Source of the DNA: an uncultured bacterium
GTDB lineage: Bacteria > Cyanobacteriota > Vampirovibrionia > Gastranaerophilales > JAILCC01
Direction of reading: 5' to 3'
DNA: 64,000 nucleotides
NCBI GenBank assembly: GCA_949283935.1
Contig: CASDUJ010000006.1
Coordinates: 62,001-126,000, forward strand
The stretch's first letter is position 1; every line of letters begins with the position of its first letter. The notes under the pieces are model-generated. The model had not been told where the DNA came from. It saw only the letters and a program-made list of their open reading frames with translations, and searched no databases. Position numbers and translations under genes: made by a program. Below are positions 1 through 64,000 of this stretch, piece by piece.

Positions 1-65
1 AAAATCTTAGAATTGAAATACAAACTTTACGTCAAAAAATAGCAAGAGAATATTTTTGCACATAA
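1..65 (+). CDS. possible 3' end of an upstream gene (partial)
   Basis: The third frame is open from the window edge to a TAA at 63-65 and would encode about 20 residues rich in Leu, Ile, Arg, Gln and Glu, ending in REYFCT. This looks like the end of a helical or coiled-coil protein. Frame 1 is also open, to a stop at 40-42, so the assignment is weak. The rest of the gene would lie before the window. No function can be given. Confidence 0.25.
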   Translation, partial: NLRIEIQTLRQKIAREYFCT

Positions 66-253
66 TTACATTAAGAATTATTAAAATAATTAATAATTTG
101 CAAAATATTATTAAGAAATATTAATCTGCTTCTCCGCTCTATTTCTGAACTAAAGAAAATTTAACAAAAAAAAATTATGCAAAAGGTTTAAAATTTTAAA
201 AATTTGGGTATAAAGCTTTTGTAATTTATCTAGCACAGAAAAAGGAGAAAAAC
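66..253 (+). other. intergenic leader of the EF-hand gene
   Basis: Very AT-rich spacer without a gene. A TATAAA at 209-214 could be a -10 box, but no convincing -35 lies 16-18 bases upstream. A strong ribosome binding site (AAAGGAG, 241-247) stands six bases before the ATG at 254 and fixes that start. Confidence 0.4.
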
Positions 254-2977
254 ATGTCAAATGTAGACCCAAATGTAAATGTTAATTCAACAAATACAGT
301 AACTTCTAATACATCCTCCCAAGCAGGAACAGAGATAAAGAAGAAAGAAAAAGTTTATACTGATGATCAAAAAGCAGGAATGGAAGAACTTCATTATCTT
401 TTGAAAGATGAATTAGGAGAAGAAGTTTCCCAAACCAAAGAATCAGAAATTATTGACCAACTTGTAACTCAAGAAGGTGAAGAAATTTTAGAAGAACCCG
501 ACAAATTGTCTTTAAGTGAACTAAAGGCAATGATTTTAAATGCAGACACAACAGATGAAACTACTGCTGCTAAATTGGAATCATTAAAAAATCGTTTAGA
601 AAGTGATAAAGAAGAAGGTCTTTCAGAACAAGAAATCAAAACTTATCTTTCAGATTTAGGATTAAAATTTGGCGAAGATGATAGTATTTCAATTACAGAA
701 TTAACAGCACTTTTAGCTTCATTTAAAACAACAAATGATTTAGAAATTGAAAGCCCTGAAACTTCTAAAGAACAAAATGATTTAAAGCCTGAATTAACAA
801 ACTTAAATTATGTTACAGCAGTTATTGACACCTTAATGGGAATAGAAAATAATCCTGAACTGGATTTAGAAACTGAGGCTACAGGCGTACAATTAGCAGA
901 AGTAATCTCAGAAGAAATACTCACTAAAGATGAAGATGGAAATCTTACAAATATACTATCAGATTTAGGCGAAGCTCTTTTTGGTTACGGAAAAGACTTA
1001 GCAGGCGAAGATTATTCAGACATTTTAGCAAGAAACAAAAATATATTTTTAGCAATGGCTCTACAAACATTTATTGAAGAAGATGAAGATGGAACAAACA
1101 TTTCTCAAGAAAAGATAGAAGAATTTAAGCAAGAATATGTTATTCAAGGCGCAAAAAATGTTAAATTTGAAAATGGGCAAATATCTTCATACACAAAATT
1201 AAATGCCGAAGGTCTAGAAGAATTTGTTGAAATTACAGGACGAGATGAAAATGGCATTACAAGCATGCTTATTAAAAACTCTCAGGAAAATCCAACTAGT
1301 ATTGTTGAAATGACTATTGATCCGAATAGTAAAGAAATGGTAATTTCAAAACAATTAACTAACATCAAATACAATGATTTCAACCAACAAATTTCTCATA
1401 CTTTAACAACATCTAACGGAATTACATTAGATATTTCTAATATTAAATACGAAAGTAATGATACAAATGCCAAACTAGTATCATTTACTCAAACAGATTC
1501 AAATGGAATAACAAAAAACATGGCAGTTACATACGATCAAAATGGTAATCCTACTGTAACAGAAATCAAATCAAATAATAATGTTACAAACAATAACACT
1601 TCAAATAACACAAACAATATATTAAATAAACTTCCTGATTCAGTTAATTCAAATAATAATTTAGCTAATATTATTGCTTTGTTGTTGGGAGATAACCAAA
1701 ATAACTTATCTGGACAAAACATTTTGGTAGTACTTTTGTTGGGAATTTTATCTGCTTTGCAAAATCTCAATACAACTCAGCAAGAAAACAATGAAACAAA
1801 TGACATATGGCAAAATTTAGAAAATTTAACAGGAATAGGTCCCATGGGACCTAATGGAACAAGATATCCATCAGATCCAATGATGTACCCTCATCATAAC
1901 CATGAACATATGTGCAAGCCAACAACTCCGTGGTGGCAAGCCGAACAAAACATTAGTGACACAGCTTCTGTTTTAGCTTCAAAAATTAATAATTGGGATT
2001 CTAACACACAATACACAGGCAACTATGCCGCAGATGCAAGTGCAGATTATATAGCTAGTCAAATATTTTCAAACTCTGGGCAATATAATGTCTTAAATGC
2101 AACAGGCTGCTTATTGGTGAATTTAGGCTATGCAGCAGGTGCAAGAAATCAAGAAGAAGCAATAAAATTTGGTCTTCAACAATTAGATTTTAATCAAGAT
2201 GGCATAATTCAATTCCCAGAAATTGAAAATCTTGAAAACAATTATGGAGATATGCTACAAACTACATATGAAGGTCAATTTAATTTAAATAGTATAGCAA
2301 CAAGTGTTATGCAAAAAAATAACAGACCTGTATCATATAATTCTAGTATAATGAACGGTAACAGCGAAACAAGTCGTTCGGCAGATCTTATAAGCAATAT
2401 CATTTTCACACCTGATGCATATGGAATTAATCGATTAAATGAAAATGGACAAAGAATGGTAGAAATGGGTAGACAAATCAACGGCGGTTGGTGTGATGAA
2501 ACAAAAGCCATTGAACTTGCATTAGGAAATTTAGATTACAATAAAGATGGATTAATAAATCTAAAAGAATTACAAAAATTTAACCCACCATCTATGTGTT
2601 ACTTAAATGCATTCGAAGGTACTAAGAACATGAATGATCTTACCAGAACAGTAATTAGCCGAAATAATAATTACAAAGAAAACAACAAATACACATATAC
2701 AAATAATTACAAAGCGAATATTTCAGCAGATTACATAAGTGATATGATTTATACAACTACTTGGTATGGAAAAAATGTTCTGAATGATAATGGAAAAAAA
2801 CTGGTACAATTAGGCAGAAGTCTTGCAGGTTATAATTGTTCAGATGAACAAGCTATGGAACTTGCAATAAAACATATGGATTTTAACAAAAATGGACTTA
2901 TGGAAGCATCTGAATTACAAACTATTACAAACAAAAGACCATTTTCGAATTTTCTTAAAAATTGGAGACCATTTTGA
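254..2977 (+). CDS. large EF-hand repeat protein
   Basis: 907-residue protein with no recognised overall family. The C-terminal third holds three related units (about residues 590-662, 703-778 and 819-893). Each opens with a helix carrying a SADYI-like or SADLI motif, has a conserved Asn-Gly/Leu stretch, and ends in a 12-residue EF-hand loop: D645-E656, D761-E772 and D876-E887. The first two have canonical D-x-N-x-D-G spacing; the third has N in place of the second D. The N-terminal half is acidic, with a degenerate EF-like segment (EDDSISITEL). The middle has an Asn-rich linker, a hydrophobic stretch near residues 471-503 and a short Gly-Pro/His-rich piece. There is no signal peptide or lipobox. 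Calcium binding is inferred from the loops; location and role are unknown. Codon use matches the neighbours. Confidence 0.8.
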   Translation: MSNVDPNVNVNSTNTVTSNTSSQAGTEIKKKEKVYTDDQKAGMEELHYLLKDELGEEVSQTKESEIIDQLVTQEGEEILEEPDKLSLSELKAMILNADTTDETTAAKLESLKNRLESDKEEGLSEQEIKTYLSDLGLKFGEDDSISITELTALLASFKTTNDLEIESPETSKEQNDLKPELTNLNYVTAVIDTLMGIENNPELDLETEATGVQLAEVISEEILTKDEDGNLTNILSDLGEALFGYGKDLAGEDYSDILARNKNIFLAMALQTFIEEDEDGTNISQEKIEEFKQEYVIQGAKNVKFENGQISSYTKLNAEGLEEFVEITGRDENGITSMLIKNSQENPTSIVEMTIDPNSKEMVISKQLTNIKYNDFNQQISHTLTTSNGITLDISNIKYESNDTNAKLVSFTQTDSNGITKNMAVTYDQNGNPTVTEIKSNNNVTNNNTSNNTNNILNKLPDSVNSNNNLANIIALLLGDNQNNLSGQNILVVLLLGILSALQNLNTTQQENNETNDIWQNLENLTGIGPMGPNGTRYPSDPMMYPHHNHEHMCKPTTPWWQAEQNISDTASVLASKINNWDSNTQYTGNYAADASADYIASQIFSNSGQYNVLNATGCLLVNLGYAAGARNQEEAIKFGLQQLDFNQDGIIQFPEIENLENNYGDMLQTTYEGQFNLNSIATSVMQKNNRPVSYNSSIMNGNSETSRSADLISNIIFTPDAYGINRLNENGQRMVEMGRQINGGWCDETKAIELALGNLDYNKDGLINLKELQKFNPPSMCYLNAFEGTKNMNDLTRTVISRNNNYKENNKYTYTNNYKANISADYISDMIYTTTWYGKNVLNDNGKKLVQLGRSLAGYNCSDEQAMELAIKHMDFNKNGLMEASELQTITNKRPFSNFLKNWRPF

Positions 2978-3010
2978 TTGTTTAAATAAGCAATAAAAAT
3001 AAATGTTCAG

Positions 3011-3041
3011 AAAAGGAGTAAAATTACTCCTTTTCTTTTTT
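3011..3041. terminator. bidirectional terminator
   Basis: An 11-bp inverted repeat (AAAAGGAGTAA, 3011-3021; TTACTCCTTTT, 3024-3034) is followed by CTTTTTT on the plus strand. It lies between the convergent EF-hand and TPR genes and overlaps the TPR stop codon. The two-base centre means the last A-T pairs must open to form the loop. Confidence 0.75.
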
Positions 3042-4313
3042 GTAAAGTCTGTGTAATTGCCAATTTTTTCCATTTTGAGAAAGACTTAATGCTATTACAT
3101 AATTATTAATTTGGTCAAAGTTTAAATTTTTGTTTAATCTAATTGTATATGGGCTACTTTTTTCTTTTGCTTTAAGCGGAATATCTTTTGTGATTAATTG
3201 AATTTCTTTTTTATCTAAAATTTTTTCAGGATTAATATATAAAACAATTTTTGCTTTAAGAAATGTAATTTCCTTATCAGATTGATTTTTAATACTAAAT
3301 ATCATTTCAGGATATATTTTTTCATCTTTTTCAACATAATCAAAACTTTCATCAGTTACAGAATAAATTGTATATTTTTCGTCAACTAAAATGCTACTTT
3401 CATCCAACATTAACAAAAAGCTACTCATTAAAGCGCTTTTAGAATTATCATATTTTTTTTCGAAATAATATTTTAAATTAATTAAATTTTGTTTGGTCAT
3501 ACGTTTTTCATCTTGAGTTTTTGCCATTGAAACAGCTTTTTTTGCATGCTCTACAATTTTTTCGTCAGATATATTCATATAATTTAAAGCAAGTTTATTG
3601 TTAATCTCACAAGTATTTTTATATTTTAGTATATTGTTATATACATTTATTGCACTTTCTTTGTCTTTATTTGCAACATAATATTTGGCGAGTTCAAAAT
3701 ACATAACAAGTAATTTATCAACCGTTTTTTCGTATAAAACTTTGTCATATTTTTTAAAATAATTTAGTGCTCTCGTGTAGTGAATTATTTTATCTTCCAT
3801 TTGAGGTTCATAAGAAGCAAGTTCTAATAAAATATTTCCTTTTGCTATAAAATCTTGTTTTTTTTCTGTAGGAATCATATCTATCATATTTTCTGCTGAT
3901 AAAAAATCTCCTTGTGTTATATACAAAGAAGCTATTTGAATATAATTATCAACATATTTTGGAGCAAGTTCCTTTGATTTAAAGAAGTAAAATTTTGCTT
4001 TGTCTATTTGATTAATTTTTTTGTATGCTATTCCTAACTTATTCATTGCCAAAAAATCTTCAGGATTTTCCTCAATAACTCTTAAAAAATATTCAATAGT
4101 TTCAGGATATTTACCTTCTGAGAGAAATTTTTCACCTTCATTTTTGTAAGTAATTTCTGGGGGTATTTTTTCTGTTTTTACTTCCAAATCTCTTTTCCCA
4201 AAAAATGCATATAACAAAAAGAATGAAAAGAAATAAACAAAAACAAGTGCACCAATTCTTTGGATAAGTTTTTTCTTATTATATTTTGGTTTTTTTTTAA
4301 TTATTATACTCAT
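3024..4313 (-). CDS. membrane-anchored TPR protein
   Basis: 429 residues. A Lys-rich N-terminus is followed by one transmembrane helix (about residues 20-40), so the bulk is probably outside the inner membrane. TPR-like helical repeats follow from about residue 57 (for example around KYPETIEYFLRVIEENPED and NKLGIAYKKINQIDKAKFYF), then a helical middle and a C-terminal beta-rich domain (about 335-425) resembling extracytoplasmic FxLYD-like folds. The start overlaps the mgtC stop by four bases (ATGA), so it is translationally coupled as the last gene of the ABC-mgtC operon. Its function is unknown; a scaffold or assembly role is only a guess. Confidence 0.75.
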   Translation of the reverse strand: MSIIIKKKPKYNKKKLIQRIGALVFVYFFSFFLLYAFFGKRDLEVKTEKIPPEITYKNEGEKFLSEGKYPETIEYFLRVIEENPEDFLAMNKLGIAYKKINQIDKAKFYFFKSKELAPKYVDNYIQIASLYITQGDFLSAENMIDMIPTEKKQDFIAKGNILLELASYEPQMEDKIIHYTRALNYFKKYDKVLYEKTVDKLLVMYFELAKYYVANKDKESAINVYNNILKYKNTCEINNKLALNYMNISDEKIVEHAKKAVSMAKTQDEKRMTKQNLINLKYYFEKKYDNSKSALMSSFLLMLDESSILVDEKYTIYSVTDESFDYVEKDEKIYPEMIFSIKNQSDKEITFLKAKIVLYINPEKILDKKEIQLITKDIPLKAKEKSSPYTIRLNKNLNFDQINNYVIALSLSQNGKNWQLHRLYKKEKE

Positions 4314-5035
4314 TTTTCAAAATTCATATTTGTAATAAAAACATTATCTACATAATCTATTTCATTTATTCTATTATACATATCTAGAACTGGATTTTTC
4401 CCAATTATTTTGGTTACAATATAGATTTTTTCTTTATCGTCCATTCTATCACCTTTTGTGTGATTAATTTCAAGAATTTTGTCAAATTTATTACTTACAG
4501 CTCTTATAACATAAGGAATATTATCTGTTGCCACAATTAAAGTAGCTTTAATCGTAGCCGTTTTTTGAGTAAATTTTCGTAAAAATCCAGTTTCAAGTTT
4601 TCTAACTAAAATAAGTACAAACAAAGTTATCAAAGTCGCAACAGCTGCAAGTACAATAGAACCGCATCCGACAGCCATACCAATACTAGCTGTAGTCCAA
4701 AGAGTTGCAGCTGTAGTAAGTCCAAATACAGAAGAACCATGTCTTAGTACTGTGCCGCCTCCAATGAAACCTATACCTGTAAGAATTTGAGCTGCAATTC
4801 TAGCAGGATCGCCAAAAGCAACAGGATTTCCTCCTGCAGATATAGTAGGAAAAGCAAATATGGACAAAATTGTAAACACACAAGAACCCATACAAACCAA
4901 AATATGTGTTCTTAATCCAGCAAATTTACTTGTTAATTCTCTTTCAAATCCTATTGCAAAACCAAAAAGCACAGAAATTAAGACTCTTAAAGAAATATCT
5001 AAATAATAAGCACTATCTTGTAGTTGTAATTCCAT
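4310..5035 (-). CDS. mgtC: MgtC/SapB family membrane protein
   Basis: 241 residues. The N-terminal two-thirds is the MgtC membrane domain with several helices and the family hallmarks GFAIGFERE, GLRTHILVC, DPARIAAQILTGIGFIGGG and GLTTAATLW. A small cytoplasmic C-terminal domain (about 155-241) has an ACT-like pattern. In pathogens MgtC supports growth at low magnesium and inhibits the F-type ATPase; in other bacteria the role is less clear. It lies three bases after the DppC-like permease gene and overlaps the TPR gene, an uncommon operon partner for a peptide transporter. The family assignment is firm, the physiological role is not. Confidence 0.9.
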   Translation of the reverse strand: MELQLQDSAYYLDISLRVLISVLFGFAIGFERELTSKFAGLRTHILVCMGSCVFTILSIFAFPTISAGGNPVAFGDPARIAAQILTGIGFIGGGTVLRHGSSVFGLTTAATLWTTASIGMAVGCGSIVLAAVATLITLFVLILVRKLETGFLRKFTQKTATIKATLIVATDNIPYVIRAVSNKFDKILEINHTKGDRMDDKEKIYIVTKIIGKNPVLDMYNRINEIDYVDNVFITNMNFEK

Positions 5036-5038
5036 TAA

Positions 5039-6130
5039 TTATCTCCCATAGCTTTTCGGATCAAGTACATCACGAATTGTATCACCTATGAGGTTAAAAG
5101 ACAAAATAGTTACAAAAATCAAATAACCTGGGGTCAAAAGCCATGGTCTATATAATATATTAGTATATTCTTGTGCTTCTTTAAGCATATTTCCCCAACT
5201 TGCATCAGGTTGTTGAATTCCAAGCCCTAAAAAACTTAATCCTGATTCACCTAATATAAATCCAGGAACACTTAAAGTAATTGCAACAAGAACATAACTT
5301 GCCGTTTGAGGCAAAATATGTTTTGTAATAATTCTAAAAGAACTTGCTCCAATACTTTTAGCACTTTCAATAAATTCTAAATTTTTTATAGACAAAACCA
5401 TTCCTCTAACAACTCGGGCAAATCCTGCCCAACCTATAAAAGCAAGGATTACAATAATCAAAGTAAATCTTTGCGTACTAGTCATATTAGCAGGCAAAAG
5501 TGCAGCAAGAATAATTAACAAATAAAAACTGGGAATAGACATTATTGCTTCTGCAAAACGCATCATAACGTTATCTGTAATGCCGCCTACATAACCTGAA
5601 ATACCTCCATACAAAAGCCCTATTGGAAATGAAATAAATAAAGCTAAAAATCCTATTGTTAAAGAAATTTGTCCTCCAAAAAGCAATCGTGAAAAATTAT
5701 CTCTGCCATTTATATCCGCACCCAAAAGATATAATCTTCCTTTTTCATTATCTAAGCCTATCAAATGTCTATTAGTTTTAATTAATCCTAAAAATTTATA
5801 TTCAAAACCTTTAGCAAAAAATTTTATATAATATCTTTGAGATCTATCAGTTTTATAATCATTTGAAAATGTTTCAGGGTTAAAAGTACGTTTGTAATTA
5901 TATGTATATGGTTTAGAAAATTTACCTTCTGGGGTTATTACGTAAATTTTTGAAGGAGGAGCGTAAGACATATTTCTGTCACTAAAATTTTCCGGATAAA
6001 CTGCAAAAAAATTCGCAAATACTACTGAAATATAAAGCCCAAACAATACAATTAAAGAAACAAAAGCAAATTTGTCTTTCAAAATTTGTTTTATAGGATT
6101 TCTATTAATTTTAATTTTAGTTACAGTCAT
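5039..6130 (-). CDS. DppC/OppC-type ABC transporter permease
   Basis: 363 residues, an inner-membrane permease of the dipeptide/oligopeptide (binding-protein-dependent) type. One N-terminal helix (about 24-44) is followed by a long hydrophilic periplasmic segment of about 110 residues, longer than in most DppC proteins, and then five helices. The EAA loop that contacts the ATPase is visible as EFIESAKSIGASSFRIITKHILP. The C-terminus has the usual LGLGIQQPDASWGNML and DVLDPK motifs. It pairs with the DppB-type gene eight bases upstream. No ATPase genes (DppD/DppF) are in the window, so they must be encoded elsewhere. The substrate cannot be read from sequence. Confidence 0.9.
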   Translation of the reverse strand: MTVTKIKINRNPIKQILKDKFAFVSLIVLFGLYISVVFANFFAVYPENFSDRNMSYAPPSKIYVITPEGKFSKPYTYNYKRTFNPETFSNDYKTDRSQRYYIKFFAKGFEYKFLGLIKTNRHLIGLDNEKGRLYLLGADINGRDNFSRLLFGGQISLTIGFLALFISFPIGLLYGGISGYVGGITDNVMMRFAEAIMSIPSFYLLIILAALLPANMTSTQRFTLIIVILAFIGWAGFARVVRGMVLSIKNLEFIESAKSIGASSFRIITKHILPQTASYVLVAITLSVPGFILGESGLSFLGLGIQQPDASWGNMLKEAQEYTNILYRPWLLTPGYLIFVTILSFNLIGDTIRDVLDPKSYGR

Positions 6131-6138
6131 TTCGAAAA

Positions 6139-7107
6139 CTACTCCATAGTAACTCTAGGATCAACTATTTTCAAAAGTATATCGGCAATTAAATTTCCAA
6201 TAACTAACATTATAGATCCAATCATAAGACTAGCCATTACAAGATTTATATCAGATTTCATTACAGCTTCTAAAACTAGTCTACCTAAGCCAGGATACTG
6301 AAAAACATATTCAGTAAGTGCTGCCCCGCTTAATAATCCAGCAAATTCAAATCCTATAAGAGTTACCATAGGATTTATAGCATTACGAACGGCGTGTTTA
6401 TAAATTACTTTGTTTTCAGACAAACCTTTTGCCCTGGCAAGTTTTATGTAATCTGATTCTAAAACATCTAAAAGATTACCTCTCATTTGTCTTTGTAAAC
6501 CAGCTAAACTTAAAGTAAAAAGTACTAAAACAGGTAAGAAAAGATGATGAATTATATCGAAAATTTTATGAAATAAATTCATTTGAGAAAAATTAAAACT
6601 TGTAAGTCCTCCTATAGGAAACCAACCTGTTTTAACAGCCAAAACTAATAATAACAAAGCATAAAAAAATGAAGGAACAGCCATTCCAATAGAAGTAAAA
6701 ACAGTAATAATACGATCTGCCGGCTTTCGCCAATTAAGTGCTGCATAAATTCCCAAAGGAATTCCTACAAGCCAAGTTAAAATTATTGTAATTCCTGTCA
6801 ATAAAAGTGTATTAGGGATTCGTTCTTTTAATCTATCCGCAACTAATTCTCCTGAAGTAGAAACACCTAAATCACCTTTCAAAAAATTTCCACCCCAACG
6901 TAAATATTGTTTGTACAAAGGTAAATCAAGTCCAAGACGAATTTTTTCAGCTTCTAATGTTTGAGGAGAAATAGCAGGATTAAGTTTTAATTCACTTAAA
7001 GGATCAATAGGACTTAATCTAATTATAAAAAAACTTATCAAAGAAACTATAAAAAGTATAGGAATAGCATTTAATATTCTTTTTATTATGTATACCAAAA
7101 CAGACAT
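6139..7107 (-). CDS. DppB/OppB-type ABC transporter permease
   Basis: 322 residues, the first permease of the pair. The N-terminus (YIIKRILNAIPILFIVSLISF) and the segment IIRLSPIDPL are diagnostic of DppB/OppB. About six membrane helices follow, with the EAA loop at DYIKLARAKGLSENKVIYKHAVRNA and the typical C-terminus ending in DPRV. Its ATG overlaps the stop codon of the binding-protein gene by one base (TAATG), indicating coupled translation. It forms a heterodimer with the adjacent DppC-like protein by family analogy. Confidence 0.92.
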   Translation of the reverse strand: MSVLVYIIKRILNAIPILFIVSLISFFIIRLSPIDPLSELKLNPAISPQTLEAEKIRLGLDLPLYKQYLRWGGNFLKGDLGVSTSGELVADRLKERIPNTLLLTGITIILTWLVGIPLGIYAALNWRKPADRIITVFTSIGMAVPSFFYALLLLVLAVKTGWFPIGGLTSFNFSQMNLFHKIFDIIHHLFLPVLVLFTLSLAGLQRQMRGNLLDVLESDYIKLARAKGLSENKVIYKHAVRNAINPMVTLIGFEFAGLLSGAALTEYVFQYPGLGRLVLEAVMKSDINLVMASLMIGSIMLVIGNLIADILLKIVDPRVTME

Positions 7108-8963
7108 TATTCTATGTATATCTCCTCTAAATTATGTAAAACACCTCCAAGTGAAGTTGGGTCAAGATTTTTAAATTTTGTTCTTACAGCATAAATATTA
7201 AGCGGAGTGTAAAGATAAATAAATGGTCTATTGTCATAAACTATTTGTTGGTATTCATCATAAATCTTTTTGCGTTCTGAAAAATCAAGAATTGTAGCTC
7301 CTTTTGCAAAAAGTTCATCAAGCTTTTTCTCCCAAATTCTCAAATCAACTTTATTTGTAGCATCTTTTCCTTGCCTTAAATTAAACATATGCAAACTACC
7401 ATAAGAATACCAAACATTTGCTCCATTATTTGGTTCTAAAGAAGAACCAGTTAATCCCATAATTATTGCATCCCAATCTAGAGAACCTGTTAATTTCCCC
7501 ACAAGAACATTAAATTCTATTGGCTTAAAATTTACTTTCATTCCAAGTTCAGCTAAATCTTCTTTTATCATAACTCCTATAGATTCTCTTTCTATATTAC
7601 CTGCATTGGTCATAAGAGTAAATTCCACAATATTTCCCTCTTTATCATGCAAAATACCTTTTTCATCAGTGTAAAATCCTGATTCTTCCAATAATTTTCT
7701 TGCAAAATTTATATCTTTAGGATGTCCTTTTGCTAAATTTTCATTTAAAAAAATGGAAGATAAACCTTCAGCAGTATAAAGAGGCATTCCAACACCATTT
7801 AAAATATTCGCAACAATAAAATCTCTATCAATTGCATAATCTACTGCTTTGCGGAAATTATCATCATTAAACCATTTTTGTTTAATTGGGTTAACATAAT
7901 ATTTACCTTTTTCATTTTGTCTTCTGTTTAAATTAAAACTAACAAAAGTAGTTCCATCTCCTGCACCTAAATTATACATTTTGTAATCAGAATTTTTCTC
8001 TAAACTTTTAAATCTGGCTACTTGATTTCCTCTTACTGGTAATATGTCTAATTCCCCTGCTTCAAATTTTAGCACTTGATTGTTCAAATCTCCTACGATA
8101 TAAACTACATATTTATCTAAATAAGGTAAAACATTGTTTTTTGAATCTACCATAGAATAATTAGGATTTCTTTCAAAAATTACTCTTTGAGCAGGAACAT
8201 ATTCTTTTAGTTTAAAAGCTCCATTGGTTACTATTTCTTTAGGATTTGTAGTTACACCCCAAAATCTATTAAATTCTTCTTTTCCTTTATCGGTAACAGA
8301 TTTCATTATATGTTTTGGCGCAATGGCAAATCCTAACATTCTTAGAAAAGGAGCAAAAGGCTTTGGAGTAGTAAAACGAATAGTATATTTGTCTAATTTT
8401 ACACATTCAGGCATTTGGCCGTCTACTGTCATAACATCTCTTGTACTTGTATCTCCATAACCTTGTTTTATTATTGTATTGTAAGTAAATTCTACATCAT
8501 CTGCCGTAATTTCTTTTCCATCTGACCATTTTAATCCTTTTCTCAATGTTATTGTGTATTTTTTACCTGTAGAATCAATTTCAACTTTTTTAGCAAGTTT
8601 TGGAATAACTTCGCCAGTGTGAGGATCAGATGTAAACATTCCTTCAAACATAATTCCTGCAAGTGAACTCGATGTATTATCTTTTGAGTTCCATATATTA
8701 AATGTTTTTGGACCTTCTCCTATTGTAGAATTACTTAATGTACCGCCATATTTTCCCGTATTACCTCGCGAACGAAAATATTCAATTCCATTAATTTCTA
8801 TTAATTCATATTTACCTTTTGCATGTGAAATATGTTCTTGTACAAAATTTTGAGTTAAATTTGAATTGATTTCGACTTCAGGAATATCTTTGTGCAGGCA
8901 AGAAGTAGCCGCAAACACAAAAAATCCTAATATTAAAAGAATATAAATTACTTTTTTAGTCAT
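7107..8963 (-). CDS. peptide-type ABC solute-binding lipoprotein (family 5)
   Basis: 618 residues, an extracytoplasmic binding protein of the oligopeptide/nickel family. The N-terminal signal has a lipobox ending FAATSC, with Cys22 as the lipidation site, consistent with Lgt encoded elsewhere in the window. Family motifs are present: KLAKKVEIDSTGKKYTITLRKGLKWSDGKEI is split around the classic LR-x-G-x-W-SDG and TADDVEFTYN. It is about 70 residues longer than typical OppA. It is first in the operon with the permeases, mgtC and the TPR gene. No ribosome binding site precedes the ATG; the promoter suggests a leaderless transcript. The ligand is unknown. Confidence 0.9.
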   Translation of the reverse strand: MTKKVIYILLILGFFVFAATSCLHKDIPEVEINSNLTQNFVQEHISHAKGKYELIEINGIEYFRSRGNTGKYGGTLSNSTIGEGPKTFNIWNSKDNTSSSLAGIMFEGMFTSDPHTGEVIPKLAKKVEIDSTGKKYTITLRKGLKWSDGKEITADDVEFTYNTIIKQGYGDTSTRDVMTVDGQMPECVKLDKYTIRFTTPKPFAPFLRMLGFAIAPKHIMKSVTDKGKEEFNRFWGVTTNPKEIVTNGAFKLKEYVPAQRVIFERNPNYSMVDSKNNVLPYLDKYVVYIVGDLNNQVLKFEAGELDILPVRGNQVARFKSLEKNSDYKMYNLGAGDGTTFVSFNLNRRQNEKGKYYVNPIKQKWFNDDNFRKAVDYAIDRDFIVANILNGVGMPLYTAEGLSSIFLNENLAKGHPKDINFARKLLEESGFYTDEKGILHDKEGNIVEFTLMTNAGNIERESIGVMIKEDLAELGMKVNFKPIEFNVLVGKLTGSLDWDAIIMGLTGSSLEPNNGANVWYSYGSLHMFNLRQGKDATNKVDLRIWEKKLDELFAKGATILDFSERKKIYDEYQQIVYDNRPFIYLYTPLNIYAVRTKFKNLDPTSLGGVLHNLEEIYIE

Positions 8964-8999
8964 AACAATATTATGACAAGACTATTACTTAAATATCAA
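8959..8999 (-). promoter_or_regulatory. promoter with palindrome over the start codon of the ABC operon
   Basis: Reading the minus strand, TTGATA (8994-8999) and CATAAT (8970-8975) are separated by 18 bases. The expected transcription start falls at about 8963, the A of the ATG. A perfect 7+5+7 inverted repeat (GTCATAA-N5-TTATGAC, 8959-8977) covers both the -10 box and the start codon. It could be an operator, or an RNA hairpin if transcription starts further upstream. Confidence 0.55.
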
Positions 9000-9024
9000 G
9001 CCCTTAATATTAGTCAACTTATTA

Positions 9025-10374
9025 TTATTTTTTTACAACTCTCACAGTTTTACCCAAAAATTTTAAATGTTCTTTTGTAATTACTTCTCCAGCTACTAAA
9101 ATAGGAATACAAGGAGGATATGGAGTAATATTTTCTGCAATAATACGTCCTATTGCAACATTTGTATTTATAATTTCATATGAAGCTTGGTAAGCATCCT
9201 TTGGTTTTAATTTTATTTCAGGCAATGATATGTTTTGTATTTCTTGTTTTTGAATTTGCGACATTTCTACTTTTTTTGAAAATTTTTCTAGTATATGAGA
9301 TAATTTTTTTAATTTCTTTTTGGTTGTGCCTATTCCGCACAATAATAATACTGCTTTTTGAGTGATAAGTTCATCTTCTACGTTGTTTTTATCTAGAAAT
9401 TTACTTAAATTTTTTCCGTCTATATTATTGTTTTTCATTAAAATTTTTGTCTTGTCTTGATTTTCATTATCTAAAAACTCAAATTTGGAATTATTTTCTT
9501 TAAATTCTGAAATATTTTCTAGCAATGTTTGAATTTCTTTGCGCCCTCTGAGTGAATCTAAATAACTTATCGCCGCTTCTATTGATGCAATAATAAGCCA
9601 AGAAGGTGAAGTTGTGTTTATTAAATTTAAATTTTTCTGCACTGTATAAGAATCTATTTTAGAATTAACTCCAATATGTAAAAGAGCACTTCCTGTAAGA
9701 GCCGGTGTTGTTTTGTGAAGTGATTGAACACAAGCATCTGCTCCAGCTTTTATTGCATCTATTGGAAGTTTATCGCAAAAAGGTAATAAAGCCCCATGAG
9801 CTTCATCAACTATAAAAAACAATCCTTTCGCCCTGCAAAATTCAGCAATTTCTTTAATTTCAGAAACAATTCCTTCATACGTGGGGCTGGTTATTATTAC
9901 CCCCTTAATATCTGGGTTTTTTTCACATTCTGCTTTTATTTCATTTACGCTGACCCCTTCAGCTATGTCAAAATTACAATTCCATTTAGGCAAAAACCAT
10001 ATAGGTTTGGCTCCCGTTAATACAAGTCCGCTAAAAATACTTTCATGGGCATTTCTTGCTATAAGCACTTTGTCATTTTCTTTTAATACACTCATCATCA
10101 AAGCAATTATTCCAGAACTTGAACCATTAAAAAGATAAAATGTATTTCTGCTACCATATATTTGAGAAGCTTTTTCTTGAGATTGCTTAATACAATTTTG
10201 CGGATTTCTTATGTTGTCTAAAGCATCAATTTCTGAAAAATCTGCTTTAAAAGCTTTTAAACCTATTAAATTTTTTATTACAGCAGGAATAACAACTCCT
10301 TGCGAATGTGTTGGAGTAGTAAAAAATATTCGTTTTGAATTTTTAATTTTCTTTATTGAATCAATTATATTCAC
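9025..10374 (-). CDS. Orn/Lys/Arg decarboxylase family PLP enzyme (SpeA-like)
   Basis: 449 residues from the GTG at 10374. That start is chosen over a GTG four codons upstream because GAGG sits six bases before it. The N-terminal PLP domain has TPTHSQG, the FNGSSSGI cofactor loop, the aspartate in IVDEAHGA, and the Schiff-base lysine in SLHKTTPALTGSALLH. A smaller C-terminal domain follows. Bacillus-type SpeA arginine decarboxylases have this layout and size, so a role in polyamine synthesis is likely. Lysine or ornithine as substrate cannot be excluded, so I give no symbol. It lies 38 bases after pcrA on the same strand. Confidence 0.85.
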   Translation of the reverse strand: MNIIDSIKKIKNSKRIFFTTPTHSQGVVIPAVIKNLIGLKAFKADFSEIDALDNIRNPQNCIKQSQEKASQIYGSRNTFYLFNGSSSGIIALMMSVLKENDKVLIARNAHESIFSGLVLTGAKPIWFLPKWNCNFDIAEGVSVNEIKAECEKNPDIKGVIITSPTYEGIVSEIKEIAEFCRAKGLFFIVDEAHGALLPFCDKLPIDAIKAGADACVQSLHKTTPALTGSALLHIGVNSKIDSYTVQKNLNLINTTSPSWLIIASIEAAISYLDSLRGRKEIQTLLENISEFKENNSKFEFLDNENQDKTKILMKNNNIDGKNLSKFLDKNNVEDELITQKAVLLLCGIGTTKKKLKKLSHILEKFSKKVEMSQIQKQEIQNISLPEIKLKPKDAYQASYEIINTNVAIGRIIAENITPYPPCIPILVAGEVITKEHLKFLGKTVRVVKK

Positions 10375-10412
10375 AAAAAACCTCACAATAAGGAATTATA
10401 ACACAATTAATT

Positions 10413-12905
10413 TTATTGTATTAACTTCAAACGATTAAATTCAGCATCAATTGCTTTTATTCCATATTTTTCAAATTCTACTTTATAAAGAGTCGAATTA
10501 CCTATATTTACAATACTTTCTATTTTACCTATACCATATTTTTCATGATTTACTCTATCACCAACTCCAAATGATGTAGAATGAAAACCACCTTTTATTG
10601 GAGTGCATGTACTATTAGTTTTCTGTGCCTTTAGTTTTTGTGCCATAAGTCTTGCTTGTTCAACACCACTTATAACATTTTTAAATTCTTCTTTTTTCTT
10701 AAAACTTGTTTTTTCCTCTTTATCAATTTGTTTCTTTGTTGAAGGTACTACAAAATTTTTGCCAAAGCTATTGCTGGAAATTTGTTTTTCTTTTATTGAA
10801 GGTGCTACAAAATTTTTACCAAAAGATGTGTTAGCTATAGGTTTGTCTTTTTCAATATTATATTTTTCTCCAAGATTTTTTACAGCTGTTTTAAATGTTG
10901 AATTCGCAAAATGTTCTTCTTTCCCAATTTTTGATGAAAAATTCGTTTCCATTAAATTTTGTGGAATTTCAAAAATAAACCTGCTTGGTTCACTGTACCT
11001 GTATTCACCCCACATTTGACGTCTTTTTGCATAAGTAATATGCAAATGCTCTTGTGCTCTTGTAATTCCTACGTACATTAATCTGCGTTCTTCTTCAAGT
11101 TCAGAGTTGCTATTTTGAACTCTTTGATGGGGAAAAATTCCTTCTTCTAAACCAGACAAAAAAATTATTGGATATTCAAGACCTTTCGCCGAATGTAAAG
11201 TCATAAGAGTTACTGCATTTGAACCTTCTGTTATTTCGTCTACATCACTTACTAAAGCTACTTGAGACAAAAAATCTCCTAGTTCATCTTCTGTTTCAGT
11301 TTCTTCAAATTCACGCGCAACATTTATAAATTCTTGTAAATTATCTATTCTAACTTGGGATTCAATCGAATCTTCATCTTCAAGTTCTTTTAAATAACCA
11401 GTATCCATTAAAATTGTTGTGACAAATTCACTTAAAAGAAAATGTTCTTTTTTGTCAATAAAATCTAAAATTAAATCTCTAAATGTTTCTATTTTTGTTA
11501 AAGTTACACCTGAAAATTCACTGTATTTTCGAATTTCTAATAAAACATCAAACATAGAAATGTTATTCTCTTGGGAAATTTCTTCTATTTTTTTTACTGT
11601 TGCTTGTCCTATGGCACGTTTAGGAACATTTATTATTCTTTTTAGTGCAACTGAATCATTTCTATTATAAATTAAACGCAAATAAGCTATTATATCTTTT
11701 ATCTCTTTGCGTTCATAAAATTTCAAACCTCCTATCATTCGATAAGGAATTCCAAGTGCCATAAATGCTTCTTCTATTGCTCGGCTCTGAGCATTTGTTC
11801 TATACAATACTGCTATGTTTTGATAATGTTCTGCTCCATATTTCTTTGCCGTATTAGCTATGTAAAATGCTTCCTCTGCTTGATCTTGCGCTTCGTAACA
11901 TTGAATTTTTCTACCTTGCCCTTTTGTAGAATATAAATTCTTTTCAACTCGTTCAAAATTGTTTTCTATAACTTTATTAGCCGCTTCCAAAATAGTAGCA
12001 ACTGATCTGTAATTTTTTTCGAGTTTTATAGTTTTTGCCATAGGAAAATCACTTCGAAAATTAAGTAATATTTTATAATCTGCACCTCGCCAACTATATA
12101 TTGATTGGTCTATATCTCCTACCACACATAAAGTTCTATTGTCTAAATCAATAGCTTCTAGAGGGTAATTACCTGTAAAAAGAAGTTTTATTAATTGATA
12201 TTGAGCTTTGTTAGTATCTTGAAATTCATCAACAAGAATGTGAGAAAATTTTTGGTAATATTTTTCCCTTGTTTCCGCAGATTGTTCTAATAACTTTACT
12301 GTCATAATTAATAAGTCATCAAAATCTAAAGCATTATTAATACTAAGAGATTTTTCATAAATTGTAAAAATTTGTCCTATTTTGTCTTTGTAATAATCTC
12401 TTGCTTTTGTAGCAAAAGTATAAGCATTTATAAGTTTGTTTTTTGCATTGCTAATTTCTGATTTAATAGTTTTGGGTTTGTAAACTTTATCATCTAAATC
12501 CAAAATTTTTAACGCATTTTTTATAATTGCCAATGATTCATCTTCATCATAAATAACAAAATTCTTTTCCCATTTTATTCCTTCTTCATTTTTGTATTTT
12601 TCTATGTCCTGCCGCAAAATTCTGCCACATATACTATGAAAAGTTCCAACCCATATATGCTTTACTATTTCTTCACCTAAAATTTTTTCAAGTCTACTAC
12701 GCATTTCCTTGGCTGCTTTATTAGTAAAAGTTACAGCTAAAATATTATAAGGAGAAATACCATTTTCTATCATTTGGGCAATACGACTTGTAAGTACTTT
12801 AGTTTTGCCACTACCTGCACCAGCTAAAACTGTTAAAATACCTTGAGCATCAGTAACAGCTTGTAATTGTTCATTGTTTAAACCTTCTAAAAGTGAATTT
12901 GTCAT
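10413..12905 (-). CDS. pcrA: ATP-dependent DNA helicase PcrA/UvrD
   Basis: 830 residues, superfamily 1A 3'-5' helicase for repair and replication restart. It has Walker A at A28-T35 (AGAGSGKT), DEFQDTN (motif II), GDIDQSIYSWRGAD (motif III), ENYRS (motif IV), TLHSAKGLEYPIIF (motif V) and VGITRAQEHL (motif VI). The C-terminal GVGDRVNHEKYGIGKIESI segment is the PcrA Tudor-like domain that contacts RNA polymerase in relatives. The linker before it contains a 57-bp direct repeat (10739-10766 and 10796-10824) encoding SFGKNFVxPS twice. No strong ribosome binding site precedes the ATG. Confidence 0.95.
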   Translation of the reverse strand: MTNSLLEGLNNEQLQAVTDAQGILTVLAGAGSGKTKVLTSRIAQMIENGISPYNILAVTFTNKAAKEMRSRLEKILGEEIVKHIWVGTFHSICGRILRQDIEKYKNEEGIKWEKNFVIYDEDESLAIIKNALKILDLDDKVYKPKTIKSEISNAKNKLINAYTFATKARDYYKDKIGQIFTIYEKSLSINNALDFDDLLIMTVKLLEQSAETREKYYQKFSHILVDEFQDTNKAQYQLIKLLFTGNYPLEAIDLDNRTLCVVGDIDQSIYSWRGADYKILLNFRSDFPMAKTIKLEKNYRSVATILEAANKVIENNFERVEKNLYSTKGQGRKIQCYEAQDQAEEAFYIANTAKKYGAEHYQNIAVLYRTNAQSRAIEEAFMALGIPYRMIGGLKFYERKEIKDIIAYLRLIYNRNDSVALKRIINVPKRAIGQATVKKIEEISQENNISMFDVLLEIRKYSEFSGVTLTKIETFRDLILDFIDKKEHFLLSEFVTTILMDTGYLKELEDEDSIESQVRIDNLQEFINVAREFEETETEDELGDFLSQVALVSDVDEITEGSNAVTLMTLHSAKGLEYPIIFLSGLEEGIFPHQRVQNSNSELEEERRLMYVGITRAQEHLHITYAKRRQMWGEYRYSEPSRFIFEIPQNLMETNFSSKIGKEEHFANSTFKTAVKNLGEKYNIEKDKPIANTSFGKNFVAPSIKEKQISSNSFGKNFVVPSTKKQIDKEEKTSFKKKEEFKNVISGVEQARLMAQKLKAQKTNSTCTPIKGGFHSTSFGVGDRVNHEKYGIGKIESIVNIGNSTLYKVEFEKYGIKAIDAEFNRLKLIQ

Positions 12906-13016
12906 GTTAGAATTTTATTTATCCCCAAAAATATGTTATCATAATAAATCATATACAAAAAACAGATTATTTGGTAAAATTTTTTAGTGACAAGATTATA
13001 AGATAGGAAAAAAATT

Positions 13017-13568
13017 ATGGCAGATGACAAAGAACAAACGATAATGGTACCTATTGAAGGACGAGATCCTGATGATATTCCAGATGATACAGAAGATTCT
13101 TTAGCACATGAATTAGCTACTATTCAACAATCATCAAAAAAAATTGCTATTATCGGAAGTAGAAATTTGCCAATAACTCATCAGCAAATTATTGAAACTA
13201 TTTCTTATGCTTTAACCGCAAATGGAAATACTATTATCACGAGTGGAGGGTCAAGTGGAACTAATGCTGCTGCTATAAGAGGAGCAATGAAAGCAAATCC
13301 TCAAAGCTTAATAGTAATTTTGCCTCAAACTATTGGGCAGCAACCTTCTGATGTGCAAGATCAACTTATTGGAGTTCCTAATATAATTGAACATCCTGAT
13401 AGAGCAATGATGACCTTAGCAGATGCGAGTCGTATTTGCAACAGAGAAATTATTGATGAATGTCAACAAATTGTTTGCTTCCTTTCTCATACAAGCGGAA
13501 CTTTGCACAAAGCTGTTGCATATGCAGAAGAATCTCATAAAGTTGTGACAACTTTTTATTTAGATTAA
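13017..13568 (+). CDS. DprA-like SLOG (Rossmann) protein
   Basis: 183 residues. An acidic N-terminal tail of about 40 residues precedes a Rossmann-like SLOG domain: IAIIGSRNLP, then TIITSGGSSGTNAAAIRGA, which is the Rossmann glycine-rich loop seen in DprA/Smf. It lacks the rest of DprA (SAM and winged-helix domains). Close relatives are single-copy genes across Cyanobacteria, labelled 'DNA recombination-mediator protein A'; I recall that from the family and have not searched. A ribosome binding site (AGGAAAAAAATT) precedes the ATG. It is divergent from pcrA. A nucleotide-binding role is likely; DNA recombination is unproven. Confidence 0.75.
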   Translation: MADDKEQTIMVPIEGRDPDDIPDDTEDSLAHELATIQQSSKKIAIIGSRNLPITHQQIIETISYALTANGNTIITSGGSSGTNAAAIRGAMKANPQSLIVILPQTIGQQPSDVQDQLIGVPNIIEHPDRAMMTLADASRICNREIIDECQQIVCFLSHTSGTLHKAVAYAEESHKVVTTFYLD

Positions 13569-13573
13569 TAAAA

Positions 13574-14530
13574 TTAGTGTAAGTTTTGTCTTATAAGTTT
13601 TTCTATATTTGTTGTGATTTTGTCTTCAAAATTAATTTCAAAAAAATGATTAACTTCTTTGATAAAAAAACAAGGACTAGTTACATTTATTTCAATAACT
13701 TTATTGTCAATAACATCCAATCCAGCTATGTATAAACCTTCTTTTTCCATTTTTGGTTTTATGTAATTTGCTATTTCTTTTTCTTCTGTTGAAACAATAC
13801 CTTTTTTGAAAAATTTATCAGCATGCGTATTAAATTTAAAATCATCTTGTCCGTGTTTTTTTATGACACATTCATCAAAAATTTCTCCATTAATATAAAC
13901 TAATCTTTTGTCTCCTTCAGAAATTTTAGGCAAAAATTCTTGTACCATTACCATTTTTGTCCCAGAGTTTGTCGCAGTATCAATAATGGTATGAATATTT
14001 TTGTCTTTATTATTGAGATAAAAAACTCCTTTACTAAAACAATAATTAAGAGGTTTTATTATAATTTCTTTCTTCTCGTGCAAAAATTCTTTTATCAAAA
14101 TAGGACTAGCTGTTGTTATATTTTCGGGAATAATTTTGGGAAAATTATTTATGAACAATTTTTCATTTGCATTTCTTAAACCTTGAGGATTATTAACTAC
14201 AAAAGTTTGATTACTTACATAATCAAGTACATAAGTTGCATTAATATAATCATTGTCAACAGGAGGATCAGGTCTAAAGAAAATAGCATTGTAACTATTC
14301 AAATTATATCTTGCACAATTATGTTCCTTTAGCAAATTGTTTTCTTTTAAAAAAGATTTAAAAACAATTCCCATTGGTATATTTTTGTTTAAATATAACT
14401 GATCTTTTGTTGTTACATCTACTTTGTAACCTCTTTTTAAAAAACTTTCTATTAGCCAAAAAGAGGTTACAAGTTTGTTAAATTCAAAATATTTAAATTC
14501 AAGATTATCAATTACAAATAAAATATTCAT
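13574..14530 (-). CDS. gshB: glutathione synthetase
   Basis: 318 residues, matching the roughly 316 of E. coli GshB. ATP-grasp enzyme joining gamma-glutamylcysteine and glycine. Supporting motifs are FFRPDPPVDNDYINATYVLD, NNPQGLRNANEKLF, the ATP-binding IIKPLNYCFSKGVF, GDKRLVYINGE and AGLDVIDNKVIEINVTSP. AAAGGTAAAT precedes the ATG. It is convergent with the SLOG gene, with only five bases between them. No gshA is in the window. The Gly-rich loop normally present before the catalytic end (TRGNLAAGG in E. coli) reads differently here, so specificity for glycine is probable rather than certain. Confidence 0.85.
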   Translation of the reverse strand: MNILFVIDNLEFKYFEFNKLVTSFWLIESFLKRGYKVDVTTKDQLYLNKNIPMGIVFKSFLKENNLLKEHNCARYNLNSYNAIFFRPDPPVDNDYINATYVLDYVSNQTFVVNNPQGLRNANEKLFINNFPKIIPENITTASPILIKEFLHEKKEIIIKPLNYCFSKGVFYLNNKDKNIHTIIDTATNSGTKMVMVQEFLPKISEGDKRLVYINGEIFDECVIKKHGQDDFKFNTHADKFFKKGIVSTEEKEIANYIKPKMEKEGLYIAGLDVIDNKVIEINVTSPCFFIKEVNHFFEINFEDKITTNIEKLIRQNLH

Positions 14531-14581
14531 ATTTACCTTTTTGCTTTGTTTAATTAAAAAATTTTCAAAGTAATTGTATTA

Positions 14582-15904
<1,323 letters not shown>

Positions 15905-15920
15905 TTAATTAAAGCAATAA

Positions 15921-16607
15921 TTAATGAATCTTTTTTTTAAGATAATCCATATTGTTGTTTGTTAGAACCCAAGCTGTACAAGCTTGTCCATTAAAACGAT
16001 ATTTGTAATTTTTGTTACACAAAATATTGATATCTACATTAGCTATACCTGCAGGAACTATATTGCTCTTTGTATAATAAAAAACAAAACTATCTACGCC
16101 AAATTTGTTGGGACCTTTTTTCCCATTTAAGTCAACATAAATACTACCACAAATCTCCATAGTTCCAGCTAAATTACCTTTACATTCATTTTTTAAAGAC
16201 GAAATACAAATTAAAGAACCATCCATCAATGCAGTACAACCATTGTTGTCGTTAGAACTAAATACTTTACCTATAACAGTTCCATCTAAAGAATAATATG
16301 AAGCATTAGATGGACAATTTTCCTTATTTCCACAATTTAAAAGAATTTCCGTATTTTCCAACAAAAAATTAAAAGGTACAAGTCCATCAACATACATATT
16401 ATTCCAATATTGAGGTGCTCCATGAATTAAAATAGCTTTTTTGTAAGCTTCTTCAAGATTTGTGTGTATTTTTTGTAATTTAGTTATTATTAATTTTTCT
16501 TCAAAACTATTAAAAAACGAAGGAATTACCATTACACAAAGAACAGCAATAGTAAATAATGCCAACAATGTTTCGATTAATGTAAAACCTTTGTAATTAT
16601 TTTTCAT
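15921..16607 (-). CDS. type IV pilin-like / pseudopilin protein
   Basis: 228 residues. A short positive leader (MKNNYKG) is followed by FTLIETLLALFTIAVLCVMVIP, the classic prepilin peptidase site (cut after Gly7, Phe at +1, Glu at +5) and hydrophobic helix. The globular part has eight or more cysteines, likely disulfides, and a segment VDLNGKKGPNKFGVDSF that resembles acidic, possibly calcium-binding loops of pseudopilins. AGGGG precedes the ATG by five bases. No pilus or type II secretion machinery gene is adjacent, so its assembly system is encoded elsewhere. Major pilin, minor pilin and pseudopilin cannot be told apart. Confidence 0.8.
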   Translation of the reverse strand: MKNNYKGFTLIETLLALFTIAVLCVMVIPSFFNSFEEKLIITKLQKIHTNLEEAYKKAILIHGAPQYWNNMYVDGLVPFNFLLENTEILLNCGNKENCPSNASYYSLDGTVIGKVFSSNDNNGCTALMDGSLICISSLKNECKGNLAGTMEICGSIYVDLNGKKGPNKFGVDSFVFYYTKSNIVPAGIANVDINILCNKNYKYRFNGQACTAWVLTNNNMDYLKKKIH

Positions 16608-16624
16608 TTTTCCCCTGTTAGAAC

Positions 16625-16676
16625 ATTGTATAAAATTAACAATACTTTTGCAATAAATATCAAATTAAACTAAAAT
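16625..16676. promoter_or_regulatory. divergent promoters sharing one -35 box
   Basis: The palindromic TTGCAA at 16648-16653 reads as a -35 box on both strands. On the minus strand it is 17 bases from TACAAT (16625-16630), driving the pilin gene. On the plus strand it is 17 bases from TAAAAT (16671-16676), driving the helicase gene. Spacing is ideal in both directions. Confidence 0.6.
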
Positions 16677-16703
16677 ATTTACTAGACATAAAGGAACAAA
16701 AAA

Positions 16704-18998
16704 TTGGATTTAAATTTTGGATTTGAACTTGATGATTTTCAAAAAGAAGCACAAGAATATATATGTAATAAAAAAAGCGTAGTAGTCTGTGCTCCAACAG
16801 GAGCAGGCAAAACTGTTATTGCCCAAATTGGTATTCACAAAGCTTTAGAACTAGGTAAAAGATTATTTTACACAACTCCACTTAAAGCATTAAGTAATCA
16901 GAAATATAGAGATTTTTGCGAAAAATATGGAGAAAACAAAGTAGGATTACTAACAGGAGATATTTCAATAAATCGAGAAGCTCAGATTGTCGTAATGACA
17001 ACTGAAGTTTTTCGAAATATGCTTTATGGAACTAATTTAGGAAAAATAGAAGAAAATTTAAAAAACGTAGAATTTGTTGTTTTGGACGAAGTTCATTATA
17101 TGAACGACGAACAAAGAGGAACTGTATGGGAAGAAAGTATAATATATTGTCCCAGTAACATAAAATTGATTGCATTAAGCGCAACTGTAGCTAACGCTAA
17201 AGCTTTAACAGAATGGATAAATACTGTCCACTCAGAAACAAATCTAGTAAACACAGATTTTAGACCAGTTCCTTTAAGATTTTATTTTTATAGTGAAGAA
17301 ACCCAAAATAATATATTGCCACTTTTTGAACCTGGAGGAAATATTAATAGAAAAATAAAGCCAATTCAAATAAAAAATCGTTTTCAGGCAAAAAAACGTA
17401 AGATATCTCCAATCAATTTAGTAGAAAATTTGCACAAAAAAGATATGCTTCCTGCAATATATTTTACATTTAGTCGCAAAAAATGTGATACCTATATGGA
17501 AGATTGTTCTATATTGAATTTACTTTCAAAAAAAGAAGAACATGAAATAAGAACCATTATTAATTCTTACATAAAAGACAATCCCTACCTTGCTAACCAC
17601 AAAAACATAGGTTATTTGTACCAAGGTGTAGCAAGTCACCATGCAGGCTTATTACCTGCCTTGAAAGTGCTTACAGAAAAACTTTTTCAAAAAGGTTTAA
17701 TTAAAGTTGTTTTTGCCACAGAAACACTAGCCGCAGGAATTAACATGCCGGCAAGAACAACAATAATAAGTTCCATAAGCAAAAGAACAGACAATGGTCA
17801 CAGAAAACTTACAGCAAGTGAATTTTTACAAATGTCAGGCAGAGCAGGCAGAAGAGGGATGGACAAAGTAGGACACGTAGTAATTGTAGGCAATCAATTT
17901 GAAGATCCTATAGATGCATATGAAATAGCCAAAGCTAAAGCTGACCCTTTATCGAGTCAATTTACCCCTAGTTATTCAATGGTATTAAATCTTTTGCAAA
18001 GATTTTCTCTTGAAGAAGCTAGAGAATTAATATTAAAAAGTTTTGGATATTTTTCTTCTAATACAAGGCTTAAACCATATATTGATGAAATGGAAAAAAT
18101 AAGTGAAAAGTTAAATGCAATAGAAAATTTTAAATGTCCTCATAAACTTAAATCCTCAAATTTAATAGAATTTAACAAAACAAAAAACACTTATGTACAA
18201 TATCGAAAAATTACAAATACACTATTGAAACAAGCTAAACATCGTGGAGGCAAAAATGCTCCTGAAGTTATTGAATATTCCAACAAAACTAAAAATTTAT
18301 ATAAAAAAATGGAAGCAACCAAATGTAATTATTGCAAATTGTACAAAAAACACATAAAAGAAATTGAATTACAAGGACGTTTTGAAAAAAAACTAGAAAA
18401 AATTAAGAAAACAATTGAATTTGAAAAAGATACTTATTGGAATAGATTTATAAAACTTAAAGAAATTTTGACGCAATATGGATACATAGAAGACAATTAT
18501 CCAACAGATAAAGGAATTATGACAGGAGCATTTAGAGCAGAAAATGAATTATATCTGGCAGAATTGTTATTTAATGGAATTTTTGATAATTTAAATTATT
18601 CTGAACTTGCAGCAGTTGTATGTGCAATTTCAACAGAGGAAGACAGAATTTTTAGCAGACCTAGATTAAAAATAAGTAAAAATGTAAAATCATCAATTTT
18701 TAGAGCAAGAGAAATATTAAAAAAAATTCATCAAAGTCAAAAAGAGAAAGGTATTGATGTTTTTATGAATTGGAATCCTAAATTTAGCGCATATATTGAA
18801 TTTTGGATAAATGGAGGAGAATGGAGTGAAATGTTTATTGATGATGAATTTTCCGAAGGAGATTTGGTTAGAGCATTTAAAAGAACTATAGATGTCTTAA
18901 GACAATTTTGCACAATAAAAAACATTCCATCAGAAATAGCTAACAATGCAAGTTTGGCAATAGATTGTATTAATAGAGATCCAATAAAAGAAGATTAA
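16704..18998 (+). CDS. Ski2-like DEAD/DEAH-box RNA helicase
   Basis: 764 residues, superfamily 2. Walker A is at A30-T37 (APTGAGKT), followed by TTPLKALSNQK (Ia), DEVHYM (motif II, DEVH), ALSATVAN (III) and MSGRAGRRGMD (VI), as in Ski2/Mtr4. The C-terminal half is helical, with a possible metal-type cluster (CPHK near residue 478 and CNYCKLYKKH near 539). The start is TTG, with AAGGAAC upstream. Cyanobacteria and relatives carry such proteins; RNA unwinding or decay is inferred from the family. It stands first on the plus strand, 42 bases before a TPR gene with its own promoter. Confidence 0.88.
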   Translation: MDLNFGFELDDFQKEAQEYICNKKSVVVCAPTGAGKTVIAQIGIHKALELGKRLFYTTPLKALSNQKYRDFCEKYGENKVGLLTGDISINREAQIVVMTTEVFRNMLYGTNLGKIEENLKNVEFVVLDEVHYMNDEQRGTVWEESIIYCPSNIKLIALSATVANAKALTEWINTVHSETNLVNTDFRPVPLRFYFYSEETQNNILPLFEPGGNINRKIKPIQIKNRFQAKKRKISPINLVENLHKKDMLPAIYFTFSRKKCDTYMEDCSILNLLSKKEEHEIRTIINSYIKDNPYLANHKNIGYLYQGVASHHAGLLPALKVLTEKLFQKGLIKVVFATETLAAGINMPARTTIISSISKRTDNGHRKLTASEFLQMSGRAGRRGMDKVGHVVIVGNQFEDPIDAYEIAKAKADPLSSQFTPSYSMVLNLLQRFSLEEARELILKSFGYFSSNTRLKPYIDEMEKISEKLNAIENFKCPHKLKSSNLIEFNKTKNTYVQYRKITNTLLKQAKHRGGKNAPEVIEYSNKTKNLYKKMEATKCNYCKLYKKHIKEIELQGRFEKKLEKIKKTIEFEKDTYWNRFIKLKEILTQYGYIEDNYPTDKGIMTGAFRAENELYLAELLFNGIFDNLNYSELAAVVCAISTEEDRIFSRPRLKISKNVKSSIFRAREILKKIHQSQKEKGIDVFMNWNPKFSAYIEFWINGGEWSEMFIDDEFSEGDLVRAFKRTIDVLRQFCTIKNIPSEIANNASLAIDCINRDPIKED

Positions 18999-19005
18999 AA
19001 ATTTA

Positions 19006-19034
19006 TTATCAACACAAATACTTCATGTTATACT
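19006..19034 (+). promoter_or_regulatory. promoter of the TPR gene (leaderless candidate)
   Basis: TTATCA (19006-19011) and TATACT (19029-19034) are 17 bases apart. Only six bases separate the -10 box from the ATG at 19041, so the transcript would start at the A of the start codon. No spaced Shine-Dalgarno sequence fits. Confidence 0.5.
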
Positions 19035-19040
19035 TTAGGT

Positions 19041-19619
19041 ATGAAAAATATTTGGAAAATTTTTTTATTATTTATTATCATTTTCGGACTAAGTTATACA
19101 GTTATAGCGCAAGATTCTCAGGTAAATTACACATTAATTCGCCAAAAAGGAATAGAAGCCTACAACAAAGGTAATTACAAAGAAGCTATAAATTATTTAA
19201 CAAGTATTCCAAAAAATGAACACACACTTGAAATGGTTATATGTATAGCGAATAGTTACGAAAGTATAGGAGATACACGTTCTGCAGTTATACTTTTGGA
19301 ATCTTTAAATAAAAGAAACATAAACAATTATAGTGCCTTTTACAATTTAGGAAATATTTATTTAAAAGCTAAAGTTTATAAAAACGCAATAGAATCGTAC
19401 AAGACATGTACAAAATTAAACAGTAAATTTGCTCCGGCTTATTATAATCTTGGAATTACTTATTATGAAATTAAAGACTACAACAAAGCTTTATTTAATT
19501 TTGAAAAAGCAATGAGATTAAATCCTTCTAACAAAGATTATATATATAATGCAGGAGTATGTTTAGAAGCCATGGGCAATATAAAAGAAGCAAATGAATA
19601 TTTCAAAAAAGCTAAATAA
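19041..19619 (+). CDS. exported TPR protein
   Basis: 192 residues. A signal peptide (MKNIWKIFLLFIIIFG...VIAQ, cut near residue 24) is followed by about five TPR-type helix pairs, best seen at AFYNLGNIYLKAKVYKNAIE and AYYNLGITYYEIKDYNKALF. It is probably periplasmic and acts as a protein-protein adaptor. The next gene downstream encodes a LysM membrane protein, then a CHASE2 cyclase; whether they work together is unknown. Confidence 0.8.
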   Translation: MKNIWKIFLLFIIIFGLSYTVIAQDSQVNYTLIRQKGIEAYNKGNYKEAINYLTSIPKNEHTLEMVICIANSYESIGDTRSAVILLESLNKRNINNYSAFYNLGNIYLKAKVYKNAIESYKTCTKLNSKFAPAYYNLGITYYEIKDYNKALFNFEKAMRLNPSNKDYIYNAGVCLEAMGNIKEANEYFKKAK

Positions 19620-19715
19620 AATATTAATAATTTGTTATCAATTTGAATGATTAATATGTTCATGCTAATATATTCATAAGACATCTTGGGAAAGAGTAGG
19701 AAGGCTGAGGAATAT

Positions 19716-20255
19716 ATGAAGAACACACTTCAACAAAAGACAAATATCTCCAGAGAGAAACTAGCAGTACTAGAAGAATTATTATCTACAAAACAAAAAG
19801 AATACGAAGCTACTGCATCAGAATATAATCAACAAAACAAAGATAGAGAAATAGATATTCTTTGGCAAGAATTAAAAACTCATAGAGAAGAACGTTCTCC
19901 AGGAGTATATCTTTCAATAGGATTTGTTGTAGGAGCATTAGCTATGTTTCTTATGACTTCTATAATAAATTTTGGAGTCCAAAGCGAAAATACAGCAGAT
20001 TTTAATTTATGGAAAAAGAGCAGTATTTCTTCGAAAAACGCATCAATTAATGTAGCTCCTGCCAGCAATGCTGGTGAAGTTTTAAACAATATGACATACA
20101 CAATAAAAAGTGGCGACACATTAGAAACTATAGCTGTAAAATATTACGGAATAGCAAGTCAAGCTAATGTAGCAAAAATACAACGTGCAAATGACATAAA
20201 AAATCCTCATAGTATTCAAATAGGCCAAACTATAACTATTCCTTTAGCAGAATAA
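19716..20255 (+). CDS. membrane protein with C-terminal LysM domain
   Basis: 179 residues from the ATG at 19716, which has GAGG six bases upstream; a TTG ten codons earlier lacks one. The N-terminal 60 residues are charged and coiled-coil-like (KLAVLEELLSTKQKEYEATA). One transmembrane helix follows (about 63-85). The extracytoplasmic C-terminus (about 127-179) is a LysM domain (YTIKSGDTLETIAVKYYG...IQIGQTITIP), which binds peptidoglycan. The layout suggests a link between the cytoplasm or inner membrane and the cell wall. It is followed ten bases later by the diguanylate cyclase gene. Confidence 0.82.
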   Translation: MKNTLQQKTNISREKLAVLEELLSTKQKEYEATASEYNQQNKDREIDILWQELKTHREERSPGVYLSIGFVVGALAMFLMTSIINFGVQSENTADFNLWKKSSISSKNASINVAPASNAGEVLNNMTYTIKSGDTLETIAVKYYGIASQANVAKIQRANDIKNPHSIQIGQTITIPLAE

Positions 20256-20265
20256 GGTATAGCAA

Positions 20266-22098
20266 ATGGAAAAAGAAAAAATTATTAGAGGTATTTCATA
20301 TGCACTTTTGATTTTTTTTGTATTGAGTTTTTTGACTCTTTTAACAAAAGAAATACCCTTTGCAGATAATTTTTTTAAATCTTTAGAAGTTAAAAGTTTT
20401 GATTTTAGAGAAAATATACTAGCTAACATATACGGCCAAAAAAGAACAGACAATTCGAAACTTGCTTTAATAGTTATAGATGATGATTCAATGGAAAAAT
20501 TAACCGAACGTTATGGTTCTTGGCCTTGGAACAGAAGTTCTTATGCAGACATTATTCGATATTTGGTTAAAGATCAAGCTGATACAATATTTTTAGATTT
20601 TATGTTTTTAGGATTTCACCAAGGTAATGAACAAAAGGATTGGGATTTTATTAACGAAGTAAGCAAAAACAAAAATATTTATATAGCTTTAAATTTTGAT
20701 TTTCGCAAAAGTGAAGAAAATAGCGAACTACCTTTAGAGTTAGCAGCTAATTTGGATAACAAAAGTTTGTCAATAGATTTTAAGGATTTTACTTTTACAA
20801 ATGTTAGAAGTATTATTCCTGAGCTTATGAAAGCAGCCTCAAACATTGTTTTTATAAATTACCAAAGAGATAATGACGGTATATCAAGAAGAGCTCCAAG
20901 TTTTTTTGTATACAAAGAAAAATATTACCCATATGCTGCATTAAAAATTGTTCAAGATTATATGCTTAGAAATAATATTATTGGAAGTGAAAAATTTACT
21001 ATTACTTCTGATAATTATCTTGTGATGGGTTCTAAAAAAACAAAACTTGATCGAGAAGGTTACTTAGTATTAAATTGGCACAACAAAAGTAATGTTGAAG
21101 AAATTCCATTTTGGAAAGTAATTGAAGGGAAAGTAGAAAAAGGATATTTCAAAGATAAAATAGTAGCAATAGGAGCAAGTGCTGTTTCATTAGCTGACAC
21201 AAAAAGCACACCTCTTGAAAGATATCTTCCAGGGGTGAAAATTCACACTACATATATGAACAACTTATTAAATTCAAATGCCATAAAACCTGTAGATTTT
21301 AAATTTAATCTTTTAATAACTTTTGTTTTTATTTTTACAACTAGTATTTTACTTTTTAAAATAAATTCAAATTTATTCAATGCAATTAGTGTAATATTAT
21401 TAATTATTTTGTATGTTTTATTTTCCACTTGGATTTTGGCGAAATACAATTTATGGATTGATTTAGCATATCCAATATTTTTAATTTTATCTACATATAC
21501 TGTTGTCTATGTTGTTAAATTTATAAGAAAATCTCAAGATTTTGAAAAGACATACAAACTTGCCACAACAGATGGATTAACGGAATTATACAATCACAGA
21601 TATTTTCAAGAGCAAATGATTGCAAATATTGACACAGCTAAAAGATACAAGAACAATTTTAGTTTAATTATAATAGACATAGATTTTTTCAAAAAATTTA
21701 ATGATAAATTTGGACATCAATCAGGTGATGCTGTTTTAAAACAAGTTGCTGGAATTTTAAAAAAATCTGTAAGAGCTTCTGATATTGTTGCGAGATACGG
21801 AGGAGAAGAAATGGCAATTATTCTCACAAATACTAATCTTGAAGATGCTCAAATTACAGCGAACAAAATTTGCAAAGCTGTTGCCAATAAACCTTTTAAA
21901 CTTGTTGGAGGTATTGAATGTAAAGTGACCATAAGTCTTGGGGTAGCAACTTATCCAATGCACGGAGAGAAGCCTCAAGATTTAATAGAAATAGCAGACA
22001 AAGGTTTATACAATGCAAAAGAAAATGGAAGAAATCAAGTAGGTAAAATTCCTTATGTTGAGCCAAAACAAAATGAAGAAAATTCTTTAGAGGAGTAA
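20266..22098 (+). CDS. CHASE2-domain diguanylate cyclase
   Basis: 610 residues. An N-terminal helix (about 10-27) leads into a periplasmic CHASE2 sensor domain (about 30-340; note [22 protein letters not shown] and [11 protein letters not shown]). Three more membrane helices (about 348-420) precede a cytoplasmic GGDEF domain from about residue 432. The active site reads GGEEM at 512-516 instead of GGEEF, and the RxxD inhibitory site (RASD) stands at the usual five residues upstream. It should make cyclic di-GMP in response to an unknown external signal. Its stop is separated from asnS by two bases; the shared transcript is probably incidental. Confidence 0.9.
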
Positions 22099-22100
22099 TT

Positions 22101-23393
22101 ATGAATTTTGTAAGAATTAAAGATGTAAACAAATACGAAGGACAAGAAATAAAAATAAAAGGATGGGTATACAATAAACGTTCTAGTGGTAAATTACATT
22201 TTTTACAAATTAGAGATGGTTCAGCAGAAATTCAAGCTGTAGCTTTCAAAGGAGATTTACCGGACGAAATATTTAATCTTACAGATAAAATTACTCAAGA
22301 AACATCAGTAGAAATACAAGGAATAGTAAACAAACATGAACGCTCAAAAATTGGCTACGAAATTGCTTTAAAAGATATAAAAATTATTGGAGAAAGTTGT
22401 GATTATCCAATTTCACCCAAAGAACATGGTGTAGATTTTCTTATGCAAAATCGTCATTTATGGTTAAGAGCACCAAGACAAAGAGCCATTTTAAAAATTC
22501 GTCATGCAATAATAACATCCATAAGAAAATTTTTTGACGAAGAAGGATTTGTTTTAATAGATGCTCCCATTTTTACTCCATCCGCTTGCGAGGGAACAAC
22601 AAATCTTTTTGAAACAGAATATTTTGATACAAAAGCTTATTTAACCCAAAGCGGGCAACTATACATGGAAGCAGCTGCAATGGCTTTTGGAAAAGTTTAT
22701 TGTTTTGGTCCTACCTTTAGGGCTGAAAAATCTAAAACCAGAAGACATTTAACTGAATTTTGGATGGTTGAACCAGAAGTAGCTTTTAACGACATATATG
22801 ATAATATGGATTTGGCTGAAAATTTTCTTGTTTATATAGTTAATTATGTTTTACAAAATTGCAAAGAAGAATTAGACCTTTTGGAAAGAGACATTTCCAA
22901 ACTTGAAAAAATAAAAAAACCCTTTGCCCGTATTACTTATGATGAAGCCATAGAAATTTTACATAAAAAAGGAAATGAAACACCTTGGGGCGAAGACTTC
23001 GGAGGAGATGAAGAGACTTTAATTTCAGAAGAATTTGAAACTCCCGTTATGATTTACAAATATCCAGCAGAAGTTAAAGCTTTTTACATGAAACAAGATC
23101 CTGACAATAAAAAACTTGCAATGTGCGTTGACGTAATTGCCCCTGAAGGTTATGGAGAAATTATAGGAGGAGGTCAACGCGAAGAAAATATGAATATACT
23201 TTTATCTAAAATTAAAAAACACAATTTACCAGAAGAAGCTTTTGATTGGTATTTAGATTTGAGAAAATATGGAAGTGTTCCCCATTCAGGTTTTGGTTTA
23301 GGAATAGAAAGAACTGTTGCTTGGATATGTGGCTTGCATCATGTAAGAGAAACTATTCCATTTCCAAGACTTATGGATAGAATTCGCCCATAA
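22101..23393 (+). CDS. asnS: asparaginyl-tRNA synthetase
   Basis: 430 residues, class IIb aminoacyl-tRNA synthetase charging tRNA-Asn. An N-terminal OB-fold anticodon domain (residues 1-110, [24 protein letters not shown]) precedes the catalytic domain with motif 2 ([21 protein letters not shown]) and motif 3 ([27 protein letters not shown]). The ending TIPFPR is typical of AsnRS and not of AspRS. GAGG lies eight bases before the ATG, inside the end of the cyclase gene. Its presence points to direct Asn-tRNA charging in this organism. Confidence 0.95.
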
Positions 23394-23399
23394 AAGATA

Positions 23400-23840
23400 T
23401 TAATTGGCTTCAACCATAAAAGTTACAGGCCCATCATTAAGAAGATTTATTTCCATCATTGCTTTAAAGACTCCCGTTTTAACAGATAAACCACAATTTT
23501 TCAAACATAAAACAAAATATTCATAAAGTTTATTTGCTTCTTCAGGATTTTTAGCATTATCGAAACTAGGACGAGTACCTTTTTTACAATCAGCCGCTAA
23601 AGTAAATTGAGAAACAACCAAAATTTCTCCTTTAATATCTGTTACAGAAAAATTCATTTTCTCATTTTCATCTTCAAAAATACGTAGTTTAAGAATTTTG
23701 TTAACTAAATAATCTGCTTGTTTTTGGGAATCATTTTTTTCAACACCTAAAAATATTAATAAACCCCCATTAATTTGCGAATATTTTTGTCCTTTTATCG
23801 TAACATTTGCAAATTTAACTCTCTGTATTAACGCTTTCAT
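23400..23840 (-). CDS. dtd: D-aminoacyl-tRNA deacylase
   Basis: 146 residues, the usual DTD length. It hydrolyses D-amino acids (and glycine) wrongly attached to tRNA. The two signature motifs are visible: SQFTL (SQFTLAADCKKGTRPSF) and NDGPVTF near the C-terminus, the NxGP(V/F)T motif. It overlaps the upstream plsC gene by 26 bases and is the last gene of the aroA-plsC-dtd operon, ending seven bases from the convergent asnS. Confidence 0.95.
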   Translation of the reverse strand: MKALIQRVKFANVTIKGQKYSQINGGLLIFLGVEKNDSQKQADYLVNKILKLRIFEDENEKMNFSVTDIKGEILVVSQFTLAADCKKGTRPSFDNAKNPEEANKLYEYFVLCLKNCGLSVKTGVFKAMMEINLLNDGPVTFMVEAN

Positions 23841-24528
23841 GGGAATCTTTCTTTTCTCTTATTTTTTGAATTTTATCTTTTGCACTTTGCTCAATTTCGT
23901 AATCACCTAATTTAACTATAGCTTCGCACCATTGTTCCATTGTATCTGCAAGATCTTTTGATGGAGCAAATGGTTCACCAATTTTTATTACAAGCTTTTT
24001 GGAAAAAGGTATTTTACTAAATCCATTAGCTCCTTTAATAGAAACTGGTAGTATCTTAGCTTTTGCTGCTCTTGCTAAATATGCAAATCCAGGATTTATT
24101 TTGGTAATTTTCCCAGGTAAATCTCTGTTGCCTTGAGGAAACATCGCAAGTATCCATCTTTTTGTTTTCATAATTGCTTGAGCAGTTCTAATTGTAGCTA
24201 TTTCTAATTTATTTCTGTCTACTGCAAAAGTACCAAGGGCAACAATAATAGGACACAAAATTGGTACATCATACAGTTCTTTTTTAGCCATATAAGCTAT
24301 AGGTCTTTGAGTTGCAAAAGAAACAAGTTCTGGATCAAGATAAGACGAATGAGTAGGAGCTACTAAAAATGATTCGCCTTTTGGGATATTTTCTCTTCCC
24401 ACAATTTTTACTCTGAAAAAAGTAATAACATAAGGTACTACAAAAATCCAAACAGCAATCCATTGAAAAATTTCTGTCAAAAAATTGTATTCTTTTGTTT
24501 CTCTTTTTGCGTAATTTCTTTTGGCCAT
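23815..24528 (-). CDS. plsC: 1-acylglycerol-3-phosphate acyltransferase (PlsC family)
   Basis: 237 residues. An N-terminal membrane helix (about 20-38) leads to the acyltransferase domain with the HX4D motif (THSSYLDPE), the FAVDR block (GTFAVDRNK) and a FPQGNRD segment in place of the FPEGTRS motif. It likely makes phosphatidic acid at the inner membrane. The Glu-to-Gln and Thr-to-Asn changes in the third motif mean another lyso-lipid acceptor is possible. It sits between aroA and dtd. Confidence 0.85.
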   Translation of the reverse strand: MAKRNYAKRETKEYNFLTEIFQWIAVWIFVVPYVITFFRVKIVGRENIPKGESFLVAPTHSSYLDPELVSFATQRPIAYMAKKELYDVPILCPIIVALGTFAVDRNKLEIATIRTAQAIMKTKRWILAMFPQGNRDLPGKITKINPGFAYLARAAKAKILPVSIKGANGFSKIPFSKKLVIKIGEPFAPSKDLADTMEQWCEAIVKLGDYEIEQSAKDKIQKIREKKDSHESVNTES

Positions 24529-24530
24529 TT

Positions 24531-25814
24531 TTATTCCTCTTTTAATTTTTCTATTGTTTGAACAAATTCAGGGAAAGATGTATTAACCCATTGAAAATCA
24601 TTAATTATCAAAGGTTTTTCACAAATTAATCCTGCAATATAAGCACTCATAGCTAATCTATGATCATTATATGTCTCAATTATTTTATCACCTTTAAGTT
24701 TTGTTTTACCTTCTATTTCAAAACCATCGTCTTTTTCTTGTATACACATTCCTAATTTTGAAAATTCACAACACACAGCTTTTATTCTATCCGATTCTTT
24801 GTTTCTTAAATCCCAAGCATCTTTTACAATAGTTTTTCCTACAGCTTGTGAAGCTAAAATTGTAATAACAGGCAATTCGTCAATTAAACGTGGAATTAAA
24901 TTACCTTGTATAGTTATACCTTTAAGATTTTCGCTATATGAAACTTTTATGTCAGCAATTTCTTCATTACAAATTATTCTTGAATTTAGTATTTGAATGT
25001 TTACCCCCATTTTTTTCATTACATCTATAATGCCTGTTCGTGTTGAATTTATGCCAACATTTTTTATTGTTATTTCAGCATTAGGAACAATTGCAGCAGC
25101 AACTAAAAAGAACGCAGCCGATGAAATATCTCCTGGAATTATTAAATCACTAGGGTAAAGCTCTGAAGGAGTAATTCCAATTTCCAAGCCATTAATTTCT
25201 ATATTAGCTCCCAAATATTTAAGCATTCTTTCAGAATGATCTCGGGATTGAAATGGTTCAGTAATAGTTGTTTTACCCTTAGCAAAAAGTCCTGCAAATA
25301 ATAAACAAGATTTTACCTGCGCACTTGCAATAGGAGAAACATAATTTATTCCATTAAGTAAAGACTTTTTTATAATTAAAGGAGCTTTGAAATCATTATT
25401 TTTAGAAGAAATATTAGCTCCCATAAGCTTTAAAGGCTCTATAATTCGCTTCATAGGTCTTTTAGATAAACTCTCATCACCTTCAAGTATACTTTCAAAA
25501 TTTTGTCCAACTAAAATTCCACTTAAAAGTCTTATCGTAGTGCCTGAATTACCAACATAAAGAGGTTTTTGGGGGTTAGAAAGCTCTTTGCATTCTAAGC
25601 TAAAATTTTTTTCATTTTCAAAATCAATTTTAGCTCCAAGTTCTTTAAATATTTTCAAAGTATTTTGACAATCCTCTCCTTGAGAATAGTTTTTTATTTT
25701 TATTTTTCCTTTACATAAAGCTCCCAACATTACTGCACGATGACTAAGAGATTTATCAGGAGGAACTTCTATTTCGCCTTTTAAAGTTTTTATTTTTTCA
25801 ATTTTTAATTGCAT
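24531..25814 (-). CDS. aroA: 3-phosphoshikimate 1-carboxyvinyltransferase (EPSP synthase)
   Basis: 427 residues, full length. It transfers the enolpyruvyl group of PEP to shikimate-3-phosphate in aromatic amino acid synthesis. It has the substrate site PPDKSLSHRAVMLGAL, the LYVGNSGTTIRLLSG motif, SKRPMKRI, and RNKESDRIKAV near the C-terminus. The loop reads NSGTT where glyphosate-sensitive class I enzymes have NAGTA; Ser or other changes there occur in class II enzymes, but tolerance cannot be judged from this. It is the first gene of its operon; the gene after it starts two bases on. Confidence 0.95.
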   Translation of the reverse strand: MQLKIEKIKTLKGEIEVPPDKSLSHRAVMLGALCKGKIKIKNYSQGEDCQNTLKIFKELGAKIDFENEKNFSLECKELSNPQKPLYVGNSGTTIRLLSGILVGQNFESILEGDESLSKRPMKRIIEPLKLMGANISSKNNDFKAPLIIKKSLLNGINYVSPIASAQVKSCLLFAGLFAKGKTTITEPFQSRDHSERMLKYLGANIEINGLEIGITPSELYPSDLIIPGDISSAAFFLVAAAIVPNAEITIKNVGINSTRTGIIDVMKKMGVNIQILNSRIICNEEIADIKVSYSENLKGITIQGNLIPRLIDELPVITILASQAVGKTIVKDAWDLRNKESDRIKAVCCEFSKLGMCIQEKDDGFEIEGKTKLKGDKIIETYNDHRLAMSAYIAGLICEKPLIINDFQWVNTSFPEFVQTIEKLKEE

Positions 25815-25913
25815 AATAAAATTATTTTAACATGAAAAATAATTAGTTCTTTACACCTTTAATAATATTTGTTTAGTAAAAAACAAACAATGTCATAATT
25901 AAACAAAATATAG

Positions 25914-26465
25914 TTGGAGAATTTTTATGGATATTTATCTTTTATGCCCAATTGTACCATTTTTATAAATGGTATTAGAGAAAAATTCCTTGTTTATAAA
26001 AAAGGAGCAATGAAAGATAAAATTAAAGCAATTGAGAAAATTACTGAATTGCCTGAAAATTTCTCAAAACTGGAAATAAATAATTCTCAATTTAACAATT
26101 ATTTTGAAATTTATACAGATAATCAACAAGAAGCTTCTAAATTTTTTGATGAATACACTTGTAATAATTTAGTTATGTATTATCAAGAAAATATTCTTCC
26201 CATAAATGGTTTTCTCATTGTTATTGATTCTAATTGTTTATCTTTATTTTATAATTATGTTAAATATAAAGATTTATTTGAATTTTCTATATGTTATTCA
26301 TTAAATAAATTAAAAGAACTTTTTGAATTATTTGCTAATTCAATTGATTATTCTGTAAAAATTATTGATATCTTAGATTTAAAACGTTTAAACCCAAATA
26401 ACAACTTATTGTCTGAAAAAACTGAAACTTTAGATAATAATGAAGAAAAACAACAGGAAATATAA
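25914..26465 (+). CDS. hypothetical protein, start uncertain
   Basis: 183 residues if the TTG at 25914 is used, 173 from the ATG at 25944. No family is recognised. The protein is soluble, rich in Asn, Ile, Lys and Phe, with a short N-terminal hydrophobic piece (CTIFINGIREKFLVYKKG) and an Asn/Glu-rich tail. The only good ribosome binding site (GGAG, 25915-25918) points to an ATG at 25927 in another frame, which ends after 13 codons. So the first codons are doubtful: a small upstream frame, or a frame error near the start. It is divergent from aroA and 57 bases before the mla operon. Confidence 0.55.
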   Translation: MENFYGYLSFMPNCTIFINGIREKFLVYKKGAMKDKIKAIEKITELPENFSKLEINNSQFNNYFEIYTDNQQEASKFFDEYTCNNLVMYYQENILPINGFLIVIDSNCLSLFYNYVKYKDLFEFSICYSLNKLKELFELFANSIDYSVKIIDILDLKRLNPNNNLLSEKTETLDNNEEKQQEI

Positions 26466-26471
26466 TTATAC

Positions 26472-26501
26472 TTTTCATAGACTATTTCTTTGTGATATAA
26501 T
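26472..26501 (+). promoter_or_regulatory. promoter of the mla-lpxK operon
   Basis: A perfect TATAAT (26496-26501) is preceded by TG two bases upstream (TGTGATATAAT context) and by TTTTCA (26472-26477) at 18 bases. The leader to the ATG at 26523 would be about 15 bases. Confidence 0.55.
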
Positions 26502-26522
26502 CAAAACAAAAAAGAAAGTCTA

Positions 26523-27335
26523 ATGGAACAAATTTATATAAAAAATTTTATAAAAAACAGTATATTTTTCAAAATATTTTCAAGTGCATTTTGTACTTTT
26601 GCAAAAACGCTTGAAACAATTGGTTATATTGGATTTAATTTACGAGATGTGTTTATTTTAGTTCTGAAAGGTAAAGTAAGTATTAAAAAAACAATTTCAG
26701 AAGCTGCAAGAATAGGAGTAGATTCACTTCCTTTGGTGATAATGATTTCTTGGCTTGCAGGAATGATTATTTCTTTGCAACTAGCAACAGAAATGGTAAA
26801 ACAAGGCGGAGGAAATTTCGTGGGAGCTTTTGTTACTCTTGTTATGTTAAAAGAATTAGGCCCTATTATGGCTGCTTTTGCTATAGTTTTTATGGAAGGA
26901 TCTTCTATAGCTGCTGAAATTGCTTCTATGAAAGTTACAGAACAAATAGATGCCATGAAAACATTAAAAGTTAATCCCATTCAATATCTAATAGCTCCAA
27001 AAGTTACTGCAGCAATTTTAATTGTTCCTCTTGCTGTAATAATTGCTTGTACTACGGGAATTTTAGGAGGTTTGTTTACTAGTGTAGCTCATACAGAACT
27101 TACTGCTGTTGGTTATTTAGAATCTGTTAGAATGGGATTGTTTTTAAAAGATATTTCTGCAAGTCTTGTCAAAGGTGCCGTTTTTGGTGGTATAATTGCT
27201 GTAGTTTGTGCCACCATAGGATACGAAACAAAAGGAGGAGCATTAGATGTTGGCAAAGCTACTACAAAAGGAGTTGTTTGGTCAATTACAATTGCAGCAA
27301 TATTTGATTATATTATTTCAGCATTATTTATATAG
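26523..27335 (+). CDS. mlaE: MlaE-type ABC permease (outer-membrane lipid transport)
   Basis: 270 residues, inner-membrane permease of the MCE lipid-transport system that keeps outer-membrane lipid asymmetry. It has about five to six hydrophobic helices and the family block SLPLVIMISWLAGMIISLQLA, then LKELGPIMAAF, EIASMKVTEQIDAM and KGAVFGGIIAVVCATIGYETKGGA. It is first in an operon with the ATPase (6 bases on), the MCE protein and lpxK. Cyanobacteria and chloroplasts (TGD1) use the same family. Confidence 0.93.
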   Translation: MEQIYIKNFIKNSIFFKIFSSAFCTFAKTLETIGYIGFNLRDVFILVLKGKVSIKKTISEAARIGVDSLPLVIMISWLAGMIISLQLATEMVKQGGGNFVGAFVTLVMLKELGPIMAAFAIVFMEGSSIAAEIASMKVTEQIDAMKTLKVNPIQYLIAPKVTAAILIVPLAVIIACTTGILGGLFTSVAHTELTAVGYLESVRMGLFLKDISASLVKGAVFGGIIAVVCATIGYETKGGALDVGKATTKGVVWSITIAAIFDYIISALFI

Positions 27336-27341
27336 GTTAAT

Positions 27342-28064
27342 ATGATAGAAGTTCAAAATATTTTCAAAAAATTTGATGACAAGGAAGTTTTAAAAGATAT
27401 AACCTTTAAAGTTGAAAAGGGGGAAACTCTTGCAATAGTAGGAGTAAGTGGTTCAGGCAAAAGTACTATTTTAAAAATTATAAGTGGTCTTTTAAAACCT
27501 GATAGTGGACAAGTAATTTTAGGCGACAAAAATTTTGCAATGTTGTTTCAATATTCTGCATTATTTGACAGTTTAAATATAGCAGATAATATTTCTTTTG
27601 CTTTAGATGAAAGAGAAGATTTAAAAGGTAAATACACAAAAGCACAAATAAAAGAAATAATAAAAGAAAAATTAAACATAGTAGGTTTATCAGGCATTGA
27701 AAATAAATATCCAAATGAATTATCAGGGGGTATGCAAAAACGTGTGAGCTTTGCCCGTGGAATAGTTACTGACCCCAAAATTATTTTATACGACGAACCT
27801 ACAGCAGGATTAGATCCAATTTCTTCTACTGTTATTGAAGATTATATGACTGTATTAAAAAAAGAGCTTAATGCAGCATCAATTGTTGTAACTCACCAAA
27901 TGTCTACAATAACAAGAACAGCAGACAAAGTTATAATGTTATACAATGGACATATTGTTTGGAATGGGACACCAAATGAAATGTTAAAAGCTGACAATGA
28001 ATATACAAAACAATTTGTTGAAGCACAAAAAGATGGTCCCATGAGAACTTCTGCAGGAATTTAA
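27342..28064 (+). CDS. mlaF: MlaF-type ABC ATPase
   Basis: 240 residues, cytoplasmic ATPase partner of MlaE. It has Walker A GVSGSGKST, a Q-loop in AMLFQYSALFDSL, the signature LSGGMQKRVSFARG, Walker B IILYDEPTAGLDP and the H-loop VVTHQM. The GGMQKR signature is specific for the MlaF/TGD3 branch. It follows mlaE closely and precedes the MCE protein by 18 bases. Confidence 0.94.
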   Translation: MIEVQNIFKKFDDKEVLKDITFKVEKGETLAIVGVSGSGKSTILKIISGLLKPDSGQVILGDKNFAMLFQYSALFDSLNIADNISFALDEREDLKGKYTKAQIKEIIKEKLNIVGLSGIENKYPNELSGGMQKRVSFARGIVTDPKIILYDEPTAGLDPISSTVIEDYMTVLKKELNAASIVVTHQMSTITRTADKVIMLYNGHIVWNGTPNEMLKADNEYTKQFVEAQKDGPMRTSAGI

Positions 28065-28082
28065 TTTAAGAGGATAAATAAT

Positions 28083-29459
28083 ATGAAATTTTCACCGGCA
28101 TTAAAAGTAGGAATATTAACACTTATAGCACTAACTATTTTAATTTTTTCTGTTATGTGGTTAAAAGGTCGAGCAATCAGTTCAGGTAATCGTATTACTG
28201 TAATGTTTCACGACGTAGATGGAATGAGAGCTGGTTCAGGAGTTCAAATTATGGGACTTAGAGTAGGACAAATTGAAGAAATTACTCCTTTTATTACACC
28301 TGACATAAGCTATGTAAATGTAAGATTTGTTATAACCGAACCAGGTATAGAAATACCTGTAGGTTCTGAAATTTCTATTCAACAATCAGGAATTATTGGC
28401 GAAAAATTTATTGAAATTACTCCTCCTCAAATAAATTATGTATATATGCCTTTAAAATCAGAAAAAACTTCCATTGGAGTACAAAAAGGAGACAAAGTTG
28501 AATTATACACATTTAATGATACAAAAGAAGATTACACTGTAGTTGGAGAAATAAAAAGCACAGAAACTGTTGATAGACTCTCTTTACCTTTAGAATTGAG
28601 AGAACAATACGAAGTACCTTATATAGCTAAAATAGGTTTTGTTTTAAATGTTTCGAATTTAGAACTTCCTCAATTATTTGAACCTAAAATTTTAAAAGTA
28701 GGAGAAAATCCTGTTTTAAGATTAAATAACAAAAACTCAAAAGTTTATTACATAGCTTCAGATTCACCATATACAATTGTTGAACCTGTTCGTATTAGAG
28801 AATTTTTAGATTTACAATTACAAGCAGCGAAAGCTTTAAACGAAACCAATAACAAAATAAATGCTGTTTTAAGTGATGATGTAATTATTGATATTAAAGA
28901 TGCTCTTAGAAATGTTAAAACTATTTCTCTTAAGACTACTGAACTTATAGACAAAACAACTATTCTTGTAGAAAGTTCCAAAAATGATATAGATGCTCTT
29001 TTAAAAATGGCTAATCAATTATCTGAAGAATTAGCTTTATTAGCAAATAATTTAAATACAATAGCAGGTGATCCAGAATTTCAAAAATCTGTTATTTCTA
29101 TGACAAAGTCGCTTGATGAATCATCAAAACAAATTTCAAATATTTTAGGAGATGAAAAAACTCAGCAAACAATTGCTTATTTAAATGAAACCATGAAAAA
29201 TGTTTCAGAAATTTCTGCATCAGTAAATGAATTAACTAAAGATGAAGAAATGAAATCTAAAGTTAACGATACCATAGACAATATGAACAAATCCATGTGT
29301 ATACTATCATCAATACTTGAAAAAGTAGATAACATACCGGCAAGTGAGCAGAAAAAAATTGCCGGAATTGTGAATGATGCAGCAGAGACATCGAAAAATC
29401 TTAAAAAATTCTCCGAAAAATTGAATAAAAGATTTTTGTTGTTTAGATTAATGTTTTAA
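28083..29459 (+). CDS. mlaD: MCE-domain protein (MlaD-like)
   Basis: 458 residues. One N-terminal helix (about 7-28) anchors a periplasmic MCE domain (about 37-115; VDGMRAGSGVQIMGLRVGQIEEI). A beta-rich stretch of about 120 residues follows, and then a long helical region (about 255-450) with heptad-like repeats, probably a coiled coil bridging the periplasm. It is much longer than E. coli MlaD (about 180) and closer in plan to cyanobacterial and TGD2-type proteins. It should carry phospholipid between the membranes with MlaE/MlaF; direction is unknown. Confidence 0.88.
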   Translation: MKFSPALKVGILTLIALTILIFSVMWLKGRAISSGNRITVMFHDVDGMRAGSGVQIMGLRVGQIEEITPFITPDISYVNVRFVITEPGIEIPVGSEISIQQSGIIGEKFIEITPPQINYVYMPLKSEKTSIGVQKGDKVELYTFNDTKEDYTVVGEIKSTETVDRLSLPLELREQYEVPYIAKIGFVLNVSNLELPQLFEPKILKVGENPVLRLNNKNSKVYYIASDSPYTIVEPVRIREFLDLQLQAAKALNETNNKINAVLSDDVIIDIKDALRNVKTISLKTTELIDKTTILVESSKNDIDALLKMANQLSEELALLANNLNTIAGDPEFQKSVISMTKSLDESSKQISNILGDEKTQQTIAYLNETMKNVSEISASVNELTKDEEMKSKVNDTIDNMNKSMCILSSILEKVDNIPASEQKKIAGIVNDAAETSKNLKKFSEKLNKRFLLFRLMF

Positions 29460-29462
29460 TTT

Positions 29463-30548
29463 ATGAAAAATTATATAGCACATATCCACTACGCAAAATA
29501 TTTAACATTTGAAGGAAAACTTATATATTGGAGTTTAGGTTTTGCCAAAGTATTTTATGGAATTGGTGTACATTTAAGGTTATTAGCTTACAAAATTGGC
29601 TTTAAAAAAAGCCAAAAAGTAAATGCTTACGTTATTTCAATAGGCAACATTACTACAGGAGGTACGGGAAAGACTCCTGTTTGTGTAGCAATTGCAAATT
29701 ATTTTTCAGAAAAACTAAACAAAAAAACAGCTATTTTAAGTCGAGGTTATGGAGGCAAACTTGCAAACACACAAGTAAATACAATAAGTGATGGTGAAAA
29801 TATATTTTTTTGTGCTCATATGAGTGGAGATGAACCTTATTGGCTTGCTTATAATTCACACAAAACAGCGGTATTAACAAGTAAAAATCGTATTGAGGCT
29901 GCAAAAATAGCTATTCAAGAACAAAAAGCTGAAATTTTAATTTTAGATGATGGATTTCAACATTTACAACTAAAAAGAGATTTAAACATAATGTTAATTG
30001 ATGGAAATCTTAAATTCGGAAATGGGAAATTACTTCCACAAGGACCTTTAAGAGAACCTTTGCAAGAATTAAAACGTGCTGATTGTATCCTTATTATGAA
30101 CAAGAAAGCTTTAGATAAAGAAGCTCAAGAAAAATGTAATAATTTTGCCAAACAAATACAATTAGAATACAAAAAGAAAACTTTTGTTTGTAATTTTGTT
30201 CCAAAAGGCATATACAATCTAAACAAAAACGAACAATTGTTACCTCCAGAAAAAATTTATGCTTTTGCTGGTATAGGACAACCAAAATTTTTCTTTGAAT
30301 ATTTAGAAAATCAAGGGTTTCAAATTTTAAAAAAAAGGATTTTCGAAGATCATCATTTATACACAAAAGAAGACATTCAAAACATAATAGCTGAAGCTAA
30401 AAAACTTGGAGTAAAAGGAATAATAACAACAGAAAAAGATGCAGTAAAAATAAAAGCTCTTTTAGAAAATAAATTTTCCGAAATAAGTTTTTATGCCTTG
30501 AAACTTGGATTAGAAATTGATATTGAAAAAATTCTAGGTAATAATTAA
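29463..30548 (+). CDS. lpxK: tetraacyldisaccharide 4'-kinase
   Basis: 361 residues. It phosphorylates the 4' position of the lipid A precursor at the inner membrane. It has an N-terminal hydrophobic segment, a P-loop in NITTGGTGKTPV, SRGYGGK, the DDGFQHLQLKRDLNI block and the C-terminal TTEKDAVKI. It lies three bases after the MCE gene, so lipid A synthesis and lipid traffic share an operon. This supports a lipid A-bearing outer membrane in this organism. Confidence 0.93.
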   Translation: MKNYIAHIHYAKYLTFEGKLIYWSLGFAKVFYGIGVHLRLLAYKIGFKKSQKVNAYVISIGNITTGGTGKTPVCVAIANYFSEKLNKKTAILSRGYGGKLANTQVNTISDGENIFFCAHMSGDEPYWLAYNSHKTAVLTSKNRIEAAKIAIQEQKAEILILDDGFQHLQLKRDLNIMLIDGNLKFGNGKLLPQGPLREPLQELKRADCILIMNKKALDKEAQEKCNNFAKQIQLEYKKKTFVCNFVPKGIYNLNKNEQLLPPEKIYAFAGIGQPKFFFEYLENQGFQILKKRIFEDHHLYTKEDIQNIIAEAKKLGVKGIITTEKDAVKIKALLENKFSEISFYALKLGLEIDIEKILGNN

Positions 30549-30551
30549 TAA

Positions 30552-31508
30552 CTAAATTTTATCTTTTAAATTTTCACTTAAAATTCTTACATAATCCATT
30601 GAATCATAAACTTTATCTAAATTTTCTTGAGAAAGATTTTTGTCTAAAGTACAAAGTGCAGAATCTAAATTAACAAAAGCATTGTGCAAGCCATCCAATT
30701 GTTTTACTTTTTCTCCAATACCTTCTATTTTTTTACAAGCATAATTAACATTATTTGTACTGATTTCAGAATATTTATTAAAATCTTTTATTTTTCTATG
30801 AAATTTAATCAAAGAACGCTTAGTAAGATTTGTTGCATATTTTGCAACATTTATATTACGAGATACATTAAGCATTTGAGCTTCATCATAAACTCTTGTC
30901 ATACCTTTTGTAGTTCCCTCAAAACTTTTGTGAACTTTAGCTCCTCCTTGTTGAATTATATTTGTTAAATTTTCTATAGAATCATCAGCATTATTTGTAT
31001 TATTCAGAAAAGCAGCTGTAGTCATTTCTACTTCTCGTTGAGTACGATTTTTGGCAAATTCATATAGTCCTCCTACAGAAACCATCATAGCTTTTGCAAA
31101 TTGCGCCATAATATCAAAAGCATCTCCAATTCGTATTGGAGCTTCTATTAATATACCTTGAGCATTAGTTTTAGAATCAGGCGGAGTAAGTTCAATTGAG
31201 CGAGAACCTGCTAAGCCAAAAAATTCAATCGTTGCCTTTGTTCCTTGTGGAATTTTTACTTTATCGTGTGTTACAACAAAATCTATATATATCTCGTCAA
31301 AATTGCTTTGAATTTTAGTTACATGACCTATATCTACGCCAAGTATTCTTACAGGAGAACCTATTACAATTCCATCAATATCTTTAAAAGCTAAATGATA
31401 AGTTGTTCCAATATCAAAAGTATGTTTAACAACTTTTGTGCCTACAACAACCAACATTGTCGTAAGGATTGCAAATATAAATAATTCTACTATAAGTGAC
31501 TTTTTCAT
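30552..31508 (-). CDS. second MCE-domain protein
   Basis: 318 residues. An N-terminal helix (about 6-27) is followed by an MCE domain (about 38-115; KDIDGIVIGSPVRILGVDIGHVTKI and AGSRSIELTPP). A helical C-terminal part of about 180 residues has no membrane segment. It is convergent with lpxK, three bases away, so it is not in the mla operon, yet it lies next to it. It may be an alternative substrate subunit for the same MlaE/MlaF complex, or part of a second system. Only about a quarter is MCE domain; the tail is not recognised. Confidence 0.85.
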   Translation of the reverse strand: MKKSLIVELFIFAILTTMLVVVGTKVVKHTFDIGTTYHLAFKDIDGIVIGSPVRILGVDIGHVTKIQSNFDEIYIDFVVTHDKVKIPQGTKATIEFFGLAGSRSIELTPPDSKTNAQGILIEAPIRIGDAFDIMAQFAKAMMVSVGGLYEFAKNRTQREVEMTTAAFLNNTNNADDSIENLTNIIQQGGAKVHKSFEGTTKGMTRVYDEAQMLNVSRNINVAKYATNLTKRSLIKFHRKIKDFNKYSEISTNNVNYACKKIEGIGEKVKQLDGLHNAFVNLDSALCTLDKNLSQENLDKVYDSMDYVRILSENLKDKI

Positions 31509-31557
31509 ATTTACTATATTATAATATTTAAGGATTTAAGTAAATGTTAGGTTTATT

Positions 31558-32424
31558 TTGAAAAAGATTTTTTTTGAAGAGAGATATTCAGCTTGGATAT
31601 TTTTAGCTCCTGCAATTGCGGGAACTTTTATTTTTATTGTGGTTCCTATATGTGTTTCTTTTTACATAAGTTTGCTGGATTGGAATTTAATTAATTTACC
31701 TAAATTTGTAGGATTAAACAATTATATTGAATTATTTAATGAAAAATTTTTTTGGCAAATCCTTTTTAATACAATCGTTTATGCAATTTTAACAACTATT
31801 TTTGCGGTAATTATTCCTTTGATTTTAGCTATTATTTTAAATGAAAAAATTAAATTTACTAAATTTTTTAAAACGATATATTTTTTGCCCTATATTACTC
31901 CTATGATTGTTTTAGCCGTAGTTTGGAGTTGGATATTTGATCCTAATTATGGTATCTTTAATTTTATATTTCAATCAAATATTAAATGGTTATACAATCC
32001 CAAAACAGCTATGGCTACTTTGATATTTGTAAGCGTCTGGAAAAATATTGGATATAATATGATATTAATGCTTACTGGTCTACAAAATATACCAGAAGAA
32101 ATTGACGAAGCTGCAAAAATTGATGGGGCTACAAATATTTCAAAATTTTTCAAAATAACTTGTCCTTTATTAAGTCCAACTATTTTATTTGTAAGTTTAA
32201 TCACAACTATTTCATCTTTCCAAATATTTGATTTAATTTTTCTTATGACTCAAGGAGGTCCTGAGAATTCAACTACTGTATTAGTTTATTGGATGTATAA
32301 AAATGCATTTGAATTTTTCAAAATAGGAAAAGCTTCTGCTATTGCTTATGTGCTTTTTATAGTTATTTTGATTTTAAGTGCTTTTCAATGGTTTAGTAGA
32401 AAAAAATGGGTTTACAATGAATGA
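31558..32424 (+). CDS. MalF/UgpA-type sugar ABC permease
   Basis: 288 residues from a TTG start; a weak AGG lies seven bases upstream. Six membrane helices and the EAA loop (EEIDEAAKIDGATNISKFFKITCPLL) place it in the carbohydrate permease group 1 (MalF/UgpA/LacF). The N-terminal WIFLAPAIAGTFIFIVVPI is typical. No MalG-type partner, binding protein or ATPase is nearby, so the rest of the transporter must be elsewhere or missing. Its end overlaps the start of comEC by eight bases, suggesting cotranscription without an obvious functional link. Substrate unknown. Confidence 0.88.
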   Translation: MKKIFFEERYSAWIFLAPAIAGTFIFIVVPICVSFYISLLDWNLINLPKFVGLNNYIELFNEKFFWQILFNTIVYAILTTIFAVIIPLILAIILNEKIKFTKFFKTIYFLPYITPMIVLAVVWSWIFDPNYGIFNFIFQSNIKWLYNPKTAMATLIFVSVWKNIGYNMILMLTGLQNIPEEIDEAAKIDGATNISKFFKITCPLLSPTILFVSLITTISSFQIFDLIFLMTQGGPENSTTVLVYWMYKNAFEFFKIGKASAIAYVLFIVILILSAFQWFSRKKWVYNE

Positions 32425-34801
32425 ATTGCCTTTTAACCCTAATCAAAAAACTATTGCTTTTTGTACAGTTATAATTGCAGCAGTTTGTACTGTATTATGG
32501 AACAAAATCTTTTTCATTTTTCCATTAATTATTTTATTAATTTTGTTTGGCTTTTGGAAGAAATATTACAGCAAAATTTTTGGAATAGTTTTGTTAGTAT
32601 TTTTCATTTTAAGCATTTTTTATACAGAAATTCGCAAACCTATTGGGGACGTTTTGATGTTATACAACAAACAAAATGTTTTATTAGAAGGTAAAATTAT
32701 TTCTTTACCTGAAAAAACTAACTACAACAAAATAAGATTTGATTTTGAAGCATATAAATTAATTGATAAAAACAATACCGAGAAAGAAATCAAGGCAAAA
32801 ACAAAAGTCTTTTTGGACGAAAAAATTACAGAAAAAATTTACAGAGGAAATAATTTAAAACTTCACGCTTTTATAATAATTCCCGAAACATTTTCCAATC
32901 CTGGGGAATTTGATTATGGAAAATATCTTGCTAATTCTCACATTTTTACTCTTGCTTTTGCAGATTCACTCGAGATTATTAATACAAAATCTCATTTTTA
33001 CGACAAATTTTTAAAATATGTGGACAAAATAAGAGAAAACATCATAACAAAACACAAAAAATATTTAAATCAAAATAAAACAGAAATATTGGGAGGAATT
33101 GTTTTTGGAAGTGAGGCAATTAAACCTTCTTTAGAATTGAAAACAAATTTTATAAATTCTGGCTTATACCATCTTTTAGCTGCATCAGGAATGAATGTTG
33201 CATTTATATTTGGTATTTGGTTTTTTATTTTAATAAATCTTAAAATTCCTTACAAAATAACAATAATATCAGGAGGAATTATAGTATTTTTTTATGCACT
33301 AATGACAGGACTACCTCCATCAGTTACTAGAGCTACTTGGATGCTTGAGCTGGCACTTTTAGGAAAACTTTTAAATAGAAATTCAAACAATAATACTATT
33401 TTGTTTATAGTTTGTACTATTTTACTTATTTATAATCCTTTACTTTTAAATGATATTGGATTTTTGCTTTCTTTTATGGTTACTTTTGGTTTGATAAATT
33501 ATACTCTACCAACTATGCAAATTATAAAATGGTTGCCTCCCAAAATTAGCGGATGGTTTGTTATACCTTTCATAGCACAAATTTTTGCTGCACCAATTCA
33601 AATGTATTATTTTCAGACATTTTCAGTATATTCAATTCTTGCAAATATGTTAGTTGTTCCATTTATGGCAATAATTAGCTTTTGTGGATTTATTTCAAGT
33701 ATTTTCGCTCTTTTACCTATAATTGGATCTTGGATATGTTTGGGATTAGATAAATTGAATGAACCTTTTTTAACATTCATGATTTTTGTAGCACAATTTT
33801 TTTCTACTTTACCTAATAATATTATCCGTGTAACCAAGTTACATTTTATTGAAATAGTATTATACTATTTACTAATATTTCTATTTTTATATATGCTAAA
33901 ATGTAAATTCAAAAATATCCGAATAAATATTGTGACCGGACTACTTGCTATTATTATATTGTTTTGCTTTAACTTAAAAAGTTTAGCAAATGATTTAACT
34001 TTTACATTTTTAAATGTAGGTGAAGCAGACAGTATTTTTATAAAAACTCCTAATGATAAAAGAATTTTAGTAGACACAGGGAAAAATTATGGCAAAGTTC
34101 GTAATTCCGGAGGCTCTATAATTGTTCCATTTTTGAAAGTAAATGGAATAAATTACATAGATTTATTGATACTTACACATCCAGACAGTGATCATATAGG
34201 AGGGACTGTCGATGTTTTAGAAAATATTATGGTTAAAAAAATTATAACAAATGGAGAAAAAGCTAAAAACAAAGCTTTTTTAAGGTTACAAAATTATTTG
34301 AACACAAAAGAAGAAACGGAATACAAAATTACAAAAGCAGAAGAAATTTCTCCAGATGAAGATATAAGTATTATTGCTTTTAAACCACCAGACACAAATC
34401 CAAGAAGCCAAAATGATACTTCCATAATTTTAATTTTTAAATACAAAGAATTTGATGCAATATTAATGGGAGATAACGAAAAAAACAGTTACGATATGCT
34501 AAAAGCTCATCTTAATCCAACAGGAGAAATTGAACTTTTCAAAGTAGGTCATCACGGAAGTTATAATTCTGTAGATGAAAAAATGGCCAAATTAGTTGCT
34601 CCTAGTGTTTCTGTTATAAGTGTTGGAGAAAATCAATATGGACACCCACATCCTAAAGCTCTTTCGTGTTTAAGAGGAAGCAGAATTTACAGAACAGATA
34701 TGGATAATACAGTAAAAATTAAAACAAACGGCAAAGAATTTGAAGTTTACACATATGACCCCAAAACATCTTGTTGGCGAAAAGACAATCGAAAACCTTA
34801 A
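32417..34801 (+). CDS. comEC: ComEC/Rec2 DNA-uptake channel protein
   Basis: 794 residues from the ATG at 32417; a GTG 13 codons upstream has no ribosome binding site. Three parts are visible: two to three N-terminal helices and an OB-like DUF4131-type region, the Competence domain with many helices (LAASGMNVAFIFG, TGLPPSVTRA), and a C-terminal metallo-beta-lactamase-like domain with LTHPDSDHIGG, DTG and VGHHGSYNS, keeping the metal-binding residues. It carries transforming single-stranded DNA across the inner membrane. With the type IV pilin-like gene at 15.9 kb it hints at natural transformation, but most other com genes are not in the window. Confidence 0.93.
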   Translation: MNELPFNPNQKTIAFCTVIIAAVCTVLWNKIFFIFPLIILLILFGFWKKYYSKIFGIVLLVFFILSIFYTEIRKPIGDVLMLYNKQNVLLEGKIISLPEKTNYNKIRFDFEAYKLIDKNNTEKEIKAKTKVFLDEKITEKIYRGNNLKLHAFIIIPETFSNPGEFDYGKYLANSHIFTLAFADSLEIINTKSHFYDKFLKYVDKIRENIITKHKKYLNQNKTEILGGIVFGSEAIKPSLELKTNFINSGLYHLLAASGMNVAFIFGIWFFILINLKIPYKITIISGGIIVFFYALMTGLPPSVTRATWMLELALLGKLLNRNSNNNTILFIVCTILLIYNPLLLNDIGFLLSFMVTFGLINYTLPTMQIIKWLPPKISGWFVIPFIAQIFAAPIQMYYFQTFSVYSILANMLVVPFMAIISFCGFISSIFALLPIIGSWICLGLDKLNEPFLTFMIFVAQFFSTLPNNIIRVTKLHFIEIVLYYLLIFLFLYMLKCKFKNIRINIVTGLLAIIILFCFNLKSLANDLTFTFLNVGEADSIFIKTPNDKRILVDTGKNYGKVRNSGGSIIVPFLKVNGINYIDLLILTHPDSDHIGGTVDVLENIMVKKIITNGEKAKNKAFLRLQNYLNTKEETEYKITKAEEISPDEDISIIAFKPPDTNPRSQNDTSIILIFKYKEFDAILMGDNEKNSYDMLKAHLNPTGEIELFKVGHHGSYNSVDEKMAKLVAPSVSVISVGENQYGHPHPKALSCLRGSRIYRTDMDNTVKIKTNGKEFEVYTYDPKTSCWRKDNRKP

Positions 34802-35157
34802 ATATAGTTTTTTATAATTTCAAAAATTTCTTTAAGTCTATTTTTATCGTACAAATACAAATATCCTAAAAGCACTTCAAAAGCAGTAGCTAATCTATGT
34901 AGTTTATGATTAATTCTTCTTGATGTAGTAGTAGAAAGATTTCTAGCACGTCTTATTATATCTAATTCTTTTTCGTGCAAAATTGGTTCTAATTTAGCTA
35001 ACAATTCAGTTTGAAATTCAGCATTAACATAAGAAACAGTAAGTTTATGAAGTTTTTGTATATTTTTAGTTTGAAAAACAGTATATTCTCTTATAAAAAG
35101 TTCATATACACTATCGCCAAGATGTGCTAAATTTCTTAAACTAACATCATTTTCCAT
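34798..35157 (-). CDS. mrnC: Mini-ribonuclease III
   Basis: 119 residues. It is an RNase III catalytic domain alone, without the dsRNA-binding domain. Motifs: LAHLGDSVYELFIR, the RRARN segment and LATAFEVLLGYLYL carrying acidic metal ligands. In Bacillus and cyanobacteria this enzyme matures 23S rRNA ends. It overlaps the comEC stop by four bases in convergent orientation. Confidence 0.92.
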   Translation of the reverse strand: MENDVSLRNLAHLGDSVYELFIREYTVFQTKNIQKLHKLTVSYVNAEFQTELLAKLEPILHEKELDIIRRARNLSTTTSRRINHKLHRLATAFEVLLGYLYLYDKNRLKEIFEIIKNYI

Positions 35158-35273
35158 AAGATAATATTAAACAAATAAAAGTCAACTGTCAAAATTAAAA
35201 GCAAAAAGCTGCATAGCTCTAAAATTATTTTTGTGATAAAAATATAAACGGGCAGAAATATTAGGATAAAACC

Positions 35274-36443
35274 ATGAAAATATCTAAAAGATTAGAACAA
35301 ATACCTCCATATTTATTTGCACAAATTGACAAAAAAATTGATGAAGCAAAAGCAAAAGGAATAGACATAATAAGTTTAGGTATTGGAGATCCTGACACAC
35401 CAACATTACCAAATATTGTTGAAGCAATGCACAAAGCTATTGATAATTCCCAAAATCACGATTATCCCCCTTACCAAGGTACCAAAACATTTAGAGAAGC
35501 TAGTGCTAAATGGATGCAAAAACGTTTTGGAGTTAATCTTAATTCGGAAAATGAAGTTTTAGCTTTAATAGGCTCAAAAGAAGGTATTGCACATATTTTC
35601 TTTGCTTTTGTTGATGCAGGAGATATTACTCTTGTCCCAGATCCTGGGTATCCCGTTTACCAAAATGCAACAATACTTGCTGGAGGCGAACCATATATTA
35701 TGCCCCTTTTAGAAGAAAACCATTTTCTTCCTGATTTCGACAAAATTCCTGCTGAAATTGCCAAAAAAGCAAAATTAATGTTTTTAAATTATCCAAATAA
35801 TCCAACAGGAGCTGTAGCTGATTTAAATTTTTATCAAAAAGCTGTAGATTTCGCGAAAAAATATGACATTTTAATATGTAATGACCAAGCATATAGTGAA
35901 ATGACATACGAAGGATACAAAGCTCCTTCTATTTTGCAAATTGAAGGAGCAAAAGAAGTTGCTATTGAATTTTATTCTCATAGTAAATCATATAACATGA
36001 CAGGTTGGCGTATTGGTTTTGCTTGTGGAAACAAAGAAGCAATAACAGCTCTTGGAACAATTAAAAACAATATTGACAGCGGGGTATTTAAAGCCATTCA
36101 AGAAGCTGCCATAGAAGCTTATGAAACACCAAAGGAAGTTATTGAAAATCTTAATAAAATGTACGCAAAACGTAGAGATATAGTAGAAAATGGTTTAAGA
36201 GAATTAGGCTGGAATATTCAATCATCAAAAGCAACTTTTTATTTATGGTTACCAACCCCAAACAAAATGCCAAGTGCCGATTTTGCTGCTATGATGATAG
36301 AAAAAGCTCACGTGGTAGTTCCTCCTGGAATAGGTTATGGCAAATGCGGAGAAGGTTATTTTAGAATTGCTTTAACAAAAGATGAGGAAACATTGAAAAA
36401 AGCAATTGCAAGAATGAAACAAGCAGGAATAAGATATAAATAA
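35274..36443 (+). CDS. dapL: LL-diaminopimelate aminotransferase
   Basis: 389 residues, fold-type I PLP aminotransferase converting tetrahydrodipicolinate directly to LL-diaminopimelate for lysine and peptidoglycan. Motifs: [47 protein letters not shown] and the Schiff-base lysine K238 in [15 protein letters not shown]. This pattern (GDPD..P, YPPYQG) is that of DapL rather than general aspartate aminotransferases. AGGATAAAACC precedes the ATG. It is first of a run dapL-panD-LOG-dacB. The DapL route is shared by Cyanobacteria, plants and Chlamydiae. Confidence 0.9.
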
Positions 36444-36457
36444 AAGAAAAGGAAATT

Positions 36458-36814
36458 ATGTTTATTGAAATTTTATCTTCCAAAATTCATAGAGCAACAG
36501 TAACCGATGCAAATATTAATTACGTAGGTTCTATAACTATTGATGAAATATTAATTAAAAAAGCAAATTTGAAATTACATCAAAAAGTTGATATTTATAA
36601 TATTAACAACGGTGAAAGATTTTCGACTTATGTAATTAAAGGAGAAGCTAATTCTGGCAAAATATGTCTTAACGGAGCAGCAGCAAGAAAAGTTGCAAAA
36701 GGAGACAAAATAATAATAGCTGCATATGCTACAATGACACCTGAAGAGGCAGATAATTTTTTACCTACAGTTATTTTAGTAGATGAAAACAATAAATTTT
36801 CGAAGGAGTTATAA
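36458..36814 (+). CDS. panD: aspartate 1-decarboxylase
   Basis: 118 residues, pyruvoyl enzyme making beta-alanine for pantothenate and coenzyme A. The self-cleavage site Gly24-Ser25 (NYVGSITID) is present, with Lys9 and Tyr22 in their usual places, and the later block [26 protein letters not shown] is typical. AAAGGAAATT precedes the ATG. It follows dapL by 14 bases; a pathway link is not apparent. Confidence 0.94.
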
Positions 36815-37411
36815 GTGATAAAAAACATATGTGTTTATTGCTCGTCAGGTGATTTTATAGATCAACAATATTTTGAAGCAGCCAAAGAACTTGGAGAAAA
36901 GCTTGCTCAAAATAATTACGGACTTGTATATGGTGGAAGTTCTTTAGGTCTTATGGGAGAAATAGCAAATACAGCATTTAATTTAGGAGCAAAAGTTTTA
37001 GGAGTAGTACCTGAAAAAATATATAATTCTAAAATCAAATTTAACAAAAAAATTGAACTTATAATAACTAAAGATATGAGAGAAAGAAAAATGACCATGG
37101 AACTTAATGCAGATGCATTTATAGCAATGCCTGGAGGTTTTGGGACATTAGAAGAAATATCTGAAATAATTGTAGCAAAGCAATTGGGATATCATTACAA
37201 ACCCATTGTATTTTTGAATATAAATAATTTTTACGAAAAATTATTTGAATTTTTCGAAAATTTTTACAAAGAAAAATTTGCTCATGGTAATTGCTGCGAA
37301 CTTTTTTATAAGGCCAAAGATGTTGATGATGCATTAAATTACATAAAAAATTACACAATTATTGAGGACAAAGACAAATGGTTAGAAAAATTTTCATTTA
37401 TAAAGCAATAA
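36815..37411 (+). CDS. LOG family nucleotide phosphoribohydrolase
   Basis: 198 residues from a GTG that directly follows the panD stop (TAAGTG), with AAGGAG seven bases upstream. LOG (Lonely Guy) enzymes cut nucleoside 5'-monophosphates to the free base and ribose 5-phosphate, classically cytokinin precursors. The signature PGGFGTLEE (in AMPGGFGTLEEISEII) and the MRERKMTME segment are both present. In bacteria the natural substrate is often unknown; purine salvage is as likely as cytokinin release. Confidence 0.9.
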   Translation: MIKNICVYCSSGDFIDQQYFEAAKELGEKLAQNNYGLVYGGSSLGLMGEIANTAFNLGAKVLGVVPEKIYNSKIKFNKKIELIITKDMRERKMTMELNADAFIAMPGGFGTLEEISEIIVAKQLGYHYKPIVFLNINNFYEKLFEFFENFYKEKFAHGNCCELFYKAKDVDDALNYIKNYTIIEDKDKWLEKFSFIKQ

Positions 37412-38724
37412 TACTTTTATTGTTTTTAATAACACCAAAAGCTTTTGCGAACTCTATTGATGCAATTATCAATGCAGAAAAATCATTCTCTCCTGCAATA
37501 ATAAGTATTAGCGTAAAAGATAAAAACACAGGGGAAATTATTTACCAAAAAAATCCTAAAATACTTGTTCATCCTGCATCTACATTAAAAATTGTAACCA
37601 GTTCTGCAGCTCTTAATTATTTAGGCAAAGATTACAATTTCAAAACAGCTCTGTATAGAAACGGAAACAAAATTTATCTAAAAGTTGGAGCAGATCCATT
37701 GTTTAGTTACGAAGATATTTTAAATTTAGTATCTCAATACAAATCTAAAAATACTGAAATGATTAAAAATTTCATAATAGATGACACCATTATTGATAAA
37801 GAATCTTTTGGTATTGGCTGGCAATGGGATGACAATGCCAATATTTATTTTCCACAAATGAGTCCTTATATTATTAACCGAAATCTTTTTATGGTTAAAG
37901 CCAATTTAAGCAGAAAAAATACAGTAACAATTGAATATGCCAAAGAATACAAAGAACCAATAATCAACAACATTTCTTATGGTGATACAAATTTTATAAA
38001 AAGCACTCGTGATATTTTTGCAACAAATCCCAAAATAACTTTGTCAGGGACAATAAAAGAAAATCAAATTATATACATTCCTGCCAAAAATCCCCAACAA
38101 ATGTATCATAACGTTTTAATGTATGCCTTTTTATCCAACAATATTCCCATTAATGCTAATTTTAAATATGAAAAACTTCCTCGTTTTTGCGCAGAAGAAG
38201 GCGCAATAACACACACAATTGAAGATGTACTAAAACGTATTAACCAAAACAGTGATAATTTAGCAGCAGAAATACTTATTAAACATGCCGGCAGCATAAA
38301 AACAGATAATACAGGAACAACTCAAAATGGTTTAGAAGTAGTTAAAAATTTTTATGAAGAAAACGGAATTGATATGAAAAATATTATTATTGTTGATGCA
38401 TCAGGCGCTTCAATGAATGACTATATAACATCTGATTTTTTAACAGAAGCTTTATTAGTTATAAGCAAAAATCATAATTTTGAATTTATTAAAAACACTA
38501 TGTCCGACCCTACAAACGGAACATTTCGTGGAAGATTACCTGAATTAAATGGAAAAATCAAAGTAAAAACAGGTACACATGCCAATACTAGTAGCATTAC
38601 AGGTTATATAACAACAAATTCTGGAAAAGATCTTGTTTTTGCAATTATTTTGGATAATTTGCCTTTAAATGTAAATCCTAAAGAATTTGAAAATAAAATT
38701 ATAAAAGCTATTTCTTTTTTGTAA
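37378..38724 (+). CDS. dacB: D-alanyl-D-alanine carboxypeptidase/endopeptidase (PBP4 type)
   Basis: 448 residues, class C low-molecular-weight penicillin-binding protein. A signal peptide ending AFA-N (cleavage after residue 24) directs it to the periplasm. The catalytic motifs are S68-T-L-K71, SDN (in NQNSDNLAAE) and KTG (KVKTGTHANTSS). A long insert between the first two motifs is normal for PBP4. It trims or cleaves peptidoglycan cross-links. It overlaps the LOG gene by 34 bases, with GAGG about ten bases before the ATG. Confidence 0.92.
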   Translation: MVRKIFIYKAIILLLFLITPKAFANSIDAIINAEKSFSPAIISISVKDKNTGEIIYQKNPKILVHPASTLKIVTSSAALNYLGKDYNFKTALYRNGNKIYLKVGADPLFSYEDILNLVSQYKSKNTEMIKNFIIDDTIIDKESFGIGWQWDDNANIYFPQMSPYIINRNLFMVKANLSRKNTVTIEYAKEYKEPIINNISYGDTNFIKSTRDIFATNPKITLSGTIKENQIIYIPAKNPQQMYHNVLMYAFLSNNIPINANFKYEKLPRFCAEEGAITHTIEDVLKRINQNSDNLAAEILIKHAGSIKTDNTGTTQNGLEVVKNFYEENGIDMKNIIIVDASGASMNDYITSDFLTEALLVISKNHNFEFIKNTMSDPTNGTFRGRLPELNGKIKVKTGTHANTSSITGYITTNSGKDLVFAIILDNLPLNVNPKEFENKIIKAISFL

Positions 38725-38750
38725 GAATTTTACTAAAATTTAAATTATAT

Positions 38751-39854
38751 TTATTTTTTTAAATATTTTAATTTTAGATAATTAAAAATTCTATTAACTC
38801 TTACATCCAAAAGTCCATCAGATTCTTTTAGCAAAGTAGATTTAATAACTAAAGGATAAAAATCATGATTTTTAATTTTATTTTCAATAATTAAAGAAAT
38901 TACTTTGTCTATATATATTTGCAAATTTGAACGCATTTCCGGATGACGTTTAAGCCAATCTTTATAATTCATAGAACTTCTTTCATTATTACAAAATTTA
39001 CATTGTACAAGATAATTAGAAGGATCATTAACTCCACCATCAGAGCGAGGCATAATATGCTCAGTACTTGCTAAAGATGCATCCAAAAGTCTTTGCGCAA
39101 TTTCTTCAATAGATCTTCTGTGATATTTAACAACAAAAGCATCAGCACTATTTCCAGAAGTTGGAAGTTTTTTGGCTTTTAAAGCTATGAGTTCTAAAAT
39201 TTTTTTATTTCTCTCTAATTTTTCTTCTGACATTAATTTATAAAAATTAGCTATAAAAGTTTTTCTTTTAAATGTTTGGGTATGTTTTCTTTTTCTCAAA
39301 AGTTTAGAAACAAAAGCTATATCTTTTTTTACAGCCTTTAAAGTTTCTCCTTCCAAACCATCAGATAATTTACTTATTTTTGCAATAACTTTTTTTTGGG
39401 AATTTTCCAATTGTTTTATAGAATTTCTGTACATTAATATAAACAATTCTTTAAGATTTTTGCCATTATGTTTTTGCGCAAGATTTTTCAATTTTTTAAC
39501 AATTTGTAATTCAACTCCTCTTAATCTAGGTCTATATTTTTCTAATTCATCAAAAAGTTCTATCCCTTTTTTAATTTTTACATTATCAATAAAGGATAAA
39601 AGTTCTTCACGAGTTGTCATTATTTTTCCACAGCAAGGGCAAGGGAGAGAACCCAATTTTTTAAATTCAAAACAATATTTTCTAGAACCATTTCGTAATT
39701 CTGCAATATCTAAAAAGGCACCTTTTGTGGCAAAATCAAAAAAATATTTTTGGGACAAAAAATAATCTTTGTAATATTCATCAAAAGTTAATTTTTTTTC
39801 AAAATGTTCAGACATATTTAAATTCCAAAAGCTTTCAAAATATATATTCCACAT
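38751..39854 (-). CDS. HNH-motif protein with split zinc cysteines
   Basis: 367 residues. The core TEHIMPRSDGGVNDPSNYLVQ (His266) followed by C285-KF-C288-N is a beta-beta-alpha-metal HNH motif. A second Cys pair (CPCC, C72 and C75) lies 210 residues earlier, separated by a Lys-rich helical region (about 90-245). In ordinary HNH enzymes the pairs flank the His closely. Nuclease activity is inferred from the motif only. No phage, Cas, restriction or toxin-immunity gene is adjacent. Start supported by AAAGG four bases before the ATG. Base composition does not stand out. Confidence 0.72.
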   Translation of the reverse strand: MWNIYFESFWNLNMSEHFEKKLTFDEYYKDYFLSQKYFFDFATKGAFLDIAELRNGSRKYCFEFKKLGSLPCPCCGKIMTTREELLSFIDNVKIKKGIELFDELEKYRPRLRGVELQIVKKLKNLAQKHNGKNLKELFILMYRNSIKQLENSQKKVIAKISKLSDGLEGETLKAVKKDIAFVSKLLRKRKHTQTFKRKTFIANFYKLMSEEKLERNKKILELIALKAKKLPTSGNSADAFVVKYHRRSIEEIAQRLLDASLASTEHIMPRSDGGVNDPSNYLVQCKFCNNERSSMNYKDWLKRHPEMRSNLQIYIDKVISLIIENKIKNHDFYPLVIKSTLLKESDGLLDVRVNRIFNYLKLKYLKK

Positions 39855-39922
39855 TTTACCTTTTTTTAAACATTAAAAGCAATATTCTCATAGAGAATTA
39901 ACACAAAGATTTAATAGTTTTA

Positions 39923-39951
39923 TTGAAAGGGTAAATGTTTTGTTATATTAT
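39923..39951 (+). promoter_or_regulatory. promoter of leuD
   Basis: TTGAAA (39923-39928) and TATTAT (39946-39951) are separated by 17 bases. The start would be near 39958, giving a leader of about 29 bases with AAAAGGAG in front of the leuD ATG. A perfect inverted repeat (ATTCTC-ATA-GAGAAT, 39884-39898) lies 24 bases upstream, between leuD and the HNH gene. Confidence 0.65.
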
Positions 39952-39986
39952 TTAAAATAAAGTGAGAAAATAAAAGGAGTTTTCCA

Positions 39987-40484
39987 ATGGCAAACATTTC
40001 AGGTAATGCTTGGGTTTACAAAGATAATGTTGATACTGATGTAATTATTCCTGCCAGATATTTAAATACTTCTGATCCAAACGAACTAGCTAAATATTGC
40101 ATGGAAGATATAGACAAAGATTTTGCATCAAATGTAAAAGAAGGAGACATAATAATAGCTGGAGAAAATTTTGGTTGTGGTAGTTCAAGAGAACACGCTC
40201 CAATAGCTATAAAAGCAAGTGGAATAAGTGTTGTTATTGCCAAAACTTTTGCCAGAATATTTTTTAGAAATGCAATTAATATTGGACTTCCTATATTAGA
40301 AAATTCTGTATTGCCAGATGAAGTAAAAAAAGGCGATAAAATTGAAGTAGATTTAGCCAAAGGTATTATTTATAATTGTACGCAAAATAAAGAATACAAA
40401 TGTGCGAAATATGAAGGTTCTATAGCCCAACTTATTGAAGAAGGTGGTTTAATTAACTACACAAAGAAAAAACTTGGAGTTTAA
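39987..40484 (+). CDS. leuD: 3-isopropylmalate dehydratase small subunit
   Basis: 165 residues, swivelling domain partner of LeuC. It has [18 protein letters not shown] and the [19 protein letters not shown] loop of the short (archaeal/cyanobacterial-like) LeuD type. With LeuC it isomerises isopropylmalate in leucine synthesis, and in organisms with citramalate synthase also citramalate. LeuC and LeuB are not in the window. The gene has its own promoter and sits alone between the HNH gene and rpsL. A homoaconitase small subunit is a less likely alternative. Confidence 0.88.
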
Positions 40485-40538
40485 AACCTACCAATTCGTT
40501 ACAAATTTTTTCAATAAATTATAGCTCAAAACATTGCC

Positions 40539-40596
40539 TTGACATTGTGTTATGTCTGTTGATAATTATTATTATATGTCGGTAAAGCCGGCATGT
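40539..40596 (+). promoter_or_regulatory. rpsL promoter and 5'-terminal leader hairpin
   Basis: TTGACA (40539-40544) and GATAAT (40561-40566) are 16 bases apart. Transcription should start near 40573. The transcript then begins almost directly with a hairpin: 40576-40583 pairs with 40587-40594 (ATGTCGGT with GCCGGCAT, two G-U pairs, loop AAA), followed by about 45 bases and a strong AAGGAGG before the GTG start. The hairpin could serve regulation or stability. Confidence 0.6.
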
Positions 40597-40650
40597 TTAG
40601 ATAACGCAATTTATTAACATTGGACGCAATAACGGCATAAGGAGGTATGT

Positions 40651-41031
40651 GTGCCTACATTAAATCAGTTAGTTCGTAAAGAAAGAACTAAATTAAAAAA
40701 GAAAACTAAATCACCAGCGCTTACAAATTGTCCTCAAAGAAGAGGGGTTTGTACAAGAGTTTATACAACAACACCTAAAAAACCAAACTCAGCTTTAAGA
40801 AAAGTAGCAAGGATTAGACTTACAAATGGTTTTGAAGTTTCAAGTTACATTCCTGGTATTGGACATAATTTACAAGAACACTCTGTTGTTTTAATTAGAG
40901 GTGGCAGGGTAAAAGATCTTCCTGGTGTAAGATACCACATTATTAGAGGAACTCTTGATACTCAAGGTGTTCAAAACAGAAATCAAGCAAGAAGTAAATA
41001 TGGCGCCAAAAAAGCCAAAGCTAAGAAATAA
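40651..41031 (+). CDS. rpsL: 30S ribosomal protein S12
   Basis: 126 residues. Decoding-centre protein of the small subunit. Diagnostic sequence: [40 protein letters not shown] and [14 protein letters not shown]. The lysines corresponding to positions 43 and 88 of E. coli are wild type, so nothing here predicts streptomycin resistance. GTG start with AAGGAGG five bases upstream. It is first of the truncated str operon, 16 bases before rpsG. Confidence 0.98.
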
Positions 41032-41047
41032 GAAAAGGATTATATAA

Positions 41048-41518
41048 ATGTCAAGAAGAAGTAAACCACAAAAAAGAATTCCAATGCCTGATCCTGTTTA
41101 TAACAGCAAAGATATTGCTAAGTTTATCAACAGATTAATGAGAAAAGGCAAAAAAAGTATAGCAGAAAAGATTTTTTATTCTGCAATGGATAGAATTCAA
41201 GAAAAAACTAAACAAAATCCCGTTGAAGTTTTTGAGCAAGCAATTAAAAATGTAACTCCTCTTTTACAAGTTAAAGCTCGTAGAATTGGGGGATCTACTT
41301 ATCAAGTACCTATAGAAGTAAGACCTGATTTAGGAGTTGCAATAGGTTCTACTTGGATTATTCAAACAGCTAAAAGTCGTAGTGGAAAATCTATGATAGA
41401 CAAACTTGTTGCAGAACTTTTAGATGCTTCAAACAATCAAGGTGCTTCTGTTAAGAAAAAAGAAGATACCCACAAAATGGCAGAAGCAAACAAGGCATTT
41501 GCTCATTACAGATATTAA
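41048..41518 (+). CDS. rpsG: 30S ribosomal protein S7
   Basis: 156 residues, primary 16S rRNA-binding protein of the small-subunit head. It has the usual N-terminus (MSRRSKPQKR), KFINRLMRKGKKSIAEKI and the ending KMAEANKAFAHYRY. AAAAGGATTATATAA precedes the ATG. In most bacteria fusA and tuf follow it; here a strong terminator and recA come next, so the elongation-factor genes have been moved elsewhere. Confidence 0.98.
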   Translation: MSRRSKPQKRIPMPDPVYNSKDIAKFINRLMRKGKKSIAEKIFYSAMDRIQEKTKQNPVEVFEQAIKNVTPLLQVKARRIGGSTYQVPIEVRPDLGVAIGSTWIIQTAKSRSGKSMIDKLVAELLDASNNQGASVKKKEDTHKMAEANKAFAHYRY

Positions 41519-41532
41519 TTTTTAAAAATAAC

Positions 41533-41566
41533 AAAAAAAGACTGCAAAATTTGCAGTCTTTTTTTT
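41533..41566 (+). terminator. rho-independent terminator after rpsG
   Basis: A near-perfect inverted repeat, AAAAAAAGACTGCAAA (41533-41548) and TTTGCAGTCTTTTTTT (41550-41565), forms a GC-containing stem (GACTGC/GCAGTC) with the usual U-run. The A-run on the other side would also let it work in reverse. Confidence 0.88.
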
Positions 41567-41583
41567 GTATAAAAAAATTAATA

Positions 41584-41620
41584 AATTGTTACAACAATTG
41601 GAGCAATTTTGGGATACAAT
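41584..41620 (+). promoter_or_regulatory. recA promoter region with inverted repeat
   Basis: TACAAT (41615-41620) is a likely -10 box. The -35 position is poor and is covered by a perfect 7+2+7 inverted repeat, AATTGTTACAACAATT (41584-41599). It could be a repressor site of the SOS type, but it matches none of the known LexA box consensus sequences, and AT-rich DNA makes such repeats common. Confidence 0.4.
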
Positions 41621-41654
41621 AAAAAAATAAATTATGTAAAAAAAGGATAAGATT

Positions 41655-42674
41655 ATGAGTGAAACAAGCGAAACAGCAATTTTGGAAATAGAAAAACAAA
41701 AAGCATTAGATGCAGCAATTTCCAAGATAGAAAAAGATTTTGGAAAAGGATCCATAATGAAACTTGGAGATAAATCTTCAGCACAGATTGAATCAGTTCC
41801 AACAGGAGCACTTTCGCTTGATATTGCATTAGGGATAGGTGGAGTACCCAAAGGAAGAATCATTGAAATATATGGACCTGAAAGTAGTGGAAAAACTACT
41901 TTAGCTCAACATATAGTAGCAGAAGTCCAAAAGCTTGGAGGAATAGCGGCTTTTGTAGATGCTGAACATGCTCTTGATCCTGAATATGCCAAAAAACTAG
42001 GAGTAGATATTGAGCAACTTTTGATAAGTCAACCTGATACAGGTGAACAAGCTTTAGAAATTACAGAAGAATTAGTTCGTTCAGGGGCAGTAGACGTTAT
42101 AGTAGTTGATTCAGTAGCAGCATTAGTTCCAAAAGCTGAAATAGATGGAGAAATGGGAGATTCGCATGTAGGTCTTCAGGCTAGACTTATGAGTCAAGCA
42201 TTAAGAAAACTAACAGGTGTAGTAAGTAAAACCAAAACCACAATAATTTTTATAAACCAATTGCGCTCAAAAATTGGCGTAATTTACGGCAGTCCTGAAA
42301 CAACAACAGGAGGTAATGCTTTAAAATTTTATTCTAGCGTAAGAATGGAAATAAGAAAAATAGAAACGCTAAAAAAAGATGGGCAAGAATTTGGCAATAG
42401 AGTAAAAGTAAAAGTTGCAAAAAACAAAGTAGCACCTCCATTTAGAATAGCAGAATTTGATATTATTTATGGTCAAGGAATTTCTAAAGTTGGATGTATT
42501 TTAGATGTAGCAACTGATATGGATATAATAAAGAAAGCTGGAGCTTGGTTTAGTTATAACGATGATAAAATAGGACAAGGTAGAGATAAAGCTAAAGAAT
42601 TTTTAGAACAAAATCCTGAAATTCTTTCAGAAATTGAAACAAAAGTTAGAGAAAAACTTGCCAACAAAGAATAA
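41655..42674 (+). CDS. recA: recombinase RecA
   Basis: 339 residues, full length. ATP-dependent strand exchange and SOS co-protease. Walker A is at G74-T81 (GPESSGKT); other hallmarks are [50 protein letters not shown] and the [28 protein letters not shown] core. AAAAGGATAAGATT precedes the ATG. It is followed two bases later by mntP in the same direction. Confidence 0.98.
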
Positions 42675-42676
42675 TT

Positions 42677-43216
42677 ATGGAAATAACTCAAATAGTACTT
42701 CTTTCAATAGCTTTATCAATTGATGCAATGGTTGTAAGTTTTTCCCAAGGATTAATTTTTAAAGAGAAAAAACGTAGAAATTCATTTCTTCTTGCGTTTT
42801 TCTTGGGATTTTTTCAGTTTTTTATGCCTGTTTTGGGATATTTTTGCGCATTAGGTATATATAAATATTTAGAATTTATAAATAATTGGATAGTTTTTTT
42901 AATATTTTTGGTTTTAGGTATAAAATTTATCAAAGAAGCTTTTGAAGAAAAAGAAAAAACTATCTGTTGTATTTCCATTAGTTGTTTGTTTATGTTTGCA
43001 ATTGCAACAAGTATTGATGCATTTGGAGCAGGTATATCTCTTTGTTTCTCACATGTAAATATTTGGTTTCCGGCAATTTTGATAGGTATAATAACTTTTG
43101 TTAATTCGTTATTTGGATTTTGGAGCGGATATTTATTTAAAAATTTTCCAACAAAATATTTAGAAATTATTGGAGGAATTATTCTTATTGGACTTGCCAT
43201 TAAAGCTGTTCTTTAA
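42677..43216 (+). CDS. mntP: MntP family manganese efflux protein
   Basis: 179 residues, six hydrophobic helices arranged as two halves. Each half opens with the family motif: ALSIDAMVVSFSQG (about 12-25) and ATSIDAFGAGISL (about 113-125), whose aspartates are needed for manganese export in E. coli MntP. It is expressed with recA. The related YtaF/cadmium group is the main alternative. Confidence 0.82.
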   Translation: MEITQIVLLSIALSIDAMVVSFSQGLIFKEKKRRNSFLLAFFLGFFQFFMPVLGYFCALGIYKYLEFINNWIVFLIFLVLGIKFIKEAFEEKEKTICCISISCLFMFAIATSIDAFGAGISLCFSHVNIWFPAILIGIITFVNSLFGFWSGYLFKNFPTKYLEIIGGIILIGLAIKAVL

Positions 43217-43219
43217 ATT

Positions 43220-44836
43220 TTACAGCATTACTTTATTTTCGTTAAGAGCTTGAACATTATTAAGCAAAAGTCCAAACAAAATACTGTCAACAAGTGCCAT
43301 ATAAGAAGCTTCTGTTATGTTTGAAGAAACTCCTACAGTATCCCACCTATTAAATCCATCTGTAGTTTCTACATGAACTCTTGTTCTCGCTGCAGTACCT
43401 TCTTTACTATCTAAAATTCTTACTTTGAAATCAGCAAGTTTAAAATTGTTTATTATTGGATAAATTTCTTTCAAAGCTTTTCTTAATGCCATATCTAGAG
43501 CATTAACAGGACCATCTCCTTCGCTTACCGTATGAATAATTTCATCATTAATACTTATTTTTACTGAAGCTTCAGAATTTAAATTCATTTGAGCAGGAGC
43601 AATTGTATCATCAATTACTCTAAAACCAAGAATAGAAAAATAATTAGGCATTTGCTTTAAAGCTTTTAAAATAGTTATCTCAAAAGATGCATCGGCATTC
43701 TCAAAAGAAAATCCTTGCCATTCAAGTTCTTTTATTTTCTCAATTATTGTTGGTACATCATTTTCTTGTACATTTATTTGCAATTTCAAAGTTTCAAGTT
43801 TCTTTCTTATAGTAGTTGAACCAGCTTGATCACTTACTAAAATTCTTCTTAAATTACCAATTTTCTCTGGCGCAATATGTTCGTATGTTTCAGGACTTTT
43901 TGCAACTCCGCTAGCGTGTATACCTGCTTTGTGAGCAAAGGCACTTCTTCCTACAAAAGGAGCATAATCACTAGCTTTTCTGTTAGCAATTTCTGCAATT
44001 TGTCTTGAAACAGAAAAAAGTTTTTCTAAATTATCTCCTATTACTTCTTTTTCAAGTTTTATTTGAAGATTTGGAATTATAGAACATAAATTTGCATTTC
44101 CGCATCTTTCTCCGTAGCCATTTATTGTTCCTTGTATTTGTATTGCTCCAGCTTCTACCGCTGCTATTGAATTTGCTACAGCTAAATCTCCATCATTATG
44201 AACATGAACACCAACCGTTGCATTTGGTAAAAACTTTAGCACATCATCAGTAATTTTATAAACTTGATTGTTTATTGTCCCTCCATTTGTGTCACAAAGA
44301 ACAATTCTGGAAGCACCTGCTTCAAAAGCAGTTTTTATAGTTTTCAATGCATATTCTTTATTGTTTTTGTAGCCATCAAAAAAATGTTCTGCATCAAAAA
44401 ATACTTTTTTACCTTTAGAAATAAGATATTCTATAGATTCTTTAATCATATTAAGATTTTCTTCAAGTGTAGTGTTGAGAGCATGTTCAACGTGAAAATC
44501 CCAAGTTTTTCCAAAAATAGTAACAATAGGAGTATCTGCTAATAATAATTGCTCAAGTACTTTGTCTTTATTTACATCTACCAAGGGTTTTTTAGTACAG
44601 CCAAAAGCAGTAATTTGTGCGTTTTTTAATTCAATTGTTTTAATAAGTTGAAAAATTTCATTATCTTTTGGATTAGCTCCAGGCCAGCCAAGTTCAATGT
44701 AATCAACGCCTAAATCATCAAGAAGTCTTACAATCTTTAATTTATCACTAACTGAAAAAGCTATACCTTCAGATTGTGCTCCATCTCTTAAAGTTGTATC
44801 GTAAATTTCTATTTTTGCTTGATTGGCTGTACTCAT
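43220..44836 (-). CDS. cimA: citramalate synthase
   Basis: 538 residues, of the isopropylmalate synthase/homocitrate synthase superfamily. The TIM barrel begins with IEIYDTTLRDGAQSEGIAFSVSDKLKI, contains HVHNDGDLAVANSIAAVEAGA and ends with AFAHKAGIHASGV. A C-terminal regulatory domain (about 395-530) follows. The SEGIAFS and ELGWPGANPKD segments match the citramalate synthase subgroup rather than LeuA. It condenses pyruvate with acetyl-CoA for threonine-independent isoleucine synthesis. AAGGGT precedes the ATG. It is last in ilvB-ilvN-ilvC-cimA, which fits this role. Confidence 0.88.
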   Translation of the reverse strand: MSTANQAKIEIYDTTLRDGAQSEGIAFSVSDKLKIVRLLDDLGVDYIELGWPGANPKDNEIFQLIKTIELKNAQITAFGCTKKPLVDVNKDKVLEQLLLADTPIVTIFGKTWDFHVEHALNTTLEENLNMIKESIEYLISKGKKVFFDAEHFFDGYKNNKEYALKTIKTAFEAGASRIVLCDTNGGTINNQVYKITDDVLKFLPNATVGVHVHNDGDLAVANSIAAVEAGAIQIQGTINGYGERCGNANLCSIIPNLQIKLEKEVIGDNLEKLFSVSRQIAEIANRKASDYAPFVGRSAFAHKAGIHASGVAKSPETYEHIAPEKIGNLRRILVSDQAGSTTIRKKLETLKLQINVQENDVPTIIEKIKELEWQGFSFENADASFEITILKALKQMPNYFSILGFRVIDDTIAPAQMNLNSEASVKISINDEIIHTVSEGDGPVNALDMALRKALKEIYPIINNFKLADFKVRILDSKEGTAARTRVHVETTDGFNRWDTVGVSSNITEASYMALVDSILFGLLLNNVQALNENKVML

Positions 44837-44850
44837 TGCGACCCTTTTTA

Positions 44851-46394
<1,544 letters not shown>

Positions 46395-46405
46395 TCTTCG
46401 TTCTC

Positions 46406-48163
46406 CTACGGCTCATCTACTACATCATTTGAAAGTAATACTTTGTTAATTGGATCTCCCGCAAGAACCCACGGATATACCATTTCAAATGGTTCTACTA
46501 TAAAATCAACAAAAACAGGTCCTTTATGTTCTATAGCTTTTTTTATTGCTGGAACAATTTCTTCTTCTTTTTGTACCCTTATACCTATAGCTCCATATGC
46601 TTCTGCTAATTTTACATAATCAGGACTTGATATTTGAGTTTGCGAATAATGTTTGTTGTAAATTTTTTCTTGCCATTGTCTTACCATTCCAAGATATCCG
46701 TTGTTTATAATAAAAACTTTGATATTTAAATTATAATCAACACACGTCATTAATTCTTGAATATTCATTTGAATACTTCCGTCTCCAGCAATATTTAAAA
46801 CAACTTTGTCTTTCATTGCTACAGCAGCACCTACTGCAGCAGGAAAACCAAAACCCATTGTCCCTAATCCACCTGATGTAATAAATTGTCTGGGTTTATT
46901 AAATTTATACAATTGTGCTGTCCACATTTGGTGCTGTCCTACTTCAGTACAAACAATTGGATCAATATCTTTTGTGTATTCGTAGATCTTTTGAATTACT
47001 GTTTGAGGTGCAATTTTGTCAGAATTTACAACCGGCATAGCTCTTTTTTGCTTCCATTCATCAATTTGAGCAAACCATTTATCTTTTAAATCTACATTAA
47101 TTTCGTGTTCTCTTTTTTGAGCTTGGGCAAGCATTTGAGTCAAAACATTTTTTGCATCTCCTACTATTGGAATATCAACATTTACGTTTTTACTAATAGA
47201 ACAAGGATCAATATCTATGTGAATTACTTTTGCATCAGAACAGAATTTTTTCAAACTTCCTGTAATTCTATCATTAAAACGTGTGCCAACAGCAAAAAGT
47301 ACATCGCAATTTGAAACGGCATAATTTGCCCAATAATTTCCGTGCATTCCTAACATTCCTAAAGATAATTTATCATCTGCAGGAAATGTTCCTATTCCCA
47401 TTAAAGTGTTTGCTACAGGAATGTGTAAATATTTAGCAAATTCCGTAAGTTCTTTATTTGCCCCTGACGCAACTACTCCTCCACCAGAAATTATCACTGG
47501 TCTTTTTGCTTCATACAAAAGTTTTAAGGCATTTAAAATTTGTCTGGGATGTCCATTGTATGTAGGATTATAGCCTGGAAGTTCTAATTTTTCGGGATAT
47601 TTAAATTTTGCTTTTTGAACTATTACATTTTTGGGTAAATCTATTACTACAGGTCCAGGTTTACCTGTTTTCGCTATGTGAAAAGCTTCTTTTATTATTC
47701 TTGGCAAATCCTTAACATCTTTTACTAAATAATTATGTTTGCAACAAGAACGAGTAATCCCTACTATATCTGCTTCTTGAAAGGCATCGTTGCCTATTAA
47801 ATCTACAGAAACTTGTCCGGTTATAACTACTATTGGATAACCATCTAAATATGCATTTGCTATTCCTGTTATTGCATTAGTTGCTCCAGGGCCTGATGTG
47901 GTAAGAGCTACACCAACTTTTCCAGTTGCTCTTGCATAACCTTCTGCCGCATGTACAGCAGCTTGTTCGTGTCGAACTAAATAGTGTTTTATGTAATCAC
48001 AATTATAAAGCTCATCATAAATGTGAAGAACAACTCCCCCTGGATATCCAAAAATTTCATCAACTCCTTCTTTTCGCAAACATTCAAGAAGAATTCTAGC
48101 ACCTATCATAGTTTCTGTGCTTTCTTGTTGTTCAATTTTTGTAATACATTTGCCTTCTGCCAT
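46406..48163 (-). CDS. ilvB: acetolactate synthase catalytic subunit
   Basis: 585 residues, thiamine diphosphate enzyme joining two pyruvates (or pyruvate and 2-oxobutyrate). It has FGYPGGVVLHIYDEL, the activating glutamate in VRHEQAAVHAAEGYARATG, SGPGATNAITGIANAYLDG, and the ThDP motif GDGSIQMNIQELMTCVDYNLNIKVFIINN. Start supported by TAGGAG eight bases upstream of the ATG. It leads the branched-chain operon ending in cimA. The 110 bases before it hold no gene; an AT-rich promoter is likely but cannot be fixed. Confidence 0.97.
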   Translation of the reverse strand: MAEGKCITKIEQQESTETMIGARILLECLRKEGVDEIFGYPGGVVLHIYDELYNCDYIKHYLVRHEQAAVHAAEGYARATGKVGVALTTSGPGATNAITGIANAYLDGYPIVVITGQVSVDLIGNDAFQEADIVGITRSCCKHNYLVKDVKDLPRIIKEAFHIAKTGKPGPVVIDLPKNVIVQKAKFKYPEKLELPGYNPTYNGHPRQILNALKLLYEAKRPVIISGGGVVASGANKELTEFAKYLHIPVANTLMGIGTFPADDKLSLGMLGMHGNYWANYAVSNCDVLFAVGTRFNDRITGSLKKFCSDAKVIHIDIDPCSISKNVNVDIPIVGDAKNVLTQMLAQAQKREHEINVDLKDKWFAQIDEWKQKRAMPVVNSDKIAPQTVIQKIYEYTKDIDPIVCTEVGQHQMWTAQLYKFNKPRQFITSGGLGTMGFGFPAAVGAAVAMKDKVVLNIAGDGSIQMNIQELMTCVDYNLNIKVFIINNGYLGMVRQWQEKIYNKHYSQTQISSPDYVKLAEAYGAIGIRVQKEEEIVPAIKKAIEHKGPVFVDFIVEPFEMVYPWVLAGDPINKVLLSNDVVDEP

Positions 48164-48273
48164 TTATTTAACTCCTACATGGTTTTCTTAATATTGTTAC
48201 ACATATAATAATAGTATCAAAAAAACAATATTTCTAATAATTTTAGCAAAAAATGTATAAATTGTAACGAAAA

Positions 48274-49992
48274 TTAAATGTTTTCGTCGCCCAATGTTAT
48301 TGTTAATTCCTTTTCATTTTTATATGTCACATAACCTAAATTTGCTCCGGGAGGTTTCTTTAAATATTTTCGTTTTGTATAAATAACATTTATTTTTGCA
48401 TCATTTTTTCTTTCCGAATATTTTGCAGCTAGTTTTGCGGCTTTTAGCAAAATTTCTTCTGATATGTCTTCTTTCTTATTCTTTAATTTCACTAAAACAT
48501 GTGAACCAAAATCACCTCGCACATGAAACCAAAAATCTTCAGGGGAAGCAATTTTAGAAACTATGTAGTCGTTTTGTTTGTTGTTTTTTCCAATAAAAAT
48601 TTGAGAATTAGCATCTTCTTGTTTTTCTACTACTATTTTTTCTTTTCTTTTCTGTCTCTTTTTATTATTATTTAGCAAAATCATCTCGGATATTTCTTCT
48701 TCAATTTCTTGTAGTGTTTCAATATCTATTGCAAGTTTTATTGCAGATTTTATACTTTGTAAATATTTTTCTTTCTGTATATATTTTACGTGAAGATTTT
48801 CATTATTTTCTTTGGCTTTTTTCGCTTTGTTGTAAAGTTTATAATAATTTTGAGCATTATCATTTAAAGATTTTGTTCTGTCTATTTCTATTATCATTTC
48901 TTCATTTGTGTATACATTTTTTAGTTTCACCTTGTTGTTTGTCTCACAAAAAGAATAAATATTTGCCATCAATGTGTCGGCGATATGCTTGTACAAAATT
49001 ATTTTTTCTTCAAGATCTTTGCCCAACAAAAGTTTTTTTGTAAGTCTTTTTATTTTCTTTTCTTCTTTTTCAATAATGTTTACTAAATTTCTACGTTTGC
49101 GTTCTAATATTTCTGCAAAACTGTTTTTTGCAAAATATAAATCTACCATTTCATTTATTGTCTTTAAATGATGTTTATATTTACCTGTAATTGAAAATTC
49201 TCCAAAATCTTCACTAATAGATGGTTTAATAGTATTTAAGGACAAAATAGATTGTAATTCTGCAAAAACTTCTTTTAAAATTTTTACATCTATTACAAAA
49301 TTTAAATCTTTACTTGTAGAAATATTAAATTTTTGGCAAATTTCTTTTGCTAGCGGAATACTTATATCGTAAAATTCTTCATTTAGCCAATTATGAAAAG
49401 TTGTTCTTATAACTTTTGCCAAATTTATAAATTCGATTTCGTTTATTTGCGTAATATCAATTTTATGATATTTTGGAGGATAAATATACGGTAAATTACC
49501 TGCTAATTCTCGATTTTTGCTTTTTTCTTCTCCAACATTATGCGCACATCCTAAAATGATTTTGCTATCTGCATTGTACAAAATCATATTACTATGCTTA
49601 CCCATTAATTCAATTGCTAAAACAAGTTTAATTCTTTCGCCTAAATCTCCATATGCCGTAAAATAAAATTCTACTATCCTTTCATGTTTTGGTATTATTA
49701 CATGCTCTAATTTGGAATTTTCCATATATTTGCGCAAAAGCATACAAAACATAGGAGGAGATTGAGGTATTTCAAGTATTCTAAATTTTCTATTTTCTTC
49801 TTCCATTAAACAAATGTGGGCAAATGAAGGTTTTATGGAAATAAAAAGATTATGGTTATGGGAATTTTTTCGTAATGTTAAAATAAGTTCTCTTCTTGAT
49901 GGTTGCCTAATTTTTTGTATTCTTGCATCTATAAGAAATGGTTCTATTTCTTCCATCAATGCCTTCAAAGTTAAAGAATCAAAATTAATCAT
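48274..49992 (-). CDS. rqcH: NFACT protein RqcH
   Basis: 572 residues. An N-terminal NFACT-N domain (MINFDSLTLKALMEEIEPFLIDARIQKI), helix-hairpin-helix and long coiled-coil arms (about 280-430), and the C-terminal NFACT-R domain (about 450-560; ASPEDFWFHVRGDFGSHVLVKLK, then KPPGANLGYVTYKNEKELTI). Older annotations call it fibronectin-binding protein. In Bacillus it binds stalled 60S-like 50S subunits and adds alanine tails. It overlaps folP by eight bases. Its partner RqcP is encoded at 53719-53985. Confidence 0.9.
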   Translation of the reverse strand: MINFDSLTLKALMEEIEPFLIDARIQKIRQPSRRELILTLRKNSHNHNLFISIKPSFAHICLMEEENRKFRILEIPQSPPMFCMLLRKYMENSKLEHVIIPKHERIVEFYFTAYGDLGERIKLVLAIELMGKHSNMILYNADSKIILGCAHNVGEEKSKNRELAGNLPYIYPPKYHKIDITQINEIEFINLAKVIRTTFHNWLNEEFYDISIPLAKEICQKFNISTSKDLNFVIDVKILKEVFAELQSILSLNTIKPSISEDFGEFSITGKYKHHLKTINEMVDLYFAKNSFAEILERKRRNLVNIIEKEEKKIKRLTKKLLLGKDLEEKIILYKHIADTLMANIYSFCETNNKVKLKNVYTNEEMIIEIDRTKSLNDNAQNYYKLYNKAKKAKENNENLHVKYIQKEKYLQSIKSAIKLAIDIETLQEIEEEISEMILLNNNKKRQKRKEKIVVEKQEDANSQIFIGKNNKQNDYIVSKIASPEDFWFHVRGDFGSHVLVKLKNKKEDISEEILLKAAKLAAKYSERKNDAKINVIYTKRKYLKKPPGANLGYVTYKNEKELTITLGDENI

Positions 49993-51151
49993 AAAGCACC
50001 TTGTTTAAAGCCTTAAATGCGATTTTATGTTCAATTACATCGTGTACTCTTACAATCTGTACTCCTTTTTCAGCAAGATATGTGGCTAAAGAAATGTTTG
50101 CACAAAGTGTTTCTTTTGGCTTTAAGTCTGTAACTTTTTGTATAAAAGATTTTCTGGATAATCCATACAAAACAGGAAAACCCAAAGAACATATTTCATT
50201 TGCTCTTTTTATAAGTTCGTAATTTTGCTCAAAAGTTTTGTTGAAACCTAAACCAGGATCAATAATAATTTTTTCTTTTGTAATACCAAAATCAAAAGCA
50301 ATTTGAATTCTTTTTAAAAGTCCTTTTATCGTTTCATCAATAATATCGTCAGATTCAATTTTATCATCAAAAGTTAAAATACAATAAGCTTTGTGTTTCG
50401 CTACAATTTCCGACATTTTTGCGTCGTTAAAAAAACCAGATACATCATTAATAATATCAGCACCTTTTTCCAAAGCCATTTCTGCAGTTATAGAATTTCG
50501 AGTATCAACGCTTATAGGAATATTAGGATATAATTTTCTACATTTACTTAAAATGTTTTCCAATCGCAAAATTTCTTCTTCAGGATTAATTTTTACACTA
50601 AAAGGAGCAGTTGATTCCGCTCCAATATCAACAATATCTGCACCTTGTTCTATTAAATCAACAAATCTCGGAATTGCTTTTTCTTGTTCTAAAAATTCAC
50701 CACCATCAGAAAAAGAATTAGGAGTACAATTTAAAATTCCCATAATATATGTTTTGTTCCAGTTAAATTTTGTTTCTCTTATTTTCAATGAAACAGGTGA
50801 AATATTTTGAATTGCTTCTAAATTTTGCGCTAAAGTTTTTAAATTAAAAGGTTGCGCATACAATTTTTTTACAATTTCTTTTAATTGCATATTTGTAGCA
50901 AATAAAATTGCATCAGTAAATTCGACCTTATGAGTCAAAATTTCTTTATGTACAGCACAATCTGTTCCGCAAGACAATGCTGTTTGTTTAAGAATGGTTG
51001 CTTGTACAGGAGTTAAATTGTAAATTTTTAACAAATTTGATTGATATTTGTTTTTCGCAACATTCAAATAAATTGAATCAAAACCTATGGAATTTAGTTC
51101 TTGTTCAATTGTATTTTCGGAAATTTTTTTTATCAAAAAATTTTCTTCCAT
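49985..51151 (-). CDS. folP: dihydropteroate synthase
   Basis: 388 residues. The C-terminal 255 or so are the DHPS barrel: MGILNCTPNSFSDGGEF, GADIVDIGAESTAPFS, SVDTRNSITAEMALEKGADIINDVSG, DPGLGFNKTFEQNYEL and GLSRKSFIQ. It joins 4-aminobenzoate to the pterin in folate synthesis. An extra N-terminal region of about 130 residues (Asn, Ile and Leu rich, no known domain) is seen in some anaerobes' enzymes too. Sulfonamide-site loops look ordinary. It is ten bases after lepB. Confidence 0.92.
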   Translation of the reverse strand: MEENFLIKKISENTIEQELNSIGFDSIYLNVAKNKYQSNLLKIYNLTPVQATILKQTALSCGTDCAVHKEILTHKVEFTDAILFATNMQLKEIVKKLYAQPFNLKTLAQNLEAIQNISPVSLKIRETKFNWNKTYIMGILNCTPNSFSDGGEFLEQEKAIPRFVDLIEQGADIVDIGAESTAPFSVKINPEEEILRLENILSKCRKLYPNIPISVDTRNSITAEMALEKGADIINDVSGFFNDAKMSEIVAKHKAYCILTFDDKIESDDIIDETIKGLLKRIQIAFDFGITKEKIIIDPGLGFNKTFEQNYELIKRANEICSLGFPVLYGLSRKSFIQKVTDLKPKETLCANISLATYLAEKGVQIVRVHDVIEHKIAFKALNKVLYD

Positions 51152-51160
51152 AAATTTTCC

Positions 51161-51781
51161 TTAATAATCAGGAGTAGTAAAAATTTTAATTCGATTAAGT
51201 GGCCAGAAAAGAAAAATTGCTTTTCCTATAACTCTATCTTTGTGTAAAAGTCCCCAAAATCTTCCATCTTGACTATTTGCACGATTGTCTCCAAGCATCA
51301 AATAATGATCTTTAGGAACTACAGCCGGACCGCAATACATATTTTCTGTACAATTTATTGTTTTGTTTTCGTATAAATAAGGTTCTTTAAGTCGTTTGTC
51401 ATTTATATAAACAACACTTGCTCCAGTTTTGGGATCCGTATCAATTTTGTATTTATCACCTTCTACAGCTATAACTCTTTTTATATAAGCTTCATTTTTA
51501 TCAAAAAGGCCAACAAAACGAGTAAATTTCGCCCACAAACTATCTTCTAATTTTGAAAAAGGCGGGTAAAATACAAGAATATCACCTCGTTGAATATCAC
51601 GCAAATGATATTTTGTAGTAACTTTTTCAATAAAAACTCTATCACCTTCCAGTAAAGTTGGTCTCATAGAAGCAGAAGGAATCCATCTTGGTTCCCCAAC
51701 AAAACCTCTTATAACAATAACTAAAACAGCTACAATAACTATAGTTTCAATACATTCATGCAAAAAAGATTTAATATTCAA
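51161..51781 (-). CDS. lepB: signal peptidase I
   Basis: 206 residues. One N-terminal membrane helix (about 8-28) and a periplasmic catalytic domain. The catalytic dyad is Ser38 (PSASMRPTL) and Lys101 (YIKRVIAVEGD). The boxes RGDILVF and GDNRANSQDGRFWG complete the family pattern. It cuts Sec and Tat signal peptides. AGGAG lies ten bases before the ATG. Confidence 0.95.
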   Translation of the reverse strand: MNIKSFLHECIETIVIVAVLVIVIRGFVGEPRWIPSASMRPTLLEGDRVFIEKVTTKYHLRDIQRGDILVFYPPFSKLEDSLWAKFTRFVGLFDKNEAYIKRVIAVEGDKYKIDTDPKTGASVVYINDKRLKEPYLYENKTINCTENMYCGPAVVPKDHYLMLGDNRANSQDGRFWGLLHKDRVIGKAIFLFWPLNRIKIFTTPDY

Positions 51782-51862
51782 AACCCACTACGCTCCTTTT
51801 TGTCTGCCAGAATAATTTTATCACAAAGAAGTTAATAAAAAATATCAAACAAAAATCTCAAT

Positions 51863-52645
51863 TTATTTCTTGAAAATAAACAAAAGACAAAATGCCGAAA
51901 AAATTATGGTAAAAATACAAACTAATATTGCTATGGGGATACCAGCAATATTTAGAACACTATCAATTCTTATTGATTCTGTAAATATTCTGCCTATTGA
52001 ATACAAAATCAAATACGAGAAAAAAAGTACACCTTTTTTTTGAAAAAAATACTTTTTAATTACAAAATACAAAATTAGGAAAACAAAAATATTCCAAATA
52101 CTTTCATACAAAAAAGTAGGATGGAAAAATTCATTAAATTCATACAAAAAAGGTCTGTTATTAACGGGAATAAAAACACCCCAAGGCAAATTCGTCGGAA
52201 GTCCAAAAGCTTCAGAATTAAAAAAATTACCCCATCTACCTATTGCTTGAGCAAGAGGTAAACCTAAAGCATACAAATCTGCATATTTTGCAAAATTTAA
52301 TTGTTTTATTTTACAAAAAACAATTCCTGAAATTAAACCTCCAATGATAGCACCATGAATAGAAAGTCCACCTTGTTGAAAGAAAAAAATTTCATTAATA
52401 TGCAAACAATAATAATCCAAACTCAATATTACATAATAAAGTCTAGCTCCAAAAATTCCTCCAAGCAAAGTCCAAAAGGCTAATTCATAGAGATTTTCTT
52501 GAATTTGAGTATCATTATATTCCTTTTTGGCTATTTTAAGCACAATAAATTGCCCAAAAACAAAAGCCAAAGCTAAAATTATTCCATACCAGTATATAGT
52601 AAAAAAAGGTGTTTGAATTGCAACTGCCCCAGGAGATACAAACAT
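51863..52645 (-). CDS. lgt: prolipoprotein diacylglyceryl transferase
   Basis: 260 residues, seven membrane helices. It attaches diacylglycerol to the lipobox cysteine of lipoproteins. Signature AIGRWGNFFNSEAFGLPT is present, with HGAIIGGLISG and the N-terminal FFTIYWYGIILALAF. Two lipoproteins in the window (52648-53196 and 7107-8963) are likely clients. It lies two bases after a TPR lipoprotein gene. Confidence 0.95.
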   Translation of the reverse strand: MFVSPGAVAIQTPFFTIYWYGIILALAFVFGQFIVLKIAKKEYNDTQIQENLYELAFWTLLGGIFGARLYYVILSLDYYCLHINEIFFFQQGGLSIHGAIIGGLISGIVFCKIKQLNFAKYADLYALGLPLAQAIGRWGNFFNSEAFGLPTNLPWGVFIPVNNRPFLYEFNEFFHPTFLYESIWNIFVFLILYFVIKKYFFQKKGVLFFSYLILYSIGRIFTESIRIDSVLNIAGIPIAILVCIFTIIFSAFCLLFIFKK

Positions 52646-52647
52646 AT

Positions 52648-53196
52648 CTATGCGCCTTCTGTTAGTGTGTTAAAATTATTTAAATCATTTTCAATTTGAA
52701 TAATTTTTTCATTTACTTCATCTTTGTCAGTTGCATCTTTTTTTAATTCCAAATATTTTTGAAAATCAATTTTTGCATTTCTTAGATATTCTGCAGACTG
52801 CAACTTGTCTTTTTCTGTAGGTTCTTTTGAAGAATTTTGTATATTTTCTCCTTCTAAAATTGAATAAGCCCAATCTTCATAAACTACAGCTCTTGAATAA
52901 AATGCATCGGCAAAATTTTCTTTTCTATTAATCGCTTCATTTAAAGCTTTCAATGCCTTTTCATAATCATTTAATTGATAATAAGCTACACCCAAATTAT
53001 AATAAGTTTCAGGAAAATCAGGATTTAAATCTATTATAGATTCAAGTCGTGCAACAGCTTTATCATATTCAGCATTGTTCATGTATTCGGCAGCCTTTTG
53101 ATTAAGTTTTTGAATATCAACATTTGATAAATTTTTTTCGCAACCATTCAAAAATAAAATTCCACAAAAAACAAATAATAACAAAACTTTTTTCAT
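52648..53196 (-). CDS. TPR lipoprotein
   Basis: 182 residues from the ATG at 53196, chosen over one five codons upstream because GAGG sits nine bases before it. A signal peptide ends in the lipobox FLNGC (Cys19). About three TPR units follow (NAEYDKAVARLESIIDLNPDFPETYYNLGVAYYQLNDYEKAL). It may be a periplasmic adaptor, in the inner or outer membrane leaflet. It is upstream of lgt in the same operon. Confidence 0.85.
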   Translation of the reverse strand: MKKVLLLFVFCGILFLNGCEKNLSNVDIQKLNQKAAEYMNNAEYDKAVARLESIIDLNPDFPETYYNLGVAYYQLNDYEKALKALNEAINRKENFADAFYSRAVVYEDWAYSILEGENIQNSSKEPTEKDKLQSAEYLRNAKIDFQKYLELKKDATDKDEVNEKIIQIENDLNNFNTLTEGA

Positions 53197-53292
53197 AGAA
53201 ATTTTCCTCATAAAATTACTTTCTGATTATAACATAAAGGTTAATATTCAAAAGTTCCCCACATAATTAAATATCAAACTGAGAAAAATAAA

Positions 53293-53321
53293 TAAAAAAA
53301 AGCTTCCTAAACAGGAAGCCT
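53293..53321 (-). terminator. terminator after tRNA-Gln
   Basis: On the minus strand GCTTCC (53314-53319) pairs with GGAAGC (53302-53307) around a six-base loop, followed by a run of eight T (53294-53301). It ends the tRNA transcript nine bases downstream of the tRNA. Confidence 0.85.
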
Positions 53322-53329
53322 TTCAAAAT

Positions 53330-53401
53330 CTGGGGCGAAAGGATTCGAACCTCTGAATGGCTGGACCAAAACCAGCTGCCTTACCACTTGGCGACGCCCC
53401 A
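53330..53401 (-). tRNA. tRNA-Gln (anticodon UUG)
   Basis: 72 bases on the minus strand fold as a cloverleaf: acceptor stem TGGGGCG/CGCCCCA with discriminator G, D-arm around GCCAAGTGGTAAGGC, anticodon stem GCTGG/CCAGC with loop TTTTGGT (anticodon TTG), and T-arm GAGG-TTCGAAT-CCTT. The 3' CCA is not encoded. It reads CAA and, by wobble, CAG. Confidence 0.96.
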
Positions 53402-53412
53402 AAGACAAGAAT

Positions 53413-53441
53413 ATTGTATACAACCCAAAATTTATTGTCAA
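53413..53441 (-). promoter_or_regulatory. strong promoter of tRNA-Gln
   Basis: On the minus strand a perfect TTGACA (53436-53441) and TACAAT (53413-53418) stand 17 bases apart. The start would be at about 53406, five bases before the mature tRNA. Confidence 0.82.
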
Positions 53442-53718
53442 CCAATTCTTTTAAAATTTAAAACAAACGAATGGATTATTAGTCTCTGTTTCAATAGCTG
53501 CAAAAAATTAAAACTAAGAAAATTGATATAATAATTTTCCATTTTTTACGTATATTTACTTTAAGTAAATAAAAAATATTGGCTTTGATATAAAATGCAA
53601 ATGCATGATACAAGGCACTTTGGAATTTATTATATCTCCTTACTTGTTTATTCTGATAATAATGTAGCAACCTATTTTTTTTTGTAGTAAAGTTATAGAC
53701 GAAGAAAGTTTATAAAAC
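53442..53718. other. AT-rich intergenic region before rqcP
   Basis: The non-coding stretch between the tRNA and rqcP is about 317 bases. It contains a perfect 9+1+9 inverted repeat (TATTTACTT-T-AAGTAAATA, 53553-53571) and a loose ATATAAAAT element near 53590, but no clear promoter pair and no ribosome binding site of the usual strength before the rqcP ATG. No RNA structure with convincing GC stems was seen. Confidence 0.4.
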
Positions 53719-55304
<1,586 letters not shown>

Positions 55305-55320
55305 TTTATAAACACTAAAC

Positions 55321-55360
55321 AAAAACAACAAGTCAGTTTTGACTTGTTGTTTTTGTTGTT
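55321..55360 (+). terminator. terminator after eno
   Basis: AAAAACAACAAGTCA (55321-55335) pairs perfectly with TGACTTGTTGTTTTT (55340-55354) around GTTT, followed by GTTGTTTTGT. The stem is 15 bp, the U-rich tail broken by G. Confidence 0.8.
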
Positions 55361-55410
55361 TTGTAACATATAACTTGATTTTAGTTATACAAAACATTAA
55401 CATATATATT

Positions 55411-56031
55411 ATGGAAAAATTTTCGAAAATTTTTATTTTGATATTAGTTGTTTTGCTTTTTCAGCTTTATGTAATTGAAGATAATTTCATTTACGCTAAG
55501 CCAAAAGACACAAATGAAACAGAAAAAGCAAATTATATGAAAGAAATGGAAGAATCTCAGCCCAAAAAAGATTTGGATTACCAAGCAATTTTTGACAATT
55601 TAGAAAACATTCAAGTGAAATTTATACATGATGAAGATCCTGATGAATATTACGACACACAAAAAATTTACTTTTCTCCGTACCCATTAATTAGATTAAC
55701 TCAAAAACTTTACGTAAAAAATCAAACTATTGAACCTGGATTTTATCTTTTAACTCCAAGAGAATATAATGGAAAACGTTGTGTATTATTTAAACAGGCT
55801 GGAAAAATAAAACATATAGTTCCTATATTTGAATACAAAAAAATAATTGTAGAATTAGAATATAACAAACCACCTAAAAAATGGTGGCAGATAAGGGACA
55901 GGTATACGTTTCAGACTCAATATTACGAAAGAAAAATTAGAGCCTTTGACGTTTATAGCAATTTTTATGAAATAGATTTATATTATCGAGATGGATTATA
56001 TAAAATGCTTTTCAAAAAGAATCCTTATTAA
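55411..56031 (+). CDS. secreted hypothetical protein
   Basis: 206 residues from the ATG at 55411; codons further upstream fall in the eno terminator. A signal peptide or anchor (FSKIFILILVVLLFQLYVI) leads to a mature region with a charged N-terminus and a beta-rich domain (about 65-205) with many Tyr and Lys (YDTQKIYFSPYPLIRLTQKLYV, PGFYLLTPREYNG). I do not recognise a family. It is probably periplasmic. No clear Shine-Dalgarno site. Next to eno and the his genes by position only. Confidence 0.65.
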   Translation: MEKFSKIFILILVVLLFQLYVIEDNFIYAKPKDTNETEKANYMKEMEESQPKKDLDYQAIFDNLENIQVKFIHDEDPDEYYDTQKIYFSPYPLIRLTQKLYVKNQTIEPGFYLLTPREYNGKRCVLFKQAGKIKHIVPIFEYKKIIVELEYNKPPKKWWQIRDRYTFQTQYYERKIRAFDVYSNFYEIDLYYRDGLYKMLFKKNPY

Positions 56032-56099
56032 ATTGTAGTTATGAAAAAATAACTTAATATGTTAGAATAATTTGAGTAAAACATGTTAAGAGGTACATT

Positions 56100-57323
56100 A
56101 TGATAATCCCTAGTATAGACATTATGGACGGAAAAGCTGTTCAATTAAAACAAGGCACGACAAAAGTATTAGAAAGGGAAAATGTTTTTGAATTAGCGGA
56201 ATATTTTTCACATTTTGGAGAAATTGCCATTGTTGATCTTGATGCTGCAATGGGGAAGGGAGATAATTTTGATTTAATAAAACAATTAATAAAAAAATAT
56301 CCAGCTAGAGTAGGTGGTGGAATAAGAACAGCAAAAAAAGCCAAAGAACTTATTGCAGCTGGAGCAAAAAAAGTTATCATAGGTACAGCAGCCTCAGAAG
56401 CGCTTTTAAGCGAACTTCCGAAAAACAATGTAATAGTAGCAATAGACACTAAAAATGGGAAAATAGTAACTCATGGCTGGTTAAATACTACTGAATTTAA
56501 ACCTGAAGAATATATTAATAAATTTGATAATTATTGTTCCGGATATCTTTACACTATTGTTGAAAAAGAAGGAATGATGGGAGGAACAGATTTAGATTCA
56601 ATAAAAAGAATAAGAGAACTTACAGAAAATGAAATTACAGCAGCTGGAGGAATTTGTACTTTAGAAGAAATAAAGCAAATAAATGATACTGGTGTAAATT
56701 GTCAACTTGGAATGGCTCTTTACACAGGTAAACTTGATATGACTGAAGCCTATTGTTCTTTATTAAAATTTAATGAACAAGGATTAATTCCTACAATAGT
56801 ACAAGATAAAGATTCTAAACAAGTTTTAATGTTAGCATATTCTAACAAAGATTCACTGGAAAAATCTTTTAAAGAAGGTCTTGCTACATATTATTCGCGT
56901 TCAAGAAAAGTATTATGGACAAAAGGAGCAACATCAGGAAATACTCAGAAATTAGTTAGCGTAAAAGCTGATTGTGACAAAGATAGTTTATTATTTACTG
57001 TTGAACAAAAAGGTGTAGCTTGTCATACTGGGGCATATTCATGTTTTGGCGAAAAAGAATTTGTTATTAAAGATTTAATTTCTGTATTAAAGCAAAGACT
57101 TGCCGAACAACCTGAAGGTTCATTTACAACAAAACTATTTAATGATGAATTTTATTTAAAAAGAAAAATCATGGAAGAAGCTTTTGAAGTAGTAAATTAT
57201 GAACAAGGTGATGGATTAGGTTGGGAAGTAGCTGATTTAACCTATTTTGTTTTAACTTTTATGGTAAAACATGGATTGGAAATTGAAGATGTATTGACTA
57301 ATTTAGCTTCCAGAAGAAAGTAA
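56100..57323 (+). CDS. HisA-HisI-HisE three-domain fusion
   Basis: 407 residues. Residues 1-225 are HisA, the ProFAR isomerase: PSIDIMDGKAVQL with Asp7, VGGGIRT, VAIDTKNG with Asp116, HGWLNTT and AAGGICTLEE. Residues 228-325 are HisI, the phosphoribosyl-AMP cyclohydrolase: TYYSRSRKVLW, KADCDKDSLL and the Cys ligands in GVACHTGAYSC. Residues 326-407 are HisE, the phosphoribosyl-ATP pyrophosphatase: KIMEEAFEVV and EVADLTYFVL. So three consecutive reactions (steps 2, 3, 4 of histidine synthesis) are on one chain. HisIE fusions are common; HisA joined to HisIE is not usual. AAGAGG precedes the ATG. hisD follows by four bases. Confidence 0.92.
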   Translation: MIIPSIDIMDGKAVQLKQGTTKVLERENVFELAEYFSHFGEIAIVDLDAAMGKGDNFDLIKQLIKKYPARVGGGIRTAKKAKELIAAGAKKVIIGTAASEALLSELPKNNVIVAIDTKNGKIVTHGWLNTTEFKPEEYINKFDNYCSGYLYTIVEKEGMMGGTDLDSIKRIRELTENEITAAGGICTLEEIKQINDTGVNCQLGMALYTGKLDMTEAYCSLLKFNEQGLIPTIVQDKDSKQVLMLAYSNKDSLEKSFKEGLATYYSRSRKVLWTKGATSGNTQKLVSVKADCDKDSLLFTVEQKGVACHTGAYSCFGEKEFVIKDLISVLKQRLAEQPEGSFTTKLFNDEFYLKRKIMEEAFEVVNYEQGDGLGWEVADLTYFVLTFMVKHGLEIEDVLTNLASRRK

Positions 57324-57327
57324 ATTT

Positions 57328-58569
57328 ATGAAAACGATAGCATACAAAGATTTACCAAAAGATTTTTTCAAATACAAAGAGTTTGAAGCAATATCAACGG
57401 TAGAAAAAATTATTTCTGATATAAAACAAAATGGAGATGATGCAGTAAAAAAATACTGCAAACAATTTGATGGAGAAATAAATGAACTTGAAGTAACTCA
57501 AAAAGAAATTGAAGAAGCATTTAAAAATGTAAATTCAAATGTTATAAAAGCAATAAAACAAAGTATTTCTAACGTAAAAATCTTTGCTCAAGCTCAATTA
57601 AATTCAATTAAAGAATTTGAAATTGAAAACAACGGAATGAAACTTGGACAAAAAATAATTCCAATAGAAAAAACCGGAGCGTATGTACCTGGAGGAAATT
57701 ATCCTTTACCATCTTCGGCAATTATGTCGTGTGTTCCTGCCAAAGTTGCTGGAGTAAAAGAAATAATAATGTGTTCTCCTAAAATCAAGGATATTACAAT
57801 AGTAGCTGGAATTTTAGCTGGAGCTGATAAAATTTTCAAAATAGGTGGAGTTCAAGCAATAGCAGCAATGGCATACGGCACACAAAGTATTCCAAAAGTA
57901 GACAAGATTACTGGACCTGGGAATAAATTTGTAACATATGCAAAGAAACAAATTTTTGGAAACTGTGGTATTGATTTTCTTGCAGGTCCTTCTGAAGTAA
58001 TGATCATTGCTGATAATATGGCAAAAGCAGAATTAATAGCTGCAGATATGCTTGCTCAATGTGAACATGATGTTGATGCAAATGCTATTTTAGTTACGAA
58101 TAATGAATTATTAGCAAAATCTGTTCAAGAAAAAATAAGTAAATTTCTTAAAAGTTTAAAAACAGCAGAAATAGCACAAAAGGCTTTAGAAAATTCTTAC
58201 ATAATAATAGTGAATAATTTAGACGAAGCAATCGAAATAGCTAACAGAAAAGCACCTGAACATTTAGAATTAATGACCAAAGAAAATGAAAATTTAAAAA
58301 AAAGACTAACTTGTTATGGTTCTTTGTTTTTGGGATCTTTGTCAGCAGAAGCAATAGGCGATTATTGTTCCGGCACAAATCATATTCTTCCAACAAACAA
58401 AGTAGCGAGGTATTCGGGGGGATTAAGTGTTTTTGATTTTGTTAAAATTTTAACTTACCAAGAAGCAATACCTCAAAAATCGCGAGAAATAACAAATACA
58501 GCCGCTTTTTTGGCAGAAACAGAAGGCTTATACGCTCACAAACTTGCATGCGAAATAAGATTAAATTAG
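57328..58569 (+). CDS. hisD: histidinol dehydrogenase
   Basis: 413 residues, zinc enzyme making histidine from histidinol in the last two steps. Motifs: EKTGAYVPGGNYPLPSSAIM, GVQAIAAMAYGTQSIPKVDKITGPGN, GIDFLAGPSEVMIIAD, QCEHDVDANA, APEHLEL and GDYCSGTNHILPTNKVARYSGGLSV. It is translated with the HisA-HisI-HisE fusion. Other his genes are not in the window. Confidence 0.96.
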   Translation: MKTIAYKDLPKDFFKYKEFEAISTVEKIISDIKQNGDDAVKKYCKQFDGEINELEVTQKEIEEAFKNVNSNVIKAIKQSISNVKIFAQAQLNSIKEFEIENNGMKLGQKIIPIEKTGAYVPGGNYPLPSSAIMSCVPAKVAGVKEIIMCSPKIKDITIVAGILAGADKIFKIGGVQAIAAMAYGTQSIPKVDKITGPGNKFVTYAKKQIFGNCGIDFLAGPSEVMIIADNMAKAELIAADMLAQCEHDVDANAILVTNNELLAKSVQEKISKFLKSLKTAEIAQKALENSYIIIVNNLDEAIEIANRKAPEHLELMTKENENLKKRLTCYGSLFLGSLSAEAIGDYCSGTNHILPTNKVARYSGGLSVFDFVKILTYQEAIPQKSREITNTAAFLAETEGLYAHKLACEIRLN

Positions 58570-58635
58570 AAATCCAGATTAGTTAACAATTTTTCCTTCT
58601 GTTTTGTTTTAATTAAATAGTGAAGGTAAGATAAA

Positions 58636-60258
58636 ATGATAGTTTCTAATCGTCCAACGCAAGAAGAATTACTACAAACATTTGCGCCATTTATTAACAA
58701 GACGCAAATAAATAAGACTACTTCGTCGCCAAAATTGTCTCAAAATGATCAATTTGAAAAGAAATATGGAATAATATATACAGGAACAGCATTAGCTGCA
58801 GGTGCAGGAATTTTATACTTTTTACACAGAGGTGGTAAACTTTTTAATTTTACAAATTTTGTCAAAAAATATGCTACAAAATTAACAGCAAAAACAATTG
58901 AAAGTTTACAAAATGCAAAAACATCAAATATAGACTTTATTCAAAGAATAAAACTTAATACATCTTTAAAAATATCCAATGGATTAAAGAAACTTCAAGG
59001 ATTGGGAAATATAAATCCCGTAAAAGATATAGCAGCAGATACTTTTTTAAAGAAAATAAGGCTTAAACCTATGTTTGATAGAATTACAAAACTTTTCACT
59101 GCATATGGCAAAAATTTAGCTTTAAAGAAATATAAAATTCCTCAAGAAGATTTAGCAAAACTCCAAAAATCTTTTGAAGAAGCTGCGCAAATAATAGAAA
59201 AACTTCCTGCTAATTCATTAAAAAACTCTTCACCTAAAATTCTATCTGAAAAACTTCGAAAACTTTCCACATTTTCTCAAACAGAATTAGAAGACATTAT
59301 AAAAAATTTTGGCTCAAGATTTGATGAAATAGTTGATGTCCTCAATAAAAATTCTGAAACAGAATTTCTTAAAGTAATGAAAAATTTGAAAGGAAATTCT
59401 TTAAAACAAAAAATTATTGAAAAATTCAAAGAATTTGGAGATTTTATTCCGGAGAAAACGATGGAACCTTATAAAAAGAGAATTTTTTCTCCACTTTTCA
59501 AGTCTAAATCCAAAATTTCCAATAGTGTTATAGATTTACATAAAAATCTTACCAATTCTATAAACAATATTTTTTATGACAATTCTTTACAAAATTCAGA
59601 ATTACGTAAATGTTATTTAGATTTATGTGATTTAGCTGAAAAATTTAAAAATCCTAAAAAATATAATCTAAATAGAATAGATGTAAAAAAAGATTTGGTT
59701 AAAGCTTTAGAAACTGCTAGCAAAAAATTTCAAGAACTAAAACCTGAAACAAACAAATCAAAACTAGTGAAAGAACTATTAGATTTAGTACAAAATGACC
59801 AAAAAGGTGCTATAGAAGAAGCTATAAATATCTGCAAAATTTTAAAAGAACATAATCCTTCCTTATATATAAAATTAATTACTCAAAGAAATAAATTCCA
59901 AAAAAGCTTTAACAGAGCAATTGATTTTGAAACTGACAAAACTTACAGAAAACTTTTAGATTTTTCTTTACATTCGCTAGCAACTGATTTATTTACTCAA
60001 GCATTAGGAATTGGATCAATTTTGTACATTTTGATGAACAGTAAAAAAAGTAAAGAAGAAAAAATTTCTGCAAATCTGAAAACCGGAATTCCTGTTGCCG
60101 GAGGTTTGATTATAGGATTTTTATGTAATTTAAGACAAGTAGCTTCTGGACCTGGAGCATTATTTTTCGCAACAATAGCAGGACTTATTTTAAATAGAAT
60201 AGGTACGGTTACAAATAACTTTTATTTAAAAAGCCATAATTTAAATACAAAAGCTTAA
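58636..60258 (+). CDS. orphan helical membrane protein
   Basis: 540 residues, no family recognised. A Thr/Gln/Ser-rich N-terminal tail of about 45 residues precedes a first hydrophobic helix (about 46-64), then some 370 residues of charged, Lys- and Leu-rich helical sequence, and a C-terminal set of three hydrophobic segments (about 450-470, 485-500 and 508-525). Such a plan could span the cytoplasm between membrane anchors. GAAGGTAAGATAAA precedes the ATG. It is alone between hisD and the convergent glgA, with two bases to the latter gene's stop. Codon use is like the rest of the window. Confidence 0.7.
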   Translation: MIVSNRPTQEELLQTFAPFINKTQINKTTSSPKLSQNDQFEKKYGIIYTGTALAAGAGILYFLHRGGKLFNFTNFVKKYATKLTAKTIESLQNAKTSNIDFIQRIKLNTSLKISNGLKKLQGLGNINPVKDIAADTFLKKIRLKPMFDRITKLFTAYGKNLALKKYKIPQEDLAKLQKSFEEAAQIIEKLPANSLKNSSPKILSEKLRKLSTFSQTELEDIIKNFGSRFDEIVDVLNKNSETEFLKVMKNLKGNSLKQKIIEKFKEFGDFIPEKTMEPYKKRIFSPLFKSKSKISNSVIDLHKNLTNSINNIFYDNSLQNSELRKCYLDLCDLAEKFKNPKKYNLNRIDVKKDLVKALETASKKFQELKPETNKSKLVKELLDLVQNDQKGAIEEAINICKILKEHNPSLYIKLITQRNKFQKSFNRAIDFETDKTYRKLLDFSLHSLATDLFTQALGIGSILYILMNSKKSKEEKISANLKTGIPVAGGLIIGFLCNLRQVASGPGALFFATIAGLILNRIGTVTNNFYLKSHNLNTKA

Positions 60259-61716
60259 TTATTTTAGGCCGCAAGCATCTTCATAAAGCCAAATATATTT
60301 TTGCGCACTTTGGTTCCAACTAAAATCTTGTGCCATAGCAGATTTAACAATTTTTTCCCAAGTTTTTTTATTTTTGTATATATCCATTGCCCAACGCATA
60401 GTATTTAGTAAACCATTTGCATCATAATTCCAAAATTTAAAACCCGTTCCTTCTTCTGTTTGTGGATTAAAATTTTGAACTGTATCAACAAGGCCACCTG
60501 TTTCTCGAACTAAAGGTAATGTTCCATAAGCCATTGCAATAAGTTGACTTATCCCGCAAGGTTCAAATCTACTTGGCATTAAAAAAATATCTGCACCTGA
60601 ATATATATATTCAGCTTCAGTAGCATTATAACCGATAAAATCTCTTATGTTTTTTGAATTTAAGCCTAAATCTCTAAACATATTTTCATACCAACCATCT
60701 CCAGAACCCAAAACAACCATTTGTGCTCGCATTTGCTTAAATTCATGAGCTATCGCAGCAATTAAATCAAGTCCTTTTTGATCTACAAGTCTTGAAACAA
60801 TACCAAACAAAGGAATTTCCGCATTTACTTCTAATCCATATTTTTTTTGCAACCAAGTTTTACATTCTTTTTTGCCACTTAAATTTTTTGAAGAATAATT
60901 TTTTACAATCTTTTTGTCTTTTGCAGGATTATATAAATCATAATCTATTCCATTTAATATCCCACAAGTTTTATATTTATTATCTCTTAAAATTTCATCT
61001 AATCCTTCTCCATATTCAGAACGCATAATTTCTTCTGCATAAGTAGGCGAAACTGTAGTAACTTTATCAGCAAATTTTATTGCCCCTTTCATCATATTTA
61101 CTTCGCCATAACATTCAAGCATATCATATCTCCAAGCCCAATCTGAAGGAAATCCTATAAAATCTAAAATATCTTTGGAATATCTACCCTGATAAGCTAA
61201 ATTATGAATGGTAAAAATTGTCTTTGCCCCACTTAAACCTGGACAAAATTTAAAATTATGTTTAATATGCATTGGAATAGTGGCAGTATGCCAATCGTTA
61301 CAATGAATTATATCAGGACAAAAATTTAAAAGACGAGAAAACTCAAGAGCAGCTTTGGAAAAAACTGCATAACGTTCTTGCTCAAAACGATTTGAAACCC
61401 ATTGAGGATAAACCCAAGCAAAATTACCAAAATAACCATCATTAGCAAGAAAATAAATTTCGACATCACTATCAGGTAAATATCCTTTAGCAACTCCTAA
61501 ACCAATATCAGAACAACCCATTTGCACAATAATTGGAGGAAAATCAATAAATTTTATTCCAAATTTTTCTTTATCTATACAACCATACAAAGGCATAACT
61601 ACTTTTATGTTATGTCCAGCTTTTTTGATTGCTTTAGGAAGACTTCCTGCTACATCAGCTAGTCCACCAACTTTTGCAAAAGGAGAAACTTCTGCTGAAA
61701 CAAAAAGAATATTCAT
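60259..61716 (-). CDS. glgA: glycogen synthase (ADP-glucose type)
   Basis: 485 residues from the ATG at 61716, which has GAGG six bases upstream; the open frame extends 15 codons further without one. GT-B fold, family GT5. The N-terminal ADP-glucose motif FAKVGGLADVAGSLPKA is present, followed by DWHTA, FTIHNLAYQG, GILNGIDYDLYNP, GIVSRLVDQKG and the C-terminal MPSRFEPCGISQLIAMAYG. It extends alpha-1,4-glucan chains for storage. No glgB, glgC or glgP is adjacent. Confidence 0.95.
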   Translation of the reverse strand: MNILFVSAEVSPFAKVGGLADVAGSLPKAIKKAGHNIKVVMPLYGCIDKEKFGIKFIDFPPIIVQMGCSDIGLGVAKGYLPDSDVEIYFLANDGYFGNFAWVYPQWVSNRFEQERYAVFSKAALEFSRLLNFCPDIIHCNDWHTATIPMHIKHNFKFCPGLSGAKTIFTIHNLAYQGRYSKDILDFIGFPSDWAWRYDMLECYGEVNMMKGAIKFADKVTTVSPTYAEEIMRSEYGEGLDEILRDNKYKTCGILNGIDYDLYNPAKDKKIVKNYSSKNLSGKKECKTWLQKKYGLEVNAEIPLFGIVSRLVDQKGLDLIAAIAHEFKQMRAQMVVLGSGDGWYENMFRDLGLNSKNIRDFIGYNATEAEYIYSGADIFLMPSRFEPCGISQLIAMAYGTLPLVRETGGLVDTVQNFNPQTEEGTGFKFWNYDANGLLNTMRWAMDIYKNKKTWEKIVKSAMAQDFSWNQSAQKYIWLYEDACGLK

Positions 61717-61801
61717 TTTTACCTCATTATAATTTAACCGTTTAAAGTCATTATACTTCAAAATGAAAATTCTTCATAATATCTTGAATTAATAAAATAA
61801 A

Positions 61802-62209
61802 TTATTCTTCAACTAAAGAAATACTAAATATACCAGCACTTCTAGCCAAATCCATTAATTTTACTACAGCTCCATGAGTAGAATTTTCTGCTGCTCTTAT
61901 TAATAATCCACCATCTTTTTCTTTTGCATTTTCTTTTAATGTTTTCATTAAATCTTTTTCAAGAATTGATTGATCACCTATAAAATAAAAACCATTTTCA
62001 TCTATATCTATTGTTAAAATTTTAGGTTCTTTCATTTCTTCTTGTGCCTCTTGAGCGCTTGGAACTGCAAGACTTAACCCTTGCTGGTCAAGCATAGGAG
62101 CAACAACCATCATAATAATAAGTAATACCAAAAATATATCCGTTAATGGAGTTATATTAATTTCATTAAATGTTTTTCTTTGTTTTCTTTTTGTTCCGCT
62201 AATTGACAT
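61802..62209 (-). CDS. exbD: ExbD/TolR family protein (second copy)
   Basis: 135 residues. One N-terminal helix with the proton-path aspartate in FNEINITPLTDIFLVLLIIMMV, and a periplasmic domain. It shares the membrane segment almost identically with the preceding copy, so the pair arose by tandem duplication. The start overlaps the first copy's stop by one base (TAATG). It works with ExbB to use the proton gradient. Confidence 0.9.
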   Translation of the reverse strand: MSISGTKRKQRKTFNEINITPLTDIFLVLLIIMMVVAPMLDQQGLSLAVPSAQEAQEEMKEPKILTIDIDENGFYFIGDQSILEKDLMKTLKENAKEKDGGLLIRAAENSTHGAVVKLMDLARSAGIFSISLVEE

Positions 62210-62673
62210 TATTCCTCCTCAGGAGTTTGTTTTTGGGCATTTTTTATTAATTCTTTTTGTTGCTTTTTATTCAGTGGTTCACCTGCAACAGTAAGTTTTT
62301 CGTAACCACTTAGTTGGGCAGCTTTCATAATTTTCATTATTTCAGAGCTTTTTGTATTTTCGTCAGCCTTAACAACTACGCTTTTGTCAGGAGATAATTC
62401 TAGTAATGATTTTAATTGTTCTTCAAGTTGAGCTCCTGTTATTTGAGTTTCATTTACAAAAAGCATACCATCTTTTGTAACACTTACTACTACTTGTTTA
62501 TTTTCAACATTTATTCCACTATTTACTTCAGGAATAGCTATATTTTGATCAACAGAAGAAAAAGTAGGAGCCAATACCATCATAATTATAAGCAACACCA
62601 AAAAAATATCTGTTAATGGAGTGATATTAATTTCATTAAATATTTTACCTTTTTCATTAGTTGAAATTGACAT
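62209..62673 (-). CDS. exbD: ExbD/TolR family protein (first copy)
   Basis: 154 residues. Cytoplasmic start, one membrane helix with FNEINITPLTDIFLVLLIIMMVLAP, then a periplasmic domain with a Lys-rich tail (KKQQKELIKNAQKQTPEEE) not present in the second copy. The two copies diverge strongly after the helix, so they may form a mixed dimer or serve different partners. It lies nine bases after exbB. Confidence 0.9.
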   Translation of the reverse strand: MSISTNEKGKIFNEINITPLTDIFLVLLIIMMVLAPTFSSVDQNIAIPEVNSGINVENKQVVVSVTKDGMLFVNETQITGAQLEEQLKSLLELSPDKSVVVKADENTKSSEIMKIMKAAQLSGYEKLTVAGEPLNKKQQKELIKNAQKQTPEEE

Positions 62674-62682
62674 TTTGACCTC

Positions 62683-63357
62683 TTAAATTTGAGAATTAAA
62701 TGTTTGAGTTTGCGAAGCTGCATTAGAAGAAAAAGTGTTTTTTTCTGTTTTGTCCGAATATGTAAGGAACAAAAGTTTCATTAATTGAAAATCACTTTCA
62801 TATCTTGCAACAATACTTTGAAAAGTATTATAAAGAATAACTGCAACAATTGCTACTCCAAGACCAAAAGCTGTAGCAATTAAGGCAGAACCTATTCCCA
62901 TTGCAACAGCAGCACTTTGGTTACCTTGTGTTGCCAAATCTTGAAAAGTATAAAGAATTCTTACTACTGTTCCAAACAAACCTAAAAATGGAGCAACTCC
63001 ACCTATTGTACCTAAAATAGGTAAATATTGTTCGAGTTTTCTAACAGCTAAACTAGTAGAAATATCAAAAGAAGCCGCAAAATCATTTTCTCCTGTTTGT
63101 TCTTCTAAAATTCTAATACCTTCTTCGGCAAGTTCACCTGTAACACCACCTAGTTGAGTACTAAGCATTTGGGCTCCATTTAAATTATTTTTAACTAATT
63201 CGCTTCTTAATCTGCGAATAAAAGAAACAATGTCTCTTTTATTATCGTTGTAAAAGGCCCATCTATTCAGAGCAACTCCTATAGTCAAAATTGAACAAAT
63301 CAAAATTGGTAAAAGTACCGGCCAGTCTAATTTGATTGAATGAATTAAAAGTTCCAT
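62683..63357 (-). CDS. exbB: ExbB/TolQ/MotA family proton channel
   Basis: 224 residues. Three membrane helices (about 15-33, 115-140 and 155-180), with the core motif YLPILGTIGGVAPFLGLFGTVVRILYTFQDLA and the pore helix SALIATAFGLGVAIVAVILYNTFQ. A short Gln/Ser-rich tail ends the protein. It forms the pentameric motor around ExbD and powers TonB-dependent uptake or TolA-type envelope work. GAGGTATAAAT precedes the ATG. Confidence 0.92.
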   Translation of the reverse strand: MELLIHSIKLDWPVLLPILICSILTIGVALNRWAFYNDNKRDIVSFIRRLRSELVKNNLNGAQMLSTQLGGVTGELAEEGIRILEEQTGENDFAASFDISTSLAVRKLEQYLPILGTIGGVAPFLGLFGTVVRILYTFQDLATQGNQSAAVAMGIGSALIATAFGLGVAIVAVILYNTFQSIVARYESDFQLMKLLFLTYSDKTEKNTFSSNAASQTQTFNSQI

Positions 63358-63388
63358 ATTTATACCTCTCTTCTGTATTATTTTTTAT

Positions 63389-64000
63389 CTAAAATCTTGA
63401 AGAATTTACTCCAAAAACATTATAGTCGAAAGTAAATTGAATATCTATATTTGAGCCCCTAAATTCTACAGGTAAAGGTCTAAAAGGAGCTGTAAGTTCA
63501 ACTGCAGCAAGTGCTGCTTTGTCAGCTGCAGGTGTACCAGAAGACTTTACAACCTTTACATTTAATAATCTACCATCTTTTGCAATTTTAAACAAAAGTA
63601 CTACACGTTTACTTTCATCTCCTCTTGGAGGATCCCAGTTAGCCTTAATTCTTCTGGACAATTCACTCATATATGGACCAAAATTGGGCTCTTTTATTGC
63701 ATCTACTCCAGCAGCTCCTTTAGGATTTCCAGGGCCTGGATTACCTACATTTCCTCCCCCTGGTGAATATGCACTACCTCTCCCTGTTCCTTTAGAAGAA
63801 GGATTACGCGCCGAATTTCCAGTAGAACCATAACCTCCTGAAGCTATTATTGGTTTAGGAGTTCCAGAAGAATTTCCTCCATAATTACCTTTCGGTTTAG
63901 TAGAAACAGGACCTGAAGGTGTAGTTGCTATTTTGGGAATTCCTTTTGTTGGAGGAATAGGAAGCTTTATACCCGTAGGAGCCTTTGTCGGCGGAATTGA
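63389..64000 (-). CDS. TonB-family protein, 5' part outside window
   Basis: Partial: 203 C-terminal residues, open to the window edge. A Pro/Gly/Ser/Lys-rich spacer (63680-64000; repeated PPTK, GNPG and GGYG-like pieces) joins the missing membrane anchor to a C-terminal TonB domain of about 90 residues (MSELSRRIKANWDPPR, LFKIAKDGRLLNVKVVKSSG, AADKAALAAVELTAPFRPLP). It sits 31 bases upstream of exbB, so it is the energy transducer of this system. TolA is the main alternative. The unbroken frame shows that a start at the internal Met near 63670 is unlikely. Confidence 0.85.
   Translation of the reverse strand, partial: SIPPTKAPTGIKLPIPPTKGIPKIATTPSGPVSTKPKGNYGGNSSGTPKPIIASGGYGSTGNSARNPSSKGTGRGSAYSPGGGNVGNPGPGNPKGAAGVDAIKEPNFGPYMSELSRRIKANWDPPRGDESKRVVLLFKIAKDGRLLNVKVVKSSGTPAADKAALAAVELTAPFRPLPVEFRGSNIDIQFTFDYNVFGVNSSRF

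Follow-up and report, generated by a model that had tools for sequence, protein, structure and literature searches.

A HisA-HisI-HisE fusion protein common to much of a bacterial class and its probable role in histidine biosynthesis

An open reading frame on the 64,000-nucleotide stretch of DNA that was analysed (the window) joins HisA-, HisI- and HisE-type domains on a single chain, and very probably encodes a trifunctional enzyme of histidine biosynthesis, with the activities of steps 2, 3 and 4 assigned by homology. In the window's genome, the fusion is most likely a working enzyme of these steps. The same fusion is common to much of one bacterial class, which we take to be Vampirovibrionia. 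It is also kept under purifying selection in relatives in which HisG was not found; we regard this as the most interesting observation of the study, and it suggests a role that is independent of histidine.

The fusion gene (positions 56100..57323, + strand) starts with ATG and encodes 407 residues plus a stop codon. The frame is uninterrupted, with zero internal stops, and a GAGG motif is located 6 bases 5' of the start codon. Comparison with Pfam-A placed His_biosynth (PF00977) at residues 1-212 (161.2 bits, cut-off 23.6), PRA-CH (PF01502) at residues 244-316 (112.5 bits) and PRA-PH (PF01503) at residues 324-405 (54.1 bits), the latter two likewise scoring above the gathering score. An earlier note on this DNA had read HisA, HisI and HisE on one 407-residue chain, which would physically link steps 2 to 4; the three Pfam domains and the intact frame bear out both statements. 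Based on PF00977, the strands of an AlphaFold2 model and the Foldseek match to PriA (3zs4), the HisA-like (beta/alpha)8 barrel is assigned to residues 1-217 (56100..56750, +). It is followed by a linker and the HisI (PRA-CH) domain (PF01502; residues 218-321, 56751..57062, +), and by the HisE (PRA-PH) domain (PF01503; residues 322-407, 57063..57320, +). From N- to C-terminus the domains thus correspond to steps 4, 3 and 2; the departure from reaction order remarked on earlier is in fact its exact reversal. Among the 25 NCBIfam models listed of 34 matching, none covered the whole chain. Directly downstream, separated from the fusion stop by a gap of 4 nt, follows hisD (histidinol dehydrogenase; 57328..58569, +), with 509.6 bits to PF00815 and 491 bits to TIGR00069 (cut-off 243.8). 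Further 3' of hisD, positions 58636-60258 (+) hold a 540-residue ORF without a Pfam match at an E-value of 0.001.

The window's genome comprises 1,727,421 bases on 42 contigs (completeness 97.28, contamination 2.4). PRA-CH and PRA-PH each have one match in it, both inside the fusion ORF. Two strong matches were obtained for His_biosynth, one being the fusion itself and the other located at positions 24421-25110 of contig C41, while three further matches reached at most 27.6 bits. The gene on C41 is HisF according to TIGR00735 (356.6 bits, cut-off 294.55). A separate hisA or hisIE, for which the earlier note had proposed a check, was accordingly not found in profile searches of this genome. IGPD (HisB) and HisG gave one match each, on other contigs. 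With HisG, HisB and HisF present and hisD adjoining, the pathway seems complete as far as it was searched (HisH, HisC and HisN lay outside the search), and the fusion unites its steps 2-4 in a single chain.

The HisI and HisE parts resemble canonical HisIE. The NCBIfam HisIE model (NF002747) matches residues 218-407 with 201.9 bits, over the cut-off of 187, the matched region here being fused behind HisA rather than forming a stand-alone chain. D291, C292, D293, D295, C308, H309 and C315 of HisI, an Asp/Cys/His set that we take to be the metal site, are all present in the window protein, as are the HisE acids E359, E360, E363, E376 and D379 (EExxE/ExxD), presumably functional residues.

The HisA part is more divergent from its reference models. 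The HisA equivalog model TIGR00007 matches residues 2-217 with 168.8 bits, under its cut-off of 228.95, and E. coli HisA exceeds the domain by approximately 28 residues. Asp7 (codon 56118..56120, +; aligned to E. coli HisA Asp7), Arg76 (gripper), Asp116, Trp127 (stacking), Thr152 and the phosphate-binding Gly motifs are all in place. Asp7, Arg76 and Trp127 are invariant in the 37 fusions of alignment A1; in a larger alignment of 60 fusions drawn from both order and class, which includes the decayed loci L038 and L039, they occur in 59, 59 and 58 proteins, respectively. Thr152 is found in 58 of the 60, the exceptions for Asp7 and Thr152 being L039 (genome G107) and L038 (genome G100).

Catalytic residues had earlier been ascribed to each of the three domains. 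This holds for HisI, HisE and Asp7 of HisA; the second Asp of HisA is replaced by Glu157 (codon 56568..56570, +), at the place of Asp176 in E. coli HisA. Glu is found at this position in all 60 aligned fusions, and in 79 of 79 readable sequences among 80 named loci that partly overlap the 60 (L102 is interrupted by a stop). Asp occupies the corresponding position in three stand-alone HisAs from the class (genomes G161, G313 and G289) and in five solved structures with printed alignments. Across 27 active-site positions, 71 of the 80 named loci are identical to the window protein and one differs at T278S; five (L093-L097) and two (L107 and L109) carry changes that are treated below. In Salmonella HisA the catalytic Asp of loop 6 is D176 (PMC9088769), and the D176A and D176V variants are tabulated as having no HisA activity (PMC7591586). 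As Glu retains an acid, ProFAR isomerase activity with Glu157 appears plausible on sequence grounds, albeit unproven. On the exaptation reading considered below, the conserved Asp to Glu exchange would point to an earlier shift in the mechanism of the fused HisA, common to the entire lineage.

An AlphaFold2 model of the fusion, computed from alignment A1 (37 of the 60 fusions, with L038 and L039 left out), reached a mean pLDDT of 92.0 and a pTM of 0.85. It contains all eight barrel strands, with a short fourth helix; the last HisA helix spans residues 214-220 and the first HisI strand starts at residue 230, leaving about nine residues between them. In a Foldseek search against the PDB, PriA from M. 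tuberculosis (3zs4) ranked first, PriA and HisA structures being matched with TM-scores to target of up to 0.83, the value for 3zs4. HisIE-type structures were matched as well, namely plant HISN2 (7bgm) and HisIE (6j2l). It should be noted that the model is a monomer and carries no information on assembly.

On this basis, a course of reaction can be proposed. The C-terminal HisE domain would remove pyrophosphate from PR-ATP. In the central HisI domain, opening of the adenine ring would turn PR-AMP into ProFAR. ProFAR would finally undergo Amadori isomerisation to PRFAR in the N-terminal HisA barrel, where Asp7 and Glu157 form the putative acid-base pair (Glu serving for the usual Asp). PRFAR would then pass on to HisF/HisH. 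Placing the three domains on one chain fixes their stoichiometry at 1:1:1, and may favour the hand-over of ProFAR.

The distribution of the fusion was followed in genome samples of order, class and phylum. In the order sample, 91 of 286 genomes match the protein, 89 of them over the whole fusion; in 88 of these 89 the fusion is free of internal stops, the exception being genome G271 with an in-frame TAA. Identity to the window protein within the order ranges between 55 and 83%, apart from G100 (46%) and G107 (39%). Order member G161 carries separate hisA and hisIE genes, and the sole match in G016 (66% complete) aligns with HisF. In the class sample, 150 of 382 genomes match, 85 in the order (including G161) and 65 outside it; the latter comprise 31 with the full fusion (families f8, f9 and f14), 25 of families f10, f11 and f12 that match in separate pieces only, and nine with weak or partial matches only. 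The phylum sample yielded 242 matching genomes out of 386 (44 from the order, 10 from the rest of the class and 188 from outside the class); for these 188, no full-length fusion match is among the matches listed, which follow E-value order with full-length matches first. Among 80 named relatives, the best of 247, most are Candidatus Gastranaerophilales MAGs and some are titled uncultured bacterium, Melainabacteria or Cyanobacteria bacterium; the order of the window's genome is inferred from these relatives. The alternative that a frameshift or an assembly artefact has joined hisA and hisIE, which the earlier note had raised as a check, is refuted by the recurrence of the fusion in 89 of 286 order genomes and in 31 class-mates outside the order, which is due neither to chance nor to assembly error; we consider its probability negligible.

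The HisG search covered each of the 89 order genomes with the fusion, in one set of 17 (eight without HisG) and one of 72 (none without), so that 81 of the 89 also carry HisG. The second set belongs to a search of 80 genomes, six of which were reached via loci and repeat others at the same coordinates, leaving 74 distinct ones. The order genomes in which HisG was not found are G092, G097, G110, G130, G190 and G202 of genus g32, and G100 and G107 of genus g28, all of them MAGs with a stated completeness of 93-99. Neither HisF nor HisB was found in these eight (the fusion aside, barrel matches were short and at most 27 bits), nor were TrpF or IGPS. Likewise, no HisG was found in a ninth genome, that of locus L107, where HisF and HisB were outside the search; L107 is placed with L109 (= G130) by both its protein and its neighbour genes. 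Two further genomes were not counted as pathway-less, namely G259 (without HisF and HisB, with HisG) and G267 (89% complete; without HisF, with HisB and a two-piece HisG). As nine genomes have the protein without HisG, histidine synthesis may not be its sole role.

Apart from those of G100 and G107, the HisG-less proteins form two clades, one with five members (L093-L097, i.e. G092, G110, G097, G202 and G190) and one consisting of L107 and L109. All seven ORFs are of full length without stops and retain every one of the seven HisA active-site residues that were checked. In window numbering, L093-L097 share R273, K278 and H279 in HisI and E379 in HisE, the HisI metal residues being kept, while L107 and L109 have in common the loss of HisI residues 292, 308, 309 and 315, their HisE acids being intact. 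Since the derived HisI changes are common to the clade members, they predate the species split within each clade. The surroundings of the fusion were inspected in 25 of the 80 named loci: hisD is missing in 7/7 HisG-less cases vs present in 18/18 others (this count refers to the locus only). The HisG-bearing L106 joins L107 and L109 with a support of 0.993 for two neighbour genes and 0.948 for the combined data, and the seven HisG-less proteins do not form one clade in any of five trees. This suggests at least two pathway losses, although the fusion tree puts L106 elsewhere and several splits are weak. In G107 (L039, 4970-6112) the HisA domain is decayed, with Asp7 changed to Asn and the Trp loop deleted, and none of the NCBIfam HisA models attains the threshold applied; in G100 (L038, 5008-6231) it is altered. 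HisI is better conserved in both. HisIE scores fall under the cut-off of 187 for L080 (G130; 165.9), L038 (169.3) and L039 (157.5), whereas L077 of the five-member clade, with 192.7, is still over it.

Pairwise dN/dS values were calculated for each domain, leaving out pairs with undefined dS. In the five-member clade they are 0.014-0.022 for HisA (dS 0.96-1.36); HisI gave 0.011-0.051, with one pair in ten undefined, and HisE 0.015-0.081. Values of dS around 1 or higher approach saturation, so that dN/dS is a rough measure here. For L107 vs L109 the values are 0.056, 0.048 and 0.142 for HisA, HisI and HisE, respectively (dS 0.72, 0.93 and 0.48). In all 11 within-clade pairs HisA shows the lowest dN of the three domains. 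Hence, the protein is under strong purifying selection in the two HisG-less clades (HisA dN/dS 0.014-0.056). For comparison, the 15 pairs of six other loci, five shown to have HisG and one (L101) with hisD beside the fusion but outside the HisG search, gave HisA values of 0.028-0.068, and G088 paired with G135 and G094 gave 0.145 and 0.146. Between G130 and the five-member clade the ratios are higher, with 0.074-0.108 for HisA, 0.133-0.136 for HisI (three of five undefined) and 0.133-0.309 for HisE. G100 vs G107 gave 0.319 for HisA, 0.083 for HisI and 0.207 for HisE.

What the protein does in the HisG-less genomes can be explained in two ways. It may have a function of its HisA barrel that does not depend on histidine, exerted besides or after histidine synthesis and kept after loss of the pathway, for example as a sugar-phosphate isomerase with remodelled neighbour domains and a substrate that is not supplied by HisG. 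In evolutionary terms this would be an exaptation, in which at least two Gastranaerophilales clades without HisG (six genomes tested also without HisF and HisB) keep the fusion as an isomerase outside histidine synthesis, combining strong purifying selection, an intact HisA active site and HisI and HisE sites that are rebuilt or inactivated. We hold this reading tentatively, at somewhat less than an even chance. It is favoured by the eight of 89 fusion genomes without HisG, HisF and HisB together with the L107 genome, by the low within-clade dN/dS in all three domains, by the complete set of HisA residues and the old, clade-wide changes in HisI, by the missing hisD, and by the placement of L106 with its implication of at least two losses. 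It is weakened by the lack of a candidate substrate, by the fact that all genomes concerned are MAGs, by dS values that approach saturation, by the higher dN/dS between the clades and by the position of L106 in the fusion tree; moreover, HisG could have an unrelated replacement. Alternatively, the protein could be a mere relic that is being lost in the HisG-less genomes, the fusion having no role beyond histidine, a reading we consider possible, if on the doubtful side. The decayed HisA of G107 and the altered HisA of G100 look like slow loss, the HisI metal ligands have disappeared from L107 and L109, and three HisIE scores are below the cut-off, all of which speaks for a relic and against a new function. 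Against a relic stand the within-clade HisA ratios (dS 0.72-1.36), which compare with those of the comparison pairs and lie below the values of up to 0.146 in pairs with G088, the seven uninterrupted ORFs, the consistently lowest dN in HisA and the HisIE score of L077.

For the window's genome, the tested pathway genes are present and a histidine-independent function need not be invoked. A further proposal, in which the HisA domain would combine HisA and TrpF activity in the manner of actinobacterial PriA, would agree with PriA being the nearest Foldseek structure and with TrpF (PF00697) not being found in this genome. Still, IGPS (PF00218) was not found there either, so that a TrpF activity would lead nowhere, and the hisA-trpF model TIGR01919 scores 95.8, far under its cut-off of 306.45; in a set of 23 genomes, TrpF occurs in five, and IGPS in just these five. 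A PriA-like TrpF role is therefore disfavoured and very improbable. The trifunctional enzyme of steps 2-4 remains the preferred reading.

Occurrence across much of the class, a related archaeal fusion and relatives that keep the protein without HisG, HisF and HisB go beyond the earlier note, which in sum is partly supported. The window protein shares with bacterial HisIE (PRA-CH/PRA-PH) and plant HISN2 the NF002747 score over the cut-off as well as the metal-site and EExxE/ExxD residues, but has a HisA barrel in front. With HisA and PriA it shares a complete (beta/alpha)8 barrel in the model, Asp7, Asp116, Arg76, Trp127, Thr152 and the Gly motifs; unlike these, it is shorter, stays below the TIGR00007 cut-off, carries Glu157 and is fused at its C-terminus. 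A HisA/F-type barrel joined to HisIE is described for cluster 787.1 of a 2024 survey (PMC11237513), where HisA/F-HisIE fusions are given for four metagenomic assemblies of DPANN and unclassified Archaea; going by that description, the likeness lies in the joined parts, whereas the present fusion extends across much of a bacterial class. The five his fusions named by Fani et al. 2007 (PMC1963479) in their enumeration do not include hisA-hisIE; fungal HIS4 (HisIE-HisD) and HIS7 (HisHF), discussed there, are likewise fusions of his enzymes but with other partners. Among the papers listed by our search of the open-licence literature, none describes the fusion in Melainabacteria or Gastranaerophilales. 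For Actinomycetaceae that lost the histidine and tryptophan pathways, PriA, a HisA-type enzyme with dual substrates (HisA and TrpF), is described as kept and changed (PMC5404923), which parallels the present case, although the eight genomes here are without TrpF and IGPS and have kept HisIE too.

The fusion thus adds HisA to the enzymes found joined to HisIE, and is a possible marker of descent within a non-photosynthetic cyanobacterial class. With its domains in reversed order, it is a natural system in which to test substrate hand-over across steps 2-4, and likewise the exchange of a catalytic Asp for Glu in a classic barrel enzyme. If the retained copies truly work without HisG, they would represent a pathway enzyme that took up another role once genes had been lost, and one lacking the TrpF activity of its actinobacterial counterpart.

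Several minor observations concern individual loci. In G271 (C117:9445-10671; loci L051 and L102) the TAA lies in the HisA part though HisG is present, indicating an error or a recent inactivation. Locus L040 of G161 (5028-7207) holds separate hisA, hisF and hisIE genes, with hisB and hisG on the same contig within about 6 kb; its HisA has the canonical Asp, and the fusion was perhaps replaced by a foreign operon. G004 contains a third strong His_biosynth barrel (C54:8934-9605, 125.2 bits) besides HisF and the fusion, on the same contig as TrpF. Each of the 25 loci inspected for neighbouring genes (L093-L117) has the fusion flanked by genes for a polysaccharide pyruvyl transferase (PF04230) and a DUF374 protein (PF04028), which lie immediately upstream of the fusion and downstream of either the fusion or hisD.
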